From positions 1 to 34,637 of the forward strand of contig CACIXQ010000010.1 of assembly GCA_902590655.1 (NCBI GenBank): a stretch of 34,637 bases of DNA. The letters run 5' to 3'. Positions within the stretch are counted from its first letter, which is position 1, and every line of letters starts with the position of its first letter. The DNA is from an uncultured marine group I thaumarchaeote. Lineage in GTDB: Archaea; Thermoproteota; Nitrososphaeria; Nitrososphaerales; Nitrosopumilaceae. The notes below the pieces were generated by a model that was not told the origin of the DNA, made no database searches, and worked only from the letters and a program-made list of their open reading frames with translations. The translations under genes and the position numbers were made by a program. Shown one piece after another: positions 1-34,637 of the stretch.

Positions 1-2
1 CT

Positions 3-746
3 CATCCACCAGGATTCAAACCAAAACTAACATACGCTTTGATTGCAATCAATGTGATTATTTTCTTTTTTGAAGTAGCAGTTACTGGACAATTTTTTGA
101 ATTTAGTAATCGTCAAGCAATGAATATGTTCTTGAATTGGGGTGCAGTTCCTGGTTGCATTACTGGAGAAATAAGTGGAATTAACACGGGAGTTGACATA
201 GTTAGTTGCCCTGCAATTCCAGAACTTAGTTTATTGACTTCTACTTTCATGCATGGAGGTTTGATGCATCTTGGTGGAAACATGTTGTTTCTTTGGATCT
301 TTGGTGATAACATTGAAGCAAAGTTTGGTCGGGTAAAATATCTAGGAATCTATTTGTTATGGGGAATCGGTGCAGGGTTAATTCACGTCATGGGCGATAC
401 ATCAACTGGTATTCCAGCAGTTGGTGCATCTGGTGCAATATCTGGCGTGTTAGGAGCTTATCTTGTAATATTTCCACATGCAAAAGTTAAGACATTTTTG
501 ATGTTGGGATTTTTCTGGAGAATGCTTCACATCAAGGCTATGTACTTTCTTCCATTTTGGTTGATTTTTCAAAACTTATTACCATTTTTCATAGGGGGAT
601 TTGGTGTTGCAGGAGGTGGAGTTGCTTATCTTGCTCACATTGGTGGCTTCGCACTGGGACTTGCGGTTGGCTACATATACAGAAAATCTCATGGTTCGCA
701 GTTTACCTATGGAACACGCTATGGCTATAGAGGGGATTATAGATAA
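3..746 (+). CDS. Rhomboid family intramembrane serine protease (5' end cut by window)
   Basis: The frame is open to the first base of the window, so the TTG at 39 is probably internal and the true start lies upstream. Several hydrophobic segments alternate with conserved rhomboid elements: H-G-G-L-M-H-L-G-G-N-M-L in the region of the second membrane helix, the catalytic serine motif G-A-S-G followed by A-I-S-G, and a late H-I-G-G motif that supplies the catalytic histidine. Rhomboids cleave membrane-spanning substrates within the lipid bilayer; no substrate can be inferred here. The stop is followed after about 35 bases by a small tautomerase gene on the same strand. Confidence 0.9.
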   Translation, partial: HPPGFKPKLTYALIAINVIIFFFEVAVTGQFFEFSNRQAMNMFLNWGAVPGCITGEISGINTGVDIVSCPAIPELSLLTSTFMHGGLMHLGGNMLFLWIFGDNIEAKFGRVKYLGIYLLWGIGAGLIHVMGDTSTGIPAVGASGAISGVLGAYLVIFPHAKVKTFLMLGFFWRMLHIKAMYFLPFWLIFQNLLPFFIGGFGVAGGGVAYLAHIGGFALGLAVGYIYRKSHGSQFTYGTRYGYRGDYR

Positions 747-753
747 TAACTGC

Positions 754-760
754 TAAATTA
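754..760 (+). promoter_or_regulatory. Possible TATA box for the tautomerase gene
   Basis: TAAATTA is centred about 24 bases before the ATG at 781, the spacing expected for a leaderless archaeal transcript. The motif is weak in such AT-rich DNA. Confidence 0.35.
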
Positions 761-780
761 TCCATTAGAAAAAAATCATC

Positions 781-957
781 ATGCCGCTGATTACAGTGTC
801 AATGTATCCTGGTAGAACTCAACAACAAAAAGATGATTTTGCCAAGGTAGTAACAAAGTCTGCTGCTGAGATTTTAAAGACCAAAGAGGATCAAGTAATT
901 GTGGTCTTTAAAGAGAATCCAAAAGAGAATTGGTTTTTAGCAGGAAGCCAACTCTAA
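781..957 (+). CDS. 4-oxalocrotonate tautomerase-like small protein
   Basis: This 58-residue protein begins M-P-L-I-T-V-S-M-Y-P-G-R-T. After removal of the initiator Met, Pro1 would be the general base of the tautomerase superfamily. Length and the beta-alpha-beta pattern (strand, K-D-D-F helix, strand Q-V-I-V-V-F) match the 4-oxalocrotonate tautomerase family, whose members are small homo-oligomers acting on enol/keto substrates. The C-terminal E-N-W-F-L-A-G-S segment is also family-like. The physiological substrate is unknown. The gene stands between the rhomboid and nitrilase genes on the same strand. Confidence 0.8.
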   Translation: MPLITVSMYPGRTQQQKDDFAKVVTKSAAEILKTKEDQVIVVFKENPKENWFLAGSQL

Positions 958-962
958 CTATC

Positions 963-970
963 TTTTTATT
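963..970 (+). promoter_or_regulatory. TATA-like box for the nitrilase-family gene
   Basis: TTTTTATT is centred about 25 bases before the ATG at 992. This favours the protein start M-S-K-I-A-I-V over the upstream TTG (971) and ATG (983) in the same frame. Confidence 0.4.
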
Positions 971-991
971 TTGATCAATGTTATGACGCCT

Positions 992-1801
992 ATGTCTAAA
1001 ATTGCAATAGTACAATTCAAAGCTTCAACTGATAAGACAAAAAACCTTCCAAAGATTTTAAGATATATCAAACAGGCTGCGAAGAATCATGCAGACCTTT
1101 GTGCATTTCCTGAATATATGATGTTTTTTACACCAGCGTCACAATCTGCCAAACAAGTTGCACAACAAGCTGAAACGATCAATGGTAATTTTGTATCAGC
1201 TATATCAGAGTGTGCAAAACAAAATTCTATAATTGTAGTTGGAACAATGCTTGAAAAAAGCAAGAAAAAAGATCGCGTATATGATACGTCATTCATAGTA
1301 AATAGAAATGGAAAAATTATTGGTAAATATAGGAAGACTCATCTTTATGATGCGCTTGGATTCAAGGAATCAGCTAAAATGGTAGCTGGAAAAACAATTC
1401 CTCTACCAACAAAAACATCAGTAGGCAAATTGGGAATGATAATCTGTTACGATCTTAGATTTCCTGAATTATCTAGAGCACTTGCTTCATCAGGAAGTGA
1501 AATACTAATTGCTCCATCTGCATGGGTTAACGGTCCAATGAAGGAAGAACATTGGCTTACATTAAACAAATCACGCGCAATTGAAAATGGATGTTACGTA
1601 ATTGCACCTGATCATCTTGGTCATATTTACTCAGGAAGGAGTTTGGCAGTTGATCCTTATGGTAGAATACTACTTGATATGAAAAAGCGACAAGGAATTG
1701 GTTACGTCAACATATCTATTTCAATTATTAAGAATATTAGAAAAAAATTACCCTTATTAAAAAATCGTAGGACTGACTTGTATTCTAGTTTTAGACTTTA
1801 G
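992..1801 (+). CDS. Carbon-nitrogen hydrolase (nitrilase superfamily, Nit/omega-amidase-like)
   Basis: Starting at ATG 992 gives 269 residues, a normal length for the family. The Glu-Lys-Cys triad is visible: E41 in F-P-E-Y, K115 in Y-R-K-T-H-L-Y-D, and C152 in I-I-C-Y-D-L-R-F-P-E. These motifs are closest to the Nit1/Nit2 branch, which hydrolyses omega-amides and deaminated glutathione. That assignment is by motif only and the substrate is not proven. In-frame alternatives TTG 971 and ATG 983 exist, but the TATA-like box at 963-970 supports 992. The 3' end overlaps the convergent zinc-finger gene by 11 bases. Confidence 0.88.
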   Translation: MSKIAIVQFKASTDKTKNLPKILRYIKQAAKNHADLCAFPEYMMFFTPASQSAKQVAQQAETINGNFVSAISECAKQNSIIVVGTMLEKSKKKDRVYDTSFIVNRNGKIIGKYRKTHLYDALGFKESAKMVAGKTIPLPTKTSVGKLGMIICYDLRFPELSRALASSGSEILIAPSAWVNGPMKEEHWLTLNKSRAIENGCYVIAPDHLGHIYSGRSLAVDPYGRILLDMKKRQGIGYVNISISIIKNIRKKLPLLKNRRTDLYSSFRL

Positions 1802-2246
1802 TTTTTCTTGATTTACATTTAAAATTTGAGCATTGTTTTGACCACTTTTGCTTTCTGTTATATCTGAATACTACAATAGGCCATTTACAAAACTCACATT
1901 TTATTTTTGTTGCACGTAATCTAGCTTTTTGTAATAAAGGCGATGAAGCCTTACATCCATTATTATAATTGGAACATCCAATAAACCGCTTTTTAGTAAT
2001 TGGCGATCTTATGATCATTAATTGTCCGATCTTACATTGTGGACATTCAACTATACCATCTTTTGGCGAATTCGTACCTAAAATTATGTATTTTCTCTTT
2101 TTGGCAGAATAAGAAAGGTAACCATTTGAATCAAGGTATTGTGTTAATTCATTTTTTAAATCATTAATTTTTTTCTTTGTTGGTCTTACCATATTTTGTG
2201 ATCTTGGTCTTTGTATAATTTGGGAAAGATTATTTTTTTTTTGCAT
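1791..2246 (-). CDS. Topoisomerase-type C4 zinc-finger protein
   Basis: This 151-residue basic protein has no topoisomerase catalytic domain. It carries a zinc finger of the kind found at the C-termini of bacterial/archaeal topoisomerase I: C-P-Q-C, G-Q-L, F-I-G-C-S-N-Y and G-C-K. A second C-x2-C pair (C-E-F-C) with a later Cys pair (C-S-N-F-K-C) lies near the C-terminus. The role is presumably nucleic-acid binding. The start at 2246 has a TATA-like stretch (about 2268-2276 on the complementary strand) at leaderless spacing; Met19 (M-V-R-P-T-K-K-K) is an alternative start. Confidence 0.75.
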   Translation of the reverse strand: MQKKNNLSQIIQRPRSQNMVRPTKKKINDLKNELTQYLDSNGYLSYSAKKRKYIILGTNSPKDGIVECPQCKIGQLMIIRSPITKKRFIGCSNYNNGCKASSPLLQKARLRATKIKCEFCKWPIVVFRYNRKQKWSKQCSNFKCKSRKTKV

Positions 2247-2290
2247 AGTATTAGGTAAAGCTTTGTCCTTATCAAAACATATGAAGAATT

Positions 2291-2298
2291 TTTATAAG
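2291..2298 (+). promoter_or_regulatory. TATA box for the thiolase operon
   Basis: TTTATAAG, a near-ideal archaeal TATA box, is centred about 24 bases before the ATG at 2318. It indicates a leaderless transcript beginning with M-E-K-V-C-V-L and argues against the upstream in-frame TTG at 2303. Confidence 0.6.
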
Positions 2299-2317
2299 GA
2301 GTTTGTCAGAATTTTTT

Positions 2318-3472
2318 ATGGAGAAAGTTTGTGTTTTAGGTGCTGGTAGCACTAAATATGGTAAATTAGACGACAGCATTTCTGACATCACTCTTCAAGC
2401 ATCAGTTGGTGCAATTGAAAGTGCAGGAATAGAATCGAAAGATATCAAAGCTGGTTACATCTCAAACGTTTTTGGTGTAGCAGATAAACAAGTACACCTA
2501 GGACCTGTGGTAATGAGTAATCTTGGAATTTCAGATCGACCTTCACTTTCAATCGAATCAGCATGTGGAAGCGGTTCGGTATCATTTAGGGAAGCGTATG
2601 CAAATGTTGCAGCAGGGTTTTATGATGTTGCACTGGTAACTGGAGTTGAAAAGGTAACACATACCGGTACAGAATGGACAACAACTTATTTTTCATATTG
2701 CTCAGATTTTTTTTATGAAGGTCAGGCTGGTGCTTCCTTTCCAGGATTATTTGCATCAATGGCTCGAGCTTACATAAACGAGTTTAATGCAACAGAAGAA
2801 GATTTTGCACAAGTGGCTGTTAAGAATCATGATAACGGATTACTAAACCCAAAGGCACATCTTAGAAAAAAGATCACTGTTGATGATGTGATGAGTTCCG
2901 CAGTGGTTGCAAGTCCGCTAAAACTTTATGATTGCTGTCCATTCTCTGATGGAGCTAGTGCAGTGATATTGTGTAATGAAAAATTTGCTAAAGAACACGG
3001 TGGTGACTATATTGAAGTTCTTGGTTCAGGTAGAGGTGGATCACCTGCAGCGTTGCAAGGAAGAGAACATCTCACCACAATACCTAGCACAAAAATAGCT
3101 GCTGAAGCTGCATTCAAAATGGCTGGAATTACTCCAAAGGATGTTGATTTTGCGGAAGTTCATGATTGTTTTACTATAGCTGAAGTTGTTGATAGTGAGG
3201 ATATTGGTTTCTTTGAAAAGGGAAAGGGTGTAGAGGCTATTAGAGAAGGTAAAACCAAACTTAATGGTGAAATTTCAATTAATCCTTCTGGCGGTCTAAA
3301 ATCAAAGGGACATCCAATTGGCGCAACTGGTGTAGGACAGGTAGCCGAAGTTTTTGATCAGTTAACTGGAAAAGCGGGAGAGCGAACTGTCAAGAATGCA
3401 AAAATTGGATTAACTCAAAACTTTGGTGCAACTGGTGCAAGTTGTGCAGTTCATATTTTTCAAAGTGTATAA
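2318..3472 (+). CDS. Thiolase family protein (acetyl-CoA C-acetyltransferase-like, archaeal SCPx type)
   Basis: Starting at ATG 2318 gives 384 residues. Thiolase landmarks are the nucleophilic Cys in E-S-A-C-G-S-G, the His in E-V-H-D-C-F-T, and the C-terminal G-H-P-I-G-A-T-G-V-G-Q loop. This archaeal type forms or cleaves acetoacetyl-CoA. Known family roles include the first step of the mevalonate pathway and the last step of the 3-hydroxypropionate/4-hydroxybutyrate carbon-fixation cycle; sequence alone does not decide between them. A DUF35 zinc-ribbon/OB protein follows immediately and is the usual partner of archaeal thiolases. No HMG-CoA synthase is adjacent. Confidence 0.88.
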   Translation: MEKVCVLGAGSTKYGKLDDSISDITLQASVGAIESAGIESKDIKAGYISNVFGVADKQVHLGPVVMSNLGISDRPSLSIESACGSGSVSFREAYANVAAGFYDVALVTGVEKVTHTGTEWTTTYFSYCSDFFYEGQAGASFPGLFASMARAYINEFNATEEDFAQVAVKNHDNGLLNPKAHLRKKITVDDVMSSAVVASPLKLYDCCPFSDGASAVILCNEKFAKEHGGDYIEVLGSGRGGSPAALQGREHLTTIPSTKIAAEAAFKMAGITPKDVDFAEVHDCFTIAEVVDSEDIGFFEKGKGVEAIREGKTKLNGEISINPSGGLKSKGHPIGATGVGQVAEVFDQLTGKAGERTVKNAKIGLTQNFGATGASCAVHIFQSV

Positions 3473-3474
3473 AA

Positions 3475-3840
3475 TTGAGTGAAAAACAGGATTTTATAGA
3501 GCATGCCAAGGACGGGAAGATTCTAGCTCACAAATGCACTAATTGTGAGGATCTATCTTTAGCTACTGTATACTTTTGTAAAAAATGTGGAAAGCGAGGA
3601 TTTGAGGATTTTGTGTTAGAGGGTCATGGCAAAGCTGAGACATATACAATTATGACAGTTCCTCCATCTGGATTTGAAAAATATGCGCCATATGCTTGGG
3701 TAGTTCTTAGCATCGATAATTCTGATTTGAGGATTTCAGGATTTTTAGCAAATATATCAAAACCAGAAGATCTGCCTATTGGTACAACATTAAAGGTGGT
3801 TGGTTTTGACGACCGTGGTATAGTTTTGGAAAAACTGTAA
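3475..3840 (+). CDS. DUF35 zinc-ribbon/OB-fold protein, thiolase partner
   Basis: This 121-residue protein starts at TTG 3475, two bases after the thiolase stop, giving M-S-E-K-Q-D-F. An in-frame codon at 3442 would lie inside the thiolase gene and is unlikely. An N-terminal zinc ribbon (C-T-N-C, then C-K-K-C) precedes an OB-fold-like region (T-Y-T-I-M-T-V-P-P-S-G through V-V-G-F-D-D-R-G). In methanogens a DUF35 protein bridges acetoacetyl-CoA thiolase and HMG-CoA synthase and channels the intermediate. Tight coupling here suggests a complex with the thiolase encoded just upstream. Confidence 0.85.
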   Translation: MSEKQDFIEHAKDGKILAHKCTNCEDLSLATVYFCKKCGKRGFEDFVLEGHGKAETYTIMTVPPSGFEKYAPYAWVVLSIDNSDLRISGFLANISKPEDLPIGTTLKVVGFDDRGIVLEKL

Positions 3841-3878
3841 ATCATTTTTAGTATATTATGAAAAAAAATTTTTTAAAA

Positions 3879-3886
3879 TTTAATAC
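3879..3886 (+). promoter_or_regulatory. TATA-like box for the small zinc-ribbon gene
   Basis: TTTAATAC is centred about 27 bases before the ATG at 3910. It follows an A8-T6-A4 stretch (3861-3878) that may end transcription of the thiolase-DUF35 unit. Confidence 0.45.
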
Positions 3887-3909
3887 GATTTAGCACCGTA
3901 ATTTGATTC

Positions 3910-4071
3910 ATGTCTGTTGATATAAGCTGTGGAAAATGTGGTGAGAAGATCTCTACCATGCAGATGCTCAAGTCTGTAAAGGATGTTCTAAAACATTATA
4001 ATAATAAATGTCCAGCTTGTGGACAGACACTTTCAACAACTGAATTTTCGCTAGATGTAGAAAGGAAATAA
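3910..4071 (+). CDS. Small zinc-ribbon protein (53 aa)
   Basis: This is a short reading frame with two C-x2-C knuckles, C-G-K-C near the N-terminus and C-P-A-C near residue 34-37, separated by a helical segment (S-V-K-D-V-L-K-H-Y). That is the layout of a single zinc ribbon. Function is unknown; such proteins usually bind nucleic acid or another protein. A TATA-like box at leaderless distance supports it as a real gene. It is followed by a 91-base AT-rich gap before the winged-helix/NrdD-like gene. Confidence 0.65.
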   Translation: MSVDISCGKCGEKISTMQMLKSVKDVLKHYNNKCPACGQTLSTTEFSLDVERK

Positions 4072-4132
4072 CTGGATTTTCAGTTTTTTGCTGTAAATAT
4101 TGATGTCAAAAAAATTCTGATCATTTTACAAA

Positions 4133-4142
4133 CCTTAATTAC
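4133..4142 (+). promoter_or_regulatory. Possible TATA box for the winged-helix/NrdD-like gene
   Basis: CCTTAATTAC is centred 25 bases before TTG 4163. A TGATCA palindrome lies at 4118-4123, just upstream. Both are compatible with a leaderless transcript, but the box is weak. Confidence 0.4.
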
Positions 4143-4162
4143 TTCTTTTTTTATTAATAATT

Positions 4163-6337
4163 TTGTTGGGGAGTAAAAAAAAGTTAGAACTAGAGGAGGA
4201 TCTAGATCTTGAATCTGATATGGATCTAGATGATGTAGGTGATATTGATGATGATGAACTTAGTTTAGATGAAGAACCATCAGGCAATCAAGTATTACAA
4301 TCTACATCCAAACGTGTAAGGATGATCTTTTCTGTTATGGCTAGCCCAAACAGAATTGACATATTAAGAATTCTCAATTCAAAAGGACCACTTACCTATT
4401 CCGAATTAAAATCTCTGGCTGGATTTAAATCAAAGAAAGAGAGTGGAAAGTTTGCATATCATCTAAGAAAATTACTGAGACAATCTCTTGTAGCTTTAAA
4501 CAAATCCGAAAGAAGGTACACAATTACAAATCTGGGCAAACTTGTCCTAAGCCTTGCAAGACAGATTGAAGAGCGATCAATTATTGAAAGCGGCAAAATG
4601 TATGTAAGAACATCACATGATTCAATTGAGGAGTTTAATTCTCAGAAAATAATTCAATCGCTAGTTCGTGAGGGCAGCTTACCGCTGGAATTGGCACAAA
4701 AAATAACAGAGGAAGTTGAAAACCGTATTTACAAATACCAGACTGCATATCTTACTGGTTCTCTCATTCGTGAGTTGGTTAATTCAGTGCTGTTAGAACA
4801 TGGGCATGAAGAGTATAGACACAAACTAGCACGAGTTGGGCTGCCTACTTTTGAAGTGCAAGAAATGATATCAAATGCAGAAAACGTAGATAATGGAGCT
4901 GAGGGGTTATTATTCAAGACTGGCCAAACTGTATTTGCTGAGCATCTTCTTACAAGCACACTTCCAAAGGATATAGCAGATGCGCATTTATCAGCCGATC
5001 TTCATATCACTAATCTTGGATTATGGTCAATCCTACCAGATACTATATTCATAAATGTAAAGACACTGATTGAGGACGGCCTTGATCTTAAAGGGAAGTC
5101 ACTCGGAGTCTGTAGAATTCCATCAGTTAAAACATTAGGTAACCTATCTTCTGCGCTATCCATAATTATTGCACTCATTTCAAAAGAGGCTTCTCAGGAA
5201 GTAGTTATGGATGACCTAGTTCCATTACTCTCAAAACACTCAAAAGATTTATCTGAACTTGAAAACAAACTTGTTGATTCCTTTACAACATCTTCTACAA
5301 CTGTAGGGTATAGTAGAGCTTCAACAGTAGTCTCATTTAGAATTCCACTGGGAACAGATCAAAAAATTGTAAAAACTGTACTCTCTGCATACAAAACGTA
5401 TGCACAACTTACACCAGTCCCAAGGATCGGTCTTGTTATTGATTATGAGAAAGGGAAAATCACAGATGTATCATCTATAATATCCGAAATTATTTCTCTT
5501 GGAGGCAAAGTCATGTTTACGAAACATAATATCTCCCAAAAGGGAATTGTTTGTAAAAAAAATCCAACTTCTACTGTACTGCATCTTGGTTCATTATCTA
5601 TTAACCTTCCACGTTTAGCATTCGAATCAAATAAAGATGAGACTTATTTTCGAGCAAGACTTGCATTGTTAATGAAGCCTGCTTTAGCTGCTATGGCTTT
5701 ACGCAACAAAACCATCTCTAATCTTATCAGACTAGGAGTCAATCCAATACTTGCTGCTAACACACAATATATGCAACGTGGTACGGTATCTTTAGTGGTT
5801 AACCTAGTGGGTTTACAGAATGCAGTTTATGGTATACTTGGATTCAAAGATAATAAAGAAGGACAAGAAATTCTACACAAAGTAGTAGAAACTGCTGTAG
5901 ATATTGCTTCAAAGAAGGGTAAAGAACTTGGAATTGATGTAATTGTTGGAATGACTAGCAGTGATGGCTCTGACAGATTTATTTCTCTAGACGGTGATAA
6001 ATATGGAAAAAACTCTGTACAAGAAATTTCCAATAGTGAAACATATTCAGAAGGAATGGAATTTGATATTGATACATTATCAAACCTGACTGGAAAGAGT
6101 ACAGAGATCACAGAATGTAATAGGATTAGTAAGATTCTTGATGGTAATTTGTTCGTACAGATTATGATGGGAAGAGGAACTGATGGAGATAAAATTAAAA
6201 AAGTTATTGAGAAAGCATCTAGCATTACTAACTCATTCAAGCCAATTATGCAAGTACCAACCTGTGGAAATTGTGGATTTAAGGACTCCAAACTTGCCGA
6301 GAAATGCCCCAGTTGCAAATCTACCTATATCATATAA
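4163..6337 (+). CDS. Winged-helix / ATP-cone / degenerate NrdD-like protein, candidate regulator of ribonucleotide reductase
   Basis: This 724-residue protein has four recognisable parts. Residues 8-40 form a strongly acidic tail. Residues about 48-145 form an ArsR-like winged helix (S-P-N-R-I-D-I-L-R-I-L, then a helix and wing ending R-R-Y-T-I-T-N-L-G-K-L). Residues about 155-235 resemble an ATP-cone (F-N-S-Q-K-I-I-Q-S-L, then H-G-H-E-E-Y). Residues about 245-724 resemble anaerobic reductase NrdD (L-H-I-T-N-L-G, L-S-I-N-L-P-R-L, N-L-V-G-L-Q-N-A) and end in the NrdD-type zinc site C701-x2-C704, C715-x2-C718. I see no glycyl-radical motif, so it should not be catalytic. It is co-oriented with nrdJ, 144 bases upstream. 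I infer a nucleotide-sensing transcription factor. The start is TTG; no upstream ATG fits. Confidence 0.8.
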   Translation: MLGSKKKLELEEDLDLESDMDLDDVGDIDDDELSLDEEPSGNQVLQSTSKRVRMIFSVMASPNRIDILRILNSKGPLTYSELKSLAGFKSKKESGKFAYHLRKLLRQSLVALNKSERRYTITNLGKLVLSLARQIEERSIIESGKMYVRTSHDSIEEFNSQKIIQSLVREGSLPLELAQKITEEVENRIYKYQTAYLTGSLIRELVNSVLLEHGHEEYRHKLARVGLPTFEVQEMISNAENVDNGAEGLLFKTGQTVFAEHLLTSTLPKDIADAHLSADLHITNLGLWSILPDTIFINVKTLIEDGLDLKGKSLGVCRIPSVKTLGNLSSALSIIIALISKEASQEVVMDDLVPLLSKHSKDLSELENKLVDSFTTSSTTVGYSRASTVVSFRIPLGTDQKIVKTVLSAYKTYAQLTPVPRIGLVIDYEKGKITDVSSIISEIISLGGKVMFTKHNISQKGIVCKKNPTSTVLHLGSLSINLPRLAFESNKDETYFRARLALLMKPALAAMALRNKTISNLIRLGVNPILAANTQYMQRGTVSLVVNLVGLQNAVYGILGFKDNKEGQEILHKVVETAVDIASKKGKELGIDVIVGMTSSDGSDRFISLDGDKYGKNSVQEISNSETYSEGMEFDIDTLSNLTGKSTEITECNRISKILDGNLFVQIMMGRGTDGDKIKKVIEKASSITNSFKPIMQVPTCGNCGFKDSKLAEKCPSCKSTYII

Positions 6338-6360
6338 AGATCCAGTGTCTTATTGCAGTT

Positions 6361-6422
6361 GATCGCTGATCTACAAATTTGAAATTTTGTTAAAAAAATT
6401 CACCCAAATTAGATCTTAGATC
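6361..6422 (+). promoter_or_regulatory. Candidate operator region: two GATC-N3-GATC elements upstream of nrdJ
   Basis: GATCgctGATC lies at 6361-6371 and GATCttaGATC at 6412-6422, with left ends 51 bases apart. The second is a perfect inverted repeat around one base (GATCT-T-AGATC) and ends about 20 bases before the TATA-like box. This is where an archaeal regulator could act. The recurrence is seen directly; the operator role is inferred. Confidence 0.35.
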
Positions 6423-6443
6423 AAAAATACTTTTGCAGAGAAG

Positions 6444-6450
6444 TTATATG
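6444..6450 (+). promoter_or_regulatory. nrdJ: TATA-like box of nrdJ, with a short leader
   Basis: TTATATG lies about 35 bases before GTG 6482. Unlike most genes here, this allows a leader of roughly 10 bases, and GGGGAG at 6472-6477 could act as a weak ribosome binding site five bases before the start. Confidence 0.4.
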
Positions 6451-6481
6451 CTCATTATTCTCACTGTATGCGGGGAGTATT

Positions 6482-9139
6482 GTGGCAGACAACAAATCTC
6501 AGGTAGAGCATTCTATTTCACAAGTTAGGAAGAGGGATGGATCAGTTTCAGACTTTAACAGAGACAAAATATTAATTGCAATTCATAAGGCATTTTCAGC
6601 TTCAAATAATCCAGATAAGGAAATCGCGGCACAACTCTGCGATGGCGTACTAGCCAAATTAACTGAGCATGGATTTTCAGCAAATAACCCTCCAAGTGTA
6701 GAATCTATTCAGGATCTAGTGGAATCAACCCTAATCGATCAAGGTCATAGCGATATTGCTAAGAGCTATATCCTGTATCGCCATGAACGTAGGAAGATTA
6801 GAGAAGAAAAGATGAAAGTATTAAATACTAAAACACTTGATTCGGTAGGAAAATCTTTCGATATTAATTGTTTGAGGGTTTTGGCTTCTCGTTATCTTTT
6901 CCGTGATAATAAGAACGAAATCATTGAAAAGCCATCTGAATTATTTGAAAGGGTCGCAGTTCTAGTTAGCATTTCTGACCTGATGCGGGATAATTATCTA
7001 TTCACCAAGGAGGGTGGAATATCCCAAAATCTAGAGGAAGCAGCAGAATATCTCAAAAAACTAGATGATTTTAACTACAAATTCAAGATAGGCAAGTATT
7101 ATCTAAATAAATGGCATTTCAGATGCCTCATAAACTGCTATCTTGATCTTGCAAAGCAAGGAATGATGAAGGTAGCATTCAAGGAACTCCTAACCATGCT
7201 TGCATCCAAAAAATTTGATGCTTATGCGGATAGGATATCAGAATACTATGAATTAATGACATCTCAAGACTTTTTGCCAAATTCACCTACTATGATGAAT
7301 GCAGGCGGACGTTTAGGTCAACTTTCTGCTTGTTTTGTTTTGGGAATGCCTGACGACATGCAAGGAATAATGAAATCAACCTCTGATGCTGCTTTGATTT
7401 TCAAATCTGGCGGTGGTGTGGGAATCAACTATTCTGATCTTCGTGATGAAGGAGAGATCGTTGCATCTACTTCTGGAGTAGCATCAGGGCCTGTATCTTT
7501 CATGAATATAATCAACACTGTAACTGAAGTAGTAAAGCAGGGTGGAAAAAGAAGAGGTGCAAACATGGGAATTATGGAAGTTTGGCATCCAGATATTGAG
7601 AAATTTATTACAAACAAGACAGAGCCAGGAGTATTAGAAAATTTCAATGTTAGTGTAGGTGTATGGAAGGATTTTTGGGACGTTCTTGTAAATTCTACAG
7701 ATGGAAAATATACACTACGTTCTCCAAAGGACAACACATCAGCTGGAGAAATAAACGCACATCATTTAATTGATGTCATAGCTCAATCAGCTTGGAAGAG
7801 TGCAGAGCCAGGATTAATCTTCTTTGATAATATCAACAAATACAATGTATTTGAGAAGGCACGTGGAGGTCCACTCCGTGCAACTAACCCATGTGGCGAA
7901 CAAAGTCTTTACCCATACGAATCTTGTAATCTAGGCTCAATCAACTTATCAAATCTTGTCAAAAGAACAGCTGATGGTCAGTACGAATTTGATTGGCAAA
8001 GATACGAGGAAACTATTAGAAAAACTACAAGATACTTAGATAATATTATAGATGTAAATCTATACCCCGTACCAGAAATTGATGTTGCATCAAAGGACTC
8101 TAGGAGGATAGGACTAGGAGTTATGGGAGTAGCTGATCTATTATACAAACTTCGAATTCCATATAACTCAAAAGAAGGATACGACTTTCAATTAAAACTG
8201 GCTGAAGCACTTTCATATTATTCCATGGAAGAAAGTGTTGCACTAGCAAAAAGTCGTGGTGAATTTCCACTGTGTTCTAAAACAGACTATCCAGAAGGAA
8301 AGATTCCAATTGCAGGATATTATGAGAAATCAAACAAAGAACATTACTACGATTGGGATGCACTTATTGAAAAAATTCAAAAATATGGAATCAGAAATGT
8401 TCTCACTACAACAGTAGCACCAACTGGTACTCTATCTATGTTAGCTGATTGCTCTAATGGAATGGAACCAAACTTTGCACTTGTTTTTGAAAAGAGAGTA
8501 ACGGTAGGCAGATTCTTTTACACAAACAAAGTGTTTGAATCTGTTTTAAAAGAAAACAATCTCTATAGCGATGAACTACTTGCAAAGATAGCCGATAACT
8601 ATGGTTCTGTTAGAGGAATACCTGAAGTTCCAGATTGGATTCAGAACATCTTTGTTACTGCAATGGATATACATTGGGCTGATCATGTTATAGCACAATC
8701 GGTATGGCAAGATTGGATTGGAAATGCAATTTCTAAAACAATTAACATGCCAAGCGATGTAACTGCTGATGACGTTAAAGCTTCTTATCTCTTGGCACAT
8801 GAAGTGGGATTAAAAGGAATAACAGTTTATAGAGATGGTTCGAGGCACAAACAAGTTTTGCATATGACAAGTGAAAATGCAACAAAAACATTTGAGGTAA
8901 AACCAAGCAATTATCTTGTGAGTTTCATCTCAGATAATATTACAAATGAATACGTCAGATCACAAATCAACAACGCATTATCATCTGTCAAACTAGAAGA
9001 TTCACCTAGACCAACACAGATGAATGTGGACGATGAAAGGGAAGAAGTCTTATGTCCTTCGTGTAAGAATAAACTCATTTTTGTTGAAGGATGCAATATC
9101 TGCATTGATTGTGGATATAGTGGCTGTACATCAGGATAG
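6482..9139 (+). CDS. nrdJ: Class II (adenosylcobalamin-dependent) ribonucleoside-diphosphate reductase
   Basis: This 885-residue enzyme reduces ribonucleotides to deoxyribonucleotides using a cobalamin-generated thiyl radical. An N-terminal ATP-cone (about residues 13-105; V-R-K-R-D-G-S-V-S-D-F-N) provides allosteric control. The barrel contains N-S-P-T-M-M-N-A-G (near 266) followed by the Cys of L-S-A-C-F-V-L-G (near 284), the catalytic motif N-P-C-G-E (near 469) and A-P-T-G-T-L-S-M. The C-terminal Cys-rich tail (C-P-S-C near 857, C-N-I-C-I-D-C-G-Y-S-G-C near 871-882) would shuttle reducing equivalents. The start is GTG 6482. Its B12 need fits the cobamide genes near the end of the window. 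Confidence 0.96.
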   Translation: MADNKSQVEHSISQVRKRDGSVSDFNRDKILIAIHKAFSASNNPDKEIAAQLCDGVLAKLTEHGFSANNPPSVESIQDLVESTLIDQGHSDIAKSYILYRHERRKIREEKMKVLNTKTLDSVGKSFDINCLRVLASRYLFRDNKNEIIEKPSELFERVAVLVSISDLMRDNYLFTKEGGISQNLEEAAEYLKKLDDFNYKFKIGKYYLNKWHFRCLINCYLDLAKQGMMKVAFKELLTMLASKKFDAYADRISEYYELMTSQDFLPNSPTMMNAGGRLGQLSACFVLGMPDDMQGIMKSTSDAALIFKSGGGVGINYSDLRDEGEIVASTSGVASGPVSFMNIINTVTEVVKQGGKRRGANMGIMEVWHPDIEKFITNKTEPGVLENFNVSVGVWKDFWDVLVNSTDGKYTLRSPKDNTSAGEINAHHLIDVIAQSAWKSAEPGLIFFDNINKYNVFEKARGGPLRATNPCGEQSLYPYESCNLGSINLSNLVKRTADGQYEFDWQRYEETIRKTTRYLDNIIDVNLYPVPEIDVASKDSRRIGLGVMGVADLLYKLRIPYNSKEGYDFQLKLAEALSYYSMEESVALAKSRGEFPLCSKTDYPEGKIPIAGYYEKSNKEHYYDWDALIEKIQKYGIRNVLTTTVAPTGTLSMLADCSNGMEPNFALVFEKRVTVGRFFYTNKVFESVLKENNLYSDELLAKIADNYGSVRGIPEVPDWIQNIFVTAMDIHWADHVIAQSVWQDWIGNAISKTINMPSDVTADDVKASYLLAHEVGLKGITVYRDGSRHKQVLHMTSENATKTFEVKPSNYLVSFISDNITNEYVRSQINNALSSVKLEDSPRPTQMNVDDEREEVLCPSCKNKLIFVEGCNICIDCGYSGCTSG

Positions 9140-9153
9140 AACGTAAAAAACCA

Positions 9154-9161
9154 TTTTTATG
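9154..9161 (+). promoter_or_regulatory. TATA-like box of the tRNA-Gly gene
   Basis: TTTTTATG is centred about 28 bases before the first base of the tRNA, so transcription would begin at or very near the mature 5' end. Confidence 0.45.
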
Positions 9162-9185
9162 TCAGCAGAAAAATTTGCAACATAT

Positions 9186-9259
9186 GCGGTCATAGTATAG
9201 CCTGGTTAGTATTCGGGGTTTCCAACCCTGTGACGCGGGTTCGAATCCCGCTGACCGCA
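9186..9259 (+). tRNA. tRNA-Gly (anticodon UCC)
   Basis: The 74-base gene folds as a full cloverleaf. The acceptor stem GCGGTCA/TGACCGC is perfect, followed by discriminator A. The anticodon stem CGGGG/CCCTG encloses the loop TTTCCAA, giving anticodon TCC for GGA codons. The T arm GCGGG-TTCGAAT-CCCGC is perfect. The D stem (GTAT/GTAT) relies on two G-U pairs around the loop AGCCTGGTTA, and the variable loop is four bases. CCA is not encoded and there is no intron. Confidence 0.95.
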
Positions 9260-9303
9260 TTCAATTAGATTCAATTTTTTAGTAGTGTGTTGTGCGTTAA
9301 ATT

Positions 9304-9606
9304 ATGAAACAGGCAAAAAGAAAAATTGCACTTGAAAGAATGCATGTGTTGATCAACAATGCAATTTCAAATGCTAGAACAAATCCTCATTTGGCTCAAA
9401 AACAGGCTAACTTAGCTAGAAGAATAAGTACTCATCATAGAATAAAGATGCCCTATGAATTACGAATAAATTTTTGTAAACAATGTAAAAATTTTATTGC
9501 TCCAGGAATTAATTCAAGAATAAGACTCGGACGAACTCCACTAAAGTCAATTCGGATAACATGTAATTTTTGTGAACATACATATCGTAAGGTGATAGCT
9601 CATTGA
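9304..9606 (+). CDS. rnp4: Ribonuclease P protein component 4 (Rpp21/Rpr2 family)
   Basis: This 100-residue basic protein has the Rpr2/Rpp21 layout: an N-terminal helical part (K-R-K-I-A-L-E-R-M-H-V-L) rich in Lys and Arg, then a zinc ribbon made of C-K-Q-C and C-N-F-C, with a basic R-I-R-L-G-R segment between. RNase P removes the 5' leader of pre-tRNA, and Rnp4 helps the catalytic RNA bind its substrate. It lies 44 bases after the tRNA-Gly gene and directly before S19e, a translation-related neighbourhood. Confidence 0.9.
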   Translation: MKQAKRKIALERMHVLINNAISNARTNPHLAQKQANLARRISTHHRIKMPYELRINFCKQCKNFIAPGINSRIRLGRTPLKSIRITCNFCEHTYRKVIAH

Positions 9607-9614
9607 TTTATAAG
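9607..9614 (+). promoter_or_regulatory. TATA box of rps19e
   Basis: TTTATAAG begins directly after the rnp4 stop codon. It is centred about 26 bases before ATG 9637 and favours that start over the in-frame TTG at 9628. Confidence 0.55.
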
Positions 9615-9636
9615 ACGATTTGCGAGTTTGACTCCA

Positions 9637-10089
9637 ATGGCTAAAGTCTATGATGTACCAGCTGATATTTTTGTTAGCAAGCTAGCTGAAATTTTAAAAA
9701 ACGAAGACATACCTGCTCCCGAATGGTCAGTATTTGTAAAAACTGGTACTCATGCAGAAAAACCACCACAAAATTCGGACTGGTGGCATGTAAGATGTGC
9801 ATCAATATTAAGAAAAATATACCTTCATGGTCCTGCCTCTGTTAACGAGCTACGTTCTATGTATGGTGGTGGTAGACCAGTTGGTTATGGTGCTGCTCAT
9901 CATAAAGATGCTAGTGGTGCAATTATAAGAAATGCAATTCATGGACTAGAAAAGCTTGGCTATGTTCAAAAGATAGAGAAAAAGGGACGCATACTAACAA
10001 AGCAGGGAACACAGAAATTGGATAAATTAGCTACTGAAATATTATCTGAGCTAATTAAGAAAGAACCAGGATTGAAGATCTATTCCTAG
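9637..10089 (+). CDS. rps19e: 30S ribosomal protein S19e
   Basis: This 150-residue protein matches the archaeal/eukaryotic S19e family along its length. It starts M-A-K-V-Y-D-V-P-A, and the core holds D-W-W-H-V-R-C-A-S-I-L-R-K, followed by Y-G-G-G-R-P-V-G-Y and the I-H-G-L-E-K-L-G-Y segment of the C-terminal winged helix. S19e binds the small-subunit head and is needed for 18S/16S maturation. ATG 9637 is chosen from the family N-terminus and the TATA box; TTG 9628 would add three residues. The PDCD5-like gene follows after seven bases. Confidence 0.95.
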   Translation: MAKVYDVPADIFVSKLAEILKNEDIPAPEWSVFVKTGTHAEKPPQNSDWWHVRCASILRKIYLHGPASVNELRSMYGGGRPVGYGAAHHKDASGAIIRNAIHGLEKLGYVQKIEKKGRILTKQGTQKLDKLATEILSELIKKEPGLKIYS

Positions 10090-10096
10090 TGATATT

Positions 10097-10381
10097 ATGA
10101 GCTATCCAAATCAGGATGATGAGAATAATACTCAAGAAAAAGATAGTCAGTTAAAAGCACAAAAAGAAATTATGTTAAAACAAGTGTTGTCTGGTGATGC
10201 AAGATTACGCTTAAACAATGTAAGAATGGTAAAACCTGACCTTGCTGACCTAGTTGAAAATTATATTCTTAATCTCTCAGTACAAGGAAAACTTCCTGGG
10301 CAGATCTCTGACGATCAGCTAAAACAAATTCTATCATCAGCCCAGCAACCCAAACGTGATTTCAAGATTAACCGAGTCTGA
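10097..10381 (+). CDS. PDCD5/TFAR19-family DNA-binding protein
   Basis: This 94-residue protein has a disordered acidic/polar N-terminus (residues 1-20). A compact helical core follows, with the family signature R-L-N-N-V-R-M-V-K-P (near 37-46) and V-E-N-Y-I-L-N-L, and a basic C-terminal tail. Archaeal members are annotated as DNA-binding proteins; the eukaryotic relative PDCD5 interacts with chaperonin. Linkage to S19e is common in archaea and suggests co-expression with translation genes. The precise function is unknown. Confidence 0.88.
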   Translation: MSYPNQDDENNTQEKDSQLKAQKEIMLKQVLSGDARLRLNNVRMVKPDLADLVENYILNLSVQGKLPGQISDDQLKQILSSAQQPKRDFKINRV

Positions 10382-10387
10382 TCTTAA

Positions 10388-10397
10388 AATATAATTA
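10388..10397 (+). promoter_or_regulatory. TATA-like box of the MDR oxidoreductase gene
   Basis: The AT-run at 10388-10397 (ATATAATTA core) is centred about 28 bases before ATG 10421. Confidence 0.5.
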
Positions 10398-10420
10398 AGG
10401 GTAAAGAGGCGACAATATTC

Positions 10421-11515
10421 ATGAAGGCTGTTGTATACCGTGAATATGCACCTGATGACGATTATGCTAAAATTCTAAAAGTTGAGGATATTGATGATCC
10501 AAAACCAAAAGCAAATGAGGTAATTTTTACAAATAAAGCAGCCGCTCTTAACTATAATGATATCTGGGGAATGAGAGGAGTTCCAATTCCAGTCCCTCTA
10601 CCACATGTTTCAGGTTCCGATGTTGCAGGAGATGTTATTGAAGTAGGTGAGGATGTAAAAGGTTTCAAAGTAGGCGACAGAGTTGTTTCACATTCAAACT
10701 TAGCATGTAGAGTTTGTGAAATGTGTACCTCTGGTAGAGAATTTGATTGTGCAAAAAGACAAGTTTGGGGATTCCAAACTGGTGATCCAAAAAATGATAG
10801 TCCATTATGGGGAGCATACAGTGAACAAATTCACCTTCCTGAAGTTAATGTTTCAAAAATTCCTGAGGGGGTTTCTTATGATGAAGCAGCAGCTGCATCA
10901 ATGACAATTCTTACATCTTGGCATATGCTTGTTGGAAGAGCAAAGATTACTCCCGGACAAACTGTTCTTATCATGGGTGGTGGTTCTGGAGTAGGAAGCT
11001 TTGGAATTCAAATTGCTAAATTGTATAATTGTAAAGTTATTGCAACAGCTAGTCCAGATAAACTAGAAAAATGTAAAGAATTGGGTGCAGATTATGCTGT
11101 TGATCACAGAAAGGATGATTGGCACAAAGAAGTAAGAGCAATTACGAAAGAAATTGCAAAATCAACTGGTGTCCAACCTGGTATTGATTTGACATTTGAC
11201 CACATTGGCCAAACTCATTTCAACAAACAACTTACACTTCTCAAATATGGTGGAACTCTAGTTTCATGTGGAGCCACTACTGGTTATGACGCACAAATTG
11301 ATCTAAGACACATATTCTTTAAAGGAATCAATGTCTTAGGTTCAACTCAAGGAACAAAAGCAGAGATGGAGCAAGGATTATACTGGATGGGACAAGGAAA
11401 AATCAAAGCAGCAATTGATTCAATTCATTCTTTCGAGCAAGCAGCAGAGGCACATACAAAAATGCTCCAAGGAAAGTTCTTTGGCAAAATCTTAATGAAG
11501 CCTGAAGGCGCTTAA
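10421..11515 (+). CDS. Medium-chain dehydrogenase/reductase (zinc-type alcohol dehydrogenase / enoyl reductase-like)
   Basis: This 364-residue protein has an N-terminal GroES-like domain and a Rossmann domain with the G-G-G-S-G-V-G-S-F-G nucleotide-binding motif near residue 177. The structural zinc lobe is complete (C96, C99, C102, C110). The usual catalytic-zinc Cys position reads N-Y-N (44-46), as in quinone or enoyl-CoA reductase relatives. It is therefore more likely an NADPH-dependent C=C reductase than a true alcohol dehydrogenase. In Metallosphaera, acryloyl-CoA reductase of the 3-hydroxypropionate/4-hydroxybutyrate cycle is an MDR protein, so a CoA-ester role is possible but unproven. 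A CitE-like lyase gene follows after six bases. Confidence 0.85.
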   Translation: MKAVVYREYAPDDDYAKILKVEDIDDPKPKANEVIFTNKAAALNYNDIWGMRGVPIPVPLPHVSGSDVAGDVIEVGEDVKGFKVGDRVVSHSNLACRVCEMCTSGREFDCAKRQVWGFQTGDPKNDSPLWGAYSEQIHLPEVNVSKIPEGVSYDEAAAASMTILTSWHMLVGRAKITPGQTVLIMGGGSGVGSFGIQIAKLYNCKVIATASPDKLEKCKELGADYAVDHRKDDWHKEVRAITKEIAKSTGVQPGIDLTFDHIGQTHFNKQLTLLKYGGTLVSCGATTGYDAQIDLRHIFFKGINVLGSTQGTKAEMEQGLYWMGQGKIKAAIDSIHSFEQAAEAHTKMLQGKFFGKILMKPEGA

Positions 11516-11521
11516 TCATTA

Positions 11522-12373
11522 ATGTCAAACCTATTTCGCAGTCTAGTTTTTGTTCCGGGAAATAATCCAAGATTTTTAGAAAAAGCAAAATCACTTCCAG
11601 CTGACATTGTTTGTTTTGATCTTGAAGATTCAGTACCAGATAAAGAAAAGAAAAAAGCTAGAGGCTTGATAAAAAATACACTAAAACAAAGAAACAAGTA
11701 TTCTCCAAGTGTTTTTGTTAGAACAAACTCACCAGAGTCAGGTTTGGTTGAGGCAGATCTCAAAGAGATTGTTCAAAAAGGAATTGATGGAGTTGTAATT
11801 CCAAAGGTAAATTCTGTAAAGGAACTTAAAAAAATTGAAAAAACAATCTCATCACTAGAGAAAAAAAGAAAGATCAAAGGAATTCGTTTGATGCCATCGA
11901 TAGAATCTGCACTTGGAGTTGTAAATTGTTACGAAATAGCCTCATCAAGCAAACGAATTGATGCTTTGGTATTTGGTATATTTGATTTGTTGAACGATAT
12001 GGGAATAGAATATACAAAAGGAAACCCACGTGGTGCAAAATATTCTCGATATAAGGTTCCAGTAGCAGCGACTGCTGCAGGTATTGTTGCTATTGATGGT
12101 ATATGGCAGGACTTGAAAGATAAGAATGGATTTGTTAAGGATTGTCAAGTTGGCAAAAGTCTAGGCTATGCTGGAAAAAGTGTGATTCACCCAGATCAAG
12201 TCAAGACAGTCCATAAAATTTTTCATCCTAGCAAGCCTGAAATTGCATGGGCTAAGAAAGTTTGTAGTGTATATGAAAAATCAACAAAGAAAGGAAAGGG
12301 TGCTACTGTTGTTGATGGAAAGATGATAGACGAAGTTCACTATAAGCGAGCAAAGGCTCTTTTGAAAATTTGA
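11522..12373 (+). CDS. HpcH/HpaI aldolase family, citrate lyase beta subunit-like (CitE-like)
   Basis: This 283-residue TIM-barrel lyase starts R-S-L-V-F-V-P-G-N-N-P. Metal and substrate residues expected for CitE-like lyases are present: D33/E35/D36 in F-D-L-E-D-S, R67 in F-V-R-T-N-S, E128 in P-S-I-E-S-A-L, and D155/D159 in F-D-L-L-N-D-M-G. The late K-S-V-I-H-P-D-Q motif is also conserved. Stand-alone CitE-like proteins cleave or form malyl-, methylmalyl- or citramalyl-type CoA thioesters. No citrate lyase alpha or gamma subunit is nearby. Close coupling to the MDR gene suggests a shared CoA-ester pathway. Confidence 0.85.
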   Translation: MSNLFRSLVFVPGNNPRFLEKAKSLPADIVCFDLEDSVPDKEKKKARGLIKNTLKQRNKYSPSVFVRTNSPESGLVEADLKEIVQKGIDGVVIPKVNSVKELKKIEKTISSLEKKRKIKGIRLMPSIESALGVVNCYEIASSSKRIDALVFGIFDLLNDMGIEYTKGNPRGAKYSRYKVPVAATAAGIVAIDGIWQDLKDKNGFVKDCQVGKSLGYAGKSVIHPDQVKTVHKIFHPSKPEIAWAKKVCSVYEKSTKKGKGATVVDGKMIDEVHYKRAKALLKI

Positions 12374-12380
12374 GTTTTAA

Positions 12381-12388
12381 TTTATAAT
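12381..12388 (+). promoter_or_regulatory. TATA box of ribE
   Basis: TTTATAAT is centred about 25 bases before ATG 12410, giving a leaderless start for the riboflavin synthase gene. Confidence 0.6.
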
Positions 12389-12409
12389 GATCTTGTAAAA
12401 CCAACAATC

Positions 12410-12994
12410 ATGTTTACTGGTATAATTGTTGGAGAGGGAAAAGTTACCAAACTTAATCCAAAACCAAAAAATAGAAGTGCTATACAAATGACCGTTGATC
12501 TTGGCAAATATGCCAGAGGATTAAAAGTTGGTCAGAGTGTTGCTATAAATGGAGTTTGTCTCAGTGCTACAAAAATCTCAAAGAACAAATGCATCTTCGA
12601 AATGATTGATGAAACAACAAAGAAGACTGATTTAGGTAATGTAAAAGCTGGAAGTACTGTTAACATAGAACGTAGCTTAAAAGTTGGTGACAGACTAGAA
12701 GGCCACTTCGTGTTAGGTCATATCGATGGAGTAGCAACACTAACAAAAATTGAAAAGAAACCAAAAGAGGTAAAGTTTTGGTTCAGGGTTCCAAAAAAAT
12801 TAGTAAGATATGTTGTGAAAAAAGGCTCGATTGCACTTGATGGAATTAGTTTAACAGTAGTTGATGCAAAAAAAGATCTTGCGTCTGTTTGTTTGATACC
12901 ACATACGATTAAAGTTACTAACTTTAAATCAAAAAAAGTTGGAGACAAACTCAATATTGAAACAGACATTCTTGGGAAATACATAAAAAAATAA
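12410..12994 (+). CDS. ribE: Riboflavin synthase, bacterial/eukaryotic alpha-subunit type
   Basis: This 194-residue protein is an internal duplication of two lumazine-binding barrels. The first begins M-F-T-G-I-I-V-G-E-G and holds S-V-A-I-N-G-V-C-L; the second begins G-H-F-V-L-G-H-I-D-G and holds G-S-I-A-L-D-G-I-S-L. The enzyme dismutates two 6,7-dimethyl-8-ribityllumazine molecules into riboflavin plus pyrimidine. Methanogens instead use an unrelated riboflavin synthase derived from lumazine synthase, so this gene has bacterial ancestry. It has its own TATA box and precedes ribB by 76 bases. Confidence 0.94.
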   Translation: MFTGIIVGEGKVTKLNPKPKNRSAIQMTVDLGKYARGLKVGQSVAINGVCLSATKISKNKCIFEMIDETTKKTDLGNVKAGSTVNIERSLKVGDRLEGHFVLGHIDGVATLTKIEKKPKEVKFWFRVPKKLVRYVVKKGSIALDGISLTVVDAKKDLASVCLIPHTIKVTNFKSKKVGDKLNIETDILGKYIKK

Positions 12995-13042
12995 GGCTAA
13001 TCTATTACCACAAAATTAGTAATTACCATATTTTTAGTAAGT

Positions 13043-13050
13043 TTTATAAT
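13043..13050 (+). promoter_or_regulatory. TATA box of ribB
   Basis: TTTATAAT is centred about 25 bases before ATG 13071. It would drive the ribB-ribH-GTP cyclohydrolase-amidohydrolase-reductase unit, whose genes abut or overlap. Confidence 0.6.
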
Positions 13051-13070
13051 ATCTTCAAAATCAATTTTTA

Positions 13071-13748
13071 ATGATGACATTCGATACGGCAATTGCTTCT
13101 CTAAAACAGGGAGAGTTTGTTATGATCTATGATTCAGATGGACGAGAGAGTGAAGTGGATTTGATGGTTGCAGCTGAATTTTGTACACCGGAACATGTTG
13201 CAAGAATGCGACAACACGCAGGTGGCTTACTTTGTTTGGCAATTTCAAATGACTTGGGAAAAAAATTAGATCTAGAATACATGCACAACATACTTGCAAA
13301 CTCTGATGATCTTGACTCAGATTCAAAAAACATGGTAATGGGGACAGCACCATATGGAGATCATCCAACTTTTTCAATATCTGTAAACCACAAACGAACA
13401 TACACCGGAATCACTGACACTGATAGGGCTTTGACCATAAACGAAATGGCAAACTTGTGCGATTCAGATAATCCAAAAAAACAATTTACCTCCTCATTCA
13501 AAACACCAGGACATGTTCCATTATTGCTTGCTTCAGATGGTCTTCTTTCATCTAGAAAGGGTCACACTGAGATGTCAATTTACCTAACAAAATTGGCAAA
13601 ATTACAACCAGTTTCTGCCATATGTGAAATGATGGATGCAGAAACTTATGCTGCATTGTCTGTTGAAAAGGCAAAGAAGTATGCAAAAGAGAATGCCATT
13701 CCCTTTATCGATGGCAAGAAACTCTATGAATTTTCTAAGGTGCGTTAA
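13071..13748 (+). CDS. ribB: 3,4-dihydroxy-2-butanone 4-phosphate synthase
   Basis: This 225-residue stand-alone DHBP synthase converts ribulose 5-phosphate to the four-carbon unit of the lumazine ring plus formate. Family motifs visible include the acidic loop D-S-D-G-R-E-S-E-V-D-L-M (metal-binding Glu), R-M-R-Q-H-A-G-G-L-L-C, T-Y-T-G-I-T-D-T-D-R-A (substrate phosphate site) and the late R-K-G-H-T-E-M-S (catalytic His/Glu). There is no fused GTP cyclohydrolase II. The start is ATG 13071 or 13074. ribH begins two bases after the stop. Confidence 0.95.
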   Translation: MMTFDTAIASLKQGEFVMIYDSDGRESEVDLMVAAEFCTPEHVARMRQHAGGLLCLAISNDLGKKLDLEYMHNILANSDDLDSDSKNMVMGTAPYGDHPTFSISVNHKRTYTGITDTDRALTINEMANLCDSDNPKKQFTSSFKTPGHVPLLLASDGLLSSRKGHTEMSIYLTKLAKLQPVSAICEMMDAETYAALSVEKAKKYAKENAIPFIDGKKLYEFSKVR

Positions 13749-13750
13749 TT

Positions 13751-14164
13751 TTGAATATTGCAATAGTAGTTTCGGAATTTAACAACGAAGTGACGTCTAG
13801 AATGCATAAGGTTGCACTGGAAAAAGCCAAAGGGCTAAAGTTGAATGTAAAATACGAGTGTAAAGTTCCTGGTATTTTTGATATGCCATTAGTTATTGAT
13901 ACATTACTGCAAAAGAAAGACATTGATGCCATTGTTACATTAGGCGCAGTCATCAAGGGACAAACTAAGCATGATGAAGTGATTGCAGATGTTGTTGCAG
14001 CAAGAATTTCCAAATTATCAATTAAATATCAAAAACCAATTTCTCTGGGAATTTCTGGTCCAGGAATGTCTGAAAGGCAGGCGTTTGCAAGAATTCGACC
14101 TGTATCAGAAAGGGCAGTTGAGGCTATTTTGAAGGTAGCAGAAGAATTGAAGAGGATAAAATAA
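13751..14164 (+). CDS. ribH: 6,7-dimethyl-8-ribityllumazine synthase
   Basis: This 137-residue protein starts at TTG 13751. It condenses the pyrimidine 5-amino-6-ribitylaminouracil with the ribB product. Motifs include V-S-E-F-N (aromatic stacking on the substrate), V-P-G-I-F-D-M-P, G-A-V-I-K-G-Q-T-K-H-D (phosphate-binding loop and catalytic His) and the G-I-S-G-P-G-M segment. Its length is typical of the archaeal family. The last base of its stop codon is the first base of the next start codon, so translation of the following cyclohydrolase is probably coupled. Confidence 0.94.
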   Translation: MNIAIVVSEFNNEVTSRMHKVALEKAKGLKLNVKYECKVPGIFDMPLVIDTLLQKKDIDAIVTLGAVIKGQTKHDEVIADVVAARISKLSIKYQKPISLGISGPGMSERQAFARIRPVSERAVEAILKVAEELKRIK

Positions 14165-14913
14165 TGATTCAGATTACAATTATCAAAATTACAGGTTATG
14201 GTCCTTGGACTCTTACATTAGGAAGTGACCGAGAACATGAAATACAGATGCTCCAGGCATCACTTTATCTCCAAATACAGAAATTATTTTCTGAAAAGAA
14301 TGGTCTAGTTTTTTCAAATAGAGCTGATGAATTTTTTGCGATTACAAGCGGCATTACACTGGAGGATCATATAGAAATCCAGAAGAAACTAGAATCATCC
14401 TTTGATTTGAAGTTATCAATGTCAATAGGTTATGGAGATTCACCCTTTGATGCTAATCTTAGTGCATATGATGGAAAAAAATCTGGAATAAAACTAAATG
14501 AAGAACATAATATTTTTGGGTTCATAGATGGTAAAGTAGAGCCAAAGATTACAATCATGCACCTAGATGTTGACAATCTAACTTCTAGAGGAAAAACAAT
14601 ATCACCATATGAAATTTCATCATTAATGTTCAAACTCTATGCAAAGATGTCAGAGTTTTTTTTATCAAAAAAAGCACTTTCATTTTTCATGGGCGGCGAT
14701 AACTTCATGGTTGTTGCTAATTCAAACTATAAGGAGAGCGCAGAAGAATTTATTGATGTAATTAAAAATGAACTTGGAATTGAACTAAATTGTGGAATAG
14801 GAACAGGAAAAACTGCTAGAAATGCAGTAAAGCTTGCAACAAAGTCACTAGATACGATTAGAGAGATTCGTGATTCAGGGAAAGAGAAACCAGAAATCTA
14901 CGAGCTTAAATGA
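14164..14913 (+). CDS. gch3: GTP cyclohydrolase III (IIa, archaeal)
   Basis: This 249-residue protein contains two similar halves. The second half holds M-G-G-D-N-F-M, equivalent to the G-G-D-E-F-like metal/nucleotide site typical of archaeal GTP cyclohydrolase III; the first has S-N-R-A-D-E-F-F. The enzyme opens GTP to the formamidopyrimidine nucleotide (FAPy), the first step of archaeal flavin and F420 deazaflavin synthesis. The gene shares one base with ribH and overlaps the amidohydrolase gene by four bases, so it lies in the middle of a flavin operon. Confidence 0.93.
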   Translation: MIQITIIKITGYGPWTLTLGSDREHEIQMLQASLYLQIQKLFSEKNGLVFSNRADEFFAITSGITLEDHIEIQKKLESSFDLKLSMSIGYGDSPFDANLSAYDGKKSGIKLNEEHNIFGFIDGKVEPKITIMHLDVDNLTSRGKTISPYEISSLMFKLYAKMSEFFLSKKALSFFMGGDNFMVVANSNYKESAEEFIDVIKNELGIELNCGIGTGKTARNAVKLATKSLDTIREIRDSGKEKPEIYELK

Positions 14914-16097
14914 TATTACAAAATATCAGCATACTGTATGGAAATAATTTAAAATTTATAGAAAAAACAAATGTGCTGGTTAGCAATGGTAAATTTCAAA
15001 AAATTAGTTCTAAAATTAAATCTACTAAACAAAAAGTTGTAAACTGTAATGGTCTTTTACTGATTCCGGGTTTAATTAATTCACATACACACCTTGGTGA
15101 TTCAATTGCAAAAGATATAGCTCTGGATAAGGATCCAGATGCTAAAATCAATCCTATTTTTGGAATTAAACAAAAAATTCTCAAAGAAACTGAACCACGA
15201 GAACTTATTCACTATATGAGAAAAACTGTGAAATCTATGCTAAAAAAAGGAATTACAACATTTGTTGATTTTAGAGAAGGTGGATTAGATGGTGTTTTGC
15301 TTATGCAAAAGGCATTATCAAATATACCAATTCGTTCTATAGTACTAGGTAGAATCGAATACTATCAATCAAAAGAACAGATCAAAAGGAACACATCAAT
15401 CCCACAATCATATCAAAACCAGATGGATATGTTGTTAGAAAATTGTGATGGAATAGGAATCAGTGGTTCAAATGAAAATAGCGATTCCTCTCTGAGACAT
15501 TTTTCTAAAACAAAAAAGATTCGTGCCATACATTGCGCAGAAACAAAGCAGAGTTACTTGAAATCAAAGCAAGCTACAAGAAAAACCGAGCCAGTACGTT
15601 CCATGTTATTAAAACCAGATTTTCTTGTGCATATGACATACGCATCAAAAAGTGATCTAAACATGGCATCCAAAAAAACAAGAGGCATAGTTGTTTGTCC
15701 TCGTGCGAACGCGTCTTTAGCTGAAGGAATTCCAAATGTTCTTCAAATGATGGAAATGAATTGTAATGTAGCAATTGGAACTGATAACGTAATGATTAAT
15801 TCCCCTGATTTATTCAGGGAAATGGACTTTTTATGGAAAATAACTATGGGTATTCATCAAAAACGCATTGAACCAAAAAATATTCTAAAAATGGCTACTG
15901 TTAATGCAGGAAAAATACTAAACAAAAAAATTGGATGTATCAAAGAAGGATACTTGGCTGATGCCGTTTTTATTAAAAAGAATGACCTAGATCTTGATCC
16001 CTTGCGAAACCCACACGCATCTATTGTTCATAGAGCAAACGAAAATTCGATTCAGGCTGTAATGATTGGAGGCGATATAGTTCATGGGAAGATTTAG
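14910..16097 (+). CDS. Amidohydrolase-superfamily deaminase/hydrolase in the riboflavin operon
   Basis: This 395-residue metal-dependent hydrolase of the cytosine/SAH-deaminase branch has a complete metal site: H59-x-H61 (S-H-T-H-L-G-D), a His and Glu in I-H-C-A-E-T, a His in L-V-H-M-T-Y, and an Asp in I-G-T-D-N-V. It lies between GTP cyclohydrolase III and the pyrimidine reductase, overlapping both (4 and 14 bases). Two steps lack an obvious enzyme in this operon: formyl removal from FAPy (ArfB in methanogens, a creatininase relative) and deamination of the pyrimidine. Chemistry and position make this protein a candidate for one of them. That role is inferred. Confidence 0.82.
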   Translation: MILQNISILYGNNLKFIEKTNVLVSNGKFQKISSKIKSTKQKVVNCNGLLLIPGLINSHTHLGDSIAKDIALDKDPDAKINPIFGIKQKILKETEPRELIHYMRKTVKSMLKKGITTFVDFREGGLDGVLLMQKALSNIPIRSIVLGRIEYYQSKEQIKRNTSIPQSYQNQMDMLLENCDGIGISGSNENSDSSLRHFSKTKKIRAIHCAETKQSYLKSKQATRKTEPVRSMLLKPDFLVHMTYASKSDLNMASKKTRGIVVCPRANASLAEGIPNVLQMMEMNCNVAIGTDNVMINSPDLFREMDFLWKITMGIHQKRIEPKNILKMATVNAGKILNKKIGCIKEGYLADAVFIKKNDLDLDPLRNPHASIVHRANENSIQAVMIGGDIVHGKI

Positions 16098-16737
16098 ACC
16101 ACATGTAATATTTAGTGCTGCAATCACTTTAGATGGAAAATTAGCAACACATACTGGTGATTCAAAACTTTCCTCAAAAGCGGATAAAAATCGAGTTCAT
16201 AAACTAAGAGGAAAAGTTGATGCAATTCTTATAGGAAAAAATACCGCTGAATTTGATGATCCAATTTTGTCTGTGCATCATCAGAAGAAAACAAACCCAA
16301 CACGTATAATTCTTGATTCAAATGCGACAATCAAAAACAATTCCAGAATTTTAAGAACTAGTTCAAAAATACCTACAATTATTGCAGTAGGAGAAAGTGT
16401 ATCCAAAAAAAATTTACAAAGGTTAGAAAAACTTCCTGTTAAGATTATAATTTGTGGGAAAAAGCACGTAAACATAAAAAAATTACTTGCTGTACTAAGA
16501 AAACAAGGCATAAAAAAAATTCTAGTTGAGGGTGGTGGTGAAACAAACTGGTCATTTGTTAAAGAAAATCTAGTTGATGAGGCTATGATTACTATCACAC
16601 CTTATCTTGTAGGTGGTATAACCTCTACAACCTTGGTAGACGGTGATGGATTTTCAACAATCGCGAAATCAACAAAACTGAAATTAAAAAGTACTAGAAG
16701 AATGAACAATGAAATTATACTGCACTATGAAAACTAG
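16084..16737 (+). CDS. arfC: 2,5-diamino-6-(ribosylamino)-4(3H)-pyrimidinone 5'-phosphate reductase (ArfC / RibD C-terminal type)
   Basis: This 217-residue stand-alone RibD reductase domain reduces the ribosyl side chain to ribityl using NAD(P)H. Landmarks are S-A-A-I-T-L-D-G-K-L-A at the N-terminus, a D-A-I-L-I-G-K-N-T nucleotide-site segment, N-P-T-R-I-I-L-D-S, and V-E-G-G-G-E-T near residue 150. No deaminase domain is fused, unlike bacterial RibD, so deamination must come from another protein. ATG 16084 lies inside the end of the amidohydrolase gene. The stop shares the palindrome CTAG with the stop of the convergent tfe gene. Confidence 0.92.
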   Translation: MGRFRPHVIFSAAITLDGKLATHTGDSKLSSKADKNRVHKLRGKVDAILIGKNTAEFDDPILSVHHQKKTNPTRIILDSNATIKNNSRILRTSSKIPTIIAVGESVSKKNLQRLEKLPVKIIICGKKHVNIKKLLAVLRKQGIKKILVEGGGETNWSFVKENLVDEAMITITPYLVGGITSTTLVDGDGFSTIAKSTKLKLKSTRRMNNEIILHYEN

Positions 16738-17243
16738 ACTTGCGTTTCTTTTCTTATTTTATCAATCTGCTTAGCAAACGCCTTCTGCAGTTTCTCATTT
16801 TTCTTCAGATTTAAAACTCCCCCACATGATGTGCATTTAAAAAATTCTTCAAGTGCATCTTCAAAAGTTACTCTTGGGCAATCATTGTTTCCACAATGAT
16901 AAAATTGTGACGAGTTTTCATAGTCTAATCTTTGTTGTAATCTATCACCAATCTTTTTTTTCTGATTCTCGATAAAACTTTCAACTTCATCACGTCTAGA
17001 ACGCCAACGATAAACAAACCAACCTTTTCTTTCGTCTTTCACTCTAACTCCAGTAATCAGTGCCTTGCCAAAAAGATCATAGAGAACTTTTCGGACCATA
17101 TTAATTCTTAAACCCGTTGAACTGGCAATCTCCTCATCTGTTGCATCTTGTGATTTTAATAATGATCTTGCTACCTTTAGATATTCATCACCGCCAATCA
17201 TATAGGAAATTTTCACAAACGGATCCTCGTATTTATCAATCAA
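16734..17243 (-). CDS. tfe: Transcription initiation factor E alpha subunit (TFE)
   Basis: This 169-residue protein has an N-terminal extended winged helix (A-T-D-E-E-I-A-S-S-T-G-L-R-I-N-M-V-R-K-V-L-Y-D-L-F in pieces), a linker with R-W-R-S-R-R-D-E-V, and a C-terminal zinc ribbon (F-Y-H-C, C-P-R, F-K-C-T-S-C-G-G). TFE helps RNA polymerase open promoters beside TBP and TFB. It is the last gene of a minus-strand unit (phoU-like, hflX, trm56, tfe), with a 25-base gap before it. Its stop overlaps the convergent reductase stop. Confidence 0.95.
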   Translation of the reverse strand: MIDKYEDPFVKISYMIGGDEYLKVARSLLKSQDATDEEIASSTGLRINMVRKVLYDLFGKALITGVRVKDERKGWFVYRWRSRRDEVESFIENQKKKIGDRLQQRLDYENSSQFYHCGNNDCPRVTFEDALEEFFKCTSCGGVLNLKKNEKLQKAFAKQIDKIRKETQV

Positions 17244-17268
17244 TATGAATAATCCTCATTTTCCATTA

Positions 17269-17802
17269 TTAATCAGTTGTTTTATTCACCATAACATTTT
17301 TGCCATGCTCTTGAGGAATTATCACCCTCTCAGAATTCTCAAACTTTGATTCAAACTGTTTTCCCTGTTGAATACGGTCCAATAATACACCCAATGCACT
17401 TACTTCAGAGTGTGGTTGATTTCCCACTGCGATATTATAATCCGCTAATTCGTATATCTCCCGTGGAACTTTTTCGGCCCCAACTACAATCAAAATTTTA
17501 TCTTCGTTTCTAATTTTGGCTTCAATATTATTGATATTTTGACCATACATTGTAAGATGGACAATTTTTACCCCCGTGTTTTTTCTTTCTCTAATAATTT
17601 TCTTCCAATCAGAGATAATTTCAATTTTGAAATTTCCACCCCAAGTTTTGTTAATATCAGAAATAGTTTTCTCGATATCGGGATTTACTTCATTCATATA
17701 GATTTTATGTGCACCAAATGATCTTGCAACCAATGCGACATGGGTAGTCACACGATCATCCCTAACAATACGTTGCCCAATCCTTAAAACTTCAATTTTC
17801 AT
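17269..17802 (-). CDS. trm56: tRNA (cytidine(56)-2'-O)-methyltransferase
   Basis: This 177-residue SPOUT methyltransferase is specific to archaea. It methylates the ribose of C56 in the T loop using S-adenosylmethionine. Conserved pieces are the N-terminal [18 protein letters not shown], the central H-L-T-M-Y-G, and the knot region [22 protein letters not shown]. Its start overlaps the end of hflX by 11 bases, so the two are translated from one message. The tRNA-Gly of this window carries the C in its T loop (TTCGAAT) that this enzyme would modify. Confidence 0.94.
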
Positions 17803-18901
17803 AAGTTTTTACTCCAACTTCATCTTTTTCATGTGAGATATCATTTCGAAAAACATTACCAACTATTTCTTTAAGTTTGTCCACATTTTTTTGTGTGGAT
17901 GCAGAAATATCAATCCATTTTTTACTGTTCAATTCTAGCAAATCAACTATATCTAAAATTTCATCCTCATCTAACAATTCTGATTTATTTAAAGCGAAAA
18001 TCATCTTATCTACCTCTACACCAATTTCATTTAGTGTCGTATAGCAACTTTTGAATTTTTTTCGTAGTTCATCAAAGTGATCACTAGCATCAATAACAAC
18101 TATTACTGTATCAGTGTACAGTAGTTCTTCTAATGTTGATTTGAATGCTTCAATCATATATGCGGGTAATTTGCTGATAAACCCTACAGTATCTGAAATC
18201 AATGCAACTTCTTTGTTTATTGTCATTCTTCGTACAGTAGTTGAAAGAGTCGTGAACAACTCATCATTTTTTTCTTGTTGTTCTCCTGTTAATGTGTTGA
18301 ATAATGTAGTTTTACCGGCAGAAGTATATCCTGCCAGTGAGATTGTTTTAAAACCAAGCCGTTTTCTTGCTTGTCTATGAAGTTGGCGTTGTTTTCCAGA
18401 TTTTGCTAATTTTGATTTTATGTTAACCATCCTTCTTTTGATTTCATTATAGTATACATCAACCTCAAATGTTCCAAGACCCATAAACCCTGGTTGTTCT
18501 CCCTCTCTCGCAAGCCTTACTCTTTCTCTGGCTCTAGACATTTCATAACGTGCTTGTGCTAGTTGGACTTGAAGTTTTGACTCTGCACTGGAACATCTTT
18601 TCTCAAATATTTGTAAAATCAAGGCCTCTCTATCCAATATTTCCATTTTCAACTCAGATGCTAGGTTATAGTTCTGACTAGGTTTTAGCACCTCATCAAA
18701 AACTACTACATCTGGTTTTACTCTAGATGTAATCTCTTTAAGGTCCTCAATTTTTCCACTGCTTAATCCGTATTTTTGTTTCTGCAGAAAACCCTGTTTC
18801 ATAACATGCTTTACTTTGTAGTTAGCTGATTCACAAAGTGCAACTGCCTCATCAATTATGTCATCTTGTTCATATGTAACTAAAACCGCCGTGTTCATCA
18901 C
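17792..18901 (-). CDS. hflX: GTPase HflX
   Basis: This 369-residue protein has an N-terminal HflX subdomain (residues 1-125), then a Lys/Arg-rich coiled helix region ([10 protein letters not shown]) and a GTPase domain. G1 is G-Y-T-S-A-G-K-T-T (191-199), G3 is D-T-V-G-F (237-241) and G4 is N-K-S-E (305-308). HflX binds ribosomes, and in bacteria it rescues stalled or stress-damaged 70S particles. The start is the first of two adjacent Met codons, seven bases after the AbrB-PhoU stop. It overlaps trm56 downstream. Confidence 0.93.
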
Positions 18902-18908
18902 AAAAACT

Positions 18909-19955
18909 CTACATCTTTGGCTTTTTGAGTATTTTTTCTATATTCATGTTTAGAACAATTTCACCTATATCGCTTGCATATTCTGCAACTCTTTTTACAT
19001 TTTCCACAATTCTTCTAACTCTAAAAATTTCCTCCTCATCTTTACTTGTTTTCAAATTATCTAATATTCTTTTTTCATATTTTTGTATATTATTTGCACT
19101 TTCAATTGATTTCTCTGCTTGGTCATAATCTTTTTTGAATAAGGCTAGACATGCATCATCCATTACTGAAATTGCATAACTATTCATTTCCTGTATTCTA
19201 TCAAAATTCTTGCCTTGTATTGGAGTTTTATAATCCAAAACATCTTGCGATAGTCTTACTGCATAATCGCCCATTCTTTCCACGTTTTTGACAACTACCC
19301 TGTAACCAAGGCAATCACGCGCGTTATCAAATCCCATTTCCTTTAACATGTGGTCGTTTTCAATTGCAATTGCAAGTTGTCTAGTGATGTAAAATCCAAA
19401 TCTATCCACATCATCATCACTGTTGATCACTTCTTTTGCAAGCTCTTCATTTCCTTCCTTTACCGCAAGTAGTGCATCATCCAGCATTGATTTTGCTAAC
19501 AACATCATTCTTTTGAAGGCAGCATCAACTGATAGTTCAACCAAATTAATTAGAATTTGAACAGTTATGCCATCTGAGGAATCTGCAGTTATCTCAGTAC
19601 CCATTAAAATTTTCTTAACGGCATTTCGAATTCCAATTCTTTGTGATGGTGTAATTCGTCCTACCTTAGGTTTTATGGTAATTGTTTTAAAATGAAGAAA
19701 GTATAATGAAACTAATTTTCTTACTACAGTTGATGTTTCTTCCTTTGGTTCAATTTCTATTGTAGCAGTTTGTTCCTGATCTTTTTTTCTAGTATTATAT
19801 GGTGTAACATGCAAGCTGGAAATTCCTTTTCGACCTACTGAAACTTGATCTCCCTGCTTTAGACCTAGATCAGTAATCCATTGTTTTGGCAGAGAAATAA
19901 TGTAGGTGGATTTACCTGTAAACTGTATTTTCCTAGTTTCTTCACCAGATGACAT
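18909..19955 (-). CDS. AbrB-PhoU fusion, phosphate-uptake regulator-like
   Basis: The N-terminus (about residues 1-60 from M-S-S-G-E-E-T-R-K) is an AbrB/SpoVT-type swapped-hairpin DNA-binding domain: [13 protein letters not shown], then G-L-K-Q-G-D-Q-V. The rest is a PhoU-like helical bundle with repeated acidic/metal-site segments ([30 protein letters not shown]). This archaeal architecture is thought to sense and regulate phosphate uptake. I chose ATG 19955 over 19967 because a TATA box is centred 25 bases upstream of it. It heads the hflX-trm56-tfe unit. Confidence 0.87.
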
Positions 19956-19976
19956 AACTATAGTCATTTTTTTGTT

Positions 19977-19984
19977 CTATATAG
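19977..19984 (-). promoter_or_regulatory. TATA box of the AbrB-PhoU gene
   Basis: CTATATAG, itself palindromic, is centred about 25 bases upstream of ATG 19955 on the minus strand. It would be too close to serve the alternative start at 19967. Confidence 0.5.
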
Positions 19985-20015
19985 ATGAACTGAATTCTAT
20001 AGTATGGTATCAACG

Positions 20016-20024
20016 AATATTTAG
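20016..20024 (+). promoter_or_regulatory. TATA-like box of the PUA-domain gene
   Basis: AATATTTAG is centred about 25 bases before GTG 20045 in the 89-base divergent gap shared with the AbrB-PhoU gene. Confidence 0.45.
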
Positions 20025-20044
20025 AAATCCAACTAATCATCTGA

Positions 20045-20512
20045 GTGGATCCAATTCTAAAGCTAAAACATACAATAGATGCACTATTTGGCTCTGGAGT
20101 ATCTCGATACCTTCCGAAACAGATAGAATTTTTCTTCTCAAAGAGGACTGGACGAATTCGTGAAGTATATCATAAACAAAATCTTCTCTGTACATTACGC
20201 ATTGATGGAGGATTAGCAATAACACCATATTTTGCCCAAATTCTCATGAAGAGTAAGAAATTCAAAGAAAACTGTCTTGAGATTGATGAAGAATCAAAAC
20301 CATTTGTAGAAGACGGAAAATCTGTATTTTGTGGTCATGTTGTTTGGTGTGGTAAAAACATCAAGATCCAAAGTGAAGTTCCTATCTTGTACAAGAAGAA
20401 AGTTATTGCGGTTGGAAAAGCTGTTCTATCTTCGCAGATGATGAAGGAGCAATCAATTGGTGTCGCGGTAAAAGTCAGAGATAGTTTAAAAAGTCAGCCA
20501 GAGGGTAGATGA
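20045..20512 (+). CDS. PUA-domain RNA-binding protein
   Basis: This 155-residue protein starts at GTG 20045. The C-terminal half is a PUA domain: K-P-F-V-E-D-G-K-S-V-F-C-G-H-V, then E-V-P-I-L-Y-K-K-K-V-I-A-V-G-K-A, the strand pattern found in archaeosine transglycosylase and pseudouridine synthase PUA domains. The N-terminal 70 residues (F-F-S-K-R-T-G-R-I-R-E-V-Y, T-L-R-I-D-G-G-L-A-I-T-P-Y) resemble the pre-PUA part of archaeal MCT-1/Tma20-like proteins, which act in translation. No catalytic domain is present. The last four bases overlap the NAC start. Confidence 0.85.
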   Translation: MDPILKLKHTIDALFGSGVSRYLPKQIEFFFSKRTGRIREVYHKQNLLCTLRIDGGLAITPYFAQILMKSKKFKENCLEIDEESKPFVEDGKSVFCGHVVWCGKNIKIQSEVPILYKKKVIAVGKAVLSSQMMKEQSIGVAVKVRDSLKSQPEGR

Positions 20513-20856
20513 GCATGATGCGTGGAGGTAATCGCCAAATGCGAAGAATGATGGACAAGATGGGTCTTGATATGGAAGAAGTCCCAAATGTACAAGAAGT
20601 AATCATTAAGACTGATAAAAAAGAGATAATCATTCCAAAACCATCTGTTACCGAAATGAAGTCAAAGGAAAATTCAATATTTCAGGTAATTGCAGAAAGC
20701 TTTGAAGAAAAAGAACTTGAAGTGCCCATATTTTCAGAGGATGATATAATGTTAGTATGCCAGCAGGCAAATTGTGATGAAGAGAAGGCTAAGGATGCCT
20801 TGGCTGAGACTAAGGGTGATATAGCACAAGCAATTCTGAGGCTAACCAGCGGCTGA
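20509..20856 (+). CDS. nac: Nascent polypeptide-associated complex protein (archaeal NAC)
   Basis: This 115-residue protein has the expected layout: a Met/Arg-rich N-terminus (M-M-R-G-G-N-R-Q-M-R-R-M-M), a NAC beta-barrel segment (V-Q-E-V-I-I-K-T-D-K-K-E-I-I-I), and a C-terminal UBA domain (D-D-I-M-L-V-C-Q-Q-A-N-C, A-L-A-E-T-K-G-D-I-A-Q-A-I-L). It binds ribosomes and newly made chains as a homodimer. Its ATG overlaps the stop of the PUA gene (ATGA), so translation is coupled, and both proteins act at the ribosome. Confidence 0.94.
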   Translation: MSMMRGGNRQMRRMMDKMGLDMEEVPNVQEVIIKTDKKEIIIPKPSVTEMKSKENSIFQVIAESFEEKELEVPIFSEDDIMLVCQQANCDEEKAKDALAETKGDIAQAILRLTSG

Positions 20857-20905
20857 TAAACAAAAACTCTAAATCCCTATTTACCTAATGTAATTTATCG
20901 ACCCA

Positions 20906-21550
20906 CTGAAATCTGCTCGTATTGGGATTGCAACCACATCCGGAAAGATATATTTCGAATTTTCTCAAACATTGAAATCTCTCAAATTAGACTATGATTC
21001 ATTGATTCCAGAACAGATTCATGATTACCATGGAGATATAATCCTGACCACATCATCAGAAGCACCAAAATCCATCAAAATTCCAGCCCTGTATGAGGAT
21101 ATCCTAGATTTTGAACCAACAGTGATTGAAGGACTAATAATGCAAAAACTTGACTCGGCGCATTCTTCGGATGAATTGCTTATTGGCATAGATCCTGGTA
21201 AACGGATAGGACTCTCCATCTATTATTATGGTAGAGAGGTTGAACACTCACTCCATACATCTGTGGAAGATTTAGTGTCACATCTGGTAAGAATACTTGC
21301 TGGGCTACGAGCTAAAAAGAAAATTATCAAAATTGGTAATGGAAATATGAGAATGGCAACGAAGATTACTAATTTGCTTAACCTAAGATATTGTTCAGAT
21401 TTTGAAATTGAATTTGTTGATGAGCAGAGAACAACTGTTAAAACTAAAAACTACAACCAACGTGGAAAGCGAGACATGCAATCTGCAAAATACATTACAC
21501 GAAGAGAAGGACCAAGACATCTAGTCCTACCACTGTCAAGAATTGGCTAA
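20906..21550 (+). CDS. RNase H-fold (YqgF/RuvX- or RuvC-like) protein with uncertain start
   Basis: The core G-I-D-P-G-K-R-I-G-L-S is the first strand of a YqgF/RuvC-type nuclease fold. An acidic set can be traced: the Asp of that motif, Glu in F-V-D-E-Q-R-T-T (YqgF families have a similar D-E-R-x-T-T), and Asp in K-R-D-M-Q-S-A-K. The first standard start, TTG 20972, omits an open stretch (A-R-I-G-I-A-T-T-S-G-K-I-Y-F-E-F) that looks like protein. A TATA-like TATTTA (20878-20883) sits 25 bases before CTG 20906, given here as the tentative start. ATG 20888 is followed at once by in-frame TAA. Possible roles are RNA processing or DNA junction cleavage; I cannot decide. Confidence 0.7.
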   Translation: MKSARIGIATTSGKIYFEFSQTLKSLKLDYDSLIPEQIHDYHGDIILTTSSEAPKSIKIPALYEDILDFEPTVIEGLIMQKLDSAHSSDELLIGIDPGKRIGLSIYYYGREVEHSLHTSVEDLVSHLVRILAGLRAKKKIIKIGNGNMRMATKITNLLNLRYCSDFEIEFVDEQRTTVKTKNYNQRGKRDMQSAKYITRREGPRHLVLPLSRIG

Positions 21551-21572
21551 AATTCAAATTTTTTCTAAATTT

Positions 21573-21593
21573 TTTTTGCGAATTTCGCAAAAA
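21573..21593. repeat. Perfect 21-base inverted repeat centred on GCGAA-T-TTCGC
   Basis: The arms TTTTTGCGAA and TTCGCAAAAA are exact reverse complements around a single T. Symmetry with almost no loop suggests a dimeric protein binding site more than an RNA hairpin. Confidence 0.6.
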
Positions 21594-21623
21594 CATGTTA
21601 TTAATATATCTTTTCAATATTTT

Positions 21624-21642
21624 TTTTGAAATTTGTTCAAAA
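21624..21642. repeat. Short inverted repeat TTTTGAA / TTCAAAA
   Basis: Seven-base arms surround the loop ATTTG. In such AT-rich DNA this may be chance, but it lies in the same gap as the longer palindrome. Confidence 0.4.
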
Positions 21643-21747
21643 GATAATATAAATCAATGAAATTATTACAAGAATTCCTAGAGATAACTAAAATTCTTAT
21701 AGATCTACGCTTAAATAATTATTATTCCTATAATATATGTAATAAAA

Positions 21748-21987
21748 ATGACATGTAAAGGAATTTGTAGCAGATACAAGGCGCAAAAGCCTGTAGGCAC
21801 TGGAAGATATGCTTCTGGTCAACGTAGGTGTCAGATTTGTGAGATTTTCATTAAATGGGAAGGTCTTTGGTGTCCATGCTGTGGATATAGATTAAGAACC
21901 AAACCACGAAACTTGAAATACAAAGCAAAACTACGCGCACGTGTTCAGGCAGACGCAGCAGACGAATCGATAGCAATAAAGGCTTAA
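21748..21987 (+). CDS. Small zinc-ribbon protein, basic (79 aa)
   Basis: Cysteines at C3, C7, C28, C31, C42, C44 and C45 suggest one or two zinc sites (C-Q-I-C and C-P-C-C-G-Y-R-L are the clear knuckles). The C-terminal half is rich in Lys and Arg, typical of nucleic-acid binding. I recognise the overall type as a small zinc protein of this phylum but no function is established. The promoter probably lies in the AT-rich gap upstream. The next gene starts 17 bases after the stop. Confidence 0.75.
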   Translation: MTCKGICSRYKAQKPVGTGRYASGQRRCQICEIFIKWEGLWCPCCGYRLRTKPRNLKYKAKLRARVQADAADESIAIKA

Positions 21988-22004
21988 AATCATCCTTAAG
22001 CTTA

Positions 22005-22343
22005 TTGCCATCCGAATCACGTTTTTCGAAGACAGTTATCGATGTTGATAATCGAAGTTTTACTGTTCAAGTATTACTCTTCGAAAATGGAAGTTTTGTT
22101 TCTATAACTGAAGGTCAAGAAAAGATAGGTGGATTGACAGCATCTATAGGTACTGGCTCTGTACCAGTCACCACTTCAATCATACCGGCAAAATCAGAAT
22201 CTCTTTTTTTAAAATTAATTTCTGAACAATTATCTTCAATCATATCTGGTATTAACATCATATCCACATTTATTCCAAAAGAGCTGGAAAACAAAACTGC
22301 TAAAACTTTGATTGCCAAAATAAAGGAGATAGTTGAGAAATGA
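22005..22343 (+). CDS. Conserved small protein resembling proteasome assembly chaperone 4 (PAC4/PSMG4)
   Basis: This 112-residue protein starts at TTG 22005. Predicted order is strand (V-Q-V-L-L-F-E-N-G-S-F-V-S-I), G-L-T-A-S-I, the segment P-V-T-T-S-I-I, a long helix (S-L-F-L-K-L-I-S-E-Q-L), strand (I-N-I-I-S-T-F-I) and a final helix (A-K-T-L-I-A-K-I-K-E-I-V-E). From memory, human PSMG4 has a comparable order: P-V-S-T-S-L-L, helix, a V-F-V-S-Y strand and a final V-E-N-R-I-K-E-E helix. I therefore suggest a PAC3/PAC4-like fold. This is a pattern match, not a search result. The gene overlaps ubiD by four bases and could instead serve it. Confidence 0.6.
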   Translation: MPSESRFSKTVIDVDNRSFTVQVLLFENGSFVSITEGQEKIGGLTASIGTGSVPVTTSIIPAKSESLFLKLISEQLSSIISGINIISTFIPKELENKTAKTLIAKIKEIVEK

Positions 22344-23674
22344 CAGTTGATATGAGAAGCTACCTACAGCAAATCAAAAAGACCAACGATGTATTTACTG
22401 TCAGGAAGAAGGTTTCTACAAAATATGAGATCGCTGCTGTTACCGAAAAGCTTGATGGCTCAAAGGCTGCCTTGTTTGAAAATGTCCAGGGAAGCAAATT
22501 CAAGCTGGTTTCAAATCTGATAGGAACCAGAGATAGATTTGCTCAGGCTATAGGCGCCAAAAAATCTGATATTAACAAAAAAATTGTCAAAGCAATTTCC
22601 TCTGCAAAAAAACCAAAAATTTCAAAAACTGCCAAGTTTTTTGAAAACAGTTCTAATGATATTTCCATTCTTCCAATTGTCACACACTTTCAAAATGAAT
22701 CAGGTCCTTTCATAACATCATCTATACTATATACAAGAAACCAGGAAAAGAAATCCCAAAACTCTTCTATACACAGGTTAATGCCAATTGGGAAAAACCA
22801 TTTCTCAATTAGGATGGTGGAAGGTAGAGATCTTCATAGAACATTCATGTTTGCAAAAAACCATGGAGAAGACCTACCAGTTGCAATCACTGTTGGTGTT
22901 CATCCTGCCATTACCATTGCTTGTGCATTCCAAGCAAAATGGGGAAAAAATGAACTTGAGATAGCTAACTCACTTTTGAACAATAAACTTGCTTTGACGA
23001 AATGTCCTAGCACTGGTTTGATGGTACCATCAACTGCAGAAATTGTTATGGAGGGAAAAATCCTGCGAAACAAAACCCACAAAGAATGGATGGTTGAAAT
23101 GCTTCGAACATATGACATGCCAAGACCTGCACCAGTAATTAAAATCGAAAAACTGTATTTCAGAAATAATCCAATTTACCACGATATACTATCTGGATAC
23201 AGCGAGGCAAGATTGCTCATGGGCATGCCTATTGAGGCCAAACTGAATGGCATAATGAAAAAGAAATTTTCCCAGACAAGGCAGGTAATTCTGACAAGCG
23301 GTGGAGCCAACTGGCTTCATGCTGTAGTTCAAATCTCTAAAACCAGATCAACCAATGTTAAGAAAATCATCAAAGAGACATTCACAAGCCACAGATCGTT
23401 GAAGATGGTGACCGTGGTAGATGACGATATTGATCCAACTGATGCAGTAGCTGTAGAATTCGCCATGGCTACTAGATTCCAAGCTGACAAGGATCTGGTA
23501 ATAATTAAGAACGTGAGGGGCTCCAGCCTTGATCCATCGAGTGACCAGAAGAAGCTGCGTACAGCAAAAATGGGAATAGATGCAACAATACCAGCCTCAA
23601 AGAGGCTAGACGGATTCACACTAGGTAGGATTCCAAAAGCTAAAACAAACCTGAAAAACTATTTGAAGAAATGA
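22340..23674 (+). CDS. UbiD-family decarboxylase
   Basis: This 444-residue protein has UbiD motifs: H-R-L-M-P-I-G-K-N-H-F-S-I-R, V-G-V-H-P-A-I, the acidic P-S-T-A-E-I-V-M-E-G-K-I stretch that lines the prenylated-FMN site, and late V-V-D-D-D-I-D-P-T-D-A-V. UbiD enzymes reversibly decarboxylate unsaturated acids using prenylated FMN. In many archaea a UbiD homologue decarboxylates trans-anhydromevalonate 5-phosphate in the modified mevalonate pathway, a good candidate role here. No UbiX flavin prenyltransferase is in the window. It overlaps both neighbours by four bases (ATGA), indicating coupled translation. Confidence 0.9.
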   Translation: MTVDMRSYLQQIKKTNDVFTVRKKVSTKYEIAAVTEKLDGSKAALFENVQGSKFKLVSNLIGTRDRFAQAIGAKKSDINKKIVKAISSAKKPKISKTAKFFENSSNDISILPIVTHFQNESGPFITSSILYTRNQEKKSQNSSIHRLMPIGKNHFSIRMVEGRDLHRTFMFAKNHGEDLPVAITVGVHPAITIACAFQAKWGKNELEIANSLLNNKLALTKCPSTGLMVPSTAEIVMEGKILRNKTHKEWMVEMLRTYDMPRPAPVIKIEKLYFRNNPIYHDILSGYSEARLLMGMPIEAKLNGIMKKKFSQTRQVILTSGGANWLHAVVQISKTRSTNVKKIIKETFTSHRSLKMVTVVDDDIDPTDAVAVEFAMATRFQADKDLVIIKNVRGSSLDPSSDQKKLRTAKMGIDATIPASKRLDGFTLGRIPKAKTNLKNYLKK

Positions 23675-24387
23675 ATGCTGGGTATTTCATAACAATTGTC
23701 CTAGTTTCTGGATTTATTGCAGGCACAATACATGGAGCTGTAAATCTGGTAATTGTGGAGCCATATCTTGATGAGGCTATTGGTATTGAGAATCAGGCTC
23801 TCTTTGAATCTGGGGAGGCTGAAGACACTCCTCAGTTTTGGGTTGAGTACAATGCGTATCGTGATTGGCAAAAAAGTGGCCAACTGCTAGCTGGTGGAAT
23901 CCTAGGAATGTCAATAGGTGCATTGTTTGGAATTGTCTTTGCTTACTCAAGAAACACTTTACCCAAAGGACACACTGTCAAGAAAACATTTGTTCTCGCT
24001 GCAATCATGTGGATTACAATTTTCTTAATACCGTTTTTGAAGTACCCTGCAAACCCACCAACTGTTGGAGAAGCTGATACTGTCGTACTGAGAGGAATAT
24101 TGTATCTTTCATTCATCGCAATCTCTGGTTTTTCTGCGGTTGGTTTTTCCAGACTGTACAAGAAACTTGAAAACAAAAAATATCTTGCATTCGTTGGTTA
24201 TGCGGTTTTTATCACAGCTGTATTTTTCATCATGCCACCAAGTCCTGATGAAGTTACTGCTCCGATGAATTTGGTGAATGAATTTAGAATAATGTCAGTT
24301 ATGGCTGTTACAACATTCTGGATTGCTGAGGCAATAATACTTGGATTATTGTGGCAAAAATACAAGACAAAGTTACAGGAATCATAG
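23671..24387 (+). CDS. CbtA-family membrane protein (probable cobalt transporter subunit)
   Basis: This 238-residue protein has about five hydrophobic segments. It matches the CbtA pattern: an N-terminal helix ending G-T-I-H-G-A-V-N-L, a cytoplasmic/periplasmic W-Q-K-S-G-Q-L-L-A-G-G stretch, and the characteristic F-L-K-Y-P-A-N-P-P-T-V-G. CbtA proteins are predicted cobalt transporters, often under B12 control in bacteria, but transport has rarely been shown directly. No CbtB partner is seen next to it. Cobalt demand fits the cobamide genes and NrdJ in this window. Its start overlaps the ubiD stop. Confidence 0.8.
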   Translation: MNAGYFITIVLVSGFIAGTIHGAVNLVIVEPYLDEAIGIENQALFESGEAEDTPQFWVEYNAYRDWQKSGQLLAGGILGMSIGALFGIVFAYSRNTLPKGHTVKKTFVLAAIMWITIFLIPFLKYPANPPTVGEADTVVLRGILYLSFIAISGFSAVGFSRLYKKLENKKYLAFVGYAVFITAVFFIMPPSPDEVTAPMNLVNEFRIMSVMAVTTFWIAEAIILGLLWQKYKTKLQES

Positions 24388-24430
24388 TCATTCTACATTC
24401 TTAGAATAAGAAATTAGAATCTCTGGATCG

Positions 24431-24438
24431 TTTAAATA
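24431..24438 (+). promoter_or_regulatory. TATA box of the phn transporter operon
   Basis: TTTAAATA is centred about 29 bases before TTG 24464 and favours that start over ATG 24485. Confidence 0.5.
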
Positions 24439-24463
24439 ACTTAGCTAAACCTAAGAAAATACT

Positions 24464-25564
24464 TTGAGTCCAAAATCAAAAATCATGACTAGGAAGACCA
24501 TTCTGCTTTTTGCACTAGTTGCTGTGGTTGCTACTTTCCCATTAGCTGCTTCAGCACAAAGTGATGCTGTTCCAGCCTGGGTTAAAAACACGGCAGGATG
24601 GTGGGCAGATGACCAGATTTCTGAGACAGAATTTGTTGACTCGATGGAATATCTGATTGATTCTGGAATTATTGATGTATCATCAGAGGATTTTGGTATC
24701 ACTGAATTGACGATTGGTTTCATACCATCTGAAAAAGCAGATGAGCTATCACCAAAGGCTGAAACACTAGCAAGATTTTTGGAAAATGAGTTTAATGGAC
24801 AAGTCGATGTCAAAATTGTTGTACCAACAAATTATGAAATAATCATTGAGGGACTAAAATTCGGACACATTGACGCCGCATTCATGGATACTGGTCCTGG
24901 ATGGATTGCACACGACAGAGCAAATGCTGAAGTTGTGATGGCTGAAGTCAAGAAAGGTAAGGTGGGTTACTATGCAACTGTTTGGCAGCGAGCTGATTCA
25001 AACTATTCATCAATTGATGATGCAATTGGAAACAAGGTGGCTTTTACTAGTATTACTGGTTCATCAGGATTTGTTATGCCAGTTGGTACACTAGTTGACC
25101 GTGGTTTAATCACAGTAGAAGGAGACGACATTGTTGCATTAAAGAAATCATTAGATGAATCATTTGAATATCATGCATTTGGCGGAGGATACAAAGCAGC
25201 ACTTGAGTTGCTCTTGAACGGCTCAGTTGAAATGGCATTTGGTTCTGACATTGCTCCAGAAAAATACTTGACTACGGAACAACGAGCTCAACTCAAAAAA
25301 GTTGATACGCTTGGTCTAGTACCATCTCATGTCTTTGTTGCATCAAATGATCTATCACCTAAGACGAAACAACATTTGGTGGACTCGATGGTGAAACTAA
25401 ATCATCAGGATAACAACCAAATTCTAAAAGACATCTATGGTGCTGATGCATTACTACCAACAACTGCTGAAATGCACATTGGCAACTTTGGACAGTATCT
25501 AGACCTATTACCCGGAATTGAAAAAGCAACTTTTGATAAGAAGAATTACGATACTCCAAAATAA
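24464..25564 (+). CDS. phnD: Phosphonate/phosphate-type ABC transporter substrate-binding protein (PhnD-like)
   Basis: This 366-residue exported protein has a signal peptide with basic residues (K-S-K-I-M-T-R-K), a hydrophobic core and a likely cleavage site after A-S-A (residue 31). Next comes a short module (36-70, beginning P-A-W-V-K-N-T-A-G-W-W) that is frequent in secreted thaumarchaeal proteins. The rest is a PhnD-like periplasmic-binding fold (L-T-I-G-F-I-P-S-E-K, A-F-M-D-T-G-P, F-T-S-I-T-G-S-S-G-F). It should bind an oxyanion such as phosphonate, phosphite or phosphate outside the membrane. PhnC and PhnE follow directly. Confidence 0.9.
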   Translation: MSPKSKIMTRKTILLFALVAVVATFPLAASAQSDAVPAWVKNTAGWWADDQISETEFVDSMEYLIDSGIIDVSSEDFGITELTIGFIPSEKADELSPKAETLARFLENEFNGQVDVKIVVPTNYEIIIEGLKFGHIDAAFMDTGPGWIAHDRANAEVVMAEVKKGKVGYYATVWQRADSNYSSIDDAIGNKVAFTSITGSSGFVMPVGTLVDRGLITVEGDDIVALKKSLDESFEYHAFGGGYKAALELLLNGSVEMAFGSDIAPEKYLTTEQRAQLKKVDTLGLVPSHVFVASNDLSPKTKQHLVDSMVKLNHQDNNQILKDIYGADALLPTTAEMHIGNFGQYLDLLPGIEKATFDKKNYDTPK

Positions 25565-25573
25565 TTAACTGAT

Positions 25574-26395
25574 ATGCAAGAACAGAAAGGGGAATCATCA
25601 CCATCAATATCATCACTTTCAATCGTTCAGATGAATGGTGTCTCTGCCTCATACGATTCGAAGGAGTATGTTTTAAAAAATATCCAGATGTCGATATCTA
25701 GGGGTGCCAATTATGCGATTGTTGGGCAATCTGGTTCAGGAAAATCTACCTTATTGAGGCTGATAAACGGAATGATGAGCCCAACTAAAGGGAAAATCAT
25801 GGTCGATTATAATATACCAAATCCCTCTGATAAGAAATTCAAATCATTGATGCACAAAATTGGTTATATTCCTCAGAATCTTGGCTTGATAAAAAATTCT
25901 ACAGTTCTTGAGAATGTTTTGATTGGTGCGCTTCCTCGTGTTAGTGGATTCAATTCATTTTTCAAAAAATTTTCTGATTCAGAGATTGACAATGCCAAAA
26001 AAATTCTAAAACAAGTTGGTCTTCAGGGAAAAGCTGAAAGAAAAGTCTACATGCTTAGTGGCGGAGAGAAGAGAAGGGTTGCAATAGCAAGAGCTCTTGT
26101 TCAAAAACCAGAGATTATTCTTGCTGATGAAATTGTATCCGAATTGGATCACGTGACTGCACGGGAGATCATGGAGGTTTTGGCAGAAGCACAAGCCACA
26201 ATGAAACTTACTGCGATAATGGTTCACCATGACCTTCAACTTGCATTGGAATATGCTGATAGAGTAGCGGTGATCAAGGAAGGAGAAAAGGTTCTTGAGA
26301 TTGGAGTTGAGGGAGATAAAATTGTAGACTTTCAGTCAGGAAATTATACACAAACAGAAATTTTGGAGATGTTTACCAATGAATCAAAAGAATAA
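25574..26395 (+). CDS. phnC: Phosphonate-type ABC transporter ATP-binding protein
   Basis: This 273-residue ATPase has all ABC motifs: Walker A G-Q-S-G-S-G-K-S-T (51-59), a Q-loop after Y-I-P-Q-N-L-G, signature L-S-G-G-E-K-R-R-V-A-I-A-R-A-L, Walker B I-I-L-A-D-E, D-loop S-E-L-D and H-loop V-H-H-D. The L-S-G-G-E signature and R-V-S-G-F segment fit the PhnC branch. It drives uptake by the PhnD-PhnE system. The gene begins nine bases after phnD and overlaps phnE by 17 bases. Confidence 0.93.
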   Translation: MQEQKGESSPSISSLSIVQMNGVSASYDSKEYVLKNIQMSISRGANYAIVGQSGSGKSTLLRLINGMMSPTKGKIMVDYNIPNPSDKKFKSLMHKIGYIPQNLGLIKNSTVLENVLIGALPRVSGFNSFFKKFSDSEIDNAKKILKQVGLQGKAERKVYMLSGGEKRRVAIARALVQKPEIILADEIVSELDHVTAREIMEVLAEAQATMKLTAIMVHHDLQLALEYADRVAVIKEGEKVLEIGVEGDKIVDFQSGNYTQTEILEMFTNESKE

Positions 26396-27161
26396 CCTAA
26401 TCATCGGTCTAATTATTGCGGGAGTTGTAGTCATGTCTGTTAATGTTGATGCAGACCCCAGAGACTTTGCGGAGGGACTGCCAAACATTGGAATTATGCT
26501 AAAGGAGATTACCGAAGTAGACTCGTCACTTTTTGTAACTGCATTCTGGTCAATGCTAGAAACAATCGAAATGGCATTTATTGGAACGGTTGTGGGCGTT
26601 GCAATTGCACTTCCGCTAAGCTTGTTAGCTGCAAGAAATTTGAACAACAAGTTTGTCTACGTACCAATTCGTGCATTGCTTGCGGCCATCCGTACTTTTC
26701 CTTCAATACTTTGGGCAATTTTGTTTGTGATTATAGTTGGTCTTGGTCCATTTGCAGGAGTTCTAGCAATAATCATGTATACAATTGGGTTCATAGCAAA
26801 ACTACAGTATGAAGCAATAGAAGCCATTGATGCTGACCCTATGGATGCAGTGGGAGCAATTGGAGTTTCTAAAATACAACTGATTAGATTCGTTGTGTTA
26901 CCAGAGTCTGCGTCACATTTGCTTAGCCAGATTTTGTACATTTTTGATTATAACATTAGGCAGACAAGCATTCTTGGTCTTGTCGGTGCGGGTGGAATTG
27001 GATTTTACATCATTAACTACATCAAGTTCTTTGAGTATGGAAAGGCTGCAGTTTTCATGTTGGTTGTACTTGCAACAGTCTTGATAATTGAGTGGGTTAG
27101 TGTACGGGTGAGGGACAAGTATATTGTCAAATCACAAAGAGGAATGCAGATTAAATCTTAA
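26379..27161 (+). CDS. phnE: Phosphonate-type ABC transporter permease
   Basis: This 260-residue integral membrane protein has about six hydrophobic segments. The permease coupling loop is visible as E-A-I-E-A-I-D-A-D-P-M-D-A-V-G-A-I-G, followed by the long Q-T-S-I-L-G-L-V-G-A-G-G-I-G segment conserved in PhnE-type permeases. It forms the channel for the PhnD-bound substrate. Its last codon overlaps the stop of the convergent radical SAM gene through the palindrome TTAA (27158-27161), so the two messages meet tail to tail. Confidence 0.92.
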   Translation: MNQKNNLIIGLIIAGVVVMSVNVDADPRDFAEGLPNIGIMLKEITEVDSSLFVTAFWSMLETIEMAFIGTVVGVAIALPLSLLAARNLNNKFVYVPIRALLAAIRTFPSILWAILFVIIVGLGPFAGVLAIIMYTIGFIAKLQYEAIEAIDADPMDAVGAIGVSKIQLIRFVVLPESASHLLSQILYIFDYNIRQTSILGLVGAGGIGFYIINYIKFFEYGKAAVFMLVVLATVLIIEWVSVRVRDKYIVKSQRGMQIKS

Positions 27162-28111
27162 CAGCCTTTAATTCCACTACCAACAAAAATCGAATAGCAA
27201 CCCAAGCCACATTCTTCGCATCTTGGTTTCATGGAATCTTTTTCTGCACTTCCAATACAGCATGGTCTTTTCTCCCTGCCCAAGTGGTCCACGGAGACAA
27301 TTGCCCATGTGGGGCAATCTATTGGGGTTGTTCCCTTTCCACCCCAATTTTTCTTCATTAATTCTAGTTGGTTTTTAGGATTTGAGATATAATCTCGGTA
27401 TTCTGTTTTTTGCAAATCTATCAATTCATCAACTACTGCATCTCTTTCTTTTCCAAATGGAAGCCATAATGGATCACCCTCCATGAATGGAGTGTGGAAT
27501 TGGACACCAATTTTGTTGGTATAATCACGCCAATCTTCAATTACTTTTCTGACAGTTTTGTAATTTCTAGAGTTTATGGTCATTGAAATCCAGATATCCT
27601 TGTATGCCTTGCCACCATTGTTTTCAACATAGTCGATTACATTTTTTCTTGTTTTAGCCCATGTGCCGTCTCCTCGGATAGTATCATGTGTTTTTTGATC
27701 ACCATCAATTGATACCCAGTAAAAATAAAGATCCTTGAATTTTTTTAGCGGATAGTTTCCATTTGTCACTATACAGGAGCGCTTTGGGAATTCTTTTGCA
27801 AATAATTCTACAACGTCTGGTCTCATCATAGGCTCGCCACCAACAACTGTTACAGCAAATACATGGCGTTTTTTGAATTTCTCATCAATTACTTGCTTCC
27901 ATTCCTCAAGAGTTAGCTCCTCATTCTCTTTTCTGTTTAGCCACCAATAGCAGTGTTCGCAGTGTAAGTTACATTCGTTGATGATATCAGCAGAGCCAAA
28001 TATCGGACTTCGCTTCTTGAAGAGTTTCCAACCAGCATATTTTGAAAGGAGATGAAAATATTGTGGTGTTTCCTGAACAATCTGACTTAAACCTCTGCCC
28101 ATTATTTCCAT
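27158..28111 (-). CDS. Radical SAM protein with Cys-rich C-terminus (SPASM-like)
   Basis: This 317-residue protein has the radical SAM cluster motif C47-x3-C51-x2-C54 (C-N-L-H-C-E-H-C) and a G-G-E-P motif (V-V-G-G-E-P-M-M) that binds S-adenosylmethionine. Seven further cysteines lie near the end (C266, C284, C285, C298, C301, C305, C317), enough for one or two auxiliary iron-sulfur clusters. Substrate is unknown. It follows ctaB by 21 bases, so a heme or quinone role is possible. A peptide-maturation role cannot be excluded, though no precursor peptide gene is seen. Met4 is an alternative start. Confidence 0.85.
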   Translation of the reverse strand: MEIMGRGLSQIVQETPQYFHLLSKYAGWKLFKKRSPIFGSADIINECNLHCEHCYWWLNRKENEELTLEEWKQVIDEKFKKRHVFAVTVVGGEPMMRPDVVELFAKEFPKRSCIVTNGNYPLKKFKDLYFYWVSIDGDQKTHDTIRGDGTWAKTRKNVIDYVENNGGKAYKDIWISMTINSRNYKTVRKVIEDWRDYTNKIGVQFHTPFMEGDPLWLPFGKERDAVVDELIDLQKTEYRDYISNPKNQLELMKKNWGGKGTTPIDCPTWAIVSVDHLGREKRPCCIGSAEKDSMKPRCEECGLGCYSIFVGSGIKGC

Positions 28112-28132
28112 GAGTAGCCCTCTTTGACCAAC

Positions 28133-29062
28133 CTAAAGAACAGAATCCACCATCAGTGCGATGAAGAGTACAGCCAGATATGGACTTGAGAACTTGAACA
28201 AAACCCATGAAGCCTTTTCGCTTGGCTTTGCAACAACCCAGAAACTAAGAATCACCATTAAAACTCCAGATGCAATTGCAGTATACAAATAAACTTCATG
28301 CATTAATGGCTCTCCATTATCATGTGTTAGGAAAAATGGTACCACGCTAAAGAGTACCATCATCAATGTTGTACCAGCAATTATTCTCGCCGAAGTTTTT
28401 TCTGACTGTACGGCAGTTAGCATTGGAACGTTTACTTTTTTGTAATCATCCTTAAAGTGCAAAGTTAGTGCCCAGATGTGCATTGGAATCCAAACAAACA
28501 CTAATCCAGCTATAACTAGACCAAAGTCCCAGAGACCAGTTGTTGTTACTGCAACATAGCCAATGAGTGCAGGTGCTCCACCTGAGAACCCACCCAGAAT
28601 AATGTTTGATCTACTTTTACGTTTTAGACCATAGCTATAAACCAAAATATTATCGACCAATCCAAATGCCATAAACGAACCAGCTAAGATTCCTTGCCAA
28701 AATGATGCCGTGAAACATATGCCAAAGGCACAAGCCAATGATATACCAGCAAGTATCAAGCCAAAATTTCTAGCCTTTTCTGCAGGATAGATTCGCCTGC
28801 TTGGTATTGGTCTTGTCTTGGTTCTCTCCATTACTGCATCAATGTCTCTGTCATGATAGTTTGTCAACGTGTTTGCCGCAGCAGAACCTGCAGCTACACC
28901 ACCTAACAATAATGCCCAAGTTTCAAGTGAAATTGGAACATTGAAAACATTCGATGCGGTAATAGCTGCGCCAAACGCAGTGAACACAAGAAGATACCAG
29001 ATCTTCGGCTTTGTTAGTTCGTAGTATACGCCAATGTTTGATTTTGTGTTAAAGGTTTGCAT
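28133..29062 (-). CDS. ctaB: Protoheme IX farnesyltransferase (heme o synthase)
   Basis: This 309-residue membrane protein of the UbiA prenyltransferase superfamily has about nine hydrophobic helices. The prenyl-diphosphate/metal motif N-Y-H-D-R-D-I-D-A-V-M-E-R-T-K-T-R-P (68-85) is characteristic of CtaB. A second acidic motif lies in the loop near L-H-F-K-D-D-Y. It adds a farnesyl group to heme b to make heme o, the precursor of heme a for terminal oxidases. The gene lies 14 bases after the Lrp-type regulator and before the radical SAM gene, all on the minus strand. Confidence 0.92.
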   Translation of the reverse strand: MQTFNTKSNIGVYYELTKPKIWYLLVFTAFGAAITASNVFNVPISLETWALLLGGVAAGSAAANTLTNYHDRDIDAVMERTKTRPIPSRRIYPAEKARNFGLILAGISLACAFGICFTASFWQGILAGSFMAFGLVDNILVYSYGLKRKSRSNIILGGFSGGAPALIGYVAVTTTGLWDFGLVIAGLVFVWIPMHIWALTLHFKDDYKKVNVPMLTAVQSEKTSARIIAGTTLMMVLFSVVPFFLTHDNGEPLMHEVYLYTAIASGVLMVILSFWVVAKPSEKASWVLFKFSSPYLAVLFIALMVDSVL

Positions 29063-29076
29063 TAATCATATCACCA

Positions 29077-29532
29077 CTATTCTAACATATAGGGCATTTG
29101 TTTTGTCCTCGTCTTCATTTCTATAAAGCTCTCAGAGCCTATAATTCCGTCAATCTTACCAATATTATCCGATACAATTCTGTACATCTGATTCAGGTTT
29201 TCTGCATACATTGTGACCAGTATATCAAATCTTCCCGTAACTTCTGAAACTTCTCTGACTCCAGAGATCTTGAACAATTCCTGAATAATATTATCACGCT
29301 TCTTTGAATCCATGTTAATTCCAGTTAATGATTTTACACCGTATCCCAATTCCTTGTTGTTGACTTCTATTGTGAACCGTTCAATGAGTTTCTTCTTCAC
29401 TAATCGCTTTATTCTGCTATAAACAACTGAAGAGTTTACATTAATTTTTTCGGCTAGTTTTGGAATAGAGATTGATGAATCCTTACTAAGTTCTGATAAA
29501 ATCTTTTGATCTATTTTATCTACTTTTGCCGT
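29077..29532 (-). CDS. Lrp/AsnC-family transcriptional regulator with non-standard start
   Basis: From GTG 29400 only the ligand-binding (RAM) domain is encoded. The frame continues upstream and clearly encodes the family's helix-turn-helix: V-D-K-I-D-Q-K-I-L-S-E-L-S-K-D, then I-P-K-L-A-E-K-I-N-V-N and V-V-Y-S-R-I-K-R-L. An in-frame TGA at 29533-29535 sits just before ACG-GCA-AAA-GTA-GAT. ATG in place of ACG would give M-A-K-V-D, a normal start. A TATA-like box (about 29553-29560) lies about 25 bases upstream of the ACG. Alternatively, one base lost in the AAAA run would join TTG-AAC-GGC. Full length is about 151 residues. The regulator may act on ctaB or asd. Confidence 0.78.
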   Translation of the reverse strand, partial: TAKVDKIDQKILSELSKDSSISIPKLAEKINVNSSVVYSRIKRLVKKKLIERFTIEVNNKELGYGVKSLTGINMDSKKRDNIIQELFKISGVREVSEVTGRFDILVTMYAENLNQMYRIVSDNIGKIDGIIGSESFIEMKTRTKQMPYMLE

Positions 29533-29604
29533 TCAAAACACCTGAAACCATACATATTTTTCGGATTAATAAAGCTATTATTGAAATTTTTATAAATTTT
29601 TTTC

Positions 29605-30678
29605 TTAAATCTTATCTTTTTTGTATAGCATCTCCGCTAAGAGAACAGCTCCTTTTGCAGAACCCATTTTTTTATTATGCGAGAATAGCATATACTTTAT
29701 TCCGTTATCAAACAGTTCTTCCTTTTCAACTCTACCTATTGTTGTGGTCATGCCGTCACCAACTTCCCTCTCCATTCTTGGTTGTGGTCGTGTTGGATCT
29801 TCGTGGAATGCATAGTAATCTTCTGGTGCAGATGGTAATCCTGCTACCGAAATTTCTTTGTTGTAAGTTTCATAGGTACCTTTTGCTAAGGCTGGATCAA
29901 TTTCCTTTTCTGTTTCAACAAATACTGATTCGGTGTGTCCATCTATTACGGGAACACGTGTACATGTACAGCTAACTCTAATGTCTGCATCCTCAATCTT
30001 ACCATCTTTTAGTTTACCTAGAATCTTTCTTGTCTCTTTTCTTACCTTACCTTCTTCCTTTGGAATGTATGGAAGTATGTTATCAGTAATACCCATTGCG
30101 GATACACCAGTTTTTCCACCGCCGGAGATTGCCTGCATTGAAGTCATCATAACTTTCTTTGCACCGTATTTCTCAAATAATGGTTTTAGTGTGATAGCTA
30201 ATCCAGTTGTTGTACAGTTTGGTAGTGGTGCTACCCAACCTTTCCAGTCACGATTTTTCTTTTGAACCTCAAGCAGTTCTGCTTGCTCATCATTTACTCC
30301 TGGGATAAGTATTGGAACATCCTCTTCGTATCTGTATGCAGATGAAGTTGAGATTACAGGAAGATCTTTTGCAAATTTTGTCTCAATATCTCTTGCTGCC
30401 TGTGACTCTACTGCTGAGAAAATTAAATCTAATTCTGCAACATTAATCTCATCTATTGTTAAAACTGGCATATCCTTTATGTAATCTGGAATCTCTCCAC
30501 CAACATCCCAAGCAACAATTCCACTGTCATCTCTTATAGCATCAACATACTTTTTTCCAGCAGAACGCTCTGATGCGGCGATCTGGGTTACTTCGAACCA
30601 TGGGTGGTCATTTAAGGATTGGACAAACTCTTGGCCAACCGCCCCAGTTACACCTATGATGGCTACTTTCTTTTTCAT
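29605..30678 (-). CDS. asd: Aspartate-semialdehyde dehydrogenase (archaeal type)
   Basis: This 357-residue protein has an N-terminal nucleotide-binding motif G-V-T-G-A-V-G-Q-E-F (9-18) and the catalytic Cys155 in L-P-N-C-T-T-T-G. Phosphate/substrate segments are Q-A-I-S-G-G-G-K-T-G and V-P-V-I-D-G-H-T-E-S (catalytic His). It reduces aspartyl phosphate for threonine, methionine and lysine synthesis. In Sulfolobales the malonyl-CoA reductase of carbon fixation is a paralogue of this enzyme, so a dual or alternative role is conceivable. The start has an AATTAATAAT box about 25 bases upstream. Confidence 0.93.
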   Translation of the reverse strand: MKKKVAIIGVTGAVGQEFVQSLNDHPWFEVTQIAASERSAGKKYVDAIRDDSGIVAWDVGGEIPDYIKDMPVLTIDEINVAELDLIFSAVESQAARDIETKFAKDLPVISTSSAYRYEEDVPILIPGVNDEQAELLEVQKKNRDWKGWVAPLPNCTTTGLAITLKPLFEKYGAKKVMMTSMQAISGGGKTGVSAMGITDNILPYIPKEEGKVRKETRKILGKLKDGKIEDADIRVSCTCTRVPVIDGHTESVFVETEKEIDPALAKGTYETYNKEISVAGLPSAPEDYYAFHEDPTRPQPRMEREVGDGMTTTIGRVEKEELFDNGIKYMLFSHNKKMGSAKGAVLLAEMLYKKDKI

Positions 30679-30697
30679 GAGTCACTTTCAAGTTTTC

Positions 30698-30707
30698 AAT
30701 TAATAAT
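30698..30707 (-). promoter_or_regulatory. TATA-like box of asd
   Basis: ATTATTAATT on the minus strand is centred about 25 bases before the asd start, in the 77-base divergent gap between asd and cobD. Confidence 0.45.
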
Positions 30708-30728
30708 CGTTAGCACTACCAAAACACA

Positions 30729-30737
30729 CTAAATTAC
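30729..30737 (+). promoter_or_regulatory. Possible TATA box of the cobamide operon
   Basis: CTAAATTAC is centred about 23 bases before GTG 30756. The gap is too short for a cobalamin riboswitch. Confidence 0.4.
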
Positions 30738-30755
30738 CAGTGAATAATCAATGAT

Positions 30756-31835
30756 GTGAGAGTTCATCCAAACAAACCAGCACAGTCACACATTCCAGCC
30801 TCGCATGGGGGCAAATATGGTACCAAGAACTCGGATGCTAATGTGATTGATTTTAGTTCAAATGTAAATCCGCTAGGGTGCCATCCAGGAGTAAAACGCT
30901 ATTTGAAAAAACAATTGAATCTGATTTCAGAGTATCCTGATCCAAATTCTACTAATCTACGTGGAAACTTGGCATGGTTTACCGGTATTCCAAAAAAACA
31001 GATTGTTGTTGGAAATGGCGCAACAGAGATAATTTACAATTTCTGCAAAACTTTTCTAAATAAAAAAACACGCGTTTTGATTCCAATACCAACTTTTAGT
31101 GAATATGAGGTTTCTGCAAAACTTTGTGAATCCAAAATTTCATTTTTTAAAACTATGGATCTTTCAAAAAATTTACAAAAATTCATCACGAAGATTCCCA
31201 GAAATGGCTGTGTTTTTATCTGTAATCCAAATAATCCCACCGGCATTTTAATCCAAAAAAATGAAATGGTGAAAATTATTGCTGCTGCAAAAAAGAAATC
31301 AACAATTGTATTTCTAGATGAGACATTTATTGAACTGGTATCTGGAAATGATGAATCTGTAATAAAACAGATCAAGAATTTTGAGAATTTGTTCATTCTA
31401 CGTTCACTCACAAAATCTTTTGGTTTAGCAGGAATTAGAATTGGCTATGGAGTGGGCAGTACACAGATCATCGAGCCATTACAAAAAGTTAAGATTCCTT
31501 GGAATGTAAGTAATATCGCACAGCGTGCAGCTAGTGCAGCAATATGCTATCATCCATTTTTAGATAAGACATGCAAATTAATCAAAAAGGAGAAAAATTT
31601 CATATCCTCAAATTTAGCAAAATCGGAAAAATTTACTTGTTATGACTCAGCAGCAAACTTTCTTCTGGTAAAGACAAAAACAAAATCAAAACTTTTACAA
31701 AAGAAACTTCTGAGAAAAAAAATTCTAATTCGTGATTGTAGTACGTTTCGTGGATTAAACCAAAATTACATTAGAATTGCAGTAAAAACTAGAAAGGAAA
31801 ACATAAAACTGCTAAAGGCTATGGAGGTGATTTAG
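30756..31835 (+). CDS. cobD: L-threonine-O-3-phosphate decarboxylase (CobD) / class I aminotransferase fold
   Basis: This 359-residue PLP enzyme has the N-terminal H-G-G-K-Y motif that separates CobD/CobC from histidinol-phosphate aminotransferases. It also has N-P-N-N-P-T-G (157-163), F-L-D-E-T-F (Asp188 contacts the PLP ring nitrogen) and the PLP lysine K220 in S-L-T-K-S-F-G-L-A-G-I-R. It makes (R)-1-aminopropan-2-ol phosphate, the cobamide linker. The start is GTG 30756; the two ATGs just upstream run into stops. Position as first gene of cobQ-cbiB-cobS-cobY supports CobD over HisC. Confidence 0.88.
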   Translation: MRVHPNKPAQSHIPASHGGKYGTKNSDANVIDFSSNVNPLGCHPGVKRYLKKQLNLISEYPDPNSTNLRGNLAWFTGIPKKQIVVGNGATEIIYNFCKTFLNKKTRVLIPIPTFSEYEVSAKLCESKISFFKTMDLSKNLQKFITKIPRNGCVFICNPNNPTGILIQKNEMVKIIAAAKKKSTIVFLDETFIELVSGNDESVIKQIKNFENLFILRSLTKSFGLAGIRIGYGVGSTQIIEPLQKVKIPWNVSNIAQRAASAAICYHPFLDKTCKLIKKEKNFISSNLAKSEKFTCYDSAANFLLVKTKTKSKLLQKKLLRKKILIRDCSTFRGLNQNYIRIAVKTRKENIKLLKAMEVI

Positions 31836-31851
31836 TATATCAAAAACACTG

Positions 31852-32676
31852 ATGGTTCAGGGAACAGCATCTAGCGCAGGTAAGACAACACTTGTTACCG
31901 CACTCTGCAGAATTTTTCTAGAGAAGGGATTCTCTGTAGCACCATTCAAAGCACAAAACATGTCAAACTATGCCTATAAGGAAGACGGTTTCGAAATTTC
32001 TCGTGCACAGGCAGTTCAGGCTTTAGCCTCACGTGCCAAAATAACAGCAGATTTGAATCCGATCTTGCTGAAACCTCTGGGTAACTACAGAAGCTCTGTT
32101 TTTCTCAGAGGAAAATTCTACAAAAAAATGCATGCAGATGATTATTACAAAAAGTTTGTTCAAAAGAATGGAATGAAGACAGTTTTGAAATCATTTAATG
32201 CCTTAGAAAAAAATCACGACTTGATCATAATAGAAGGCGCAGGCTCTCCGGCTGAAATTAATCTTTCAAAATATGATATTGCAAACATGAAGCTTGCTGA
32301 GAAAGTAAAATCCCCAGTGATTTTAGTTACAGACATTGAGAGGGGTGGATCTTTTGGAAGCATTGTTGGAACTCTATCGTTGTTAGAAAAAAAATACCAA
32401 AAAATGGTCAAGGGATTTGTTTTTAACAAATTTCGTGGTGATTTAGATATTCTTAAGCCTGGATTTAGAAAATTAAAACAAAACACAGGGAAGCCAGTTT
32501 TTGGAACTATTCCAATGACCAAATTTTTACTTCCTGAGGAGGATTCTATAACTTCAAGTTCGAAGAAGCTTGGGTTGAACAAGCAAAATCTAAAAAAGAT
32601 CGATTCTGAAATTGAGAAATTAAGCAAGGTTGTAAAGTCAAGTCTTAATATCAGACAGATTGAGAAACTACTATAA
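31852..32676 (+). CDS. cobQ: Cobyric acid synthase CobQ, synthetase domain only (no glutaminase domain)
   Basis: This 274-residue protein matches the N-terminal ATP-binding part of CobQ/CbiP: M-V-Q-G-T-A-S-S-A-G-K-T-T (P-loop), P-F-K-A-Q-N-M-S-N, E-I-S-R-A-Q-A-V-Q-A, I-I-E-G-A-G-S-P-A-E-I-N-L and F-N-K-F-R-G-D. Usual CobQ is about 480-500 residues with a C-terminal class I-type glutamine amidotransferase. Here the protein ends soon after P-E-E-D-S-I and cbiB begins at the stop. It may use free ammonia or a separate glutaminase. Upstream of ATG 31852 the frame reads I-S-K-T-L, so a start at ATA 31837 is possible. Confidence 0.88.
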   Translation: MVQGTASSAGKTTLVTALCRIFLEKGFSVAPFKAQNMSNYAYKEDGFEISRAQAVQALASRAKITADLNPILLKPLGNYRSSVFLRGKFYKKMHADDYYKKFVQKNGMKTVLKSFNALEKNHDLIIIEGAGSPAEINLSKYDIANMKLAEKVKSPVILVTDIERGGSFGSIVGTLSLLEKKYQKMVKGFVFNKFRGDLDILKPGFRKLKQNTGKPVFGTIPMTKFLLPEEDSITSSSKKLGLNKQNLKKIDSEIEKLSKVVKSSLNIRQIEKLL

Positions 32677-33647
32677 TGATACTTGAAAGCGTAGTTATAG
32701 TCGGGTTTGCTCTTTTATTGGATTTTTTGGTGGGTGATCCAAAAACCAAATATCATCCAACTGCTTGGATGGGAAAGCTGATTGCATCACTTGTTCCTTT
32801 TGCAAAAAATAACTCAGCAAAAAGGGAATTACTCGGTGGCATTTTGATTGTTAGTATAGTTGTGACGATTGTATCTACACTACTTGTTGCTTTGGACGTT
32901 GGAATTAGTTTACTGACCATTGATATCATCTCATTGATTATCTCAATAGTTGTTGGCTCGATCTTGCTAAAAACAACTATTGCAATTAGAGGAATGCAAA
33001 GACATGCTTTGGCAGTGATTGACGCTATTGAAAAAGATGATTTAGACTCCGCTAGGAATCATCTAGCTATGATTGTTAAGAGAGACACCAAAAATTTAGA
33101 TAAAAATCACATTTTATCGGCTGTTTTAGAAAGTGTAAGTGAGAATACGGTTGACGGTGTTACTGGTCCATTATTCTATTATGCAATTTTTGGTCTACCT
33201 GGAGCATTTGCCTACAGAGCAATAAACACCATAGACTCTATGATTGGCTACAGGACAACTATGTTCAAAAATATTGGTTGGTTTGGAGCCAAATGTGATA
33301 CAATACTCAACTATCTCCCATCTCGACTAACTGCATTAGTGATGGTTTTAGGCGCATTAATTTTGGGCTACAATTGGAAGGAGTCTCTATACATTATGAG
33401 ACGTGATAGCAGAAAACTCGATAGTCCTAATGCAGGATTCCCAATGGCTGCTTTGGCTGGTGCACTTGGAACTAGATTGGAAAAAACGAATTATTATACA
33501 ATTGGTCAGGGCAGTATCGAATTTACAAAATCTCATATTACATCTGCAGTTACCTTGATGAAAGTCTCATCAATTTTATTCTGCGGTATAGTTACTATTC
33601 CAATAATCGTAACTCTCTCATTTTTAGGATGGTGGATACATGCTTAA
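32676..33647 (+). CDS. cbiB: Adenosylcobinamide-phosphate synthase (CbiB)
   Basis: This 323-residue membrane protein has about five hydrophobic segments. CbiB hallmarks are L-D-F-L-V-G-D-P near the N-terminus followed by H-P-T-A-W-M-G, the V-S-E-N-T-V-D-G-V-T-G-P-L-F-Y segment, and A-F-A-Y-R-A-I-N-T-I-D-S-M-I-G-Y. It joins aminopropanol phosphate from the CobD step to adenosylcobyric acid from the CobQ step. Its first base is the last base of the cobQ stop (TAATG), and its end overlaps cobS by eight bases, so the three steps are translated together. Confidence 0.94.
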   Translation: MILESVVIVGFALLLDFLVGDPKTKYHPTAWMGKLIASLVPFAKNNSAKRELLGGILIVSIVVTIVSTLLVALDVGISLLTIDIISLIISIVVGSILLKTTIAIRGMQRHALAVIDAIEKDDLDSARNHLAMIVKRDTKNLDKNHILSAVLESVSENTVDGVTGPLFYYAIFGLPGAFAYRAINTIDSMIGYRTTMFKNIGWFGAKCDTILNYLPSRLTALVMVLGALILGYNWKESLYIMRRDSRKLDSPNAGFPMAALAGALGTRLEKTNYYTIGQGSIEFTKSHITSAVTLMKVSSILFCGIVTIPIIVTLSFLGWWIHA

Positions 33648-34365
33648 GGAAATCAGTTCAGTTTTTTCATTCCTAACAATAATTCCTTCTAACAACACTG
33701 ACTTGGGAACTGTAGCAAGACACATGCATGTTTTCCCAATAATTGGAATTGCAATAGGTCTGCTTATTGCTTCAATTGGATTTGGTCTTTCATTTTTCCT
33801 AGAACCATTAATTGTTGCATTATTGGTTGTTGCATCACTTGCTGTCATTACAGGAATACATCACACTGATGGACTGGCAGACTTTGCTGACGGTCTTATG
33901 ACCAGGGGTACAAAAGAGAGAAAACGTAACGCAATGAAAGACCTTTCAACAGGATCAGCGGGAATTGTTTCTGTTGTATTGTATGTAGTTGGAGCAATCA
34001 TAGCACTGTCACTGACAACCGGTTATGAGTTGTTCCAGGCCATTTTACTTAGTGAAATTTTAGCTAAATTCTCAATGGTATTGATGGCCGGCATTGGTAA
34101 TTCAGCAGCAGTAGGTTCCAATTCACCATTCATGCAAATCATGAAAGATAAAAGAAGACTAGCAGTTGCTGGTGTTATTACAATTATCCCACTTGTTGTG
34201 ATAGGCGGAACTACAGGTCTGATACTTTTTGGCGCATCAATTGCCGTTACATTATTTTTGGTTGGACTATCCACCAGAAGTTTTGGTGGAATCACTGGAG
34301 ATGTTATGGGTGCAGCTAACGAACTTACAAGACTCTCATCCCTACTAATCTTTGTATCACTATGA
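33640..34365 (+). CDS. cobS: Adenosylcobinamide-GDP ribazoletransferase (cobalamin synthase)
   Basis: This 241-residue polytopic membrane protein has the CobS acidic motif H-H-T-D-G-L-A-D-F-A-D-G-L (metal and GDP-cobinamide binding) and the K-D-L-S-T-G-S-A-G segment that follows in the family. It attaches the lower-ligand riboside to adenosylcobinamide-GDP, completing the nucleotide loop. Overlaps with cbiB (8 bases) and cobY (ATGA, 4 bases) show tight translational coupling. Confidence 0.94.
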   Translation: MLKEISSVFSFLTIIPSNNTDLGTVARHMHVFPIIGIAIGLLIASIGFGLSFFLEPLIVALLVVASLAVITGIHHTDGLADFADGLMTRGTKERKRNAMKDLSTGSAGIVSVVLYVVGAIIALSLTTGYELFQAILLSEILAKFSMVLMAGIGNSAAVGSNSPFMQIMKDKRRLAVAGVITIIPLVVIGGTTGLILFGASIAVTLFLVGLSTRSFGGITGDVMGAANELTRLSSLLIFVSL

Positions 34366-34637
34366 TTGGTCTTGTGATGGCGGGAGGTAAGGGAACCCGG
34401 ATGGATACATTGAATGAAAAATTATTACTTGAATACAAAAAACCGATAATTTTTCAGGTGATTGACGCATTAAAAAATTCTCATTGTTTCTCTAAGGTTA
34501 TTGTTGCTACTAGCCCAAATTCACCTGATACAAAACATGCATTGGAAAAAGATGGCATAGAAACTTTACCCACACCAGGAAATGGATATGCTAACGACCT
34601 CAATTTTCTATTACAAAAGCTGGATGGATTCGTATTT
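34362..34637 (+). CDS. cobY: GTP:adenosylcobinamide-phosphate guanylyltransferase CobY (3' end cut by window)
   Basis: Ninety-two codons are visible before the window ends. The protein opens M-I-G-L-V-M-A-G-G-K-G-T-R-M, the nucleotidyltransferase signature that binds GTP, followed by N-E-K-L-L-L-E-Y-K-K-P-I-I. This is the archaeal CobY type, a MobA-like enzyme that replaces the bacterial bifunctional CobU and lacks the kinase step. It prepares adenosylcobinamide-GDP for CobS. Its ATG overlaps the cobS stop, making it the fifth gene of the cobamide operon in this window. Confidence 0.85.
   Translation, partial: MIGLVMAGGKGTRMDTLNEKLLLEYKKPIIFQVIDALKNSHCFSKVIVATSPNSPDTKHALEKDGIETLPTPGNGYANDLNFLLQKLDGFVF

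Follow-up and report, generated by a model that had tools for sequence, protein, structure and literature searches.

The protein encoded directly ahead of nrdJ in a marine thaumarchaeote is probably a transcription factor built from a complete, dead class III ribonucleotide reductase (NrdD), with an ATP-cone that would sense ATP and dATP so that expression of nrdJ follows the demand for dNTPs. The gene was analysed in a stretch of 34,637 nucleotides of genomic DNA (hereafter the window) and in related archaeal loci. A regulatory role is proposed because the DNA-reading region of the protein is conserved almost totally, its linkage to nrdJ is robust and the nrdJ promoter carries a helically phased element.

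The architecture of the protein, a winged helix followed by an ATP-cone and an NrdD-like body with its zinc site, and its position directly upstream of a class II nrdJ (Table 1) had been read from the sequence in a first-pass annotation and were confirmed by Pfam and profile-profile comparisons. Four Pfam models matched the regulator above their curated gathering cut-offs: DUF7347, which is winged-helix-like (residues 55-129, 40.7 bits), HTH_20 (59-111, 32.5 bits), ATP-cone (PF03477; 146-218, 35.9 bits) and NRDD (best stretch 474-720, 77.8 bits). NRDD, DUF7347 and ATP-cone were each matched in all 28 diverse family members, and HTH_20 in 23 of them. Alignment of the family with true archaeal NrdD (profile-profile, hhalign) gave a probability of 100% and an E-value of 7e-64 over 606 aligned columns that span cone, body and zinc site. 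Among PDB sequences, the family profile retrieved NrdD structures at 1e-34 and, weakly, the ArsR-family regulators NmtR, HlyU and ArsR (2e-3 to 9e-3); the N-terminal winged helix, which the first-pass annotation had put forward as refutable, is thus backed by sequence profiles. All 34 PDB fold matches with E <=0.001 to the predicted full-length structure, a low-confidence model, were NrdD. Mean AlphaFold pLDDT was 56.5 for the full length and 57.4 for the N-terminal fragment, values that are low because the input alignment, comprising the window and related loci, was narrow; at this confidence the N-terminal model does not corroborate the winged helix.

Table 1. Features of the regulator and nrdJ genes (window coordinates).
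Feature	Position	Strand	Remarks
Putative core promoter of the regulator gene, CTTAATTACTTC	4134..4145	+	Conserved in Nitrosopumilaceae
Pseudo-reductase regulator gene: winged helix, ATP-cone, inactive NrdD body and zinc ribbon	4163..6337	+	724 aa from TTG
Acidic N-terminal tail, residues 1-44	4163..4294	+	Lineage-specific, poorly kept
ArsR-like winged helix-turn-helix, residues 45-135	4295..4567	+	Contains GFKSKKESGKFAYHLRKL
ATP-cone, residues 146-232	4598..4858	+	Signature VRT...E-x-F...K-I kept
NrdD-like body, residues 233-695	4859..6247	+	NLPR motif kept; without conserved catalytic cysteine
Zinc site C701-x2-C704 ... C715-x2-C718	6263..6319	+	Protein end precedes the glycyl-radical loop
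Candidate operator box P2, TTGTTAAAAAAATTCACC	6387..6404	+	Differs from GTGTnAA-N5-TTGAnC at 2 positions; lies 39 bp ahead of the TATA element
Putative TATA element of nrdJ, TTATAT	6444..6449	+	
nrdJ, class II (B12-dependent) ribonucleotide reductase	6482..9139	+	885 aa, own ATP-cone; presumed target; next gene after the regulator

Two features noticed in the first-pass annotation are present in the window's protein and do not extend to the whole family. The acidic tail is missing in most relatives (23% identity), and one subclade of the window's genus (L018, L020, L023 and related loci) has lost the NrdD zinc site through truncation of the C-terminus, which ends in ...FKPIK; the zinc site is therefore dispensable there. 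Comparison with relatives in the genus indicates that translation probably starts at the second TTG, at 4166. Those close relatives that bear a name belong to the marine thaumarchaeotes, family Nitrosopumilaceae. Upstream of the regulator gene (window 3910-4071) there is a 53-aa ORF with two CxxC pairs, zinc-ribbon-like in pattern (SCGKCGEK ... CPACGQT), and a similar coding sequence is conserved at the equivalent place in most Nitrosopumilaceae loci. A tRNA-Gly (TCC) gene is located directly downstream of nrdJ, at window 9185-9260.

Judged from its sequence, the body of the regulator is a catalytically dead NrdD. The glycyl-radical motif R[VIL]xGY was detected in none of 175 distinct members and in all three true NrdD controls, which agrees with its reported absence from the window's protein; a radical site in close homologues had been named as an observation that would speak against that reading. 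Members from Nitrososphaeria end 5-20 residues past the zinc site, and several phylum-level members carry a vestigial loop that has the same length as the true one and is devoid of the radical glycine, as exemplified by RTENMFTPLTLWAEAKRKDLENR in L076 versus RVTGYYQAVSGWNKGKREELANR in the true NrdD of L084. Against the NrdD equivalog model the regulator scored 74 bits, far below the 326-bit cut-off. The only cysteines conserved among the 28 diverse members are the four zinc ligands, and therefore both catalytic cysteines of NrdD (radical loop and first barrel strand), which in Prevotella copri are Cys171 and Cys416 (PMC11226230), are gone. An alternative in which the protein is still an active class III reductase, of unusual chemistry and with an acquired winged helix, would explain the full-length homology, the retained NrdD fold and the persistence of the zinc site and NLPR motif. 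It is nevertheless scarcely credible given the universal lack of the radical motif, the truncated or vestigial loop and the loss of the catalytic cysteine; in addition, the hosts are ammonia-oxidising archaea, which are aerobic, and glycyl radicals would not survive there.

Members of the family are encoded in 240 of the 250 genomes surveyed from the class. A phylum-wide sample yielded a match of any kind in 189 of 250 genomes, some of them ordinary NrdDs and many of them fusions, with open frames of 540-790 codons. How widely the gene is linked to nrdJ was a question raised by the first-pass annotation: within the order, 54 of 55 genomes have nrdJ as the immediate same-strand neighbour of the regulator (the remaining one is a fragmented assembly), and the same arrangement was observed in all 147 fetched loci with enough flank, a set in which some genomes were fetched twice. 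In another group of the class (L093-L095) the two genes are adjacent but convergent. At L079 the regulator is followed on one strand by a glutaredoxin gene and a true nrdD, and gene size and spacing indicate a similar layout at L084. Of 20 phylum-level loci sampled, 18 showed neither an NrdJ-type nor an NrdD-type reductase next to the regulator. Nearly all of 61 genomes have no barrel-type reductase gene other than nrdJ, and a true NrdD was present in one of the 61. NrdR (TIGR00244) did not exceed the cut-off in any of 100 genomes of the class, with control genomes positive as expected. A phage or plasmid origin of the family was discarded, as there was no phage match and the single plasmid match was an ordinary nrdD.

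Several individual loci deserve mention. The regulator gene of L034, from the GC-rich genome G031, is split into two overlapping frames and is intact in G168, of the same genus; a frameshift or a sequencing error is possible. The nrdJ frames of L040 and L043 comprise 1046-1149 codons and show lower similarity to the window's NrdJ, which suggests inserts, possibly inteins. Two records labelled Phycisphaerales and Proteobacteria (L119 and L190) contain a thaumarchaeal regulator at 69-70% identity and are probably mislabelled or mixed metagenome bins.

Sequence conservation is distributed very unevenly along the protein. Averaged over pairs of Nitrososphaerales sequences, identity reaches 0.79 for the winged helix and 0.66 for the cone; it falls to 0.49 near the NLPR motif, to 0.28-0.32 over most of the body and to 0.23 for the acidic tail. 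The stretch GFKSKKESGKFAYHLRKL of the winged helix is invariant or nearly so throughout the order. Conservation in the cone concerns E156 and R149, which are invariant, F158 and K162, nearly so, and V148 and I163, which are also kept. As a pattern match, E156 and F158 parallel, with the same E-x-F spacing, the residues E56 and F58 through which NrdR reads adenine (PMC9110341). For the cone model, which is of low confidence, the top-ranking fold matches were NrdR cones (best E 5e-3).

The nrdJ promoter was compared in the gap between regulator and nrdJ of 89 fetched loci, nearly all from Nitrosopumilaceae, and was found to contain a conserved two-part element upstream of the TATA box, formed by a palindrome (P1) and a proximal box (P2). 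P1 (TATGAAnTTCATA) occurred exactly in 41 of the 89 loci and never in shuffled sequences, and P2 (GTGTnAA-N5-TTGAnC) with at most one mismatch in 54 of the 89 against 0.3 expected, figures that overstate the significance because one and the same alignment served to define the motifs and to count them, and because the loci are related. A stronger argument is the spacing between P2 and the TATA box. Among the 79 promoters with a TATA-like word inside the 20-50 bp search range, this distance was 28-31 or 38-40 bp in 77, two classes that are one helical turn apart, and it changed about 11 times on the protein tree (two of these changes possibly derive from the two outliers). Such repeated switching by one turn points to a protein bound on one face of the DNA and not to an RNA element. 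The centres of P1 and P2 are separated by 21.5 bp, approximately two helical turns, in 44 loci.

With zero or one mismatch, the P1-P2 composite was present once per genome, beside nrdJ, in 6 of the 12 genomes tested; all other matches had three mismatches and were about as numerous as those of the reversed control. The GC-rich genome G031 also retains P2, with one mismatch. The window's genus has lost P1 and has a degenerate P2 with 2-3 mismatches; in the window's own nrdJ promoter P1 is not recognisable. In the nrdJ promoters of Nitrososphaeraceae no shared palindrome and no recognisable form of the element was seen, although the winged helix is nearly identical there. Two further uses of the motifs were discarded: P2 alone does not serve as a regulon marker, its genome-wide frequency being no higher than that of the reversed control, and P1 is not an autoregulatory site, TATGAAnTTCATA being absent upstream of the regulator in all 81 loci inspected, even with two mismatches allowed. 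The gap between the two genes (6338-6481) also contains GATCnnnGATC twice, at window 6361-6371 and 6412-6422, and the second copy (TTAGATCTTAGATCAAA) is conserved in the window's close relatives.

In the mechanism proposed, the regulator would be dimeric or of higher order, with the reductase body as dimerisation platform; its winged helices would bind the composite element ahead of nrdJ, and ATP or dATP in the cone would shift the affinity for DNA, so that nrdJ expression would track dNTP demand. We infer that the protein sitting at P1/P2 would be the pseudo-reductase itself, tuned by ATP/dATP. In archaea, a site 28-40 bp ahead of the TATA box is more usual for activators than for repressors, which mostly bind across the TATA box or the start. 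Because P2 lies at such a distance, activation of nrdJ at low dATP is considered slightly likelier than repression at high dATP. The regulatory role suggested in the first-pass annotation is thus sustained by the conserved DNA-reading region, by a linkage that survives both gene inversion and a change of reductase class and by the phased promoter element; its assumption of NrdR-like repression is not, since the position of the site fits an activator better.

Two other functions can be envisaged for the dead reductase. It may be a transcription factor that controls many genes, such as those of replication or of the growth phase, nrdJ being one target or a mere neighbour. In favour of this, most other groups have the family gene away from any reductase gene, and short P2-like sites elsewhere, at chance level, leave room for further true targets; this explanation is nonetheless unlikely, as genomes with an intact P1-P2 composite have it at nrdJ and nowhere else, and linkage to a reductase gene recurs across different reductase classes and orientations. 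The dead reductase may instead bind NrdJ as a regulatory subunit, either inhibiting or stabilising it, with the winged helix devoted to protein contacts or autoregulation. In its favour, reductases are known to contact one another in oligomers through their cones, a body of reductase origin could associate with a reductase, and the linkage to nrdJ is tight. This function is quite unlikely too, because the best-conserved part is the winged helix and not the body, the family occurs with class II as well as class III enzymes and in many cases shows no linkage to them, and the nrdJ promoter contains helically phased sites. As for the preferred reading, a nucleotide-sensing regulator of nrdJ, several points count against it. 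Regulator and motif are tied by proximity alone, so that another factor could bind the motif. The element is conserved in Nitrosopumilaceae and not recognisably in Nitrososphaeraceae, it is eroded in the window's own genus, and P2 by itself is at background frequency genome-wide. The predicted structures are of low confidence, and most phylum-level relatives are not beside a reductase gene.

ATP-cone regulators ahead of reductase genes (NrdR) and enzymes turned regulators in other pathways were already known. The combination described here and the breadth of the family are new to us, and no earlier description of the architecture was found in the open-access literature searched, subscription papers being outside its scope. 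Ammonia-oxidising archaea are among the most abundant cells in the ocean; they are devoid of NrdR, and the dead reductase would fill the role that NrdR plays in bacteria. The family represents a specific, conserved and testable candidate for the transcriptional tuning of archaeal DNA precursors, with one protein, one promoter and one candidate operator, as well as an enzyme turned sensor for its own pathway in which intermediate stages (vestigial radical loops) are visible in living lineages. More tentatively, and with considerable doubt, a whole reductase might have replaced NrdR as a nucleotide-sensing transcription factor across much of Thermoproteota, possibly as an activator. In true NrdD the specificity site is held at the dimer interface of the reductase body, and since the regulator has kept both the ATP-cone and this body, it may read several dNTPs at once and not dATP alone.

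Among known systems, NrdR resembles the regulator in joining an ATP-cone to a DNA-binding domain, in its linkage to reductase genes, illustrated by the nrdR-nrdJ gene order of Streptomyces (PMC9110341), and in its use of two boxes spaced by whole helical turns, as P1 and P2 are in the nrdJ promoter. The two differ in that NrdR places an N-terminal zinc ribbon before the cone, whereas the regulator has a winged helix and a whole dead reductase, with candidate sites well upstream of the TATA box; the NrdR family model TIGR00244 was not among the regulator's own matches. NrdD (PF13597, TIGR02487) aligns over its full length with the regulator, including cone, body and C-terminal zinc site, but the regulator is devoid of the glycyl-radical loop and the catalytic cysteines and has an added winged helix. 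With the ArsR/SmtB family the regulator shares a winged helix that resembles HTH_20, HTH_5, NmtR and HlyU in sequence; it is, however, a multidomain protein of 724 aa and not a stand-alone metal sensor, and its counterpart of the ArsR metal-binding helix, YSELKSLAGFKSKKESGKFAYHL, contains no cysteine. Regulators derived from enzymes include NrtR (Nudix) and PurR (phosphoribosyltransferase), in which a catalytic fold became the ligand sensor for its own pathway. To our knowledge, none of this type derives from a ribonucleotide reductase or retains the ATP-cone of one; the thaumarchaeal protein would resemble them as a catalytic fold turned into the ligand-sensing part of a transcription factor of its own pathway.
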